Assembly (NCBI GenBank): GCA_027622655.1
Contig: JAQBYI010000015.1
Coordinates: forward strand, 1-64,000
Direction: 5' to 3'
Origin: Gemmatimonadota bacterium
GTDB taxonomy: Bacteria > Gemmatimonadota > Gemmatimonadetes > Gemmatimonadales > Gemmatimonadaceae
Length of the DNA stretch: 64,000 bases
Program-made: the position numbers and the translations under genes
Notes under the pieces: model-generated
The model's database searches: none
What the model was told of the DNA's origin: nothing
Seen by the model: only the letters and a program-made list of their open reading frames with translations
In this document: piece by piece, positions 1 to 64,000 of the stretch
How the letters are laid out: every line of letters starts with the position of its first letter
Numbering within the stretch: position 1 is the first letter of the stretch

Positions 1-2507
<2,507 letters not shown>

Positions 2508-2511
<4 letters not shown>

Positions 2512-3275
2512 AGTTTCTTCAGGTACGCGGCGGCCTGTCGCTGATAAAGGTCGTCGTTTGGTTCGACGATCGGCGCGGCGGCGATCCAAGTGAAGAGCTC
2601 GCGCGCCCGTGCCTTGTCGCCGCGGTCAGCGTAGATCGTCGCCAGGTCAAGCCGGTGCACGATGCGCGCGGGATCGAGACGAACCGCTGCTTCGAGCAGG
2701 CGCTGAGCCTCCGCCCAGTTCGCCACCGCGAAGACCTGAGCGCCGAGGAAACGCCGCGCGATGGCGCGCGCCAATCCGTTCACACGCATGATCTCGGCGT
2801 TCCACATTCCGAGGACGTGCAGCGCACCGGCGTGGGTCGTGTCGGCTTCCAACGCCGCCAGCGCCTCAGCGCGAATGATCTTGGAATAACTGATTCGGGC
2901 TCTCGTGCCAACGGAAAGCGCGCGCCGGCCCAGTGCCCTGGCCAGCGAGAAATGGCCGTCGGCGTCGCCGGGCTTGAGCCGGACCGCTGCTTCCGCGTGC
3001 CGCTCTCCTACCGTAAGCAGCGAGTCCATGGCGCGCCGGTTCTCCTCGACCTCGGCCCTATCCACCGCGACGCGCGACACCTTCCACTGCGCCTCATAGC
3101 TGTTCGAGTCGGCCTCGACCGCGCGGAGAAAGTGGGCGAGCGCGTCGGTCGTGTTTCGTGCCGCATAGGCCGAATCTCCCCGCGCGAGGTGTACGGCTGC
3201 GCTCTGCGCCTGAATCGGCGCGGCGCCGACCCATATCCCGCAGCATACACATGCTAGTTTCCAGAAACGGCTCAT
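2508..3275 (-). CDS. exported TPR-like repeat protein
   Basis: About 255 residues. An N-terminal signal peptide (MSRFWKLACVCCGIWVGA, then a likely cleavage near PIQAQS) is followed by helical repeats with TPR character, for example DALAHFLRAVEADSNSYEAQWK, split here as DALAHFLRAV and EADSNSYEAQ, and later LLEAAVRLDPARIVHRLDLA. It is probably periplasmic or membrane attached and acts as a protein-protein scaffold. A TTG at 3287 would lengthen the protein by four residues; the ATG at 3275 is the more ordinary start. It is the first gene of an operon with the GAF gene and ligA, and it is divergent from the nucleoside phosphorylase gene. The function is not known. Confidence 0.75.
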
Positions 3276-3344
3276 GACTCGCGTCAAATCCTCTGCTCCA
3301 CCTCACCAGGAGCCCAACGTTCGCCTTGCGGGCGGCTTGGGTCA

Positions 3345-4676
3345 ATGAAATTACGCGATCTGATCGCGCGCAAGCGCGACGGCGGGGAGTTGAGCGCGCC
3401 TGAATGGACGTTCGTCGCGCAGGGCGTGGCGAATGATTCACTCCCTGACTACCAGATCGCCGCGCTCTTGATGGCGTGCGTGCTTCGCGGAATGACGCCG
3501 GACGAAACGGTCGCGCTGACGGATGCGATGCTCAACAGCGGGCGCTCACTGGATCTCGGTCACCTGTCTGTAGCGCGCGTAGACAAGCATTCGACGGGTG
3601 GCGTGGGCGACAAGGTGTCTCTCGTGCTGGCGCCGCTCGTCGCTGCGTGCGGGGTTGCCGTGCCGATGGTGTCGGGACGCGGATTGGGCCACACCGGTGG
3701 AACGCTCGACAAGCTCGAGGCGATTCCGGGATTCAACACACGCCTCTCTCTGGCCGCCGCTGCCCGTCAGGTGGAGCGCATAGGGTGTGTCATCATCGGG
3801 CAGACGGACGAAATCGCACCCGCAGATCGCAAGCTGTACGCCATGCGCGACGCGACCGGGACCGTGGCCGCGATGCCCCTCATTGCTGCGAGCATCATGA
3901 GCAAGAAGCTCGCCGAAGGCCTGACGGGGCTCGTGCTCGATGTGAAGACCGGGGTTGGAGCCTTCCTGCCCACGCTCGATGAAGAGCTTGCGCTTGCGCG
4001 ACAAATGGTTGCTCTGGGCGAACACCACAATTGCCCGGTCGTCGTGTTGCTGTCCAACATGGACTTCCCGCTCGGCCGGGAATGCGGGAACGGCAACGAA
4101 GTGGAGGAGTCAGTCGCTGCACTGCGTGGAGACGGCCCGCCGGATCTTCGTGAGCTGACGCTGCGCCTCGGCGCCGAAATGCTTGTGCTCGGCGGAGTCG
4201 AGTCGACTGTTGAAGCGGCAACGCGGCGGCTCGAAGCCGCCATCGCATCTGGCGCGGCGTTGGAGAAGTTCCGCGAACTGGTCATCGCCCAGGGTGGCGA
4301 TCCTGCGGTCTGCGACGATCCGCAGCGCGTTCTCGCGCAGCCGGTTCTTCGCGTGCCGTACCCGGCCTCGCGGGACGGCGTCGTGCAGCGCGTCAACGCG
4401 CTGACGGTCGGTCGGGGCATTACCGCGCTCGGCGGCGGGCGCCAGGCGATGGAGGACAGCATCGACCACTCAGTCGGCTTTTCACTGCGCGCCATTCCAG
4501 GCGATCGCGTGCGGCGCGGCGATGTGCTCGCGGAGATTCTGGCGGCAGACTCAGCCGGTGTCGAGGCCGGGAAGCTGGCGCTCGACGAAGCGATCGCGAT
4601 TGGCGACGCGGCTGTGACGTTGCCGCCGCTCGTGTCGCATCGTGTGACGGGAAGTGGGGTCGAACGACTAGCGTGA
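3345..4676 (+). CDS. deoA: pyrimidine-nucleoside / thymidine phosphorylase
   Basis: Splits thymidine or other pyrimidine nucleosides with phosphate to give the base and (deoxy)ribose-1-phosphate in nucleoside salvage. The 443-residue length is normal for the family. Clear family motifs are KHSTGGVGDKVSL near residue 81 (phosphate binding), SGRGLGHTGGTLDKLEAIPG near 109, and MSKKLAEGLTGLVLDVKTG near 190. The C-terminal barrel-sandwich domain is present (GGGRQAMEDSIDHSVGFSL). The overall similarity is closer to Bacillus-type Pdp than to a narrow thymidine phosphorylase, so substrate range cannot be fixed from sequence. It is divergently transcribed from the TPR-GAF-ligA operon, with a gap of about 70 bp. 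Confidence 0.93.
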   Translation: MKLRDLIARKRDGGELSAPEWTFVAQGVANDSLPDYQIAALLMACVLRGMTPDETVALTDAMLNSGRSLDLGHLSVARVDKHSTGGVGDKVSLVLAPLVAACGVAVPMVSGRGLGHTGGTLDKLEAIPGFNTRLSLAAAARQVERIGCVIIGQTDEIAPADRKLYAMRDATGTVAAMPLIAASIMSKKLAEGLTGLVLDVKTGVGAFLPTLDEELALARQMVALGEHHNCPVVVLLSNMDFPLGRECGNGNEVEESVAALRGDGPPDLRELTLRLGAEMLVLGGVESTVEAATRRLEAAIASGAALEKFRELVIAQGGDPAVCDDPQRVLAQPVLRVPYPASRDGVVQRVNALTVGRGITALGGGRQAMEDSIDHSVGFSLRAIPGDRVRRGDVLAEILAADSAGVEAGKLALDEAIAIGDAAVTLPPLVSHRVTGSGVERLA

Positions 4677-4764
4677 CGTCAGGATCGCGCTGCGGGTTGC
4701 GCACCTTGGCGGGTGCCGGGCATTTTCCTCGACAGTTCGCCTACACCGATATGGGAACCGACGA

Positions 4765-5028
4765 ATGATTCCAGAAAAATTCCTGAAGCTGGCCGCGCTC
4801 GGCGCGCTGAGCGTTGCGCCCGCGACCGTGGCCGTCTACGCGGTCCTCATATTTGCCTTCCAGCCTACGCCAACCGGCGGAATACCCGGAAGTGGCGGCG
4901 GGATCGACGCCGTGAGCTGGTGGGTGCTGATCGCTGCGATGTTCGTTCCGCTTTCGCTCGTCGCCGCATGGCACGTCGATTTCGGCAAGCAGCTCAAGGC
5001 GGGCAAGAACAGCTGCCCTGGCTGCTAG
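4765..5028 (+). CDS. small two-helix membrane protein
   Basis: An 87-residue protein. Two hydrophobic segments lie at about residues 8-31 (AALGALSVAPATVAVYAVLI) and 50-67 (WWVLIAAMFVPLSLVAAWHV), separated by a Gly/Pro-rich loop. The tail is basic and ends in Cys-Pro-Gly-Cys. It resembles no family I recognise. The coding call rests on the coherent hydrophobic pattern and on its lying in an otherwise empty gap between deoA and gyrB. No strong ribosome binding site is visible before the ATG. Confidence 0.55.
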   Translation: MIPEKFLKLAALGALSVAPATVAVYAVLIFAFQPTPTGGIPGSGGGIDAVSWWVLIAAMFVPLSLVAAWHVDFGKQLKAGKNSCPGC

Positions 5029-5093
5029 CGCTGCGGTCGGCCAGCGGCCCAGGCCGGGTCGCCAGCTGTGCAATCACCCGGTAACAACGAGCG

Positions 5094-7157
<2,064 letters not shown>

Positions 7158-7194
7158 AGTGTCGGGGCCTGCCAAACGCCTGCGATTCAACGAG

Positions 7195-7503
7195 TTACCG
7201 CCGAAGTTCCCAGCGTATCCGCTTAACGGGCTGGTGGTCCGGTCGCGCGTTGATTTTCGCGAGCAATTGCACCTCCATCAACGACAGCTCGGTCATCCAA
7301 CCGTGATTGTCTACGCCGACAAAAAGCGTTCCGTCTTCTGTGATTTGACGGGGTGCGGTGACCTTTGCGATCTGCGGTCCGACGAGCGCGGCCCAGTCGA
7401 AGAGAATGGACGCGCGATCAACCCGCGCGTCGAGTCCCCGTGCCTTCAGGAATCCGGCCAGCGCGTTTCCTAGCGGTTCGGGTTTTCCGTCGCGCTCATC
7501 CAC
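7195..7503 (-). CDS. DUF721 / DciA-like protein
   Basis: 102 residues from the GTG at 7503. The sequence GNALAGFLKARGLDARVDRASILFDWAALVGPQIAKVTAP, seen as LGNALAGFLKARGL and WAALVGPQIAKV, followed by GTLFVGVDNHGWMTELSLME, matches the DUF721 family. DciA, a replicative helicase loader or regulator, belongs to that family. A longer open frame exists to 7743 but overlaps recF and has an unlikely composition. The GTG at 7503 overlaps the end of recF (GTGGATGA), as expected for coupled genes. The order recF, DUF721, gyrB is common near bacterial replication genes, which supports the identity. Confidence 0.8.
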   Translation of the reverse strand: MDERDGKPEPLGNALAGFLKARGLDARVDRASILFDWAALVGPQIAKVTAPRQITEDGTLFVGVDNHGWMTELSLMEVQLLAKINARPDHQPVKRIRWELRR

Positions 7504-8674
7504 GGGAAACACTCTTCGCGAACTCACCGTCGCGCACTGTCCATCGTTCGAGCCGCGTAAACTCCCGCGGAACCTCGTCCTCACGCGGCACGCAAAGGAC
7601 AACCTGTCCGAGGCCGTCAGCCGTAGTATCCTGGAGCAGCGCGAGTACACGGTCCGCGCGTCGCCTGTCGAGCTCGGCGAACGGGTCGTCGAGCAACACG
7701 ATTGGCTGGACGCCCGTTCGGGTGCGAAACGTTCCCGCCTCAAGCAGCCGCAACGCGATCGCCGCCGTCCGGTGCTGCCCGGCAGAGCCGGCGACCTTCA
7801 AGCTTCGCGCGCCGAGCACAAACCTCAGATCATCGCGGTGCGGGCCGCACTGCGTGGCGCCGCGCCGAATATCCTGGTCGCGTGAGGCCGCAAGCGCGTC
7901 CGCGATCTCACTGGCGACGTCGTCGTGCGCGCCGAATGCGGACTCGTACGTGACTGCCATCGGTTGCGGTTCGCCGATCGCGGCCGCTAGGGCGGCGAAT
8001 CGGTGGCCGAACTCGGCGACCCACGCGTGACGAGCTCGCACGAGCTTTGCACCGTGCTGCGCGAGCGCCGGCTCCCACGCGTGCAGCGAAGAGTGGTTCT
8101 GGCGCGAGGACCGCAGGGTTGCGTTGCGCCGCGTCAAGGCCGCGCGGTATGCGCGCAGCGCCGTGAGGTAGGCGTGGTCCGTCAGGGCGAGCACGATGTC
8201 GAGTGCGCGCCGGCGGTCGGATGGGCCGCCGGTTACGAGGGAAACGTCGGCCGGCGAAAAGCAGACCGACGGTACGGCACCCAACGCACTGCCAAGACGC
8301 GTCTGCTCGACACCGTCCAGCGTTGCGCGCTTGGCGCTCGTCTTTGCGACGCCGATACCAACGCGTGTCACACGTGTGCCATCCGTATCGGCCCCGACGT
8401 GAAATGCATCGCAGTCGAACCTGACCAGATCTCTGTCGCGCGCGCCGCGCATCGACCGGAGCAGCTGCAGGTAAGCAATCGCCTCGAGCAGGTTAGTCTT
8501 GCCGTGACCGTTGTCGCCAACGACCGCGATGCCATCGGCCGGAAGGTGCAGCTCAGCGTTTCCGATATTGCGAAAATCGGTAACCGAGATGCGAACGATT
8601 CGGGCACAGCGCCCGCCGGTAACGGACTTGGCAGTAGCTCCTTCGGTCGCTTCCATCGGCCCCGCTGTGTTCAC
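7496..8674 (-). CDS. recF: DNA replication and repair protein RecF
   Basis: SMC-like ATPase that loads RecA at gaps during recombinational repair. Of 392 residues, the Walker A motif is at about 53-60 (GDNGHGKTNLLEAI), preceded by ISVTDFRNI. The ABC-type signature is GSAGQHRTAAIALRLLE near 320, and Walker B is PIVLLDDPFAELD near 345. The GTG at 8674 overlaps the TGA of the upstream enoyl-CoA hydratase gene (GTGA). The ATG at 8656 is an equally possible start that removes six residues. The N-terminal 20 residues look like a non-conserved extension. The usual upstream partner dnaN is absent here. Confidence 0.95.
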   Translation of the reverse strand: MNTAGPMEATEGATAKSVTGGRCARIVRISVTDFRNIGNAELHLPADGIAVVGDNGHGKTNLLEAIAYLQLLRSMRGARDRDLVRFDCDAFHVGADTDGTRVTRVGIGVAKTSAKRATLDGVEQTRLGSALGAVPSVCFSPADVSLVTGGPSDRRRALDIVLALTDHAYLTALRAYRAALTRRNATLRSSRQNHSSLHAWEPALAQHGAKLVRARHAWVAEFGHRFAALAAAIGEPQPMAVTYESAFGAHDDVASEIADALAASRDQDIRRGATQCGPHRDDLRFVLGARSLKVAGSAGQHRTAAIALRLLEAGTFRTRTGVQPIVLLDDPFAELDRRRADRVLALLQDTTADGLGQVVLCVPREDEVPREFTRLERWTVRDGEFAKSVSRG

Positions 8675-9450
8675 GCGCCGCGAAACATGGCCGGGCGCTT
8701 CTCGAGAAACGCCTGAACGCCTTCGCGCATGTCAGCCGTGTCTCCGAGCGAACCGAACAGCCGTGACTCGTTGGCCGTGGCCGCGTCGAATGGCAGGTCG
8801 AGGCCGCTGTCCACCGATTCAATCGCGCGAGCGAGCGCGAGCGGGCCGTTGGCGAGCACGGTCTTGGCGAACGCCACGACGGCGGCCATCAGCGCTTCCG
8901 GTTCGGCGAGCCCGTCGGCGATACCAAGTCGAAAGGCCTCCGTACCGTCGATCGTCTCGCCACTGAGAATCAGACGCAGGGCCGGTCCACGCCCGATCAG
9001 GCGCGGAAGGCGCTGGGTCCCGCCGTACCCCGGAATGAGTCCGAGTTTCGTCTCGGGAAGGCCGAACTTTGCTTTCGTGGACGCGAACCGCACGTGGCAC
9101 GCCAACGCGAGTTCACATCCACCACCGAGCGCGAAACCGTTGACCGCGGCTATGACCGGTTTCGGTGAGCGTTCAATCGCGCGGAACGTGACCTGACCCG
9201 CGCGGGAGCGGGCTTCGAGTTCCGCTGCGGACTTTGTTGCCAGTTCCGCAATGTCGGCACCCGCCACGAATGATCGCCCGGCGCCGGTAATCACGATCAC
9301 GCCGACGTCGGCGTTGGCGTTGAGCGCTTCAACAGCCGCCGACAACTCGGCGAATACCGTCGCGTTGAGCGCGTTCAGCTTGTCGGGGCGATTAATCGTG
9401 ATCGTGGCGACGCGGTCAGTCGTTTCGACGAGGATGAGTTCGAATTCCAT
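8671..9450 (-). CDS. enoyl-CoA hydratase/isomerase (crotonase) family protein
   Basis: 259 residues, the standard length for crotonases, which hydrate or isomerise acyl-CoA thioesters, for example in fatty-acid beta-oxidation. Visible motifs are TINRPDKLNALN near residue 18, the oxyanion-hole GAGRSFVAGADIAEL near 56-70, and AAVNGFALGGGCELALACH near 100 with one catalytic Glu. LPETKLGLIPGYGGTQRL near 130 carries the second Glu. Both acidic residues typical of true hydratases are therefore present. It is the first gene of a minus-strand group with recF and is divergent from mtnA. The substrate cannot be read from the sequence. Confidence 0.92.
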   Translation of the reverse strand: MEFELILVETTDRVATITINRPDKLNALNATVFAELSAAVEALNANADVGVIVITGAGRSFVAGADIAELATKSAAELEARSRAGQVTFRAIERSPKPVIAAVNGFALGGGCELALACHVRFASTKAKFGLPETKLGLIPGYGGTQRLPRLIGRGPALRLILSGETIDGTEAFRLGIADGLAEPEALMAAVVAFAKTVLANGPLALARAIESVDSGLDLPFDAATANESRLFGSLGDTADMREGVQAFLEKRPAMFRGA

Positions 9451-9520
9451 GAATGACGATCGGTGGAAGGATGTCTGAATCTACGCAACGCGAACCGCTG
9501 CCGAGCGCTATTTTCCGGTT

Positions 9521-10549
9521 GTGGAACCGATCCGGGCGGTGCAATGGGGAGCGGACGGCGCGTCGGTGCGCATCGTGGACCAGCGCCGGCTTCCGGCGGA
9601 ATGTGTCGAGCGCGAACTCCGGACGGCGGAAGAAGTTCGGGACGCCATCGCGACGCTCGCCGTCCGCGGCGCGCCGGCAATCGGCGTCGCCGCAGCCATG
9701 GGGCTGGTGACGGCCCTGATGTCCGCGGCCCCGGCCACGCGCGAGGAGTTTGACGCCTCGCTCCGCCGCGCTGCAGCCATTATTTCCGGGGCGCGACCGA
9801 CGGCCGTGAACCTCGCATGGGCAGTCGGTCGCGTCGAAACGTGCGCTCGCCAATGCCGTGGCGATGCTGAGGCGGCCGTGGCCGCGATGCGCGAAGAAGC
9901 AAATGCGATTCTCGCCGAAGACCGCGCGATGTGCGATGCGATCGGCCGCCACGGGGAGGTTTTCATCACCGACGGCTGTCGCGTGCTCACGCATTGCAAC
10001 GCCGGCGCTCTGGCCACGGCGGGAATCGGGACGGCGCTCGCTCCGGTATACGTCGCGCACGGCGCGGGGAAACGAGTGAGCGTGATCGCAGACGAAACCC
10101 GGCCGCTCCTCCAAGGAAGCCGGTTGACCGCGTGGGAACTCGGGAGGGCAGGCATTCCGGTCATGGTCATCGCGGATGGCATGGCCGGGGCGATGATGCG
10201 CACGAAAGGCGTCGACATCGTCCTGGTTGGCGCCGATCGGATTGCCGCCAACGGAGACGTCGCGAACAAGATCGGCACGTACGGGTTGGCCGTGCTTGCG
10301 CGTCATCACGGCGTGCCGTTCTTCGTGTGCGCACCGATGTCGACGATCGATCCGGCCACCGCGTGTGGAGACGATATCGTGGTCGAAGTGCGCGGCGACG
10401 GCGAATTGCGAGCGCTTGCGGGCGTGCAAACGGCGCCGGAAGACGCACGCGTTTGGAATCCGGCGTTCGACGTCACGCCTGCCGAACTGATCACCGCAAT
10501 CATCACGGATACCGGTGTGCACCGCGCACCGTACACCTTTCAGTCATGA
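9521..10549 (+). CDS. mtnA: S-methyl-5-thioribose-1-phosphate isomerase
   Basis: Converts methylthioribose-1-phosphate to methylthioribulose-1-phosphate in the methionine salvage pathway. The 342-residue length fits. Motifs are DQRRLP near residue 20, LAVRGAPAIGVAAAMG at 47-61, and THCNAGALATAG with the catalytic Cys159. GADRIAANGDVANKIGTYG contains the catalytic Asp at about 239. The GTG at 9521 gives the normal family N-terminus (EPIRAVQWG). No other salvage gene lies nearby. Its stop overlaps the start of glpK (ATGA), so the two are probably translated together. Confidence 0.93.
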   Translation: MEPIRAVQWGADGASVRIVDQRRLPAECVERELRTAEEVRDAIATLAVRGAPAIGVAAAMGLVTALMSAAPATREEFDASLRRAAAIISGARPTAVNLAWAVGRVETCARQCRGDAEAAVAAMREEANAILAEDRAMCDAIGRHGEVFITDGCRVLTHCNAGALATAGIGTALAPVYVAHGAGKRVSVIADETRPLLQGSRLTAWELGRAGIPVMVIADGMAGAMMRTKGVDIVLVGADRIAANGDVANKIGTYGLAVLARHHGVPFFVCAPMSTIDPATACGDDIVVEVRGDGELRALAGVQTAPEDARVWNPAFDVTPAELITAIITDTGVHRAPYTFQS

Positions 10550-12027
10550 CACGCACCGTTCTTGCAATCGATCAGGGAACGACCGGTTCGACCTGCCTCG
10601 TGATCACCGCCGATGGCCGGATCGCCGGCCGCGGATACCGCGAGATCACGCAGTACTTTCCGGAGCCAGGGCTTGTCGAGCACGATGCGGAAGAAATTTT
10701 CGCTCGCACGTGCGAGGCGGCGCGGGAGGCCATCGCGCAGAGTGGACTGTTGCCGGAAGCGATCGGTATCACCAATCAACGCGAAACCATCGTGGTCTGG
10801 GATCGCGCCACCGGTACGCCACTCGGACGCGCGATCGTCTGGCAGGACCGTCGAACGGCAGCCCGGTGTGCGGCGCTCGAGCCGCGGCGCGAGGCGATCT
10901 ACGCGGCGACGGGTCTCGTAACCGATCCGTATTTCACCGCGACGAAACTTGAGTGGATCATACAGCACCGAGCGGCGGGCGTTGCCGGTGGACTCGACTC
11001 GCTGCTTGCCGGCACTGTAGACAGCTGGCTGATCTGGCGGCTCACGAACGGTGGTGTGCACGCGACCGATCCGACAAACGCGTCCCGTACGATGCTATAC
11101 GACATCGGTACTCACGCGTGGAGCGATCAGCTCCTGACCCTGTTCGGCGTACCGCGGACGATGCTTCCCGAGGTGCGCCCATCATCAGGTGACTTCGGCG
11201 TGGCAGACGCTGCGTACTTCGGACGCGCGATTCCGATCACGGGCGTTGCCGGTGATCAGCAGGCAGCGCTGTTTGGGCAGGGATGCTGGCAGGCGGGCAC
11301 GAGCAAGAACACATACGGCACTGGCACGTTTCTCCTGCTCAACACCGGGAGCGAGCGGCCGGCCGGCGGTGGCGGATTGCTGACGACAGTTGCGTGCGAC
11401 GCGACCGGTGGCGCGGCGTACGCGCTCGAGGCCAGCATCTTCATTGCGGGAGCCGCTGTTCAGTGGCTGCGGGACGGGCTTGGTATTGTGGGGCGCGCTG
11501 GCGAGACCGAAGCGATGGCGCGATCCGTTGATTCCAACGGCGGTGTCTACTTCGTTCCGGCGCTCACCGGACTCGGCGCGCCTGCGTGGGAGCCAAATGC
11601 GCGCGGCACGATTGTAGGACTCACGCGCGGTACGACGCGCGAGCACATCGTTCGCGCTACCCTGGAGGCGATGTGCTACGGCACCGCCGACGTACTTCAC
11701 TCAATGCGCGAGGCGAGCGGGGCCCCGCTCGATGTGCTGCGCGTGGATGGCGGCGCTACTGCAAACGGGTGGATGATGCAGTTTCAGGCCGATGTGCTCG
11801 GCGTGCCTGTTGAGCGGCCCGATGTCATCGAAACGACTGCGATGGGCGCCGGCGCGCTCGCCGGCCTTGCCACGGGCGTGTGGAAATCTGCAGATGCCTT
11901 CATCGAATCACGGCGCTACGAACGGTTCGCGCCGGGCGACGGCCGTGCTGCAGCGCTCGAAGGCGCGCGCGGATGGCAGCGGGCCGTTCGGGCCGCCCTG
12001 TATTGGGCCCGCGACGGAGCAAGCTGA
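10546..12027 (+). CDS. glpK: glycerol kinase
   Basis: Phosphorylates glycerol to sn-glycerol-3-phosphate with ATP. 493 residues, with FGGY-family features: LAIDQGTTGSTCLV at the N-terminus, ITNQRETIVVWDRATG near residue 75 and RAIVWQDRRTA near 92. GVAGDQQAALFGQGCW near 230 and YGTGTFLLLNTG near 255 follow. The C-terminal RVDGGATANGWMMQFQADVL is the FGGY signature region. The ATG at 10546 overlaps the mtnA stop. A longer upstream frame is only the shadow of mtnA. No glpF or glpD is adjacent. Confidence 0.96.
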   Translation: MTRTVLAIDQGTTGSTCLVITADGRIAGRGYREITQYFPEPGLVEHDAEEIFARTCEAAREAIAQSGLLPEAIGITNQRETIVVWDRATGTPLGRAIVWQDRRTAARCAALEPRREAIYAATGLVTDPYFTATKLEWIIQHRAAGVAGGLDSLLAGTVDSWLIWRLTNGGVHATDPTNASRTMLYDIGTHAWSDQLLTLFGVPRTMLPEVRPSSGDFGVADAAYFGRAIPITGVAGDQQAALFGQGCWQAGTSKNTYGTGTFLLLNTGSERPAGGGGLLTTVACDATGGAAYALEASIFIAGAAVQWLRDGLGIVGRAGETEAMARSVDSNGGVYFVPALTGLGAPAWEPNARGTIVGLTRGTTREHIVRATLEAMCYGTADVLHSMREASGAPLDVLRVDGGATANGWMMQFQADVLGVPVERPDVIETTAMGAGALAGLATGVWKSADAFIESRRYERFAPGDGRAAALEGARGWQRAVRAALYWARDGAS

Positions 12028-12356
12028 TGCGATTCGCGCTCGTGTTCACACTCTGGACGCATCCTGCGCCTGCGACGCCGGCTCCGCAGGGCGGAGATCA
12101 CTGGTTCGCGCGCGACAAGATGCTCCATTTCGCTGCGTCGGCGCTGATTCAAGGGTCGGCACACGCTGTGCTCCGCGCCAACGGAGCGGACTACGGAAGG
12201 GCGAGCAGGGGAGCGGCGCTCGTCACACTTTCTGCGGGTATCAGCAAGGAACTGTGGGACCGTCAGCGCGGCGGCGATGCGAGCCTGCGCGACTTGGCGT
12301 GGAACGCGGTTGGCGGTGCCACCGCCGCCGTCGGCGTCCGGCAGGCCGATCGCTAG
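12027..12356 (+). CDS. YfiM-like (DUF2279-type) exported protein
   Basis: 109 residues. A short hydrophobic N-terminus (MRFALVFTLWTHPA) could be a signal peptide. The body has DHWFARDKMLHFAASALIQG and later SAGISKELWDRQRGG. The pattern of an Asp-Lys-x-x-His-Phe segment followed by a glycine-lysine-Glu segment resembles the YfiM / DUF2279 family of small envelope proteins. The similarity is judged by eye only. The ATG overlaps the stop of glpK as TGATG. The function is unknown. Confidence 0.6.
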   Translation: MRFALVFTLWTHPAPATPAPQGGDHWFARDKMLHFAASALIQGSAHAVLRANGADYGRASRGAALVTLSAGISKELWDRQRGGDASLRDLAWNAVGGATAAVGVRQADR

Positions 12357-12374
12357 GATGTTCGGGGTAGCCCT

Positions 12375-13886
12375 GTGATCCCGATGGCGCGCATGGCTCT
12401 TGCACTCGCGCCGCTGATGGCGCTCTGGGGGCTCGTTACGTCAATCGCCGCGCTGAGGACGTCGCGCGCTGACCTCGCGGCCACGGCGTGGCGTGGTCTC
12501 GCGGCGGCCACAGCCTGCGCGGCAATCGCCGTCGGCGCCCTCGCCTGGGCCATGGTGACCCACGACTTCACTGTCGGATTCGTCGCCGAAAACAGTTCGT
12601 GGCACGTACCTGTACGCTATGCCGCCGCGTCGCTGCTGCATGCGCCGGGCGGTGCGCTCCTAGCGTGGGCCGCGCTTGCCGGCACCGCAGGACTCGCTTC
12701 CGTTGGCGCGGCCGGTAGTGGCCCTTCGAGGATGTGGGTCACGGCGATCGTGACGGGTGCGCTGGTCGTTGCGCTATCGGCTGTGGCGTACGTTGCCGAT
12801 CCGTTTGTGCCCGTGACGGGCGCGATCGGCGACGGTGCCGGACTCTCGCCCGATCTCCAGCGAGGCGCAGCCGTCGCATACGCCGTGTGCCTCCTGGTAG
12901 GTACCGCCGCGACACTTCCTGCGTTTGCGCTCACCGCTGGTGCGCTCGCGACCGCCACGCTCGATGAGCGATGGAGCCGTGCCGTACGCGTCTGGAACGC
13001 GGTCGCGTGGTGTGCGCTGTTCGTGGCTGCCGTCGCGGCTGCGCGCTGGTTCGCCCTCAACCCGCTTCGCGGACCATGGCTTGGCGATCCGGCCACGGCG
13101 CTCTGGCTCTTTCCCGTGGCTGTTGGTGCGTGGCTCGTGCACCTGGACGCGGGCCGTTCGACGGCCGAACGCGTGTTGATGCGAGTGTTACTCGTGACTG
13201 TGATGTTCACTGCAGCCACTGGCGCCGTTTCCGTCCTTTCCGGGGCATTCGTGCAGGGAATCGCGCCGCACCGGCCTAGCCCGGCCGGCGTCTGGTTTGC
13301 GATCGTGCCTGCTGGCGCATTCCTGCTGCAGGCGCTGTTAATTCGCCGCGGTCGTAGGTCGCTGTCGGGCAGCCGTGCGGTGGCTTCGGATTCCGTTCAC
13401 GCACCGGGCGCCTGGATCGCGCACGCCGGGTTCATCCTGCTGCTGGGCGCAGTGATAGGATCGGCGTTCGCTGCGAGCCACGACGTCGCGCTCGCCGACG
13501 CCGGCATCTTTCGCGCGAAGGACCCGCTTGGTCACCAATGGTCGTTTACGAGCCAGGGCGTATCGACGCTGCGTCGCGAGAATTTTGGATCGGTGACGAT
13601 CTCACTCCTGCCATCGCGAGACGGCTCGCGCGGGCCGATGCTGTCGGCGGAGGCCAGGTCGTACGTGACGGATGATCCCTCCGTCGCCGGCCAGGAGGCG
13701 TTTACAACCGCAGCGCTCGGCAACGCTTTCCTGGAGACTCGCTTCTCGATCACCGACCCGGATGCATCGCCGGAAAAGCTTCGCATCTCGTTTGTCCCGC
13801 TTGCCACGTGGATTCTCCCTGGGGCGTTGCTCATAGTCATGGGAACGCTCGTGCCCCTCGTTGGGCGCCCGAGGAAGGCCGCGTGA
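12375..13886 (+). CDS. CcmF-like polytopic membrane protein, without a visible WWD motif
   Basis: 503 residues with roughly 11-13 hydrophobic segments. The segment at about residues 60-95 (FTVGFVAENSSWHVPVRYA then SLLHAPGGALLAWAAL) matches the CcmF pattern of a His/Asn-Ser block followed by a glycine-rich helix. The C-terminus (a beta-rich soluble block, then PLATWILPGALLIVMGTL) also resembles the CcmF end. The tryptophan-rich WWD haem-handling motif and the PVENAS block of true CcmF are not visible, and the protein is about 150 residues shorter than CcmF. It may be a divergent cytochrome c maturation factor or a paralogue with another role. The start may be the GTG at 12375 or the ATG at 12384. 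Confidence 0.6.
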   Translation: MIPMARMALALAPLMALWGLVTSIAALRTSRADLAATAWRGLAAATACAAIAVGALAWAMVTHDFTVGFVAENSSWHVPVRYAAASLLHAPGGALLAWAALAGTAGLASVGAAGSGPSRMWVTAIVTGALVVALSAVAYVADPFVPVTGAIGDGAGLSPDLQRGAAVAYAVCLLVGTAATLPAFALTAGALATATLDERWSRAVRVWNAVAWCALFVAAVAAARWFALNPLRGPWLGDPATALWLFPVAVGAWLVHLDAGRSTAERVLMRVLLVTVMFTAATGAVSVLSGAFVQGIAPHRPSPAGVWFAIVPAGAFLLQALLIRRGRRSLSGSRAVASDSVHAPGAWIAHAGFILLLGAVIGSAFAASHDVALADAGIFRAKDPLGHQWSFTSQGVSTLRRENFGSVTISLLPSRDGSRGPMLSAEARSYVTDDPSVAGQEAFTTAALGNAFLETRFSITDPDASPEKLRISFVPLATWILPGALLIVMGTLVPLVGRPRKAA

Positions 13887-14092
13887 CGCCGGTTGCCACG
13901 ATTGCCGGCGCTGCGTTGCTCCTGGCGTGGGTGCTGTGGCCCATTGTGCGTCCGGGCAACGGGACGGGACGTGGTCCACTTGGCGCGGCTTTGATCGAGC
14001 CGCAGCCGGCGCCCACGTGCGAACAATGCGGTCCGCGCCCCGAGTCAGACGCCAGATATTGCTCGAACTGCGGAACGAGCACAGGCCGCTGA
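13883..14092 (+). CDS. membrane-anchored zinc-ribbon peptide
   Basis: 69 residues from a GTG that overlaps the stop of the CcmF-like gene (GTGA). One hydrophobic segment (TIAGAALLLAWVLWPIV, residues 6-22) is followed by a short linker. A C-terminal zinc ribbon has two Cys pairs, CEQC and CSNC, about 13 residues apart. This is the usual layout of small membrane-tethered zinc-ribbon proteins. The partner is unknown. Position and overlap suggest it acts with the CcmF-like protein, but that is inference only. Confidence 0.7.
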   Translation: MTPVATIAGAALLLAWVLWPIVRPGNGTGRGPLGAALIEPQPAPTCEQCGPRPESDARYCSNCGTSTGR

Positions 14093-14138
14093 CGTGCGCC
14101 CTTGCCCGACCAGTCCGGTCGAGCCTGGCTCTTCGGCT

Positions 14139-14600
14139 TTAGGCGAGCCGCTTCATGAAACAGTGCTTCTCGCCGACCTTGAGTTCGCTGGCGATCTTTC
14201 CGTACCGGGCGATCTTCTCGGGGTACGTCGTGAGCGGCGTATGCTCGAAACCTGCATCCAGGAACAGCTCGTCCGAGAACGACACCGAGAACAGCTCGGC
14301 GTAGCCGCGTTTGCGGGCGAGTTGTTCGAGGGACTTGATCAGGGCCTTGCCGTGGCCGAGCCCCTGCTCGTCCTGCGACACGGCAAGCGAGACGACTTCG
14401 GCGACGGACGGTGAATACTCGTCCAACGCCGCGCAACCAACGATCGCGCCGTCAGCATCGCGAATCACCCGGAAATCGGCGAGATGCGCGTACCCAAACT
14501 CTTCCGTTCGCTTGAGCGTGAGCCCTTGCGGCGCGTACTTGTTGTTGAGCGCGACGATACCGGCGATATCGTTTTCATTGGCCCGCTGAACGCGGCTCAT
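14139..14600 (-). CDS. GNAT family N-acetyltransferase, ArgA-like
   Basis: 153 residues forming a single GNAT domain, which transfers acetyl groups from acetyl-CoA. The segments DFRVIRDADGAIVGCAALDEY, VAEVVSLAVSQDEQGLGHGKAL (acetyl-CoA binding loop Q-G-L-G-H-G), and FLDAGFEHTPLTTYPEKI resemble the short, stand-alone N-acetylglutamate synthase type. The substrate assignment to glutamate is tentative, and other amino-group acceptors are possible. The ATG at 14600 overlaps the stop of the ABC permease gene (ATGA), making it the last gene of the transglutaminase/ABC operon. A longer frame upstream only shadows the permease. Confidence 0.85.
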   Translation of the reverse strand: MSRVQRANENDIAGIVALNNKYAPQGLTLKRTEEFGYAHLADFRVIRDADGAIVGCAALDEYSPSVAEVVSLAVSQDEQGLGHGKALIKSLEQLARKRGYAELFSVSFSDELFLDAGFEHTPLTTYPEKIARYGKIASELKVGEKHCFMKRLA

Positions 14601-16333
14601 CGTTCCACTTTTTCCAGGCGCTTCAGCGCTTCGCGAAGCGGCAATACGGTGGCGGCTATGCAGAGCAGCGCTGCGCCCGCGAACCCCAAAATCATTTCGC
14701 TTGGACTGATCGCCGTATTGAATGCTCGTGCCGACACATAGCTGTACACGGGTCGGGCCTCGAGGATCACGACTCCGCCGATCACGGCAACGGACGCCAT
14801 CATGAATAGGAGCCCTCCAAACGACGTCGGAATCTGCGCGGCGTTCTCGGTTTCGAACTGCGGGAAGATCGTGCCGAACCCGATCGCCAACCCGCACACG
14901 GCGAATGTGAGTCCCGTGATCGAGAGAATCGAGACGATGAACATGAACGTCGACACCTGCAGCATGTAGTCGGTAATTCCGACGATCACGAGCGCCAGCG
15001 CGAGGAGTGGGGTCGTTCCGACCCAGAACTTTGCCCAGAGCAGGTCACGCATAGCCATCGGGCTGGAGCGGAGGAGCCAGAGCGTTCGTCCTTCGAGCGA
15101 CACACCGGGGAAAATGAACCGTGCGGCGATTGACGCGAGCACGAATCCCGCAAGAACAAGGTTCAGGAACGGGACGATGTTCACGAGCAGGAACGTAATC
15201 CCCTCGCCACGCAGCGGGAGAAACTTGATGTTGAACACGTACACAACCACCAGCACGGCCAGCAGGATCAACTGCGACCATTGCGTCGTGTCGCGGAAAA
15301 AGAGGCGGATTTCCTTCAGCACGAGTTCGCGGCGGAGTATGCCGAGTGGCGCGAGCAGTCGTCGCACGAACGATGTGCCTGCGCCGGCGCGTACCCACCG
15401 CTGTGCACTTTCCTGGGCGCGGCTGAATCCGCTCGGATACAGACGCCGGTGCAACAGCGCGCCGAGCACGATCGCCGCCGCGGCCGACGTCCAGAGCAGA
15501 TAGAGCGACAACCAATCCGGCTTGCCAGCAAGAAAACCCATCACGCCGTTCTGCACCCACTCGCTGGGCAGAAACGGAGAAGTAGGCGTTCGGAGAACCG
15601 AAATGAAGTCTACGAGCGACCGAAAACCTTCCGGGCGCGCCAGCTGTTCGGGCCTGATGAGCCGGAAGAGCAGGACCAGTCCCGCGGCGGTCATGACGGC
15701 GACGAGACTCAGAATGTCCCGCGTACGCCGCGCAGGGAAGACGTTTACCAGAATGAGTGTGATCGCACTGCCGACCACGGACGGAATGACGATGAACGGG
15801 ACGAACAGCGCAACGGAGAGTGGAATGAACATCCAGCCGCCTTCGTACACCCAGCCGTACGCCGCGAAGATCGGAACGGACATCAGCGCCACCATCCAGC
15901 TCGATGCGATCACAGTTTCGAGAAGCTTGGCTCCGTACAGCCGAAACCAGTCGACGGGGCTTCCGACGAGCATGTCCAGATCCTTGGCCAGGAAAAAGCT
16001 GGACAGCGCCGTGATCACGTTCGAGAGGAGGAGAATCGCAAAGAAGCTGAGCAGCACGATCCCGAGAAGCTTGCCTGCGAGGAGCGGCCCAATTTCCTGA
16101 ACGCCGCGGAAATACTTCAGCAGGCGAAACAGGACGCCGAAGATGAACGCCCAGAAGAGCGCGCCAACGAATGCGAGCACGGCTAACCGCCAGAACTTGC
16201 CTTCGCTCCCTGCGGCTGCGCGCGCCCGCGCGGTGAGCCACTTCGGGCGGAGCACGTGCAGGAGGGCCGGGTCCGGGAGCATGGCTGCGGCCATCGCGGC
16301 GATCGGAGGCGCCGGGCGCGTGCCCTCAGGCAT
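14597..16333 (-). CDS. ABC exporter permease (ABC-2-like)
   Basis: 578 residues from MPEGTRPAPP. There are about 12 hydrophobic segments, for example LAVLAFVGALFWAFIFGVLF near residue 50, IVLLSFFAILLLSNVITAL near 90 and LILLAVLVVVYVFNI near 345. The two halves are joined by a basic cytoplasmic stretch. It lacks an ATPase domain, and the partner ATPase gene lies immediately upstream with an 8-bp overlap (ATGCCTGA). This size and layout match large, poorly characterised ABC export permeases. The transported substrate is unknown. The 48 residues that an earlier start (16477) would add are the out-of-frame shadow of the ATPase gene. Confidence 0.85.
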   Translation of the reverse strand: MPEGTRPAPPIAAMAAAMLPDPALLHVLRPKWLTARARAAAGSEGKFWRLAVLAFVGALFWAFIFGVLFRLLKYFRGVQEIGPLLAGKLLGIVLLSFFAILLLSNVITALSSFFLAKDLDMLVGSPVDWFRLYGAKLLETVIASSWMVALMSVPIFAAYGWVYEGGWMFIPLSVALFVPFIVIPSVVGSAITLILVNVFPARRTRDILSLVAVMTAAGLVLLFRLIRPEQLARPEGFRSLVDFISVLRTPTSPFLPSEWVQNGVMGFLAGKPDWLSLYLLWTSAAAAIVLGALLHRRLYPSGFSRAQESAQRWVRAGAGTSFVRRLLAPLGILRRELVLKEIRLFFRDTTQWSQLILLAVLVVVYVFNIKFLPLRGEGITFLLVNIVPFLNLVLAGFVLASIAARFIFPGVSLEGRTLWLLRSSPMAMRDLLWAKFWVGTTPLLALALVIVGITDYMLQVSTFMFIVSILSITGLTFAVCGLAIGFGTIFPQFETENAAQIPTSFGGLLFMMASVAVIGGVVILEARPVYSYVSARAFNTAISPSEMILGFAGAALLCIAATVLPLREALKRLEKVER

Positions 16334-17081
16334 CGAGAACTTCCACGAGATTTCGCGCGGCATTCTCGCCGGTAAACTTGAGGAAGATCTCCTCGAGTCC
16401 ACCGCCGTGTTTGACCTGTGTGCGCAGCTCGTCCATGGTCCCGCACGCCGCGATCTTTCCTTTGACGATGATCGCAATGCGGTCGCAGAGCGACTCGGCG
16501 GTTTCGAGCGTGTGGGTGGACATCATGATCGTGTGCCCGCGCCGTGAGTACTCGCGAAAAAGGTCGCGCAGGATTTTGATCGATTTCGGGTCGAGTCCCA
16601 CATGGGGCTCATCCACCACGATCACCTGCGGTCGATGGACGAACGCACTCGAGACGATCAGTTTCTGGCGCATCCCGTGGCTGTAACTCTCGACGAGTTC
16701 GTCCCGCCATTCGTCGAGGTCGAACAGCGTCAGCAGCTCAAGCGCCCGGTGCTCGACCTCGGGACCTTCCTGGCCGTAGAGCCCCGCGACAAACCGCAGA
16801 AACTCGGCGCCGGTGAGCTTTTCATAGATGAAAGGGCGGTCCGGTATGAAGCCGAGCTTGGACTTCGCGGTGATCGGATCGCGCTCGATATCGACGCCGC
16901 CAATTTCAACCGTTCTCGATGTGGGCTTCAGGATTCCGGCAATCATGCGGAGCGTCGTTGTCTTGCCTGCGCCGTTGGGGCCGAGAAAACCGAACAGCTC
17001 GCCCGGCGCCACGCGCAAGTCGATGTTGTCAACGGCGACAAAAGAGCCGTACTGCTTTGACAGCTTGGTCAGCCGAATCAC
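16326..17081 (-). CDS. ABC transporter ATP-binding protein
   Basis: 251 residues with all ABC ATPase motifs: Walker A GPNGAGKTTTLRMIAG near residue 34, Q-loop region LGFIPDRPFIYEKLTG near 80, signature SYSHGMRQKL near 132, and Walker B VIVVDEPHVGLDP near 153 with catalytic Glu. The H-loop is MMSTHTLETAE near 187. The signature Ser-His-Gly-Met-Arg-Gln is typical of ABC-2 exporters. The GTG at 17081 overlaps the stop of the transglutaminase gene (GTGA). It is expected to power the permease encoded directly downstream. Confidence 0.93.
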   Translation of the reverse strand: MIRLTKLSKQYGSFVAVDNIDLRVAPGELFGFLGPNGAGKTTTLRMIAGILKPTSRTVEIGGVDIERDPITAKSKLGFIPDRPFIYEKLTGAEFLRFVAGLYGQEGPEVEHRALELLTLFDLDEWRDELVESYSHGMRQKLIVSSAFVHRPQVIVVDEPHVGLDPKSIKILRDLFREYSRRGHTIMMSTHTLETAESLCDRIAIIVKGKIAACGTMDELRTQVKHGGGLEEIFLKFTGENAARNLVEVLDA

Positions 17082-18685
17082 TTCGCCTCCACCACGTCGA
17101 TTCTGAGATTGCCGATGAGGCGAAGGAGTTCCGCCTGCTTCACGAGTCCGCCCACCTGGAACCGGAGGTGCGCGGCGTCGGCCGGGAACTGACCGAACGT
17201 CGGATCCACCGCGACCCAGTCGGCGAGCCAGACTTCCGGCCAGGCGTGGTAGTAGAACTTGCCGCGTACGTAGGCCAGGCCGGTGGCGATGCGGGCAGGG
17301 AGACCAATGGCGCGCGCGAGCGCGACGTAGAGCTGGGTGTGCTCGTTGCAGTCACCACGTCGGGTGCGCAGGATCTCGATCGCGTTCGGCACGCTGAACA
17401 CGACTTCCTTTGTGAGCGAGTCGTGCACCCAGCGCGTGAGCTTTTCCGCGACGGCCCGCGGATCGCGTTCGAGCCCGACGATCCGAATGGCCTGCTGGAC
17501 CATCCGAGGGTCGCCCTTTTGCAGCAGTGGTTCAGCCGCCAGTTCGGCGCGGAACCGCGCGCGGAATGCGCTGTCGCGCGGCACGCCAAACGACCACGCC
17601 GGTATGAGCGCCGCCGCGGCGTCACGTCCCACGCTGAGCGTATCACCGGAGAGGCTCTGGCGTCCGCCGTCGAGCGCATAGCCGCGCAGGTCCACGCCGG
17701 TCAGGCGCACGACGAGTGCCGTGAGTCCGCCGCGCCCAATCGACACGTTGGACGCGATCGCCGTGGACTCGCTGATGTCGTCTGTGCCCGCATTCGCCGC
17801 CGTGTTGCGCTGTCTCGCGATACGCCAGTTCTCGAAGGCCAGTTCGTAGGCCATCCGGCGCAGCGTGATGCCGCCGGGCTGAGTCGTCTCCACGACCCGG
17901 CCCTGCGCGTCGACCCACCCGCTGAAGCCGCTACCGGGCACGTCCGGCTCGATTTTCCACGCGCGCACGGTGTCTGTCAGCGCGCTTATCCATATGCCGA
18001 CTGCCGGGTCAAACGCAGCGCTGTCGACAAGCGTGAATACTGACTCTGCCCGGACGGTCAGCCGCATCGGGCGCTGCTCCATGGTAGTCGGATCGAACGT
18101 CGGGAACGTGTAGTTGCGGCCAATCTTCGGAGGATCGGTGAGCATAGCGGCCAGCGGAACGAGCTGCGGAAGGAGGATCGGTCCGCGAACCGCGATGCGC
18201 TGACTGTCGGCCGGCTCACCGTTTGCGGATAGCATGTAGACCACACCGCTGTCACCGTCGGTGCGCCCTCCCGCGATGAGTTTTGCGCCGGGGGCGTCAA
18301 CACTTACGTCAAAGCTGCGCAGCGCGAGCCCGCGTGAGAGCTGCACGAGCGATCGGGCCGACGAGCGCTGCACCGTGCCGCCGACGGGAAGGTCGGCCAC
18401 GAAGTAGTCCACGACGTCAATGCCGGTCTCCGTTGTGTCGATTGTCGTCGAGGCAAACCCGATTTGTGAACCATTCTGATCGACGGAGAAATACGTCGCG
18501 CCGGGATTGACCCGAAGGGCGGCTTCGGCGAGCCGCGCCACCGACCCGACGAACAGTTCTCGCCGGCCCAGCACGGCCAGTCCCACCATCCACGCCATGA
18601 CCACCACGACGGCGATGCCGGAACGGCGACGTTCCCGCGCAATGAAAGGACTGTGCGTGACGCTCGAATTTGCACGGTCGTTCAC
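17078..18685 (-). CDS. membrane-anchored transglutaminase-like protein
   Basis: 535 residues from the GTG at 18685. One N-terminal membrane segment (SGIAVVVVMAWMVGLAVLG, about residues 22-40) is followed by a long extracytoplasmic region of unrecognised fold and a C-terminal transglutaminase/protease core. The catalytic triad is visible: Cys in RRGDCNEHTQLYVALARAIG, His in YYHAWPEVWL, and Asp in WVAVDPTFGQFP. In bacteria such domains usually act as peptidases or cross-linkers, and the substrate here is unknown. The GTG overlaps the stop of the upstream TPR gene, and the stop overlaps the ABC ATPase start. An earlier start at 18790 would run into the TPR gene and is not favoured. Confidence 0.85.
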   Translation of the reverse strand: MNDRANSSVTHSPFIARERRRSGIAVVVVMAWMVGLAVLGRRELFVGSVARLAEAALRVNPGATYFSVDQNGSQIGFASTTIDTTETGIDVVDYFVADLPVGGTVQRSSARSLVQLSRGLALRSFDVSVDAPGAKLIAGGRTDGDSGVVYMLSANGEPADSQRIAVRGPILLPQLVPLAAMLTDPPKIGRNYTFPTFDPTTMEQRPMRLTVRAESVFTLVDSAAFDPAVGIWISALTDTVRAWKIEPDVPGSGFSGWVDAQGRVVETTQPGGITLRRMAYELAFENWRIARQRNTAANAGTDDISESTAIASNVSIGRGGLTALVVRLTGVDLRGYALDGGRQSLSGDTLSVGRDAAAALIPAWSFGVPRDSAFRARFRAELAAEPLLQKGDPRMVQQAIRIVGLERDPRAVAEKLTRWVHDSLTKEVVFSVPNAIEILRTRRGDCNEHTQLYVALARAIGLPARIATGLAYVRGKFYYHAWPEVWLADWVAVDPTFGQFPADAAHLRFQVGGLVKQAELLRLIGNLRIDVVEAK

Positions 18686-19710
18686 GCGCCGCTCCGTTGG
18701 CCGTCGCGAGCGCGGCGGTAGAACTCGGCCGCCTCGCTGGGCCGTCCCATTCGGTCGAGTACGATTCCCACGCCCTTGAACGCCCGCCAATTGTCGGGCT
18801 CCAGATCCGCTGCGCGGTGATACGCCTCCAGTGCCTCACCAAGGCGGTCGAGCTTGCTCAGCGACTCGCCCAGATAGAAATGCCCCTGACCCGACAGCGG
18901 ATCAGCTTTGACGACCCGGGCAAGCGGCTCGACTGCCTCGCGCCACTTCGCGCGCCGGCACGCCAGGATTCCTTGCTGCAGGAGAACGCCCGCATCGTCT
19001 GGCTTCACTTTTTGGGCGCGTTTGAGTTCGCGCTCGGCGTCGTCGTACCGCAGCCGGCCGCTGAGAATCGTGGCGCGTGCACACCGCAGGATGACGCCAT
19101 CACCGCCGGAATCGATCGCGCGTTGCAGAACACCCAGTGCGCCTTCGATGTTTCCCCGGCGCGCGAGGGCGTGTGACAGCACCAACGCTGTTTGTTCGTC
19201 GCCCGGGTGCGCGTCGTGGATGCTCTTGAGTTCATCGAGCGCAGGGAGCGGGGTCGGTGGCGTCATGGAGCGGGCGACCGGTCGCGCTGCCATCGGCGTC
19301 GGGGCGAGTGGCGTTGCCGCGGGCGCTCCTGCGGGCGCTCCTGCGGGCGCTCCTGCGGGCGCTCCTGCGGGCGCTCCTGCGGGCGCTCCTGCCGGGTCCG
19401 CGCGGCGAGTGTGTCCCGTCTGCTGCGAAGCGCGCGAATAAGAAATCCTCGACTGCGCCATCTGCGGTGTAGGGACGATGGTAGTATTGCCGCGCCCGTC
19501 GGGGAACGCATCCTCGTCGAACGACCACTCTCCACAAACCGGCGGTTCGCGTACGGCGACGTCCGTGTCCGCATTGTCGGTCGCGACGCTGTCGCGCGCA
19601 GCCTGCTGCGCGGCGGCGACGGCCGGATCGAGGCCACCGAGGGTCAGCTGGTCGGGATCCGGTACGACGAACCCCGGCACCGGCGGTGTGCGATCCCGCG
19701 GTGTCGGCAT
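18682..19710 (-). CDS. TPR protein with Pro-Ala-Gly-Ala repeat linker
   Basis: 342 residues from [10 protein letters not shown]. The first about 100 residues are acidic and low in structure. A linker of six Ala-Gly-Ala-Pro units follows, then a proline-rich stretch and, from about residue 160, four to five TPR units such as [38 protein letters not shown] and [20 protein letters not shown]. It is probably a cytoplasmic or membrane-associated scaffold. No signal peptide is seen. A longer frame to 19791 exists but would cross the candidate promoter and operator. It is the first gene of the TPR-transglutaminase-ABC-GNAT operon and is divergent from uvrA. Confidence 0.75.
19321..19392. repeat. 12-bp tandem repeat inside the TPR gene
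   Basis: Six perfect copies of GGGCGCTCCTGC. On the coding (minus) strand it gives repeated Ala-Gly-Ala-Pro, a flexible linker. The unit length is a multiple of three, so copy-number change keeps the frame. Confidence 0.97.
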
Positions 19711-19774
19711 CAGACCGCTAGTGACGGCGTCGTGCGCGCCGGCGTGGACGGAGCGTGCAGCATCGAACGCGAAA

Positions 19775-19796
19775 TCTATACCACTGTTCACAGTGG
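19775..19796. promoter_or_regulatory. palindrome beside an extended -10, candidate operator between TPR gene and uvrA
   Basis: CCACTGTTCACAGTGG at 19781-19796 has perfect 7-bp arms around a 2-bp centre. On the minus strand it runs directly into TATAGA (19780-19775), preceded by TG one base away, which is an extended -10 for the TPR operon. The same palindrome is 45 bp upstream of the uvrA ATG. Its symmetry and position suggest a repressor site, and a LexA-type role is conceivable because uvrA is often in the SOS regulon. The motif is not one of the classical LexA boxes I know. Confidence 0.5.
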
Positions 19797-19840
19797 TCGC
19801 GCTTGAATCCGGTCTGGCCTGCCCCCAGCTTTCTCAGGCT

Positions 19841-22657
<2,817 letters not shown>

Positions 22658-22700
22658 TGCTCTGCACGCTCATCCTCTCTCACCAGACGCACTCCTAACC

Positions 22701-23375
22701 TTGGTCTCCCTTCTCGACATCATCGGGCCTGTCATGGTTGGCCCGAGCTCCAGTCACACCGCAGGCGCGTGCCGCCTCGGACTGCTCGCGCGCAACCTGG
22801 TCGGTGGCACGCCGGAACGGGCTCTGATCGAGCTGCACGGCTCGTTTGCCCGCACTGGCGAAGGCCACGGCACCGACAAGGCCATCGCGGGCGGCTTGAT
22901 GGGATTTCGTACTGACGACGATCGCATCCGCGTCGCGCTCGACATTGCCGAACGTGACGGCCTCAAATTCACCTTCGAAAAAGTCAAGCTCGGCGAAGAG
23001 AACGAAGTGCATCCAAATACGGTCCGCATCGCGGTCGAGCGCGGCGACCGCAAACACCTGATGCTGGGTTCGTCGCTCGGAGCCGGCCGCGTACTCGTGA
23101 GCGAAATCGACGGGTTCCCGGTCCAGGTGCACGGCAACCACCACACGATCGTGCTGGTCGCCGAGGACGTGAAAGGGAGCATCGCGCGCGTTGCGGGGCT
23201 GCTGGCGGACGACGGCATCAACATCGCTACGCTCCGCGTGACACGGAAACATGTCGGTGGCGATGCGTTCATGGTCATCGAAGTGGATGAAGCGCCGACT
23301 GAGGCAGTGCGCGATCACATTCGCGCGCTGCCCTGGGTTCGCTGGACGCACCGGCTCGACAAGGTGTCGTCGTGA
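22701..23375 (+). CDS. sdaAB: L-serine dehydratase, beta subunit
   Basis: Small subunit of the iron-sulfur L-serine ammonia-lyase, which makes pyruvate and ammonia. 224 residues from TTG. The N-terminal family motif SLLDIIGPVMVGPSSSHTAG begins right after the start, so the TTG at 22701 is chosen even though no clear ribosome binding site is seen. An ACT-type regulatory domain is recognisable at the C-terminus (HTIVLVAEDVKGSIARVAGL and the following residues). It is followed after 41 bp by the alpha subunit gene. The two-subunit arrangement is of the Bacillus type. Confidence 0.9.
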   Translation: MVSLLDIIGPVMVGPSSSHTAGACRLGLLARNLVGGTPERALIELHGSFARTGEGHGTDKAIAGGLMGFRTDDDRIRVALDIAERDGLKFTFEKVKLGEENEVHPNTVRIAVERGDRKHLMLGSSLGAGRVLVSEIDGFPVQVHGNHHTIVLVAEDVKGSIARVAGLLADDGINIATLRVTRKHVGGDAFMVIEVDEAPTEAVRDHIRALPWVRWTHRLDKVSS

Positions 23376-23416
23376 TTAGCGCACGACCGTCTGCGGTTCG
23401 CCGCCAGCCGTAATCC

Positions 23417-24298
23417 GTGTACACGTCTTTGCAGTCGGCCATCGCCGCGGCCGAGTCGGAGTCAAAACCGCTGAGCCAGATCGCGCTCGAAGCGGAGTCG
23501 CGCGACCTTGGGCGCTCCATCGCTGAAATCCGCGACGCCCTGGGCCGCGCCCTCACGGTGATGAGGCGCGCCGTGGAGCAGGGACTCGTTGGTGACCTGA
23601 AGAGCGCGAGCGGGTTGGTGGGTGGTGATGCGGCGAAAGTGAGCGCGTCGGTGGCGGGGCCGTTTGCCGGCTCGCCGTTCAAGGATGTGCTGGCCCGCGC
23701 GCTCGCCGTGCAGGAAGTGAACGCGGCGATGGGAGTGATAGTCGCCGCTCCAACCGCAGGCGGAGCCGGAGTGCTGCCGGCAGTGCTCACCGGGCTCGCG
23801 GCAGCTCGCGGTATCGGAGACGAAAAGCTGATTGACGCACTCGCCACCGCCGGACTGATTGGCGCGGTTGTCGCCGAAAGGGCGTCGCTGTCCGGTGCCG
23901 AAGGTGGATGCCAGGCCGAGACCGGCGCCGCAGCGGGAATGGCCGCGGGCGCCGCGACTGAAATGTTGGGAGGTACGCCGCGTCAGGTGGGTCACGCTGT
24001 CGCGCTCGCGCAACAGGGAACCTTGGGATTGGTGTGCGATCCCCTTGGCGGTCTGGTGGAGCTGCCGTGCGTCTTTCGTAATGCAACCGGAGCCGCGCTC
24101 GCGCTGGCCGCGGTGGAAATGGCGTTGGCTGGGGTCGAGTTCGCGATTCCGGCCGACGAAGTCATCGACACAATGGGTGAAATCGGGCGAACGATGGACG
24201 TGCGCTATCGGGAAACGGCGGGCGGCGGGCTTGCGGCAACCCCCACCGGCCGGCGGCTGGCGCGCGAGCGCCTTGTGCAGATCAAGAAAGGCGGCTGA
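23417..24298 (+). CDS. sdaAA: L-serine dehydratase, alpha subunit
   Basis: Catalytic iron-sulfur subunit, 293 residues from a GTG. Motifs are KSASGLVGGDAAKV near residue 61 and the glycine-rich VIVAAPTAGGAGVLPAVL near 107. Cysteines that ligate the 4Fe-4S cluster appear in EGGCQAETGAAAG (near 155) and in VCDPLGGLVELPC (near 211 and 222). The last residues (ATPTGRRLARERL) match the family end. It forms a probable two-gene operon with sdaAB. Confidence 0.95.
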   Translation: MYTSLQSAIAAAESESKPLSQIALEAESRDLGRSIAEIRDALGRALTVMRRAVEQGLVGDLKSASGLVGGDAAKVSASVAGPFAGSPFKDVLARALAVQEVNAAMGVIVAAPTAGGAGVLPAVLTGLAAARGIGDEKLIDALATAGLIGAVVAERASLSGAEGGCQAETGAAAGMAAGAATEMLGGTPRQVGHAVALAQQGTLGLVCDPLGGLVELPCVFRNATGAALALAAVEMALAGVEFAIPADEVIDTMGEIGRTMDVRYRETAGGGLAATPTGRRLARERLVQIKKGG

Positions 24299-24307
24299 CA
24301 CCATCCA

Positions 24308-24351
24308 CCCGCTCCGACGCTGTCGCTTCTAAATGAAGGGCGGCGAGCGGG
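24308..24351 (+). terminator. hairpin after sdaAA, possible terminator
   Basis: CCCGCTC (24308-24314) pairs with GAGCGGG (24345-24351), and CTTC/GAAG pairs inside the loop. It follows sdaAA by 10 bp. There is no T-run, so this is a weak terminator candidate. Confidence 0.3.
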
Positions 24352-24431
24352 CTCACTGGCGCGCATCCCGTGTCGGAGCGAAACTTCCGACGTGCCCCGA
24401 CTCGTAAGGGCATCAGCTGTCACCGGAGCGA

Positions 24432-24842
24432 TTGCCAATGGTCTTGCACGACGACATTCAGAGCTTTCTTGACCGACTCGACGCGAGCGGGGCCACGTAT
24501 ACTGAGATTTCCGACGGCCTCTGGAGCGTTCGGCCGGGGGGCGACCTCGATTTCAGTCTTGTGGTGCACTACTCACCGCCCGTCGTGGTCCTGCGCGTGA
24601 ACGTGATGGACCTGCCCAAGAAGGCCGCAAAAAAGACGGCGCTCTACCGCCGCCTTCTCGAAATCAACGCGACCGACCTGCTTCACGGATCGTACGGCAT
24701 TCAGGAAGAAGCGGTGGTACTCACCGAAGCGCTGGAACTCGCACATCTCGACTTTGAGGAGTTTCTCGCTTCATACGAAAGCATCACCCTGGCGCTCGCG
24801 TCGCATATTCGCGAACTCGCGTCATTTCGTGAGGAAGGCTGA
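24432..24842 (+). CDS. YbjN-like / chaperone-fold protein
   Basis: 136 residues, soluble and acidic. The pattern of an N-terminal helix, then beta strands (DLDFSLVVHYSPPVVVLRVNV), then helices (LYRRLLEINATDLLHGSYGI) resembles the YbjN / type III secretion chaperone-like fold. The assignment is by eye. The second ATG at 24438 is an alternative start. The stop is two bases from the ATG of pspA, so it is very likely co-expressed with pspA and may assist the envelope-stress function. I know no precise role. Confidence 0.7.
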   Translation: MPMVLHDDIQSFLDRLDASGATYTEISDGLWSVRPGGDLDFSLVVHYSPPVVVLRVNVMDLPKKAAKKTALYRRLLEINATDLLHGSYGIQEEAVVLTEALELAHLDFEEFLASYESITLALASHIRELASFREEG

Positions 24843-24844
24843 CG

Positions 24845-25606
24845 ATGGGACTCTTCGATCGCATCGCCACGCTGTTCAAGTCCAACATCAATGATCTGAT
24901 CTCCCGCGCGGAGAATCCGGAAAAGATGCTGGACCAGATTGTCGTGGACATGAAGGGCCAGCTCGGCAAGGCGAAGCAGCAGGTCGCATCAGCCATCGCC
25001 GACGAAAAGCGGCTCAAAGACCAGGCGGAGCAGGAGCTCAAGGCGTCGCAGGACTGGGAGCAGAAGGCCATGCTCGCCATCAAGGAAGGGCGCGACGACC
25101 TGGCGAAGCAGGCGCTCGTGCGGCACAACGAGCACCGCGAACACGCCGAGCAGCTTCAGACCACGTGGCAGGCGCACGCGCTGGAAACGGAAAAGCTCAA
25201 GAATTCGCTTCGCGACCTCAACGACAAGATCGAGGAGGCCAAGCGCAAGAAGAACCTCCTCCTCGCACGGCAGAGACGCGCGCAGGCGCAGCAGCGCATC
25301 GCAGAAACGATGTCGTCGATGTCGGAGAAGAGCGCGTTCGAGGCGTTCGCGCGGATGGAGGAAAAAGTCAACCAGAACGAACGGATGATCAAAGCCTCGT
25401 CAGAGATCGACGAGGAGTTCTCCGGCGACAAGCTGGCTCACGATTTCAAGCGTCTCGAAAAGGGCGCTGGGACGGTGAACGCCGAACAACAGCTGTTGGC
25501 GCTCAAGGAGAAGATGGGCATGCTCGGGTCGGGATCGGCCTCGCCGCGAAAGGCACTCGGCAAGGGCGAAGAAACCGTCAGCGCTGAAATCGAAGACAAG
25601 AAGTAG
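24845..25606 (+). CDS. pspA: PspA/IM30 (Vipp1) family membrane-stress protein
   Basis: 253 residues, almost wholly coiled-coil, with the characteristic N-terminus MGLFDRIATLFKSNINDLIS. NPEKMLDQIVVDMKGQL follows at about 29-45. These proteins form ESCRT-III-like assemblies that stabilise the cytoplasmic membrane under stress. The C-terminus (SGSASPRKALGKGEETVSAE) is a short, disordered tail. It lies between a YbjN-like gene and an AI-2E family transporter gene, with gaps of 2 and 2-8 bp. No pspF or sigma-54 signal is visible. Confidence 0.92.
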   Translation: MGLFDRIATLFKSNINDLISRAENPEKMLDQIVVDMKGQLGKAKQQVASAIADEKRLKDQAEQELKASQDWEQKAMLAIKEGRDDLAKQALVRHNEHREHAEQLQTTWQAHALETEKLKNSLRDLNDKIEEAKRKKNLLLARQRRAQAQQRIAETMSSMSEKSAFEAFARMEEKVNQNERMIKASSEIDEEFSGDKLAHDFKRLEKGAGTVNAEQQLLALKEKMGMLGSGSASPRKALGKGEETVSAEIEDKK

Positions 25607-25614
25607 AGTTGACG

Positions 25615-26751
25615 ATGCCCGGATCCACAGAACCGACGGCCGCGATTCGCCGCGTTATCCTGACGCCCGGCATCGCGGCCGTCGCGTTTACTGTCCTGGT
25701 GTTGTTATTGCTGGGACAGGCCGTGCATCTGATGGTGTTGCTGTTCATAGCCGTGCTCATCGCGGTCTACCTCGCAGCGTTCACCGACGCGGCGATGGCA
25801 CGCACCGGGTGGTCGCGACCGTGGGCGTTTGCCGCCGCCATCATTGCGACGCTTCTGGCACTCTGGGGTCTTGAGGCGCTCCTCGTCCCGCCGGTCATTG
25901 AGCAGACACGCGCACTGGTCGCTGGATTGCCGGGGTACATCACGGCCTGGCAGGATTGGCTTGGCCGGCTCGTGGTCCAGTTTCCGGCGCTCGAACCGTT
26001 GGTCGGAGGCGATCGTCAGCGTGAGGTCGTTGACACGATCATTTCGCAGACCGAGTCCATGGTCGGCGGGATATTCCCGCGAGTGTTCGATTTTGCCCAC
26101 AGCATTGTCAACGTCGTGTCGGTCAGCGTTATGGCCATCTACATGGCGCGTACTCCCAAACTCTACACCGACTTGATCGTGTCGCTGACACCGCCGCGGC
26201 ATCGCGAAGTCGCGTGCGATGTGCTGCGCGCGTGCGGGGTGACGTTGAGGCATTGGGTATTCGCGCAGCTGTTCAACATGGCAGTGCTCGGCGCGCTGAC
26301 CACCATAGGACTCCTCGCACTCGATGTTCCGTACTGGCTCGCGTTCGGAATTTTTGCCGGTTTGGCCGCGATTGTGCCGTTCTTCGGAACCCTCGTATCA
26401 ACGGTGCTCCCGGCATTGTTCGTGCTCGACCGCGGCGCGACCGCGATTGTGCTGGTGACATTGCTCGGCGTGGTGGTGCACGTCATTGAGGGCAACGTCG
26501 TTGCGCCGATGGTGTTTCAGCGCGGTGTGAACCTGCCACCAGTGTTGACCATCATGGCGGTGCTCGTCGTCGGCTCGCTCGTCGGACCGATCGGTCTGGT
26601 CGTGGCGGTGCCGCTATTGGCAGTGCTGCTCGTACTCGTCCGGCGCATTCTGCAAGTGCAGATCTACGGCGACCCGCTCGTTCCGGTGCTCGCCGACGCC
26701 CCGTCTCCCTCACCGACGCGCTCGACCGAAGCGGCCGGCGGGGGCAGCTAA
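25615..26751 (+). CDS. AI-2E family transporter (PerM/YdiK-like)
   Basis: 378 residues from MPGSTEPTAAIRRV. A TTG two codons earlier at 25609 is also possible. About eight hydrophobic segments occur in the usual pattern: two near the N-terminus (residues 18-60), a long amphipathic middle region (DWLGRLVVQFPALEPLV), then a cluster from about 150. The family signature region IVPFFGTLVSTVLPALFVL near 265 and GNVVAPMVFQRGVNLPP near 300 are clear. The family includes proposed exporters of autoinducer-2 and sodium/proton antiporters, so the substrate is uncertain. It is likely co-transcribed with pspA. Confidence 0.88.
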   Translation: MPGSTEPTAAIRRVILTPGIAAVAFTVLVLLLLGQAVHLMVLLFIAVLIAVYLAAFTDAAMARTGWSRPWAFAAAIIATLLALWGLEALLVPPVIEQTRALVAGLPGYITAWQDWLGRLVVQFPALEPLVGGDRQREVVDTIISQTESMVGGIFPRVFDFAHSIVNVVSVSVMAIYMARTPKLYTDLIVSLTPPRHREVACDVLRACGVTLRHWVFAQLFNMAVLGALTTIGLLALDVPYWLAFGIFAGLAAIVPFFGTLVSTVLPALFVLDRGATAIVLVTLLGVVVHVIEGNVVAPMVFQRGVNLPPVLTIMAVLVVGSLVGPIGLVVAVPLLAVLLVLVRRILQVQIYGDPLVPVLADAPSPSPTRSTEAAGGGS

Positions 26752-26857
26752 GGCGGAAAGCCCAGCGCCGCGTGAGTTGGCCGCGGAGTGCAGGAAAATG
26801 ATTCTGCTCGCGTCACCGTGATGGCACTCGCCGTCACTGTCGTCGCCATTGTCGGGC

Positions 26858-27774
26858 ATGAATCACCCCGTCCTCGAACTCCGCGACGTTTCCGTGCGCT
26901 ACGGGACTCCGACTGCTCCGCACACGTTGGCTCTTGACGCGGCGACGCTATCCGTGGCGCCGGGCGAATGCGTCGGCATCGCCGGTGGCCCGGGATCCGG
27001 CACGACGACGCTTCTGCTCTGCGCGTCCGGCCTCATTGGTGCAGACGCCGGCAGCGTGCGCTGGTTCGGGTCGCATCGCTGGCATGCCGGCCGGGCGGCG
27101 TACGAATCAGCTAGCGCCGACGGACACCCCTACCTGTCAGTTCGCGCGTGGCTCGAATTTTCGGCCTCCCAGCGGGAGGATGACGCGCTCGGACCGGAGC
27201 CGGACGTTGAAGCCGTGATGTCACTTGCGTCGCTCTGCGAGTTCGCTCGCATTCGCGTCGGGCATCTCACGCCCGGCGTTTCGGCTCGCGTCGCACTCGC
27301 CGGGGCTCTCCTCGGCACTCCTCGAATCGTGATGTTCGACCGGCCGTTCGACGCACTGAGCTGCGCTGAGCGAGCGCGACTGGCCCAGGTGCTCGGATCG
27401 GTGCTGTCCGCGGGAGTTGCCGTCGTGGTGACCACGCGCGTGGCCTCGCTGCTCGGCGACTTGTCACCGTCCCGCATCCACTACCTCGCCGGTGGTCGAC
27501 TGGACCTTCAGCCGCCGTCGATGCAGCCCTGGAACTCGACGTGCCGCTGCCGATCGAGGCGCGCTCGCGACTCGCCCTGCGTGTGCCAAGCGTGTACCGG
27601 CGCGGGCGCGCGCTCCGCGTTCCGCTTGAGCGATTCACGCCCGAACAGGTACTGAGCGAGTGCCGGTCTCTGGGAATCGAGGTCCGTGCGTCACGCGTCG
27701 TGGCGCGCGACCTCCCATCCCGACGTCGGGTGGCCGAAGCGCCGCCGAGCAACGGGTCCGCGTCCGGGCGCTGA
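26858..27774 (+). pseudogene. degenerate ABC ATPase homologue with an apparent frameshift
   Basis: The ABC fold is recognisable from residue 1 (PVLELRDVSVRYGTP), but the key residues are changed. Walker A reads GGPGSGTTT, with Thr49 in the place of Lys. The signature is LTPGVSARVAL, not LSGGQ. The Glu after Walker B is Arg (IVMFDRPFDAL), and the H-loop His is Arg (VVVTTRVASLL). Near 27500-27540 the reading frame becomes Cys/Arg-rich and ends at 27655. The adjacent frame carries a protein-like continuation (ALELDVPLPIEARS, then LERFTPEQVLSECRSLGIEV) ending at 27774. I read this as one gene with a frameshift. A separate small gene beginning at the GTG at 27541 is the alternative. Confidence 0.6.
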
Positions 27775-27791
27775 TACGCTAGTTTTCGCGG

Positions 27792-29204
27792 GTGCCGGAA
27801 TTTCGCCTCTACAACTCGCTGACGCGTAGCATCGAACCGTTCGCCCCCGCGGACGGCGCGACGGTGCGTCTGTACACGTGCGGTCCAACGGTGTACAACC
27901 CCGCGCATCTGGGGAATTTTCGCACGTTTCTGTTCGAGGACCTTCTGCGTCGCGGGCTCCGCATGCGCGGCTGGGCCGTTGAACAGGTGATGAACCTGAC
28001 GGACGTGGACGACAAGATCATCAAGCGCGCGACGGAACGCGGCGTGTCGATTACGGAGCTCACGAACCCGGTCGTGGAAACATTTCACGCCGACTGCGAG
28101 TTCCTCCGTATTCAGAGGGCCGAGCACTATCCGCGAGCCACGGCGTACATCAATGAAATGATTGACTTGGTGAAACGGCTCGAGTCCAACGGTGTCGCGT
28201 ACAAGGCCGACGATGAGTCGGTGTATTTCGCGATCTCGAAGTTTCCGGAATACGGTCGGCTGTCGAGACTCGACACTCGGGAGATTCGGTCGGGTGCGCG
28301 CGTCTCGCAGGACGACTACGCCAAGGAAAACGCGCAGGATTTCGCGCTGTGGAAGGCGGCGAAGCCTGAGGACGAGGCATGCGGCGCGGCATGGGACTCT
28401 CCGTGGGGACGCGGCCGCCCGGGCTGGCACCTCGAATGTTCGGCCATGGCGATGACGATTCTGGGCGAAACGCTCGACATCCACGCCGGCGGCGTCGACC
28501 TCATGTTTCCGCACCACGAGGATGAGATCGCCCAGAGTGAGGCAGCCACTGGCAAGCCATTCGCGCGGTTCTGGTGCCACGGTGAGTTTCTCCTTACCGA
28601 CGGTGCGAAAATGGCGAAGCGCGTCGGCAATGTGAGCACCGTTGCCGACCTGCGCGAGCAAGGCGTGAGCGCCGCTGCGTTGCGGCACTTCGTGTTCTCG
28701 ACTCACTACAGAAAGCAGTTGAATTTGTCTGGTGAGGCGCTCGAGGCGTCGATAGAAGCCGTGCGACGTGTCGGTGATTTTTCGGACCGGCTGGCGCGCG
28801 AGCGAGCGGGCAACGCGGCGCTCGCGGAGGCGGCAGATACGCTCCTGATCGAGGCCACCGCGGCGCTGTCTGACGACCTCAACGCGCCCCGGGCGATTGG
28901 CGCGCTGTTCGAGTTCGTCCATGCCTCGAATCGTGCGTTCGATGAGACAGGCTCAGATCCGAGCGCGCTCGCACGTGCGCGCGACGCATTCAGGCAGATC
29001 AATGCCGTGCTCGACATCGTGCCGGACCGCGGCACGGACGATGCTGAGCTTGCCGGCTGGGTCGAATCTCAGATCGCTGCGCGCTCCACGGCGCGGGCGA
29101 ATCGGGACTTCGTGCAGGCGGACGAGGTCCGGAAAGCGTTGGAGGAGAAGGGGATAGCGATCGAAGACACTCCCGACGGGACGCGCTGGAAGAAGATTCG
29201 ATAG
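27792..29204 (+). CDS. cysS: cysteinyl-tRNA synthetase
   Basis: Charges tRNA-Cys. 470 residues from a GTG, normal for the family. The zinc site and HIGH motif are YTCGPTVYNPAHLGNFRTF near residue 29. The second zinc Cys is in WHLECSAMAM, followed by HAGGVDLMFPHHEDEIAQSE. The KMSKS loop is KMAKRVGN at 273-280, with both lysines kept but the serines replaced by Ala and Arg. The C-terminal anticodon-binding part ends in GIAIEDTPDGTRWKK, as in other CysRS. It follows the degenerate ABC gene by 17 bp. Confidence 0.96.
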   Translation: MPEFRLYNSLTRSIEPFAPADGATVRLYTCGPTVYNPAHLGNFRTFLFEDLLRRGLRMRGWAVEQVMNLTDVDDKIIKRATERGVSITELTNPVVETFHADCEFLRIQRAEHYPRATAYINEMIDLVKRLESNGVAYKADDESVYFAISKFPEYGRLSRLDTREIRSGARVSQDDYAKENAQDFALWKAAKPEDEACGAAWDSPWGRGRPGWHLECSAMAMTILGETLDIHAGGVDLMFPHHEDEIAQSEAATGKPFARFWCHGEFLLTDGAKMAKRVGNVSTVADLREQGVSAAALRHFVFSTHYRKQLNLSGEALEASIEAVRRVGDFSDRLARERAGNAALAEAADTLLIEATAALSDDLNAPRAIGALFEFVHASNRAFDETGSDPSALARARDAFRQINAVLDIVPDRGTDDAELAGWVESQIAARSTARANRDFVQADEVRKALEEKGIAIEDTPDGTRWKKIR

Positions 29205-29220
29205 GGCCCTCCCGGGGCCC
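29204..29220 (+). terminator. GC-rich hairpin right after cysS, possible terminator
   Basis: GGGCCC at 29204-29209 can pair with GGGCCC at 29215-29220 around a 5-nt loop, starting at the last base of the cysS stop codon. No T-run follows, so intrinsic termination is doubtful. Confidence 0.3.
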
Positions 29221-29279
29221 ATTCGCGGCGGATTTCGTCGCCCAGTCGGTGATCAGCTAACACTGTGCCTCTCAACGGC

Positions 29280-29308
29280 TTGACCTGCTTTCTCGCGTCC
29301 GCTACTTT
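29280..29308 (+). promoter_or_regulatory. sigma-70-type promoter of the tRNA operon
   Basis: TTGACC (29280-29285) and TACTTT (29303-29308) are separated by 17 bp. They lie 38 bp upstream of the first tRNA, a good position for a stable-RNA promoter. The same operon may continue into rpmG, secE and nusG. Confidence 0.65.
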
Positions 29309-29345
29309 TTAAGGCTCGCGAAAAAAGGCTCGTCGTTGTGGTCAG

Positions 29346-29418
29346 GCTGACGTAGCTCAATTGGCAGAGCACCTGATTTGTAATCAGGAGGTTGCGAGTT
29401 CGATTCTCGCCGTCAGCT
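29346..29418 (+). tRNA. tRNA-Thr (anticodon TGT)
   Basis: A 73-nt cloverleaf without encoded CCA. The acceptor stem GCTGACG pairs with CGTCAGC, the anticodon stem CCTGA pairs with TCAGG, and the anticodon TGT reads ACA. The T-arm has the GTTCGATTC core. It is the first of four tRNA genes in the order Thr, Tyr, Gly, Thr. Confidence 0.97.
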
Positions 29419-29566
29419 CTGCGTTCGCGGTTGTGGGGTGAGGCGTTCAGCGGTTCGGCGCGTGCAAGTCGCAGAGTGCAAATCGCACGCGATGTGCAGC
29501 GTGTGGCATCGGCATCATCGTGGGAGAACGAAGATCGAAGGACTCGGCTGGCAGCTGGTAGTTGTT

Positions 29567-29649
29567 GGTGGGGTACCCAAGTGGCCAACGGGAGCAGACT
29601 GTAAATCTGCCGGCTTATGCCTTCGAAGGTTCGAATCCTTCCCCCACCA
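29567..29649 (+). tRNA. tRNA-Tyr (anticodon GTA)
   Basis: An 83-nt class II tRNA with a long variable arm. The acceptor stem GGTGGGG pairs with CCCCACC, the anticodon stem GCAGA pairs with TCTGC, and the anticodon is GTA. The T-arm has GTTCGAATC. There is a 148-nt spacer after tRNA-Thr in which no gene is evident. Confidence 0.97.
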
Positions 29650-29726
29650 TGAATCGGCATGAGGGATGTGCGACGATTGGGCGAAGCAAACGCAGGTGGC
29701 AGATCTGGAAGGGAGTCGGTCGACAC

Positions 29727-29799
29727 GCGGGAGTAGCTCAGCTGGTAGAGCGCAAGCCTTCCAAGCTTGATGTCGCGGGTTCGAGCCCCGTCTCCCGCT
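29727..29799 (+). tRNA. tRNA-Gly (anticodon TCC)
   Basis: A 73-nt cloverleaf. The acceptor stem GCGGGAG pairs with CTCCCGC, the anticodon stem CAAGC pairs with GCTTG, and the anticodon TCC reads GGA. The T-arm has GTTCGAGCC. Confidence 0.97.
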
Positions 29800-29834
29800 C
29801 TTGATGTAAGAATGCAGAGGTAGCGAATCGGACT

Positions 29835-29907
29835 GCACGCGTAGCTCAGTCGGTAGAGCACACCCTTGGTAAGGGTGAGGTCACCGGTTCAATCCCGGTC
29901 GCGTGCT
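29835..29907 (+). tRNA. tRNA-Thr (anticodon GGT)
   Basis: A 73-nt cloverleaf. The acceptor stem GCACGCG pairs with CGCGTGC, the anticodon stem CACCC pairs with GGGTG, and the anticodon GGT reads ACC/ACT. It is the last tRNA before rpmG, where E. coli has tufB. Confidence 0.97.
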
Positions 29908-29997
29908 CTTTAGGATAGGCAAGAAGCGGGAAGCAGGGCGCTGGAGCAGAGCAACAAGATTTAGCGGGACGACCTACGTGCCAGAGGGCGCAACGAA

Positions 29998-30150
29998 ATG
30001 CCACGCGAACGTATCATCCTCGCTTGCGGCGAGTGCAAGAACCGAAACTACTTCACGATGAAGAACAAGCGTCTCCACCCGGAGCGCGTCGAGTGGAAGA
30101 AGTACTGCCCACGGTGCAACAAGCACCAGACGCACAAGGAGACGAAGTAG
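29998..30150 (+). CDS. rpmG: 50S ribosomal protein L33
   Basis: 50 residues beginning [13 protein letters not shown]. It has two Cys pairs, CGEC near residue 10 and CPRC near 38, so this is the zinc-binding C+ form. The body [12 protein letters not shown] is typical of L33. A purine-rich AGAGGG lies about 10 bp before the ATG. The stop is immediately followed by the GTG of secE. An L33 gene directly before secE is a frequent arrangement in bacteria. Confidence 0.95.
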
Positions 30151-30378
30151 GTGGCGGTCGAACTCGCACCGAAGCCCAGTCTTCCGGCGCGGATCGTCAC
30201 CTTCTACCACGAGGTGATGGCCGAGATGCGCAAGGTCACCTGGCCAGACTGGCCCCAGGTGCGCCAGCTGTCCATCGGCGTGGTGGTGCTCTCGCTGTTC
30301 ATCGGACTTCTCATCTTTATCATGGACAACATTCTCCAGCTTGTGCTGGTGCGTTGGCTTCCCCGGCTGTTCTCATGA
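30151..30378 (+). CDS. secE: preprotein translocase subunit SecE
   Basis: A 75-residue short form with a single C-terminal transmembrane helix. The conserved amphipathic motif FYHEVMAEMRKVTWPDW is followed by the membrane segment LSIGVVVLSLFIGLLIFIMD. SecE clamps the two halves of SecY in the general secretion channel. The GTG begins directly after the rpmG stop codon. The stop overlaps the nusG ATG (ATGA). Confidence 0.95.
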   Translation: MAVELAPKPSLPARIVTFYHEVMAEMRKVTWPDWPQVRQLSIGVVVLSLFIGLLIFIMDNILQLVLVRWLPRLFS

Positions 30379-30917
30379 ATCACCGGTTCTACGCGATTCA
30401 GACGACGTCGGGGCACGAGAACAAGGTGCGTATGCTGATTCAGCGGCGCATCGACGCCGACACTGCGCCGGCCGACCAGCGCCAGATTCGTCAGGCGCTC
30501 GTGCCAACGGAGCAGGTTGTCGAGATCAAGAATGGCAAGAAGGTCACCGTAGATCGGAAGGTATTTCCGGGCTACGTGCTCGTTGAAATGGATGTGGATC
30601 AGGAGACGCTGCACACGGTCAACTCGATCCAGGGCGTAATCAAGTTCGTTGGCAAGGATCGCGAACCGCAGCCGCTCCGGCCCGAGGAAGTGAACCGACT
30701 GCTCGGCGTCGTCGAGACGACGGTCGAAGAGGAACCCAAAGAAGAGATTCCGTTCCTTATCGGCCAGGCGGTGGCGATTACTGAGGGCCCGTTCACCGAC
30801 TTCAACGGCACGATCGAAGAGGTGATGGCAGACAAGGGTAAGGTGCGCGTGAGCGTGAGTCTGTTCGGTCGGCCAACGTCGGTCGAACTGGATTACCTGC
30901 AACTGCGCGGGCACTAG
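30375..30917 (+). CDS. nusG: transcription termination/antitermination factor NusG
   Basis: 180 residues. An NGN domain starts at RFYAIQTTSGHENKVRMLIQ, with KVFPGYVLVEM near residue 67. A C-terminal KOW domain carries GQAVAITEGPFTDFNGTIEEV near 130. NusG binds RNA polymerase and couples it to Rho or ribosomal protein S10. The ATG overlaps the secE stop. A longer frame starting upstream only shadows secE and rpmG. Confidence 0.97.
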   Translation: MNHRFYAIQTTSGHENKVRMLIQRRIDADTAPADQRQIRQALVPTEQVVEIKNGKKVTVDRKVFPGYVLVEMDVDQETLHTVNSIQGVIKFVGKDREPQPLRPEEVNRLLGVVETTVEEEPKEEIPFLIGQAVAITEGPFTDFNGTIEEVMADKGKVRVSVSLFGRPTSVELDYLQLRGH

Positions 30918-31018
30918 AACGACTGCTGTTGTAGTTGCTGTACGTCGGTGACCACTCCGACGCTAATGCCAGTGGAAGCCAGCGGACTTGATCGTCCGCT
31001 ACTGCGAAGAGGAGTACG

Positions 31019-31441
31019 ATGGCAAAGAAGGTAGTCGGATTCGTCAAACTGCAGATTCCTGCAGGCAAGGCGAACCCGGCCCCTCCGGTCGGCACCGCGC
31101 TTGGCCCGCAGGGGATCAACATCATGGCCTTTTGCAAGGAGTTCAATGCAAAGACACAGGGCCAGGACACGATCCTTCCGGTCGAGATTACGATTTTTGC
31201 CGACAAGTCATTCACGTTCATTCTGAAGACTCCGCCAGCGGCGGTGCTCGTCAAGAAAGAAGCGGGAATCGAGAAGGGGTCAGGTCAGCCGAATCGCAAC
31301 AAGGTGGGGAGCATTACCAAGGCCCAGGTGAAAAAGATCGCAGAGGTCAAGATGCCCGACCTGAACTGCGACTCAATCGAGTCCGCGATGGCGATGGTTG
31401 CCGGCGCGGCGCGTTCGATGGGCGTGGAGGTGCGAGACTGA
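31019..31441 (+). CDS. rplK: 50S ribosomal protein L11
   Basis: 140 residues, the standard length. The N-terminus [21 protein letters not shown] and the signature [17 protein letters not shown] near residue 101 identify L11, part of the GTPase-associated centre. A 101-bp gap after nusG may hold a promoter or leader, but no clear hexamers were found. A GAAGAGGAG ribosome binding site precedes the ATG. The stop overlaps the start of rplA by one base. Confidence 0.97.
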
Positions 31442-32130
31442 TGCGCGCCCACGGAAAGAAGTACCGCAAAGCGGTTGAGGGGCGCGACGTTGCAGCAATG
31501 CACGCGGTCCGCTCGGCGCTTGAGCTGGTGAAGACCACGGCATTCGCGAAGTTCGACGAAACGATCGATGTCGCCGTTCGCCTCGGTGTTGACCCGAAGC
31601 ATGCCGATCAGGCCATTCGTGGCACGGTCGTGCTGCCGGCCGGAACGGGCAAGGACGTACGCGTGCTCGTGATCGCGGTCGGCGAGAAGGCCAAGGAGGC
31701 TGAGGCCGCCGGCGCCGATTTCGTCGGCACTGAGTTCATTCAGAAGATCAAGGACGGTTGGACCGATTTCGACGTGATGATTGCGACGCCGGACCAGATG
31801 GGGCAGGTGGGCCAGTTGGGCCGCGTGCTCGGACCGCGTGGGCTGATGCCGAACCCGAAGGCGGGGACGGTCACGATGAACGTCGGTCAGGCCGTAAAGG
31901 AAACGAAGGCGGGGAAAATCGAGTTTCGTGTCGACAAGGCGGGCATCGTGCACGCTGCGATCGGGAAGGTTTCGTTTCCCATCGAGTCGCTCGAAACGAA
32001 CTTCCAGGCCTTCATGGATACGATCGTGCGCGCCAAGCCGAGCGCGACGAAGGGCGTCTACGTGCGAACCGTTGCGGTGTCCAGCACCATGGGACCGGGC
32101 GTGCGCGTGGACACGACTCCGTACCGGTAA
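31441..32130 (+). CDS. rplA: 50S ribosomal protein L1
   Basis: 229 residues. [16 protein letters not shown] begins the protein, and the signature [19 protein letters not shown] lies near residue 125, with [19 protein letters not shown] near 155. L1 forms the L1 stalk and in many bacteria represses its own operon by binding the L11 leader mRNA. The ATG shares one base with the rplK stop, so translation is coupled. Confidence 0.97.
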
Positions 32131-32136
32131 GGCGCC

Positions 32137-32637
32137 ATGAAGCGAACCGAAAAGGAACAGCTCGTCGCCGAGCTCAAGGACAAGATCAAGGCCGCGAACA
32201 CCCTGTATTACACCGACTTCACGGGCCTCAATGTGAAGCGCATGACGGAACTTCGCCGTCGGTTGAAGCGGCAAGGCGTCGAATACGTCGTGATCAAGAA
32301 CTCGCTGGCCCTCAAGGCCGTGAACGAAGCCGGCATGACCGGCGAGCGGCTCAGGGGCCCGACGGGCGTCGTGGTTGCCTCGGACGGAATTTTGGCGGCG
32401 AAGTTGCTGACCCAGTTCCGCAAGGAAAACGACGAGCGACCGACGGTGAAGGGTGGTGTGTACGAAGGTGCGCCGGTTAACGAGGCGCTTGTAAAACAAT
32501 TGGCATCGCTGCCGACTCGTAATGAGGCGCTTTCACAGCTCCTCGGTGCGATGAACAGCGTGCTCGCGATGTTTGCCCTGGCTCTCGAAGCGCGGAAAAC
32601 GCAACTCGAAGCCGACTCGACCCCAGCTGCAGCTTAA
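32137..32637 (+). CDS. rplJ: 50S ribosomal protein L10
   Basis: 166 residues with MKRTEKEQLVAELKDKIKAA at the start, YYTDFTGLNVKRMTELRR near residue 25 and the family core VIKNSLALKAVNEAG. L10 carries the L12 dimers on the ribosomal stalk. It begins only 6 bp after rplA, so the long L10 leader found between these genes in many bacteria is absent here. Confidence 0.96.
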   Translation: MKRTEKEQLVAELKDKIKAANTLYYTDFTGLNVKRMTELRRRLKRQGVEYVVIKNSLALKAVNEAGMTGERLRGPTGVVVASDGILAAKLLTQFRKENDERPTVKGGVYEGAPVNEALVKQLASLPTRNEALSQLLGAMNSVLAMFALALEARKTQLEADSTPAAA

Positions 32638-32642
32638 TTCCC

Positions 32643-32682
32643 CAGGCGTTGGCCTGATTCACACGCCCCAGGTGACCCTGGG
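32643..32682 (+). promoter_or_regulatory. two small hairpins between rplJ and rplL
   Basis: CAGGC (32643-32647) pairs with GCCTG around GTTG, and CCCAGG (32667-32672) pairs with CCTGGG around TGAC. They lie between the stop of rplJ and the GGAG ribosome binding site of rplL. They could be RNA processing or stability elements that favour L12 over L10, but no direct evidence is visible. Confidence 0.35.
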
Positions 32683-32703
32683 ATACCTACGGAGATTGGA
32701 ACA

Positions 32704-33087
32704 ATGGCGAATGCAACCCTGAGCAAGGACGAGATCCTCGAGGCGATCGGCGGAATGTCGGTCGTCGAGCTCGCCGAGCTCATCGACGCTTTCAAGACGA
32801 AGTTCAACGTGACCATCGCGGCAGTCGCCGCGGGTGCGCCGGCTGGCGGCGGCGCCGCAGCCGCAGCCGAGGAACAGACGGAATTCGACGTCATCCTCAC
32901 GGCAGCGGGCGGGAAGAAGATTCAGGTCATCAAGGTGGTACGCGAGCTGACAGGGCTTGGCCTCAAGGAAGCCAAGGATCTGGTCGATGGCGCGCCGCAG
33001 GCCATCAAGTCCGGCGTCACGAAGGACGACGCCGCCGCGACGAAGGCCAAGCTCGAAGAGCAGGGCGCGACGGTCGAAGTCAAGTAA
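32704..33087 (+). CDS. rplL: 50S ribosomal protein L7/L12
   Basis: 127 residues. The N-terminal dimerisation domain ends near residue 36, and an Ala/Gly-rich hinge ([18 protein letters not shown]) follows. The conserved C-terminal domain contains [20 protein letters not shown]. It recruits translation factors to the ribosome as multiple copies on L10. A clear GGAG ribosome binding site precedes the ATG. Confidence 0.97.
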
Positions 33088-33215
33088 GCGTGCGTTTCGC
33101 GGCGTGCGTGCGGCCGGTTTTTGCCGACGCGCCACGCCACGTACTCACCCTCACTTGAACTCGACGCCGTGACCTCACGTATCAATCGCCGCACCGCAGT
33201 TGAATTGCACGCGCA

Positions 33216-33243
33216 CCGCCGTCCGGCATTTGCCGGGCGGCGG
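33216..33243 (+). promoter_or_regulatory. strong hairpin between rplL and rpoB
   Basis: A 12-bp stem (one G-T pair) closed by an ATTT loop lies 53 bp before the rpoB start. There is no T-run after it. In position it matches the attenuator or RNase III processing site known between rplL and rpoB in E. coli, and it may set the ratio of RNA polymerase to ribosomal protein synthesis. The structure is visible in the sequence; its function is inferred. Confidence 0.6.
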
Positions 33244-33296
33244 GGCGTGGCGCTTTGTGCCTGCCAGAACACCACCCGGGTGAGCCCCGGAACGAC

Positions 33297-37940
<4,644 letters not shown>

Positions 37941-37943
37941 CCG

Positions 37944-40900
37944 ATGATTGACTTCCGAAACGCACGCGAACAGCGGTCAGCCGCGTTCGATTTTATCCGG
38001 ATCCGCATTGCCTCTCCCGAGGAGATCCGCGGTCCCCGCGACAGCAAGGAACGTGAGCGCCTCGAGATGGCCGGGCTCCGTTCGTGGTGGTCATGGGGTG
38101 AGGTGACCAAGCCAGAGACGATCAACTACCGGTCATTCAAGCCGGAAAAGGACGGACTCTTCTGCGAGCGCATTTTTGGTCCCGTCAAGGACTGGGAGTG
38201 CCATTGTGGGAAGTACAAGCGCATCCGCTATCGCGGCGTAATTTGCGACCGCTGCGGCGTCGAAGTGACGCTCAGCAAGGTGCGGCGCGACCGCATGGGT
38301 CACATTGAGCTCGCCGTTCCGGTGGCGCACATCTGGTTCTTCAAGACGCTGCCGAGCCCGATGGGCAACCTCCTCGATCTCACGCTCCGTGATCTCGAGA
38401 AGGTTGTGTACTACTCGAACTACGTCATCATCGATCCCGGCAAGCAGACCGAGATGCCGGATTCCGGCGCCGAGATTCCCGGGACCATGCGCGATGTGGC
38501 CGCGAACATGCTGATCGACGAGGAACAGTATCTCTACCTGCGCACGAAGGCCAAGGAAGAAGGCGATGGCGGCTTCTACGCCGACATCGGCTCGCCCGCG
38601 GTGCGCGAGTTGCTCAAGCGCACCGACGTGGACAAGCTGGCCGAGTCACTCCGAAAGGACGTGCTCGTCGAGACGTCGCAGCACAAGAAGAAGCAACAGC
38701 TCAAGCGGCTCAAGGTTGTCGAGGCGTTCCGGAACTCCGGCGACCACGGCGGAGCCCGCAACAAGCCGGAATGGATGATCCTGGACGTCATTCCAGTACT
38801 TCCGCCGGACCTGCGTCCGCTCGTTCCGCTCGATGGCGGCCGGTTTGCCACGAGCGATCTGAACGATTTGTACCGCCGGGTCATCAACCGCAACAACCGG
38901 CTCCAGAAGCTCATCGTGCATCGCGCGCCGGAAGTCATTCTCCGGAACGAGAAGCGCATGTTGCAGGAAGCGGTTGACGCGCTGTTCGACAACGGGCGCC
39001 GCTCCAAGGCGATTCGTGGTCGCGGCAAGCGTCCGCTGAAGTCGCTCTCGGACATGCTCAAGGGCAAGCAGGGCCGGTTCCGTCAGAACCTGCTCGGCAA
39101 GCGCGTGGACTATTCCGGTCGGTCGGTCATCGTGGTGGGTCCGGAGCTTTCGCTCCATCAGTGCGGCCTGCCGAAGGCGATGGCCCTCGAGCTCTTCAAG
39201 CCATTCATCATTCATAAGCTCGTGGAGAAGGGGATCGCTGAGACGGTCAAGCGCGCCAAGAAGATCGTGGAGCGTGAATCGAACGAGGTGTTTGAAATCC
39301 TCGAAGAGATTATCCGCGACCATCCGGTGCTTCTCAACCGCGCGCCTACGCTGCATCGACTGGGCATCCAGGCGTTCGAGCCGGTGCTCGTGGAAGGAAA
39401 GGCCATTCGTATTCACCCGCTCGTCTGTGCGGCGTTCAACGCCGACTTCGACGGTGACCAGATGGCCGTACACGTTCCGCTTTCATTTGAAGCGCAGCTT
39501 GAGTGCCGTGTGCTCATGCTCTCGAGCAACAACATCCTGAAGCCAGCCGACGGTCGGCCGGTGGCGGAGCCCAGTCAGGACATCGTGCTCGGCTGTTATT
39601 TCGCCACGAAGGCGCCGTCAGGTTTCGATGAGATGTCGACGGATCCCAAGCGGGTCGTAAAATTGCGGGCGTTCTCATCGGCAGTGGAGATCGAGATGGC
39701 GCTCGCGATGCGGCACCTCGACTCACATACGCCGGTGCGCTATCTCATGCCGGGCGAGGGCACGGCGCACTGGGAAGTGACGACGGTTGGGCGCGTGTTG
39801 TTCAACCAGATCGTGCCGGCTGGGCTCAAGTTCCAGAACCGGGACATGAAGAAGAAGGCGCTCTCGGAGTTGGTGTTCGAGTCGTACCGCCACGCCGGCC
39901 TCTCGGAGACGGTCGCGTTCCTCGACCGGCTCAAGACGTTTGGCTTTGCGAATGCAACGCGCGGCGGTGTGTCCATCGGCATCGAGGATCTCGAGATTCC
40001 GGCAGAGAAGCAACAGCTGCTCGACGAGGCGACCACGCGAGTCGAGCGCTTCCAGAAGGCATACCAGACGGGCAACATCACCAACGGCGAGCGCTACAAC
40101 AAAGTGATCGATACGTGGACGCACGCGAACAACGACATCGCGGACGCCATGGTCAAGCACATGCGCGAGTCGCAGGACGGCTACAATCCGGTGTTCATGA
40201 TGTTCGATTCCGGTTCGCGTGGTTCGCGTGACCAGATTCGCCAGCTGGCCGGCATGCGCGGCCTGATGGCGAAGCCGCAGAAGAAGCTCACAGGCGGCAT
40301 CGGCGAAATCATTGAAAGTCCCATCAAGTCGAACTTCCGCGAAGGCCTCTCCGTGCTCGAGTACTTCATCTCGACGCACGGTGCCCGCAAGGGTCTGGCC
40401 GACACGGCGCTCAAGACTGCCGACGCCGGCTACCTGACGCGCCGCCTCTGCGACGTCGCTCAGGACGTGACGATCAGTGAGGAGGATTGCGGCACGGTCA
40501 TGGGTCTCGATATCGGCGCACTGAAGGAGGGCGAAGACATCATCGAGCCCTTGGCGGAGCGAATCGTCGGTACGGTTGCCGGTGAAGACATCGAGGATCC
40601 ACAGCTGGTCGACGAATCCGGTCGGCGCACGCTGCTGGTCGAGACGGGCCAGATGATCGACGAAGAGACGGCAACGGCAATCGAGGAGTCGGGCATCGAG
40701 ACGGTGAAGATCCGTTCCGTGCTCACCTGCGAAGCCAAGCGCGGACTCTGCCGTATGTGCTATGGCCGCAACCTGGCCACCATGCAGATGGTGGATCTCG
40801 GCGAGGCGGTGGGCATTATCTCGGCGCAGTCCATTGGCGAGCCCGGCACGCAGTTGACGCTCCGAACGTTCCACATCGGTGGTACCGCGGCGCGCATCGC

Positions 40901-42308
40901 GGAACAGACCGCGCGCAAGACCAAGGTTGCAGGTATCATCGAGTTCGGCGATCGGCTTGTCCACGTCACCAACGTGGATAACCAGCAGATCGTCACGTCG
41001 TATGAGGGCGAGATCTTCATTCGCTCCACGAAGGACAAGAGCTCGGCGATCACCGCGCGGCTGCAGACGCCGCTTGGTGCGATCCTCGCCGTGAAGGACG
41101 GCGATCAGGTGACGAAGGATCAGGTTGTGTTCAGCTGGGACCCCTACACGAACCCGATCATCGCCGATGTGGCCGGTGAAGTGCGGTTCGTCGACCTGGT
41201 GGACGAAGAGTCATTCGCCGAAGAACTCGACGAACTGACCGGCCTTCGTCAGCGTGTCGTGATCGAAGACCGTGAAAAGAAGCTCCATCCGCACATCGAG
41301 ATCTGGCAGACGAAGGGCGGCAAGGCCAAGCGCATCCGCGACTTCGTCATTCCGGTGGGTGCACAGCTCACCATCGAAGACGGCGTGACCATCACGGCTG
41401 GTACGATTCTCGCAAAAATTTCGCGAGAGGCGTACAAGACGCGAGACATCACGGGCGGCCTGCCGCGCGTTGCGGAGTTGTTTGAGGCGCGACGTCCGAA
41501 GGATCCTGCGACGATTTCGGAAGTGGACGGTATCGTGCGCTTTGGCGAGATCAAGCGCGGCAAGCGCGAAATCTTCGTTCAGCCGCTCAAGACGGACGGC
41601 ACTGCGGATGATGCGCAGGAAGCCCAGCTGTACGAAGTGGCGGCCGGAAAGCATCTCCGGGTGCACGAAGGCGATCGCGTGCGCGCTGGTGACCGCCTCT
41701 CCGAGGGACCGGTTAATCCGCACGACATCCTGCGGATCAAGGGCCCGCGCGCCGTGCAGGAATACTTGCTCAACGAGGTGCAGGAGGTGTACCGCCTGCA
41801 GGGCGTGAAGATCAACGACAAGCACATTGGCGTGATCGTGCGCCAGATGCTCCAGAAGGTCCGCACGATCGACTCGGGCGACTCGGAGTTCCTCGAAGGC
41901 GAGAACGTGGGCAAGATCGTGTTCCGCGAATCGAACGACCGGTCTAAGAAGAAGAAGCTGCGCCCGGCCACGTCCGAGCCACTGTTGCTGGGTATTACCA
42001 AGGCATCGCTGACGACGCAGTCATTCATTTCGGCGGCGAGCTTCCAGGAGACCACCCGCGTACTCACCGACGCGGCCATCCGTGGAGCCAAGGACAATCT
42101 TCTTGGCCTCAAGGAGAACATCATCATCGGTCACCTGATCCCGGCCGGAACCGGTATCTACCGGTATCAGGAAGTGGACATGGACATCGAGCCGCCGGCA
42201 ATGGCGCTCGAGCCGATGTTCAGCACGGATCCGCTGGCGGCAACGCTTGTGGGAACACCGCTTGGAGACGCCGTCTCGCCGTTCGCGGCGCTGCCGGAAG
42301 AAGTCTAG
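37944..42308 (+). CDS. rpoC: DNA-directed RNA polymerase subunit beta-prime
   Basis: 1454 residues. The N-terminal zinc site uses Cys86, 88, 101 and 104 (CHCGKYK and CDRCGVEV). The catalytic [16 protein letters not shown] is at 499-514. The trigger-loop region and the second zinc site ([17 protein letters not shown]) lie near 930. It begins three bases after the rpoB stop. The end of the gene is followed by a short repeat and a strong intrinsic terminator, which closes the rplKAJL-rpoBC transcription unit. Confidence 0.98.
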
Positions 42309-42317
42309 AAGGCGAAT

Positions 42318-42357
42318 GGCAGTTGGAAGTTGGCAGTTGGAAGTTGGCAGTTGGCAG
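42318..42357. repeat. 14-bp tandem repeat after rpoC
   Basis: GGCAGTTGGAAGTT is repeated twice and followed by a third partial copy (GGCAGTT) and GGCAG. It lies between the rpoC stop and the terminator stem. It has no coding sense in the rpoC frame, which is already closed. Confidence 0.9.
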
Positions 42358-42358
42358 G

Positions 42359-42397
42359 GCGGCCCGGGGCGAGAGCTCCGGGCCGCTCTTCTTTTTG
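42359..42397 (+). terminator. intrinsic terminator of the rpoBC operon
   Basis: CGGCCCGG (42360-42367) pairs with CCGGGCCG (42378-42385), and CTCTTCTTTTT follows directly. A GC-rich stem followed by a T-run just after the last gene makes this a confident call. Confidence 0.9.
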
Positions 42398-42462
42398 GAC
42401 AAGTGATCGCGAGAACCTTGCCGTCGGTCGTTACTTATCACGATGCCTCATTCCGGCTCATT

Positions 42463-43722
42463 TTGAGCACGCCACGATCACGCTCCGATCAACGGCGGGT
42501 GGTAGTTGTCGGTGCTGGCGCAGCCGGGACGATGGCCGCGGTTTTTGCCGCCGCAGCCGGCGCTGATACCACACTGCTCGAACGCACCAAGGATGGCGGC
42601 CGCAAGATTCTCATCAGCGGCGGCGGCCGTTGCAACGTGCTTCCCATGAGCGTGGACGAGTCGCGGTTCGTCACCGATTCGTCCGTACACACGCTTCGCC
42701 GAATGCTGCGATCGTGGCCACTTGGTGAGCAGCGGTCGTTTTTCGAAAGGGATCTCAATATCCCGCTCGTCGACGAACCCGAAGCCGCGAAGGTTTTCCC
42801 CGCGTCGCACAAGGCACGTGACGTGCGCGATGGTCTCCTGGCTTTGGCCACACGCAACGGCGCCAGTCTGCGAATGAACTCTCGCGTTGTGGATGTGTCT
42901 ACGCACGACGGACGGTGGGTCGTCTCGCGGGAAGGGGAGACTCCACTAACGGCAGACGCCGTGGTTCTGGCCTGCGGAGGCCTGTCGGTGCCGAATACGG
43001 GCAGCGAAGGCACTGGCCTCGCGATCGCGCTCTCTCTCGGGCACACGATGCATCCCACCTACGCAGCGCTGACTCCGATACTAGCTGCGGGAAGCCCGTA
43101 CTCGGCGCTCGCGGGGATTTCACTGCCAGTGACCCTCACCGCGCGGGGAGCTGGTCGGACCGCGACGGCCTCGGGGGGCTTCCTGTTCACGCACGGAGGG
43201 TACAGCGGACCGTCTGTACTCGATGTTTCGCACGTGCTTGTGCGCGCACGAGCGATTGGCGGCAATCCCGCAGAACTGCTCGTGAAATGGACGGCGCTCG
43301 GCGAGGTGGAATGGGAGGCGGCGCTGAAGCCACACGGCGCGCGAACCGTCACCGGCGCTCTTCGCGCTGAACTGCCCGAGCGACTTGTGAGCGTGCTTCT
43401 AGGAGTCGCGACAGTCGATCCAACGCGATCGCTGGCCGACCTCCGGCGCGACGAACGCCTGCGGCTAATCAGCACGCTCGTGCGCGGAGTGCTGCCGTGC
43501 ACGGGTGACGAAGGATACAAGAAGGCCGAGGTGACCGGCGGTGGCGTCAGTCTCGCTGAGGTGGACTCGCGCACAATGGAAAGCCGTCGCCACCCCGGGC
43601 TCTTTCTTTGTGGCGAAATGCTCGATGCGTTCGGTCCGATCGGCGGCTACAATTTTTTGTGGGCCTGGGCGACGGGTCGCGCGGCAGGGATGGGAGCGGC
43701 GCAGGCCTCGCGCGGCGCATAG
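42463..43722 (+). CDS. HI0933-family flavoprotein (BaiN/YhiN-like oxidoreductase)
   Basis: About 419 residues. A dinucleotide-binding N-terminus (RRVVVVGAGAAGTMAA) is followed by the family hallmark GGRKILISGGGRCNV, a middle region with ACGGLSVPNTGSEGTG, and GGFLFTHGGYSGPSVLDVS. The end GEMLDAFGPIGGYNFLWAWATG is typical of this family of FAD enzymes, whose physiological substrates are mostly unknown. The start is uncertain: a TTG at 42463 leaves 12 residues before the FAD motif, and a GTG at 42499 starts on it. A longer frame from 42247 overlaps rpoC and is rejected. Confidence 0.9.
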   Translation: MSTPRSRSDQRRVVVVGAGAAGTMAAVFAAAAGADTTLLERTKDGGRKILISGGGRCNVLPMSVDESRFVTDSSVHTLRRMLRSWPLGEQRSFFERDLNIPLVDEPEAAKVFPASHKARDVRDGLLALATRNGASLRMNSRVVDVSTHDGRWVVSREGETPLTADAVVLACGGLSVPNTGSEGTGLAIALSLGHTMHPTYAALTPILAAGSPYSALAGISLPVTLTARGAGRTATASGGFLFTHGGYSGPSVLDVSHVLVRARAIGGNPAELLVKWTALGEVEWEAALKPHGARTVTGALRAELPERLVSVLLGVATVDPTRSLADLRRDERLRLISTLVRGVLPCTGDEGYKKAEVTGGGVSLAEVDSRTMESRRHPGLFLCGEMLDAFGPIGGYNFLWAWATGRAAGMGAAQASRGA

Positions 43723-43742
43723 CGCAGTCGCATCTTCACGCG

Positions 43743-45044
43743 ATGCCAGAACAGCCGCGGGTGATTCCCAGGCGCGCCGTCGCCAGCTGGGTCCTCTACG
43801 ACCTCGCCAACACCGTCTTCTCGATGGGCGTGGTATCGCTGTACTTCTCGCTCTACGTGCGGGACCAGGTTGGCGCCGAACGGGCCGACTCGACCTACGG
43901 CATCATCACCACGATCTCGATGGGGATGATTTTTATCATCTCGCCGCTGCTCGGTGCGATGAGCGACCGTGCCCGGCGCCGGATGCCGTTCCTCATCTGG
44001 AGCACTATCGTCTGCGTGATCTGCACCGCGCTTCTTGCGCGCGGATCGTACTTGATATCGGCGGTGCTATTTGTGATCGGCAACGCAACATATCAAGCCG
44101 GCCTGCAGTTCTATGACTCGCTCCTCCCGGAGGTGACCACCGAGAAGAACCGCGGCCGCATCAGTGGCATCGGCGTCGGCGTCGGCTACCTCGGCTCATA
44201 CGTCGCTGTGGGAATCGGCTTTCTCGTTCCCTCGTCAAACAAGCCGCTTCTCTTCGGCCTGATCGCGGCGACGTTCCTGCTCTTTGCCATCCCGTGTTTC
44301 ATCTGGGTGAAGGAACGCGGAAACCCGAACCCGCGCCCGATCTTCGGCTGGCAGATGGTGCGCGAGTCGACCGCCCAGACCATTCGGACACTCAAGGAGG
44401 GGCATAAGTACCCCGGCCTTCTCCGTTTCCTGTTCGGGCGCGTCTTCTATACGGATGCAGTGAATACCGTGATCGCGTACATGACGCTCTACGCCGTGAA
44501 CGTCGCGATGGCCCGCGGTGACACGGTCGCAGCGGGCGAGAATACCGCCCGGCTGGTGATGATGTCGGCGATTACGTTTGCGGTGATAGGGGGCTTCGCT
44601 TGGGGGTGGACGGTGGACCGCATCGGCCCCAAGCGTACTCTGAACATCGTCCTCGGGCTCTGGCTCGCCACCTTTGCGCTTGCGTCGTCGATCGGCTTCT
44701 TTCAGCTCGCGGTGGGATGGCTATACCTCGTCGGTGCCATGGCCGGGATCGCAATGGGTGGTGTCTGGTCGGCCGACCGGCCGTACATGCTGCGCCTCAC
44801 GCCCCCCGACCGCATCGGCGAGTTCTACGGTCTCTACGGAATGGTTGGACGGTTCTCGGCCGTGACCGGTCCGCTCCTTTGGAGCGCCATCATGTTCGCA
44901 GTCGTCGAGCGTGGCGGCGCTCACGTGCTGACGGGGCAGGCGTTGGCACTCCTTTCGCTTCTCGGCATGGTGCTGGTGGGGTGGTACATCCTGCGGCCGG
45001 TGAGCGACGCCCCGCGCGACTGGGAAGCGCTCCGGTCGGCGTAG
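43743..45044 (+). CDS. MFS transporter, UMF1/Atg22-like
   Basis: 433 residues with about 12 membrane segments. The N-terminus RRAVASWVLYDLANTVFSMGV and the early segment NATYQAGLQFYDSLLPEV are typical of the UMF1 group related to yeast Atg22, an amino acid effluxer of the vacuole. GRISGIGVGVGYLGSYVAVG near 140 is the family glycine-rich helix. The substrate in bacteria is not established. The ATG at 43743 is 20 bp after the flavoprotein gene. It is followed after 9 bp by the acyltransferase gene. Confidence 0.85.
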   Translation: MPEQPRVIPRRAVASWVLYDLANTVFSMGVVSLYFSLYVRDQVGAERADSTYGIITTISMGMIFIISPLLGAMSDRARRRMPFLIWSTIVCVICTALLARGSYLISAVLFVIGNATYQAGLQFYDSLLPEVTTEKNRGRISGIGVGVGYLGSYVAVGIGFLVPSSNKPLLFGLIAATFLLFAIPCFIWVKERGNPNPRPIFGWQMVRESTAQTIRTLKEGHKYPGLLRFLFGRVFYTDAVNTVIAYMTLYAVNVAMARGDTVAAGENTARLVMMSAITFAVIGGFAWGWTVDRIGPKRTLNIVLGLWLATFALASSIGFFQLAVGWLYLVGAMAGIAMGGVWSADRPYMLRLTPPDRIGEFYGLYGMVGRFSAVTGPLLWSAIMFAVVERGGAHVLTGQALALLSLLGMVLVGWYILRPVSDAPRDWEALRSA

Positions 45045-45053
45045 GCGCCGCCG

Positions 45054-46523
45054 ATGTCGACCAACGCGCCATGGTTCGCCGGCGGTGTGCTCATCACCGT
45101 CGTCGCGCTGGGAGTAATAGCGGCATTCGTGGGGAGGTGGTGGCAGCGATGGGCGAATCGTGAAGCCCTCCGGATGCACCGGCGGTTCGGCGAACGAATC
45201 GATCGATTCAAGTTCGCGGATCGCGGCGCGATCATCGCGAACCTGATGCAGGACCCCGGCGTCGTATCTGCGGTGCAGGCACACGCCGCCGAGTTCGGCG
45301 ACGGTGAGGACGCTGCGCGCGCGCGGGTGCTGGAATATGCGCGCGAAATCGTTCCCAAGTTCAACCTGTTCTTGTACTACCACGTCGGCCTCGCCATTGC
45401 CGACGCACTTCTCAAGCTGTTATTCCGCGTTGAGGTGATCGACAAGCGTGTCGGTGCGTTGGCGACGCTGCCGCGCGACTCTGTTGTCATCTACCTGATG
45501 AACCATCGGTCGAATGCGGACTACGTGCTCGCCGGGCACGCGCTCGCCGGCCAGGTTGCGATCTCGTACGCGGTCGGTGAATGGGCGCGGGTGTTTCCGC
45601 TCGAGTACCTGTTCAAGGCTTTCGGCGCGTACTTCGTTCGGCGCCGATTCCGTGAGCCGCTCTATCACACCGTGCTCGAGCGCTATGTGCAGCTCATTAC
45701 CAGGAACGGCGTGACTCAGGGGATCTTCCCCGAAGGCGGACTGTCGCGCGACGGGAGATTTCGTCCGGCCAAGATCGGGTTGCTCGACTACATCATCGGT
45801 GTTGCGCGCGAACCAGCGGTTGCCGATCGGGTCTACATCGTGCCCGTGGCGATCAACTACGATCGCGTGCTCGAGGACCGCTCATTGCTACGCGAACTGC
45901 GTCCCGAAGCCGGCCACCGGCCACCGGGCAAGCTCACGCAGCTCAGCGTCGTGCTCTGGTACCTGGCGTGGAACACGTTCCGGATCGTCAGCAGGAGCTG
46001 GAAGCGACACGGCGATGCCGTGCTGGTCATCGGAGAGCCTGTGCCGCTGAGTCCGTGGTTCCGCTCGCTCGAAGAGCGCGGTCGGAACCTGTTCACGCTT
46101 ACGCGCGAGGAGCGACTCGGTGAAGTGCAGGTACTGGCAGACGATGCGATGCGGCGAATCGGCGAAATCATTCCGATTCCGGCCGTGCCGCTGGTGTGTG
46201 CCGCTATTCAGTCGCTTGATGCCGATTATGTCACTCGTGAGCGGCTGCTGGAGCGGGTGGATCACCTGCGCGAGTCACTCGCGAACGACGGGCGCGAGAT
46301 CGTCGCGCCGGAGGAGCCTGTTGACGCCCTGATCGAGCGCGCGATCGAACTGCTCTGGATACGACGCGCCATCGCACGGGATCGGGGTGGCTTCGTGGTA
46401 CTCCCCAAAGGGCGGGAGCTCGTCAGCTACTACGCCAATTCGATCGGCCATCTGCTCGGCGAACTCGAAGCGGCGGTTCGGGCCAGAGATGCTCTGCCGG
46501 TATACGCCGTGGTGGACCTGTAG
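45054..46523 (+). CDS. plsB: PlsB-like glycerol-3-phosphate 1-O-acyltransferase
   Basis: 489 residues, a short form compared with E. coli PlsB (about 800). One N-terminal membrane helix (FAGGVLITVVALGVIAAFVG) precedes a cytoplasmic catalytic region. Acyltransferase motifs are NHRSNADYVL near residue 150 (the HX4D catalytic pair His151/Asp156), RRRFREPLYHTVLERY near 200, FPEGGLSRDGRFRPAKIG near 226 and VPVAINYDRVLED near 264. It makes lysophosphatidate, the first step of phospholipid synthesis. The gene symbol is given for function; the length differs from the E. coli type. Confidence 0.85.
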   Translation: MSTNAPWFAGGVLITVVALGVIAAFVGRWWQRWANREALRMHRRFGERIDRFKFADRGAIIANLMQDPGVVSAVQAHAAEFGDGEDAARARVLEYAREIVPKFNLFLYYHVGLAIADALLKLLFRVEVIDKRVGALATLPRDSVVIYLMNHRSNADYVLAGHALAGQVAISYAVGEWARVFPLEYLFKAFGAYFVRRRFREPLYHTVLERYVQLITRNGVTQGIFPEGGLSRDGRFRPAKIGLLDYIIGVAREPAVADRVYIVPVAINYDRVLEDRSLLRELRPEAGHRPPGKLTQLSVVLWYLAWNTFRIVSRSWKRHGDAVLVIGEPVPLSPWFRSLEERGRNLFTLTREERLGEVQVLADDAMRRIGEIIPIPAVPLVCAAIQSLDADYVTRERLLERVDHLRESLANDGREIVAPEEPVDALIERAIELLWIRRAIARDRGGFVVLPKGRELVSYYANSIGHLLGELEAAVRARDALPVYAVVDL

Positions 46524-46620
46524 CTCCGGCCGCCGACGTGCTGCGCAGGAAGGCGGTGTGAGTTGAGCCGCACCCCCGCGTGGGCCTTCCAACCTCCTAC
46601 GTTCCATACAGTTGCATCGG

Positions 46621-46649
46621 TTGACCGGCGTCGCTCGATAGTCTATGTT
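46621..46649 (+). promoter_or_regulatory. sigma-70-type promoter of rpsL-rpsG
   Basis: TTGACC (46621-46626) and TATGTT (46644-46649) are separated by 17 bp, about 77 bp before the rpsL ATG. The 202-bp gap after the acyltransferase gene contains no gene. The hexamers and spacing are good. Confidence 0.65.
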
Positions 46650-46725
46650 GTTAGGCTCTGTTCCGTGCCGCCCTAATTTCTGGGGCGATCCACGTAGTAT
46701 CAGGTCCACGAACACAGTAGGGTGA

Positions 46726-47121
46726 ATGCCAACGATTAATCAGTTGGTTCGCAAGAGCCGGCGCGCTGTCCGTGCACCGGACAAGGCGCCTGCGCTCAAA
46801 GCGAATCCTTTCAAGCGTGGCGTGTGCACGCGTGTGTACACCACGACTCCCAAAAAGCCGAACTCGGCGCTCCGCAAAGTTGCGCGCGTGCGCCTCACCA
46901 ACGGCTTCGAGGTCAGCGCCTACATCCCGGGCGAAGGTCACAACCTGCAGGAGCACTCCATCGTGCTCATTCGCGGTGGTCGTGTGAAAGATCTACCGGG
47001 CGTTCGCTATCACATCGTCCGCGGCAAACTCGACGCATCCGGCGTCAATGGCCGCAACAAGAGTCGCTCCAAGTACGGCACGAAGAGGCCGAAGGGCGGC
47101 AAGGCCGGGGCATCAGCATGA
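46726..47121 (+). CDS. rpsL: 30S ribosomal protein S12
   Basis: 131 residues. The decoding-centre motifs are [19 protein letters not shown] near residue 39 and [14 protein letters not shown] near 83. The lysines changed in many streptomycin-resistant mutants are Lys here. S12 helps monitor codon-anticodon pairing. Its stop overlaps the rpsG start (ATGA). Confidence 0.98.
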
Positions 47122-47588
47122 GTCGCCGAAAAAAGAGTGTCAAGCGCGTGATCCTTGCGGACTCACGGTACGACAGCCAGACCGTTTCGAAGTTCATCAA
47201 CGTCCTGATGTATCAGGGCAAGAAGGCCACGGCCGAAAAGATCTTCTACGGCGCGATGGACCTCGTCGAGGAGCGCACGTCGCAGCCCGGCGTGACCATC
47301 TTCAAGCAGGCGCTGACCAACATCAAGCCGGTGGTGGAAGTGAAGAGCCGCCGCGTCGGCGGCGCGACGTACCAGGTGCCCGTCGAGGTGCGTCCGGAGC
47401 GCCGCACGGCGCTGGCGATGCGCTGGCTGATCTCGTTCTCGCGTGATCGCAATGAGAAGTCGATGGCCGAGAAGTTGGCCGGCGAAGTCGTTGCGGCGTC
47501 GAAGAGCGAAGGCAATGCCGTGAAGAAAAAGGAAGACACGCACCGCATGGCGGACGCGAACAAGGCGTTTGCGCACTACCGCTGGTAG
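47118..47588 (+). CDS. rpsG: 30S ribosomal protein S7
   Basis: 156 residues with [20 protein letters not shown] at the start, [21 protein letters not shown] near residue 95 and the C-terminal [16 protein letters not shown]7 starts assembly of the 30S head and can repress the str operon in other bacteria. The ATG overlaps the rpsL stop. The usual next gene fusA does not follow; a terminator and a kinase gene do. Confidence 0.98.
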
Positions 47589-47594
47589 TGTAAA

Positions 47595-47645
47595 CGGCGA
47601 CAGCGAGTTGACGGCGACAGCGAGTTGACGGCAGACGGTTGACGG
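47595..47645. repeat. 17-bp tandem repeat after rpsG
   Basis: CGGCGACAGCGAGTTGA occurs twice (47595-47611 and 47612-47628) and is followed by CGGCAGACGGTTGACGG, a variant. The core GTTGACGG also appears in the gap after tuf. Confidence 0.9.
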
Positions 47646-47686
47646 GTCACGGCCGCCGGTGAGTGAACAGGTCGATATTGCCGCGA

Positions 47687-47716
47687 GGGCCCCGAGCGAG
47701 TGCTCGGGGCCCTTTT
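47687..47716 (+). terminator. intrinsic terminator of rpsL-rpsG
   Basis: GGGCCCCGAGC (47687-47697) pairs perfectly with GCTCGGGGCCC (47702-47712) around a GAGT loop, followed by TTTT. It separates rpsL-rpsG from the kinase gene. Confidence 0.93.
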
Positions 47717-47763
47717 GCGCTAGCTACAGGCGCCGCTTTGCCTTGACTCAGCGCGGTTCGCAT

Positions 47764-47780
47764 AGAGATTCGTCTCTGTG
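47764..47780 (+). promoter_or_regulatory. UUCG hairpin touching the kinase start codon
   Basis: AGAGA (47764-47768) pairs with TCTCT (47773-47777) around a TTCG tetraloop, and the GTG start follows at once. The only Shine-Dalgarno-like bases (AGAG) are inside the stem. TTGACT at 47743-47748 may be the -35 of a promoter so close that the mRNA would have almost no leader. Confidence 0.5.
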
Positions 47781-50700
47781 ACCGGTGACCTCTTTTCGCG
47801 CCTGAAGGAAGTGCTCGGCGCCCAGTTTGAAATGGAGCGCGAGCTTGGCGGCGGCGGTATGTCGCGGGTGTTCCTCGCGACTGAGACCGCGTTGGGTCGC
47901 CGGGTTGTGGTCAAGCTGATCACGCCGGATCTCGCGGCCGGCGTAAACGTCGAGCGCTTCCGCCGCGAGATTCAGCTCGCCGCGCGGCTCCAGCACGCGA
48001 ACATCGTGCCGGTGCTGACCACCGGCGAGATCGACGGGCTGCCGTATTTCACGATGCCGTATGTGGACGGTGAATCGCTTCGGGCGCGGCTTGGGCGGGG
48101 AGGCTTGGGTGTCACCGAAGTCGTGAGTCTCCTGCGAGACGTGGCGCGCGCTCTCGCGTACGCGCACGCGAATGGCGTGGTGCACCGAGACATCAAGCCC
48201 GAAAACATTCTCCTCGCTGGTGGCGCCGCGACGGTTGCTGACTTTGGTATCGCGAAGGCGATCAGCGCGTCGCGCGACGAATCGTCGGGCAATACGCTCA
48301 CGCAGGTTGGCACGTCAATCGGCACGCCGACGTACATGTCGCCCGAGCAGGCGGCAGGTGACACCGGTGCGGACCATCGCGTGGACCTGTACTCGTTCGG
48401 CGTGGTGGCATACGAACTGCTCGTGGGCCGGCCGCCGTTCGCACATTCCACGCCTCAGAAACAACTCGCCGCTCATCTGGCAGAAAAACCACAGCCGGTT
48501 CTCGACTTGCGGCCGGACATGCCGCCGTCACTCGCCGAGCTGGTCATGCGCTGTTTGGAGAAAGACGCGAACGATCGGCCTCAGCGGGCGGAAGAAGTGG
48601 CGCGTCTGCTCGAGACGGTGACGAGCGGCACCGGGCAGCCCGCACTTCCGGCAATCCTGATTGGCGGGCGCGGGATGCTCAGGAAGGCGCTAGCGCTCTG
48701 GGCGATCGCGTTCGTCGTCGTCGGCGTGCTCGCCAAGGCGGCCATAGTCGGGATCGGGCTTCCGGATTGGGTCTTTCCCGGGTCGCTCGTCGTAATGCTG
48801 ATGGGCTTGCCGGTGATCCTGTTTACCGCGTACGTGCAGCGGCAGGCCCAGCGCATCCTCACGACTACGCCGCAACTCACTCCGGGCGGAACGCAGGCGC
48901 CTCAGGGCACGCTAGCCACGATGGCGATCAAGGCGAGCCCGCACGTGTCGTGGCGCCGGACGGCCGTTGGAGGTGCCTGGGCGTTCGGCGCGTTCGTGAT
49001 CGTGATCGGCGCGTTCATGACGCTGCGCGCGTTCGGCATCGGGCCGATGGGGACGCTCCAGGGGGCCGGCAAGTTCGGCGACCGCGAACGGCTCGTCGTG
49101 GCCGAGTTCCGGAGTCCGGCGGGCGACGACCTGCTTGGGCCGACCGTGACCGACGCGTTTCGCACGGACCTGGCACAGTCGACGGCGCTCAACGTGCTCT
49201 CGAGCGCAACGGTCCGCGACGTGCTGCGCCGCATGCAGCGGCCGGACACAACGCGCGTCACTGAGGACATCGCACGCCAGATCGCGGCCCGCGAAGGAAT
49301 GAAGGCGCTGATCTCGGGGCAGGTGGTGTCGCTCGGGGGTGGGTATGTGCTCTCGGCGCGACTGGTGTCGACGATCGGCAACGAGGAGCTCGCGACGTTT
49401 CGCGAGACGGCGACCGATGCGACCGACATCATTCCCGCGATCGGCCGGCTTTCGAAGGCCGTGCGCACCAAGGTTGGCGAGAGTCTCCGCCGGGTGCAGG
49501 CCGCGCGGAACCTCGACAAAGTCACGACGCCTTCGCTCGAGGCGCTCCAGAAGTACGTGCAGGGCGCGCGTTTCCTCGAGGTCAACAACGACTGGGAGCG
49601 CGGCAAGCCGCTCCTCGAGGAAGCGATCGCGCTCGACAGCGGCTTTGCGATGGCGTATCGCAAGCTCGCCGTCGAGGAGAGCAACCGTTTTGGCAGTGCG
49701 GCCCGAATCCAGTTCCTGTTGCAGAAGGCGTACGACAACCGGCAGCGCCTGACCGAGTCTGAGCGGTACATCACCGAAGGGTCGTACTTCGCGTATGGTC
49801 CGCAGCCCGATCGAAACAAGGTGATCGCCGCGTACGAGCAACTGCTCGAACTCGAGCCGGACAACGTGACCGCGCTCAACAACGTGGCGACTGCGTACGC
49901 GGACCTCCGGCAGTTTGCGAAAGCCGAGGAGTCGGCGCGGCGGGCGGTGGCGGTGCAGCCCACGGCATCTGTGTTCTTCAACAATGTCGTGTTCAACCAG
50001 ATTCAACAGGGCAAGCTCGACGCGGTGGACACGACGCTGCGCGCGATGGCAGAGGCACTGCCGCGCAACCCTCAGGTTTCGCAGAACTACATCCTGCTCG
50101 CATATGCGCGTGGTGACCTCGACTCCGCCGAGGCGATCGCGCGGGCGAAGCTGTCCGATCCGTCCGGGGCGGTCCAGCGCGCGGGGAACAACTGGTTGGG
50201 CGCAATCTCGGCGACGCGCGGACGGCTTGCCGAAGGCATTCGCTACGCCAAGGCCGCCGCAGAAATGCAGCGCGCAGCGGGCGTGCCGAGCGCGCCGCTG
50301 AGCGTCGCGATCACCGAAGCGCGCGCGCAGGTCTGGTTCCGCAATGACAAGGCGGGCGCGCTGAGGATCGTCGACGCTGCCCTCGCCAAAACCCCGATCG
50401 AATCGATACCGCTGGCCGACCGTCCGTATGATGATCTCGCCGAGTTCTACGCGCTTGCTGGACAGGTGGACAAGGCGCAGGCGGCTCTCGCCGGGTTCGA
50501 CCGGCGGCACAGCGGGGCGGCGAGCCTGCTGGACGAGTGGACGCGACACCGGATTCTTGGCGCGATCGCGCTGGCGGAAGGCAAGTACGATGAGGCGATT
50601 CGGGAGTTGAACCAGTCGGACGGCGACGACTGCACCATTTGCAAGCTTCCGCTCGTGGCGCGGGCGCACGACCTGGCCGGACGGGCCGATTCCGCCACCG

Positions 50701-50939
50701 CCACCTACGAGGCGCTCGCGGCGGACCGGACCTTCTTTCGGGCCTTCACGGACGCGGAGCATCTCGGGAGTTCGCTCAAACGACTTGGCGAGCTGTACGA
50801 GGCCAAGGGCGACAAGGCGAAGGCGATTGCGAACTACCAGAAGTTCGTGGACCTCTGGAAGAACGCCGATCCTGAGTTACAGCCTCAGGTCCGGGCAGTC
50901 CGAGACAAGCTTGCCCGACTGCAGCGGCAGGGTGGCTAA
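47778..50939 (+). CDS. serine/threonine protein kinase with C-terminal TPR repeats
   Basis: 1053 residues. The kinase domain at about 15-280 has the glycine loop RELGGGGMSRVFLATE, the lysine VVVKLI (Lys46), HRDIKPENIL (catalytic Asp138), DFGIAK (Asp155) and a GTPTYMSPEQ activation segment. Two or three membrane helices follow (about 305-355 and 395-420). A predicted periplasmic part has a segment beginning RLVVAEFRSPAGDDLLG and then many TPR units (for example VIAAYEQLLELEPDNVTALN). All catalytic residues are present. It lies between the rpsL-rpsG terminator and the fusA promoter. The ligand sensed by the TPR part is unknown. Confidence 0.93.
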   Translation: MTGDLFSRLKEVLGAQFEMERELGGGGMSRVFLATETALGRRVVVKLITPDLAAGVNVERFRREIQLAARLQHANIVPVLTTGEIDGLPYFTMPYVDGESLRARLGRGGLGVTEVVSLLRDVARALAYAHANGVVHRDIKPENILLAGGAATVADFGIAKAISASRDESSGNTLTQVGTSIGTPTYMSPEQAAGDTGADHRVDLYSFGVVAYELLVGRPPFAHSTPQKQLAAHLAEKPQPVLDLRPDMPPSLAELVMRCLEKDANDRPQRAEEVARLLETVTSGTGQPALPAILIGGRGMLRKALALWAIAFVVVGVLAKAAIVGIGLPDWVFPGSLVVMLMGLPVILFTAYVQRQAQRILTTTPQLTPGGTQAPQGTLATMAIKASPHVSWRRTAVGGAWAFGAFVIVIGAFMTLRAFGIGPMGTLQGAGKFGDRERLVVAEFRSPAGDDLLGPTVTDAFRTDLAQSTALNVLSSATVRDVLRRMQRPDTTRVTEDIARQIAAREGMKALISGQVVSLGGGYVLSARLVSTIGNEELATFRETATDATDIIPAIGRLSKAVRTKVGESLRRVQAARNLDKVTTPSLEALQKYVQGARFLEVNNDWERGKPLLEEAIALDSGFAMAYRKLAVEESNRFGSAARIQFLLQKAYDNRQRLTESERYITEGSYFAYGPQPDRNKVIAAYEQLLELEPDNVTALNNVATAYADLRQFAKAEESARRAVAVQPTASVFFNNVVFNQIQQGKLDAVDTTLRAMAEALPRNPQVSQNYILLAYARGDLDSAEAIARAKLSDPSGAVQRAGNNWLGAISATRGRLAEGIRYAKAAAEMQRAAGVPSAPLSVAITEARAQVWFRNDKAGALRIVDAALAKTPIESIPLADRPYDDLAEFYALAGQVDKAQAALAGFDRRHSGAASLLDEWTRHRILGAIALAEGKYDEAIRELNQSDGDDCTICKLPLVARAHDLAGRADSATATYEALAADRTFFRAFTDAEHLGSSLKRLGELYEAKGDKAKAIANYQKFVDLWKNADPELQPQVRAVRDKLARLQRQGG

Positions 50940-51418
50940 GGCTGCTGTCCAAGCCACTTCCGCTCGGTTGACATAGGATATTCCCCCGCTATCTTTTCAA
51001 GGCTCTGGGAGAACTTGCTTTAACCCGGAGAAAATCGCACGACCGGCGTACTGTGTGCCGGGCACTATGGGCTCGCCAACCTCTCGGATTTCACTCGTTG
51101 AAAGTTCGAGTCGCGCGGGGGAGCGATGGACCGCTCCGATCGATGACGCACGGCAGCTTCAGTGGGCCGCGCTGAGTTTCCCGAAAAGCAACGCAGGACA
51201 ATTTGACGTCAGGGGTGCCGCCGGCAATCGCGGGCGGAGTGAACGGTCGACGCGAAGGCGGCGATCTCCACAAAAACCTCAGGCGCGCCGTGGGTCCCCG
51301 TTCGCGCAGCAGTGGCGAACGTACCCGGCGACAGCGGATGGACACCGGCCCCATTGAGGGGCGCTGGTCCACCCGCGTTTGTGTTCCTGGGAAATGAAAA
51401 CAGAGACGGAAGCAATAA
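50940..51418 (+). other. 479-bp gap holding the promoter and long leader of fusA
   Basis: No convincing coding region is present: two overlapping open frames on opposite strands have random composition. The stretch holds a sigma-70-type promoter at its start and, 420 bp later, fusA. In the leader, GCGG/CCGC, TGGAC/GTCCA and CCCC/GGGG pair as an interrupted hairpin at 51334-51376. I recognise no riboswitch family. Part of the leader may regulate EF-G synthesis. Confidence 0.5.
50968..50995 (+). promoter_or_regulatory. sigma-70-type promoter upstream of fusA
   Basis: A perfect TTGACA (50968-50973) is followed after 16 bp by TATCTT (50990-50995). It lies about 29 bp after the kinase stop codon and about 420 bp before the fusA ATG. 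It is the best -35 element seen in the window. Confidence 0.7.
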
Positions 51419-53611
51419 ATGACATCAACAATCGCCGCACCGAACACCGTTCGCGGCGCGACCAGAGAGCAATCGAACCGATCCATGGGCCGCGAAACCG
51501 AACTCAAGTATTACCGTAACATCGGCATCATGGCCCACATTGATGCCGGGAAGACGACCACGACCGAGCGCATTCTCTATTACACAGGGAAGTCGCACAA
51601 GCTCGGGGAAGTCCACGACGGCGCGGCGACCATGGACTGGATGGAGCAGGAGCAGGAGCGTGGCATCACGATCACGTCCGCCGCGACGACCTGCTTCTGG
51701 AAGCGCCACGGGTCGTCGTACGACACTGGCTCGGTGGACGGTCCCGAATACCGGATCAACATCATCGACACGCCTGGCCACGTCGACTTCACGGTCGAAG
51801 TGGAACGTTCGCTGCGCGTGCTCGACGGTGCGGTTGCGCTCCTCGACTCGGTTGCCGGCGTCGAGCCGCAGACCGAGACCGTCTGGCGCCAGGCAGATCG
51901 GTACAAGGTTCCGCGCATCATCTTCGCCAACAAGATGGACCGCGTGGGCGCGAACTTCGACCGTTGCATGGCGATGATTCGCGACCGGCTCTCGAAGGAC
52001 GCATATGCGCTCCAGATCCCGGTCGGATCGGGCGAGCTCTTCACCGGCCACATCGACGTCATTGAACGCAAGCAGTACATCTTCGACGATGCGACGCTCG
52101 GCAAGACGTTCCGCGTCATGATGGAAGTGCCCGACGACATGAAGGAAATCGTCGAAAAGGCGCGCTATGACCTGGTTGAGGCCGCGATCCAGCACGACGA
52201 CGAACTGATTGAGAAATATCTCGCCGGCGAGCAGCTGACCAATGACGAAATCCGCCATGCGATTCGCGCGGCGACGTGCAAGCTCCGGTTCGTGCCGGTT
52301 CTCTGCGGTGCGTCGTTCAAGAACAAGGGCGTCCAGGCCCTGCTCGATGCCGTGATTGATTTCCTGCCGGCGCCGACCGATGTGCCGCCGATGCGGGGAC
52401 ACCTCCCGCATCATGACGAAACGTTCGAAACTCGCGAAGTAAGCGACGAGGCTCCGTTTTCGGCGCTGGCATTCAAGATCGCGACCGATCCATTCGTTGG
52501 AAAACTGACGTTCTTCCGCGTGTACTCCGGCGTCATGAAGGCCGGGTCGGGGTGCTACAACTCGACCAAGGACAAGACAGAGCGAGTTGGCCGGCTGCTT
52601 CAGATGCACGCGAACAAGCGCGAAGAGATTCAGGAAGTGCGCGCCGGTGACATCGCGGCTGCGATCGGCCTCAGGGAAACGCGTACAGGCGACACGCTCT
52701 CGGACGAAGACCATCCGATCATCCTCGAGGCGATGAAGTTCCCGGCGCCCGTGATCGACGTGGCGATTGAGCCGAAGACGAAAGCCGATCAGGACAAGCT
52801 GGCCATCGCACTGCAGAAGCTCTCAGAGGAAGACCCGACGTTCCGAGTCCATACGGACGCCGAGACGAGCCAGACGATCATTTCCGGCATGGGCGAGCTC
52901 CATCTCGAAATCATCGTCGACCGCATGATGCGCGAGTTCAAGGTCGACGCCAACGTGGGCCGCCCGCAGGTCGCCTACCGCGAAACGATCCGCAAGGCCG
53001 TCAACAAGGTCGACGGCAAGTTCATCCGTCAGTCGGGCGGCAAGGGCCAGTACGGCCACGTGGTCATAAATATCGCTCCCGCCGAACTTGGGCAGGGCTT
53101 CGTATTTGAGGACAAGATCGTTGGTGGCGTGATTCCGCGTGAATACATCAAGCCGGTCGAAGCCGGCATGAGGGAAGCGTTGGAGAACGGCGTGTTGGCC
53201 GGCTACCCGATGGTCGACGTAAAGGTTGAGCTGATCCACGGTTCGTACCACGATGTGGACTCGAGCGAAATGGCGTTCAAGATTGCGGGCTCGATGGCGA
53301 TCAAGGAAGCCGCCCGTTTGGCCAAGCCGGTACTGCTCGAGCCAATGATGAATGTCGAGGTCGTCACGCCTGACGCGTTCATGGGCGACGTGCTCGGCGA
53401 CCTGTCGGCGCGGCGCGGCAAGATTGGCGGCATGACGCAGCGCGGCGAGGCGCAGGTGATTGAATCAACCGTGCCGCTCTCAGAAATGTTCGGTTATTCC
53501 ACGAAGCTCCGGTCCATGACGCAGGGGCGCGCGGTGTACTCGATGGAGTTTGCGCATTACGACGAAGTACCGAAGTCGAAGGCAGAAGAGATCGTCGCGA
53601 AAAAGAAGTAG
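51419..53611 (+). CDS. fusA: translation elongation factor G
   Basis: 730 residues. The GTPase motifs are [17 protein letters not shown] near residue 39, a canonical switch [15 protein letters not shown] near 80, [17 protein letters not shown] near 118 and [13 protein letters not shown] near 172. Domain IV has the [14 protein letters not shown] segment near 535. EF-G drives translocation and ribosome recycling. A roughly 23-residue N-terminal extension (up to [16 protein letters not shown]) precedes the usual start; a later ATG at residue 23 could be an alternative. GGAAG lies before the ATG. Confidence 0.97.
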
Positions 53612-53723
53612 CAGGGAGGAAGTAAGAAGCACGATTGACGGACGAGGCCGGAGATTCGACGTAGTTCCTATCTCCTGATTCTTATTTCGCAGTTCCACAT
53701 CCACACTCTCAGGACGCACTACA

Positions 53724-54926
53724 ATGGCCAAGGCAAAGTTCGAGCGGACCAAGCTGCACGTAAACGTCGGCACTATCGGCCACGTCGATCACGGCAAGAC
53801 CACGCTGACGGCGGCCCTCACCAAGATCTCGGCTGACTCGGGATTCGGCACCAAGTACATCGCCTATGATCAGGTCGCGAAGGCGTCTGAGTCACAGGGT
53901 CGTCGTGATCCCACGAAGATTCTCACGATTGCCACGTCGCACGTCGAGTACGAGACGAAAGCGCGCCATTACGCGCACGTCGACTGCCCCGGCCACGCGG
54001 ATTACGTGAAGAACATGATCACGGGAGCCGCGCAGATGGATGGCGCGATCCTCGTGGTGAGCGCCGTCGACGGCCCGATGCCGCAGACGCGCGAGCACAT
54101 CCTGCTCGCCAAGCAGGTGAACGTGCCGAAGGTTGTAGTGTTTCTCAACAAGTGCGACCTCGTCGAGGACGCCGAGCTGCTCGACCTCGTAGAGCTCGAA
54201 GTTCGTGAGCTGCTGTCGAAGTACAACTTCGACGGCGACAACGCGCCCGTGATTCGCGGTTCCGCGATCAAGGCGATCGAAGGCGAGCAGGTTTGGATCG
54301 ACAAGATCCAGGAGCTGTTCGAGGCGCTTGACACTTTCATTCCGGAGCCGGTACGCGAAATCGACAAGCCGTTCATCATGCCGGTCGAGGACGTCTTCTC
54401 GATCACCGGTCGTGGTACGGTGGCTACTGGTCGTATTGAACGCGGCAAGATCAAGACCGGTGAAGAAGTGGCGCTCGTCGGTTTCAACTCCGACAAGAAG
54501 GCCGTCGTCACGGGTGTCGAAGCGTTCCGCAAGCTGCTCGACGACGGACAGGCCGGCGACAACGTCGGGCTCCTGCTGCGCGGCATCGACAAGAAGGACG
54601 TCGAGCGCGGTATGGTGCTCGCCAAGCCGGGCTCGATCACGCCGCACACCAGGGCTGAGGCCGAGGTGTACGTGCTGACCAAGGACGAGGGCGGCCGTCA
54701 CACGCCGTTCTTCAAGGGCTACCGCCCGCAGTTCTACCTCCGCACAACGGACGTGACAGGCTCGATCGAGCTGCCGGCCGGAACGGAGATGGTGATGCCG
54801 GGCGACAACGTCCAGATGGTCATCGAGCTGATCATGCCGGTCGCGATGGAGCTGCAGCTGCGGTTTGCCATCCGCGAAGGCGGACGCACGGTGGGTGCTG
54901 GCGTGGTAACGAAGATCCTCAAGTAA
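53724..54926 (+). CDS. tuf: translation elongation factor Tu
   Basis: 400 residues. [18 protein letters not shown] (residues 19-36), [21 protein letters not shown] (87-107, split for length), [12 protein letters not shown] near 142 and [13 protein letters not shown] near 233 are all normal. Switch I is not: where other EF-Tu have a short segment ending RGITINTSHVEY, this protein reads [18 protein letters not shown] at 54-71 before SHVEY. It is about five residues longer, with Lys-Ile instead of Arg-Gly, but Thr68 is retained. Only one tuf lies in this window. Confidence 0.97.
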
Positions 54927-54935
54927 CGACAACAA

Positions 54936-55024
54936 CGAGTTGACAGCTCACGGTTGACGGCCGACGGCTATCGGTCGTCCGCACAACCGACAACCGACAA
55001 CCGCAAGCCGACAACCGTAAGCCG
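54936..55024. repeat. degenerate short repeats after tuf
   Basis: GAGTTGACAGCTCACGGTTGACGG, read here as GAGTTGACAG and CACGGTTGACGG, is followed by several copies of ACAACCG and a doubled AACCG(C/T)AAGCCG. CGGCCGA/TCGGTCG can form a 7-bp stem. No gene is present between tuf and rpsJ. Confidence 0.75.
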
Positions 55025-55054
55025 TACACTCGCAGCTGCTGTTCAGGAGAAACC

Positions 55055-55363
55055 ATGGCAGGACGCATTCGCATCAGACTGAAGGCCTTTGACCACGCCG
55101 TGATCGACCAGGCGGCGGGGGACATCGTGCGCACGGCCGAAAAGACCGGCGCACAGGTGTCGGGGCCAATCCCGTTGCCGACGAAGACGCAGCGTTGGAC
55201 CGTGCTGCGCTCGCCGCACGTGGACAAGAAGTCGCGCGAGCAGTTCGAACTGAAGACGCACAAGCGCGTAATCGACATCCTCGATTCGCGTGCGCAGACG
55301 GTGGACGCGCTGACCAAGCTCGATCTGCCGGCCGGCGTGGACGTTGAGATCAAGGTGGAATAG
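55055..55363 (+). CDS. rpsJ: 30S ribosomal protein S10
   Basis: 102 residues. [17 protein letters not shown] at the N-terminus and the signature [20 protein letters not shown] near residue 36 identify S10. It also serves as the NusE antitermination partner. CAGGAGA precedes the ATG. It is the first gene of the S10 operon. Confidence 0.98.
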
Positions 55364-55366
55364 CCC

Positions 55367-56050
55367 ATGATCGGGATCATTGGACGCAAACTGGGCATGA
55401 CCCAGATATTCAACGAAGCGGGGCAGCAGATCCCTGTGACGGTGGTGGAAGCCGAGCCGAACCCGGTCACGAAGGTCGTGACCAAGGAGACGGCCGGATT
55501 TGCCGCAGTCGAGCTCGGATTTGGCACCAAGCGCCTCGCACGTGAGTCGAAGAAGGGCGAGCGCGTGCCGCGCGGTTCGCGTGCACCGAAGGCGGAAGTT
55601 GCGCACGGTACCAAGGCTGGACTCGATGCTCCGCCAGTGGTGCTGCGCTCGTTCCGTCTCGACGATGCGCCTGGGAAGAACCCGGAGATCCCGACCTATG
55701 CGGTCGGCGACAAAGTGAGCGTCGGCATCTTCAATCCGGGCGATACGGTGAAGGTGACCGGTACGAGCAAGGGTCGTGGATTCCAAGGCGTTGTGAAGCG
55801 CTACGGTTTCCACGGCGGTCCGAATACGCACGGCAACACGAAGCACCGCCGTCCGGGTTCAATCGGCGCCGGAACAGACCCGTCGCGAGTTATCAAGGGC
55901 AAGAAAATGCCGGGGCACTACGGCGCCGCGCGGCACACGCAGACGCACCTCCGTGTCGAGAAAGTGGACGCGGAGCGCAACCTCATCTACATCCGCGGCT
56001 CAGTGGCCGGTCCGAAGTTCGGGATCGTGCTCGTCCGCAAGCAGGGATAA
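55367..56050 (+). CDS. rplC: 50S ribosomal protein L3
   Basis: 227 residues. [19 protein letters not shown] begins the protein and the signature [19 protein letters not shown] lies near residue 127. L3 initiates 50S assembly and reaches the peptidyl transferase centre. It starts three bases after the rpsJ stop. Confidence 0.98.
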
Positions 56051-56053
56051 CCG

Positions 56054-57007
56054 ATGGCCGACTCGACAAACCTCCAGGCCATGGCATTCACGGCGCAGGG
56101 TACGCCGCGCGACAGCGTGGCGCTTCCGGGCGAGATTTTCGACGGCACCGTGAACATGCCGGTCATGCACCTCGCGGTGAAGGCGTATCTGGCCAATCAG
56201 CGTCAGGGCACGCACGCCACAAAAACCCGAAGTTACGTGGTTGGCGGCGGCGCGAAGCCGTGGGCCCAGAAGGGCACCGGCCGAGCGCGTCAGGGTTCGA
56301 CGCGTGCGCCGCACTGGCCGGGTGGCGGAACGGTTTTCGGACCGAGCCCACGCAGCTACCGCCAAACCATCACACGTCAGGCCAAAGCGTTGGCGCGCAA
56401 GAGTGCGCTGAACGCTCGCGCCGGCGAGGGCGCGCTCCACGTCATCGACGCGTTCCAATACGACGCACCGAAGACATCGAAGCTGTTGCAGTTGCTGGCG
56501 CGCCTCGACGTTGCGCACTTGAAGGTGCTCATCCTGACCGACGGCGTGAAGGCGGACCTGTATCTTTCGGGCCGAAACCTGAAGAACGTGCACGTGCTGC
56601 CGTTTTCCGACGCGTCCGCGTTCCAGGTACTCTGGTCCGACGTGGTGCTGGTTGAGTCGGCGGCCTTGGGCTCCGCGCTCGAGCCGATGGCTGAAAAGGA
56701 AGCGCCGAAGGTGAAGGTTCTGAAGAAGAAGAAGCCAGAGAGAAGCCGGAAGGCAACGGACGCCGACGAGGAGCCGAAAGCGACGGCGGCGAAGAAGTCC
56801 GCCGCGAAGGCCACCGCGAAGAAGGCGGCGGCCAAGAAGACGGCAGCGAGGAAGGCGTCAGCGAAAGCGGCTCCGAAAGCGGCTCCGAAAGCGGCTGCCA
56901 AGAAGTCGACGCCGAACAAGCCAGCGGCCAAGGGAACGGCCAAGGGAACGGCCAAGGGAACGGCGAAGGTGACGGCCAAGAAGCCGGCCAAGAAGAAGGA
57001 GAAGTAG
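56054..57007 (+). CDS. rplD: 50S ribosomal protein L4 with long Lys/Ala-rich tail
   Basis: 317 residues, whereas L4 is usually about 205. The core has the tunnel loop motif GGGAKPWAQKGTGRARQGS near residue 64 and ends near 205-210. The last about 105 residues are a histone H1-like tail of Lys, Ala and Pro (for example KKAAAKKTAARKASAK). They include an acidic patch DADEEPK and short DNA repeats. The tail is intact and in frame and ends just before rplW, so it is not an artefact of a missing stop. It may bind rRNA. Confidence 0.95.
   Translation: MADSTNLQAMAFTAQGTPRDSVALPGEIFDGTVNMPVMHLAVKAYLANQRQGTHATKTRSYVVGGGAKPWAQKGTGRARQGSTRAPHWPGGGTVFGPSPRSYRQTITRQAKALARKSALNARAGEGALHVIDAFQYDAPKTSKLLQLLARLDVAHLKVLILTDGVKADLYLSGRNLKNVHVLPFSDASAFQVLWSDVVLVESAALGSALEPMAEKEAPKVKVLKKKKPERSRKATDADEEPKATAAKKSAAKATAKKAAAKKTAARKASAKAAPKAAPKAAAKKSTPNKPAAKGTAKGTAKGTAKVTAKKPAKKKEK
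56926..56961. repeat. 12-bp tandem repeat inside rplD
   Basis: Three perfect copies of GGCCAAGGGAAC, encoding Ala-Lys-Gly-Thr units. A second array nearby, GCGGCTCCGAAA at 56867-56890, has two perfect copies (Ala-Ala-Pro-Lys). Confidence 0.95.
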
Positions 57008-57010
57008 CCG

Positions 57011-57298
57011 ATGCCGACAATGATCAGGACCATCGTGCGGCCGATCGTCACCGAGAAGAGTTCGGCGGCGTATCAGGATCGTGCCGAATACACGTTCGAG
57101 GTCCATCCCCAGGCCACGAAGCCGGCGATTCGCCAGGCCATCGAGACGCTGTTCGGGGTGAAGGTGACGAACGTATGGACGGCCCAGCAGCGCGGAAAGC
57201 CGCGCCGCATGGGAGGAAAGGTCGGTCTCCGGCCTCGTTGGAAGAAAGCCATCGTGACGCTGAAGGAAGGCGACACGATTGAGATCTTCGAGGGTTAA
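57011..57298 (+). CDS. rplW: 50S ribosomal protein L23
   Basis: 95 residues: RTIVRPIVTEKSSAAYQDRAE, given here as IVRPIVTEKSS, then YTFEVHPQATKPAIRQAIE and VTNVWTAQQRGKPRRMGGK. L23 lies at the tunnel exit and docks SRP and trigger factor. It starts three bases after rplD. Confidence 0.97.
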   Translation: MPTMIRTIVRPIVTEKSSAAYQDRAEYTFEVHPQATKPAIRQAIETLFGVKVTNVWTAQQRGKPRRMGGKVGLRPRWKKAIVTLKEGDTIEIFEG

Positions 57299-57301
57299 TC
57301 A

Positions 57302-58132
57302 ATGGGAATTCGCCAATTCAAGCCGGTCACCAAGAGCTCGCGTTTTCGCTCTGTGCCGGACAACGACGTGGTCACCCGGTCGACGCCGGAGAAGTCGCTG
57401 CTCGAGCCGGTCAAGCGGACGGGTGGGCGCGACAATCACGGTCACATCTCAATGCGGCGCCTCGGCGGCGGCCACAAGCGGATGTATCGCGTGATCGACT
57501 TCAAGCGCAACAAGTTCGGCGTACCGGCGACGGTGCGCGAGATCGAGTACGATCCGAACCGCTCGGCGCGCATTGCGCTCGTCGAATATGCGGATGGCGA
57601 GAAGCGCTACATCCTTCACGCGAAGGGTCTCGTGCAGGGCGATCAGGTGGTGTCGGGTCCGGGATCGGATGTTCGGACCGGCAACGCGCTGCCGCTCAAG
57701 GAAATGCCGCTGGGCACGGCGGTACACAACGTGGAGCTGGTGCGTGGCAAGGGCGGCCAGGTCGCGCGCAGTGCCGGCACGAGCGTTCAGGTGGTGGCCA
57801 AGGAAGGCGACTATGTGACGCTCCGCATGCAGTCGACGGAAATGCGCATGGTCCACGGCGAGTGTCTGGCGACGGTCGGCGAAGTCGGCAACTCGGAGCA
57901 TGAACTGCTCTCGTGGGGCAAGGCCGGTCGGATGCGCTGGGAAGGCCGTCGCCCGCGCGTGCGCGGCGAGGTCATGAATCCGGTTGATCACCCGCATGGC
58001 GGCCGTACGCGCGGTGGCCGGAACGTGGTGAGTCCGTGGGGCAAGAAGGAAGGCGTCAAGACGCGTAACAAGAAGAAGCCCTCGCAGCGCCTGATCGTTC
58101 GCGGTCGGAAGCGCGGCAAGGCTTCGAAGTAG
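57302..58132 (+). CDS. rplB: 50S ribosomal protein L2
   Basis: 276 residues. [20 protein letters not shown] near residue 39, and the signature [17 protein letters not shown] near 222 with the conserved His at the peptidyl transferase site. It ends [14 protein letters not shown]. It starts three bases after rplW. Confidence 0.98.
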
Positions 58133-58201
58133 GAATCGAGGAGCACGAGCAACGAACTCCGCGCTCAGAATACCGACCGCAACTCTTTCGGATAACACAC
58201 G

Positions 58202-58573
58202 ATGGCACGTAGCGTAAAAAAAGGCCCATTCGTCCAGGACAGTCTGCGCAAGCGCGTGGACGGGATGAACGCGCGCAGCGAAAAGAAGGTCATGAAGACA
58301 TGGTCGCGGGCGAGCACTGTGCTCCCCGATTTCGTTGGGCACACATTCGCCGTTCACAACGGGAACAAGTTCATCCCGGTCTACGTGACCGAGAACATGG
58401 TCGGTCACAAACTCGGTGAGTTCGCGCCGACCAGAACGTTCCGTGGCCACACGGCGGCGCGCGCAGCGGAGAGCAGGTCTGCGGCTCCTGCCCCTGCGGC
58501 CGCTCCTGGCGCAGCGGCCAAGCCGGCCGCAGCTGCCGCTCCGGCCAAGCCGGCGGCGAAGGGAGGCAGATAG
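58202..58573 (+). CDS. rpsS: 30S ribosomal protein S19 with Ala/Pro-rich tail
   Basis: 123 residues, about 30 longer than usual. The core is standard: [36 protein letters not shown], and [16 protein letters not shown]. From about residue 90 a tail of Ala, Pro and Lys ([20 protein letters not shown]) replaces the normal short end. A 69-bp gap, larger than its neighbours, separates it from rplB; I see no element in it. Confidence 0.96.
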
Positions 58574-58576
58574 CCA

Positions 58577-58960
58577 ATGACCGAATCTCGCGCGATCCAG
58601 CGGACGACGCGTCAGTCGCCTTACAAAATGCGCCTCGTGATTGACCAGGTGCGCGGGCAGCGTGTGAACGACGCGCTTGCCCTGCTCAAGTTCAGCAAGA
58701 AGCTCGCGGCCAAGCAGATCGAGAAGGTGCTCAAGAGTGCCGTCGCGAACGCCGAGCAGGCTGCGCGCGGTACCAACACGGCGCTTGACGTCGATGACTT
58801 GGTCATCACGCACGCGATCATCAACGAAGGTCCGAAGCTCAAGCGGTTCATGCCGGCTGCAATGGGCCGCGCAATGGCGATCAAGAAGCGAACGAGCCAC
58901 GTCGAGATCGTCGTGGCCGATGGTGTTACTTCGCGGTCCAAGGGAAGGAAGGGGAGCTAA
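58577..58960 (+). CDS. rplV: 50S ribosomal protein L22
   Basis: 127 residues. RTTRQSPYKMRLVIDQVRG near the N-terminus and the beta-hairpin loop region GPKLKRFMPAAMGRAMAIKK near residue 85, which lines the exit tunnel. It lies in the canonical position after rpsS. Confidence 0.97.
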   Translation: MTESRAIQRTTRQSPYKMRLVIDQVRGQRVNDALALLKFSKKLAAKQIEKVLKSAVANAEQAARGTNTALDVDDLVITHAIINEGPKLKRFMPAAMGRAMAIKKRTSHVEIVVADGVTSRSKGRKGS

Positions 58961-59623
58961 ATGGGACAGAAAACTCATCCGATCGGTTTCCGCCTCGGCA
59001 TCTCGAAGCAGTGGCGCTCGAAGTGGTTTGCGACCAAGAAGGAGTTCCCGGCGCTCCTCAAGGAAGACGAGCTGTTGCGGAAGTACCTGAAAGCCCGTCT
59101 GGCGAGCGCCGCGATCAGCGACATCGTGATCGAGCGGAAGCCCGGCAAGGTGGTCGTGACGATCCACACCGGTCGTCCCGGCGTCGTGATTGGAAAGAAG
59201 GGTGCGAGCGTTGAGGAGCTGAAGAACGAACTCCAGCAGCTCACGGGCAAAGACGTGGGCGTAAACGTCGAAGAGGTCAAGCGTCCGGAGATCGAGGCGC
59301 AGCTCGTCGCCGACAACATCGCTGCGCAGCTCGCGCAACGCATCTCGTTCCGTCGCGCGATGAAGCGCGCGGTGCAGAGCGCCATGCGCATGGGCGCGGG
59401 CGGAATCAAAGTGAAGTGCGGTGGCCGTCTTGGTGGCGCTGAAATCGCGCGCGTCGAGGGCTACCACGAGGGACGGGTGCCGCTTCACACGCTCCGCGCC
59501 GACATCGACTACGCCACGAGCACGGCAAAGACGACGTTCGGCACGATTGGCGTGAAGGTCTGGATCTTCAAGGGTGAGGTCGTCGAGGCCCGGCGCGGCA
59601 AGACGTACTCCACGGATCAGTAG
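58961..59623 (+). CDS. rpsC: 30S ribosomal protein S3
   Basis: 220 residues. [20 protein letters not shown] is the standard N-terminus. A KH domain with [19 protein letters not shown] lies near residue 67, and the C-terminal domain has [20 protein letters not shown] near 146. It starts directly after the rplV stop. S3 forms part of the mRNA entry site. Confidence 0.98.
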
Positions 59624-59699
59624 AGGCAGACAGGGAGAAGGGAGAGACAGGAGCTCGCGCGAGACCGATTGAATTCATCACCATCAGACTTACTGATCA

Positions 59700-60122
59700 A
59701 TGCTGTCACCGAAACGCGTAAAATTCCGAAAAATGTTCAAGGGTCGCATGAAGGGCACTGCGACCCGGGGCAGCGAAGTGTCGTTCGGCCATTACGGCCT
59801 CCAGGCGCTGGAACCCGGCTGGGTGACCGCGCGGCAGATCGAGGCCGCCCGTGTTGCGCTGACGCGCCACATCAAGCGTGGCGGCAAAGTCTGGATTCGT
59901 GTGTTCCCGGACAAGCCGATCACCAAGAAGCCGGCCGAGACCCGCATGGGCAAGGGAAAGGGGTCGCCGGAGCTTTGGGTGGCCGTTGTGAAGCCGGGTC
60001 GCGTGATGTTCGAGATTGAGGGTGTCGCGAAGGAGCTTGCCAAGAAGGCCTTGGGCCTGGCGGCGGCGAAGATCGGCATCCGAACGAAGTTCGTGGCGCG
60101 CGAGGAGGCGCACACCGAATGA
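59700..60122 (+). CDS. rplP: 50S ribosomal protein L16
   Basis: 140 residues. [19 protein letters not shown] starts the protein. [18 protein letters not shown] lies near residue 60 and the signature [19 protein letters not shown] near 80. The purine-rich 76-bp gap after rpsC holds no gene. Its stop overlaps the rpmC start (ATGA). Confidence 0.97.
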
Positions 60123-60352
60123 ACGCAACACAGATGCGCGAAATGACGCCGTCCGAGATATCGACGCGGATCGACGAATTGGAACGAGAGCGTTTCAACC
60201 TGCGGTTTCGCGGCGGCACGCAGCCGCTCGATGATCCGCTCCGGTTGAGAGTGATTCGGCGCGAACTGGCACGGCTCAAGACCGTACTGCGTGAGAGCGC
60301 GGACGCGTCAACTGGAGCGTCCGCGGGCGCTGCCCGCACGGGAGGGAAGTAA
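60119..60352 (+). CDS. rpmC: 50S ribosomal protein L29
   Basis: 77 residues. The helical core runs from [20 protein letters not shown], and LNRF-type text appears as [19 protein letters not shown]. The end ([15 protein letters not shown]) is a short, low-complexity tail. The ATG overlaps the rplP stop. Confidence 0.95.
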
Positions 60353-60355
60353 CCG

Positions 60356-60646
60356 ATGGCTGAGACAACGAGCGGGACGTCATCAGGCCGGGTCGAGCGC
60401 CATGCGCGCAAGGGGCGGACCGGGGTCGTCATCAGCGACAAGATGCAGAAGACGGTAGTGGTCGAGATTGAGCGGCGTGTGCCGCACCCGTTGTACGGGA
60501 AGATGATCACGCGCACGACGCGCCTTAAGGCGCACGACGAAGAGAACGCGGCGAAAACCGGCGACACGGTGAGGGTGATGGAGACCCGTCCGATGTCGAA
60601 GGACAAGCGCTGGCGCGTCGTCGAGATCGTTGAGCGCGCGAAGTAG
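60356..60646 (+). CDS. rpsQ: 30S ribosomal protein S17
   Basis: 96 residues with a roughly 16-residue Thr/Ser/Gly-rich N-terminal extension ([17 protein letters not shown]). The OB-fold core follows: [38 protein letters not shown] and the signature [19 protein letters not shown]. Confidence 0.96.
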
Positions 60647-60663
60647 GACGACAGGAGACATCG

Positions 60664-61032
60664 ATGATTCAGCAGGAATCAGTGGTTCGGGTGGCGGACA
60701 ACAGCGGCGCCAAGCGCGCGCTGGTGATCCGCGTGCTCGGCGGGACGCGCCGACGATACGCTCGGCTCGGTGACGTTGTAATCGTCGCCGTGAAGGACGC
60801 CCTTCCCAACGGTACGGTGAAGAAGTCCGAGGTGGCGCGCGCCGTGGTGGTGCGCACCGTCAAGGAAACGCGCCGCAAGGACGGGAGTTACATCCGATTC
60901 GACGAAAACGCCGTGGTCATCATTAATGAAACGGGTGAACCTCGCGCGACACGCATTTTCGGGCCCGTTGCCCGCGAGCTGCGTGAAAAGAAATACATGA
61001 AGATCGTCTCGCTGGCGCCGGAGGTCATCTAG
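60664..61032 (+). CDS. rplN: 50S ribosomal protein L14
   Basis: 122 residues, exactly the usual length. [20 protein letters not shown] begins the protein and the signature [19 protein letters not shown] lies near residue 59. An ACAGGAG ribosome binding site precedes the ATG. Confidence 0.98.
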
Positions 61033-61033
61033 C

Positions 61034-61441
61034 ATGCGCATTCTGACTCATCGCAAGACCAGAGGCGAGCGCGCTCGCAAACGTCATGCGATCAATGCCG
61101 AGCGCACGCCGATTCATGTCGCCAAGGGCGACACGGTTCGTGTAGTGCGCGGTGACGACAAGGGGAAGGAAGGGAAGATTCTTCGCGTGTACCTGAAGAC
61201 CGGTCGCGTGACGATCGAAGGCGTGAACATCGTGAAGAAGCACAGGAAGGCGCGCAAGGCGGAGGAGCAGTCCCAGATCATGGAGATGCCGGCTCCGATG
61301 CATGCGTCGAACGTGATGCTGCTCGACCCCAAGTCGGGCAAGCCAGCGAGAGTGCGGACGCGCGTGGATACAGATGGCACCAAGGAGCGGATCAGCGCCA
61401 AGTCCGGCGATGCGATTCCTCGTCCGGTAGCGAGGCGCTAG
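61034..61441 (+). CDS. rplX: 50S ribosomal protein L24
   Basis: 135 residues. The KOW motif region IHVAKGDTVRVVRGDDKGKE lies near residue 27, followed by VYLKTGRVTIEGVNIVKKH. The N-terminal extension of about 20 residues is rich in Arg and Lys. It starts one base after the rplN stop. Confidence 0.95.
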   Translation: MRILTHRKTRGERARKRHAINAERTPIHVAKGDTVRVVRGDDKGKEGKILRVYLKTGRVTIEGVNIVKKHRKARKAEEQSQIMEMPAPMHASNVMLLDPKSGKPARVRTRVDTDGTKERISAKSGDAIPRPVARR

Positions 61442-61521
61442 AACGAAACCGAACGGCAGGCACGCGAAACTCGCGCGCACGCCGCAAGCAAGAGCCCAGG
61501 CACGAGCACAGGAACTGAGCG

Positions 61522-62283
61522 ATGGCCAAACAGAAGCAGCACGACAAGACAACCGACAAGAAGCCTGACAAGAAGGCGGAGAAGAAAGCGGAGAAGAAGC
61601 CCGCGCCGCCCAGGCAGGAGAAGAAGCCGAAGGCCGGCAAGGAAAAGAAGACGGCTGATGCTCCGCGTGAACACGCTGGCGTCGGGCTGCCGGTTCCTGA
61701 GGCACGCCTTCGTGTGCACTACCGGAAGGTGGTACGTCCAGCGCTTTCCAAGCAGTTCAATCTTGGAAACCCTCATGAGATCCCGACGCTCGAGAAGATC
61801 GTGCTGAACGTCGGCTTGTCCGAGGCGATCAAGCAGCCAAAGCTGCTCGACTCGGTGGTGGAAGAGCTCGGCATCATTACCGGACAGCGTCCGGTCCGAA
61901 AGAAGGCGAAGCAGTCAATCGCCAACTTCGGCCTTCGACAGGGTCAGGAGATCGGCGTGGCGGTGACGCTGCGTGGCGCGCGGATGTGGGAGTTTCTCGA
62001 CCGATTCATTTCAGTGACTGTGCCGCGAATTCGCGATTTTCGGGGGCTGTCGACCCGTTCGTTCGACGGTCGCGGCAACTACAGCATCGGCGTCAAGGAA
62101 CAGATGATCTTCCCGGAGATCAACTACGATCAAGTAGAACAGATCCACGGTATGGACATCACGTTCGTGACGTCCGCGCCGAAGGATGATCAGGCGCTCG
62201 CGTTGCTACGCGAACTCGGCATGCCGTTTCGCGGTGATGACAAACCGATTGTGGTGCAGGACTTCGAGCCGCAGCAGGCGTAG
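61522..62283 (+). CDS. rplE: 50S ribosomal protein L5 with Lys-rich N-terminal extension
   Basis: 253 residues, whereas L5 is usually about 180. Residues 1-57 are nearly all Lys, Glu, Ala, Asp and Pro (for example [18 protein letters not shown]). The normal core begins near [17 protein letters not shown]. Core motifs are [18 protein letters not shown] and [19 protein letters not shown]. The ATG at 61522 is the only good start with a GAG-type site before it, and no in-frame ATG lies just before the core. The 80-bp gap before it is free of genes. Confidence 0.95.
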
Positions 62284-62341
62284 GGCACGACCCGGTACGG
62301 AAGCGAGTCAGGACAAGAGCGAAACCAACCAGAGAGTAACG

Positions 62342-62647
62342 ATGGCCAAGAAGAGCAGCATCGAAAAAAACGAACGGCGCAAGAAGCTGGCGGCGCAGTA
62401 CGGCGCCAAGCGAAAGGCGCTCAAGGCGATTGTCCGCAAGCCGTCATCGACGATCGAAGAGCGAATGGCTGCGCAGGTTGCGCTGGCGAAGCTGCCCCGC
62501 AACTCGGCTCCGGTGCGCATTCGGCATCGATGCTCCATGACAGGACGGTCGCGTGGCAACGTACGCGAGTTCGGACTGTCGCGTATCGCGTTTCGTGAGA
62601 TGGCGCTTCAAGGCTTGATACCGGGCGTCCGCAAAGCCAGCTGGTAA
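62342..62647 (+). CDS. rpsN: 30S ribosomal protein S14
   Basis: 101 residues, the long zinc-free form: only one Cys lies in the signature region ([12 protein letters not shown]), where the zinc form has CxxC pairs. It ends [15 protein letters not shown]. The upstream part of a longer open frame shadows rplE. Confidence 0.96.
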
Positions 62648-62718
62648 GAAGGCAGATTTCAACACCCATTTTCCTAGAAGTCCGGGCGATCCGGAAACCA
62701 TAGGAGCGAGAGTTACTG

Positions 62719-63120
62719 ATGAGCATGACCGACCCTGTAGCCGACATGTTGACGCGCATCCGCAATGCCTGCGGATCGAAGCACCGTCGCGTTGACATTC
62801 CGGCGTCAAAACTGAAACTCGAAATCGCGCGCCTGCTGAAGGACAACAACTTCATCACGGACTTCCGCACGGTGACGAACGAGAAAGGCCGAGACACGCT
62901 TCGCGTGGTGCTGAAGTACGCGCACGGCGGCCACTCCGTCATTCGCGAGCTGAAGCGCGTGTCGAGTCCGGGGCTGCGAAAGTACGTCGCGGCTTCCGAG
63001 ATCCCGCATGTGCGTAACGGCCTTGGCGTCGCGATTCTTTCCACGTCCCGCGGCTTGATGACGGGTCGCGAAGCTCGTCAAAACGGCACGGGCGGCGAGT
63101 TGCTCGCCGTGATCTGGTAG
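62719..63120 (+). CDS. rpsH: 30S ribosomal protein S8
   Basis: 133 residues. MTDPVADMLTRIRNACGSKH, then the C-terminal signature GLGVAILSTSRGLMTGREA. In E. coli S8 represses the spc operon. The ATG at 62719 or the one at 62725 may be used. A 71-bp gap precedes it. Confidence 0.97.
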   Translation: MSMTDPVADMLTRIRNACGSKHRRVDIPASKLKLEIARLLKDNNFITDFRTVTNEKGRDTLRVVLKYAHGGHSVIRELKRVSSPGLRKYVAASEIPHVRNGLGVAILSTSRGLMTGREARQNGTGGELLAVIW

Positions 63121-63132
63121 GGGGACGTACAC

Positions 63133-63672
63133 ATGTCACGAATTGGAAAGCTTCCGATCAGCATCCCGAAAGGGGTGACGGTCACCATCAACGGCCAGAA
63201 AGTGTCGGTGAAGGGACCGAAGGGAGAACTGCATCGCGTGGTGCACACGGACATCGGCGTGAAGCTCGACGGCGAAACGCTCACGGTATCGCGCCCGTCC
63301 GAGGAACCGGTTCACAAGTCGCTGCACGGACTGACGCGCACGCTGGTGGCCAACATGGTCGAAGGCGTGACGAAGGGATATTCCAAGCAGCTTGAGATCA
63401 CGGGCGTTGGCTACAAGGCGGAGCCGAAGCCGTACGGTCTGATTCTCTCGCTCGGATTTTCGCATCAGATCGAGTACAAGGCGCCGGCTGGCATCAAGCT
63501 GACGGCGCCGCAGCCCACGCAGGTCACGATCGAAGGCGTGGACAAGGAAATGGTCGGCCAGGTAGCGGCGGAGATTCGTTTGCTGCGCCCACCCGAGCCG
63601 TACAAGGGGAAGGGAATCAAGTATGCCGGCGAGGTCGTTCGTCGGAAGGCCGGAAAGGCGGGAGCCAAGTAA
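63133..63672 (+). CDS. rplF: 50S ribosomal protein L6
   Basis: 179 residues. [20 protein letters not shown] begins the protein, and the L6 signature [19 protein letters not shown] lies near residue 153. A GGGGACG sequence precedes the ATG. The TAA shares two bases with the rplR ATG (TAATG). Confidence 0.98.
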
Positions 63673-64000
63673 TGCCAGGAATGCGAGTACCAAAGACGCG
63701 CGCGGGACTGCGCCAGCGTCGGCACGTACGTGTGCGGGCGAAGGTGGCGGGCACGGCCGAACGGCCGCGCCTCGCGGTGTTCCGCTCCGACAAACACATC
63801 TACGCGCAGATCATCGACGATGCGGCGCGCCGCACGCTGCTGACCGTTTCCGATTCCGGACAGACCGGAAAGAAGTCGGAAAAGTCTGTGGCGGTGGGCA
63901 AGCTCGTCGCCGAGAAGGCAAAGGCTGCGGGAATCACCAAGGTGGTGTTCGACCGTGGCGGTTATCGATATCATGGCCGCGTGAAGGCAGTGGCCGACGG
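63672..64000 (+). CDS. rplR: 50S ribosomal protein L18, cut by window edge
   Basis: The first 109 residues are visible. [20 protein letters not shown], then [20 protein letters not shown] near residue 37 and [19 protein letters not shown] at the edge, which is close to the normal C-terminus of L18 (about 120 residues). L18 binds 5S rRNA together with L5. Confidence 0.97.

Follow-up and report, generated by a model that had tools for sequence, protein, structure and literature searches.

Disordered extensions of ribosomal protein L4 have already been described in bacteria. According to the report on the Cutibacterium acnes ribosome (PDB 8crx; PMC10085706), its uL4 (L4 of 301 aa) has a C-terminal extension of about 100 aa that is solvent exposed, makes the protein 100 aa longer than its E. 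coli counterpart, lacks density and is likely disordered, and uL22 is extended too, by 43 aa. The L4 encoded in the window, by which we mean the whole stretch of 64,000 nucleotides analyzed here, resembles it in its length beyond the core, in the C-terminal position of the extra residues and, by structure prediction, in their disorder. The two are likened by length and disorder, and since C. acnes belongs to a different phylum, its extension presumably had an independent origin.

Basic tails with the composition of histone H1 are known as well. The ribosomal tails of mosquitoes, as presented by works that PMC11764897 cites, are Lys-rich, of low complexity and H1-resembling by convergence, as is the L4 tail, and arose on more than one ribosomal protein; they differ from it in being eukaryotic and in being carried by other ribosomal proteins. 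The H1-like KPAA domain of AlgP of Pseudomonas aeruginosa shares with the L4 tail its bacterial Lys/Ala/Pro repeats, predicted disorder and variation in repeat number, but AlgP is a non-ribosomal protein associated with DNA and polyphosphate granules (PMC9239181). A curated, lineage-specific C-terminal extension of L4 itself exists in NCBIfam, the 50S L4 sunset domain variant (NF051449), which belongs to a set of sunset domain models for L4, L17, L20 and S2 that gives a precedent for portable add-ons; it differs in being a short domain with a motif, carried on an acidic linker. Membership in this variant was rejected for the window L4, which at 200 bits fell short of the 385-bit cut-off, compared with 392 for a true member (L158).

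Our literature search, in which subscription journals were poorly covered, returned no order-wide polylysine tail on bacterial L4 and no L4 tail of Gemmatimonadota. Both kinds of feature, disordered extensions of uL4 in bacteria and ribosomal tails that resemble H1, are thus in print already, and an order-wide polylysine tail on L4, of which we found no description, seems to be undescribed. The core of L4 is one of life's most conserved proteins, and most of one bacterial order, which we take to be Gemmatimonadales, adds to it a selected polylysine arm. The function of disordered basic ribosomal tails has so far been studied mainly in eukaryotes; some lineages of the order go without the arm, such that tailed and tailless relatives constitute a natural experiment on such tails.

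The L4 gene and its C-terminal tail

The S10 ribosomal operon lies in the window, which comes from a genome (G000) of 3.1 Mb in 115 contigs. Its rplD, encoding ribosomal protein L4 (uL4) of 317 aa, occupies positions 56054-57007 of the forward strand, with an ATG start and a TAG stop at 57005-57007; L3 ends at 56050 and L23 starts 3 bases past the L4 stop. This position between L3 and L23, together with profile scores above the cut-offs, identifies the protein as a bacterial uL4: Pfam PF00573 matched residues 22-205 (E 2e-57; 194 bits against a cut-off of 25.8), NCBIfam rplD_bact matched residues 23-206 (E 1e-63), and TIGR03953 scored 214 bits (cut-off 130). From the point where the profile matches stop (residues 205-206) and from the pLDDT values, the L4 core was taken as residues 1-206 (56054-56671, forward strand). 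In an AlphaFold2 model run with 26 sequences, the pLDDT of the core is mostly 88-97 once the tunnel loop and the first ten amino acids are set aside, the final helix ends at residue 214, and the chain beyond it is coil with a pLDDT of about 50; the tail is predicted to be unstructured.

The sequence-only reading had proposed that a complete L4 core is followed by a tail of about 105 residues at 56684-57004. The core is indeed complete, and these coordinates are correct, as they translate into 107 residues (33 K, 32 A, 9 P, 3 R and 8 D/E); alignment to relatives places the start slightly earlier, at residue 207, which gives a Lys/Ala-rich C-terminal tail of 111 aa and net charge +27 at 56672-57004 of the forward strand. 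With 31 K, the tail ranks first for lysine among the 35,691 overlapping 100-aa segments in the six frames of the 64 kb (mean 2.7), and the N-terminal extension of L5 comes second, with 20 K. The description of the tail as histone H1-like is apt for its composition and predicted coil but goes no further, as Pfam had no match for the tail by itself (E up to 1) and, for the whole protein, Ribosomal_L4 only. Homology to linker histone H1 was rejected, as these searches gave neither a globular winged-helix domain nor an H1-type profile match for the tail or the whole protein. Queried by itself against the PDB (E up to 1), the tail had no matching chain, and a search of its own genome at E up to 0.01 gave no twin besides the L4 tail itself.

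Both perfect 12-bp arrays that had been noticed within the tail were found again: GCGGCTCCGAAA occurs twice at 56867-56890 and GGCCAAGGGAAC three times at 56926-56961, every copy being exact. As delimited by TRF on the forward strand, the first spans 56862-56896 (2.9 copies, 100%; peptide unit APKA) and the second 56925-56980 (4.7 copies, 90%; peptide unit AKGT). They look like ordinary repeat growth within a low-complexity tail, and a function of their own is not required. The window has two more perfect 12-bp arrays, at 1-70 and 19319-19392 (5.8 and 6.2 copies), which sit in open frames with SAAQ and APAG repeats.

Searched as a short DNA pattern, AKKxAxK occurs at 13 places in the genome, 3 of them within L4. 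Three further low-complexity proteins of this genome were observed: one near position 5136 of contig G000:C69 (L348), Lys-rich, acidic at its front and with a long tail of the KAKKPxAKKAAK type; a tiny Lys-rich one near 4683 of G000:C45 (L346), MAAKKKAKKKAKAKKKK; and one with a Lys-rich N-terminus near 53756 of G000:C40 (L345), which resembles deoxyhypusine synthase.

Distribution, gain and loss of the tail

We scored a tail as present when it had at least 30 aa and a net charge of at least +7. L4 ends were read in 193 genomes of the phylum, Gemmatimonadota, a selected set that combines every L4-bearing genome of the genus with the top-scoring members of the family and with short-framed genomes chosen deliberately, such that the fractions given here are not prevalences. 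The L4 of G175 and G311, whose frames are interrupted by a contig end, were left out, and that of G300 (38 aa, +5), below the threshold, was scored as tailless.

In the genus of the window, L4 was matched in 16 of 18 genomes; completeness is 82% and 61% in the two without a match. Every one of the 16 readable L4 bears the tail, with 69-111 aa and +17 to +27. Absence of the tail from all close relatives had been named as an argument against it, and the comparison of tail lengths among relatives gave the opposite result. Across the order, 96 of the 142 readable genomes examined carry a tail (42-134 aa; median 78 aa and +19): besides the genus itself, these are 39 of 46 in family f1 with this genus and g22 set apart, 36 of 64 in family f2 and all 5 readable ones in family f3. 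The tail is found in 0 of 11 genomes of genus g22, which we take to be Gemmatimonas, known for its polyphosphate stores.

None of the 49 readable genomes from eight other families of the phylum has a basic L4 tail; their L4 mostly ends short and net-acidic or neutral, often in ...DA, and long acidic ends occur in some genomes of f5. G311, of another family, has 113 aa at +16 up to the contig end and could be an exception. In three f5 genomes, G290 (L054), G222 (L140) and G351 (L148), L4 has a different C-terminal stretch, LPKvgdLadFLarFd...RdgRKTAq.yYeARL, which looks like a small folded domain; Pfam gave no convincing match for any of the three, and NCBIfam no match for the one tested.

Outside the phylum, a comparable tail was seen in 0 of 79 loci. 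Within a sample of 148 Actinomycetota genomes, 147 of them with L4, we read 40, namely 38 of the 39 with frames of at least 280 aa and 2 of the 9 with frames of 250-279 aa; the 39th long frame, G420 (L184), was read among the 79 loci of other phyla. The long L4 ends of these 40 are acidic or near-neutral, bar one doubtful case: that of G515 passes the threshold (132 aa, +7) but is arginine-rich and apparently frame-slipped, and is no clear case.

On a FastTree phylogeny of 16 ribosomal-protein cores rooted with f11, the order forms a single clade with a support of 100, within which the state of the tail changes at least 6 times. As the tail is present in f1, f2 and f3, its history is most simply read as a single basal gain in the order, probably followed by about four losses. 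The main ones would be in a 23-genome clade of f2, in an 18-genome clade of f1 (G020, G033, G032, G047, G059, G101, G085 and g22), in G218 and in G394/G361; having been lost in about four lineages, the tail appears to be dispensable. Certain tails of f2 (e.g., G365, G183 and G282) finish in ...DA as in tailless relatives, which suggests that the basic part grew ahead of the old L4 end.

Selection on the tail and its possible functions

Selection was assayed on five disjoint gap-free pairs, pooled. The tail gave a dN of 0.117, a dS of 0.327 and a dN/dS of 0.36 (synonymous versus nonsynonymous, p 2e-9), against a dN/dS of 0.13 for the core in the same five pairs pooled; dN of the tail exceeds the core value about fourfold. 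The pairs vary widely, with a pN/pS of 0.26/0.37 for G084/G121 alone and a dN/dS of 0.85, on few changes, for G064/G126. In the tails of the five pairs, lysine was retained at 216 of 235 positions and other residues at 424 of 529. A lysine codon becomes an arginine codon by one base change, and K/(K+R) is 0.86 in the 96 tails versus 0.40 in the same L4 cores, such that more than generic charge is kept; the terminus KKKGK occurs in 33 of the 96. Because dN/dS is 0.36 and lysine is favored over arginine, the tail is translated and selected: it is a coding feature under purifying selection at the protein level, in which lysine in particular seems to be favored. A dN/dS below 1 is a sign of constraint, and a particular function is not thereby identified.

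The reading that we prefer, although tentatively, is that the L4 tail binds RNA electrostatically, as a flexible arm on the solvent face of the 50S subunit, and perhaps aids assembly. From C. acnes uL4, the nearest parallel with a solved structure, the tail likely lies on the solvent side of the ribosome, and it would be located on the 50S solvent face, the site of the uL4 globular domain. A flexible basic arm placed there would bind RNA by charge, without sequence specificity, and its target would most likely be 23S rRNA, either its own, early in 50S assembly, or nearby surface helices. If charge and flexibility mattered and the exact sequence less so, the length of the tail could vary through growth of the 12-bp repeats, and the tail could also be lost. 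The computed evidence is compatible with rRNA and other polyanions alike as the partner.

The main rival, possible but clearly less probable than an RNA-binding arm, is that the tail is a tolerated decoration, in which slippage in a high-GC genome lengthens runs of Lys/Ala/Pro codons at an exposed end and selection merely preserves a soluble, harmless end. The 12-bp arrays, the wide range of lengths across the 96 tails, the several losses and the restriction of extensions to some protein ends of the operon (L4, L5, S19, L22 and L29) would fit such growth, but it accounts poorly for a dN/dS of 0.36 with preferential retention of lysine, for the enrichment of K over R and for the acidic or near-neutral character of the long L4 ends of other bacteria.

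We consider it unlikely that the tail tethers ribosomes to a polyanion outside the 50S, be it the nucleoid, polysome mRNA or membrane lipids. Its composition is like that of AlgP, a protein with KPAA-repeat peptides that bind DNA and with a C-terminus that positions polyphosphate granules (PMC9239181), but Pfam searches of L4 and of the tail found no DNA-binding domain. Slightly less probable again is a polyphosphate sensor, in which the lysines would bind polyphosphate under stress and alter ribosome assembly or turnover. Polyphosphate binding can be specific for lysine, which is why this rival is considered, and the tails prefer lysine to arginine; according to PMC12345225, other targets lost their polyphosphate gel shift when lysines were changed to arginines, and the E. 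coli polyphosphate targets of one screen were all tied to ribosome biogenesis and translation. Against this stands the lack of an L4 tail in genus g22. A feature at the DNA or RNA level instead of a protein, such as an antisense gene or a regulatory repeat, is very improbable, since the long antisense frames that overlap the tail are to be expected opposite AAG/GCN/CCN codons, an Rfam search had no match at the tail, and nonsynonymous changes are held down in comparison with synonymous ones.

Basic tails on other proteins of the operon

Other proteins of the operon are extended in the window, all on the forward strand. L5 has an N-terminal Lys-rich extension of about 60 aa and +9 (61522-61701), which is present with 31-74 aa in all readable f1 operons, and S19 has a C-terminal Ala/Pro-rich extension of 37 aa and +5 (58460-58570), which measures 22-41 aa in the 13 operons of the genus that were read, with a KGGK end in most. 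The ends of L22 (58577-58960; 10 aa past the core) and L29 (60119-60352; 15 aa, +2) are short here, and each of these proteins is tailed in some relatives without an L4 tail. C-terminal extensions were absent from L3, L23, L2, S3, L14, L24 and S10 in the operons read.

The 23-genome f2 clade, in which all L4 are tailless, has basic C-terminal tails of 39-59 aa on L22 in 20 of 20 readable genomes; in the L4-tailless 18-genome clade of f1, L29 bears a basic tail in 6 of 16 readable genomes and lacks it in 10. Counted by species, a tail on L22 or L29 is present in 26 of 41 L4-tailless versus 13 of 84 L4-tailed genomes (Fisher p 1e-7; L22 in 9 of the tailed genomes and L29 in 5). However, this association was unsupported by tree-aware tests: the tree offered only 5 supported independent contrasts (median p 1 in a sign test), and for charge the independent contrasts gave r 0.03 (p 0.83; 121 genomes). 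Compensation between the L4 and L22/L29 tails was rejected as unsupported. No replacement tail is seen at two of the four losses, that of G218 and that of G394/G361 (with G346 reduced). Exchange between ribosomal proteins is for these reasons only a lead.

L4, L22 and L29 sit on the tunnel side of the 50S. A basic tail might be a portable ribosome function, a lysine brush on the 50S solvent side mounted on L4, L22 or L29 according to lineage, which we regard as doubtful. The L22 and L29 tails of L4-tailless clades make tail exchange among ribosomal proteins a testable prediction.

The L22 frame of G254 (L317) continues for 315 aa, with an apparent frameshift just within the basic tail, either an assembly error or real, and it was therefore counted as unknown. 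In G260 (L300), basic tails are present on both L4 (60 aa, +19) and L22 (82 aa, +32), the latter being the strongest L22 tail seen.
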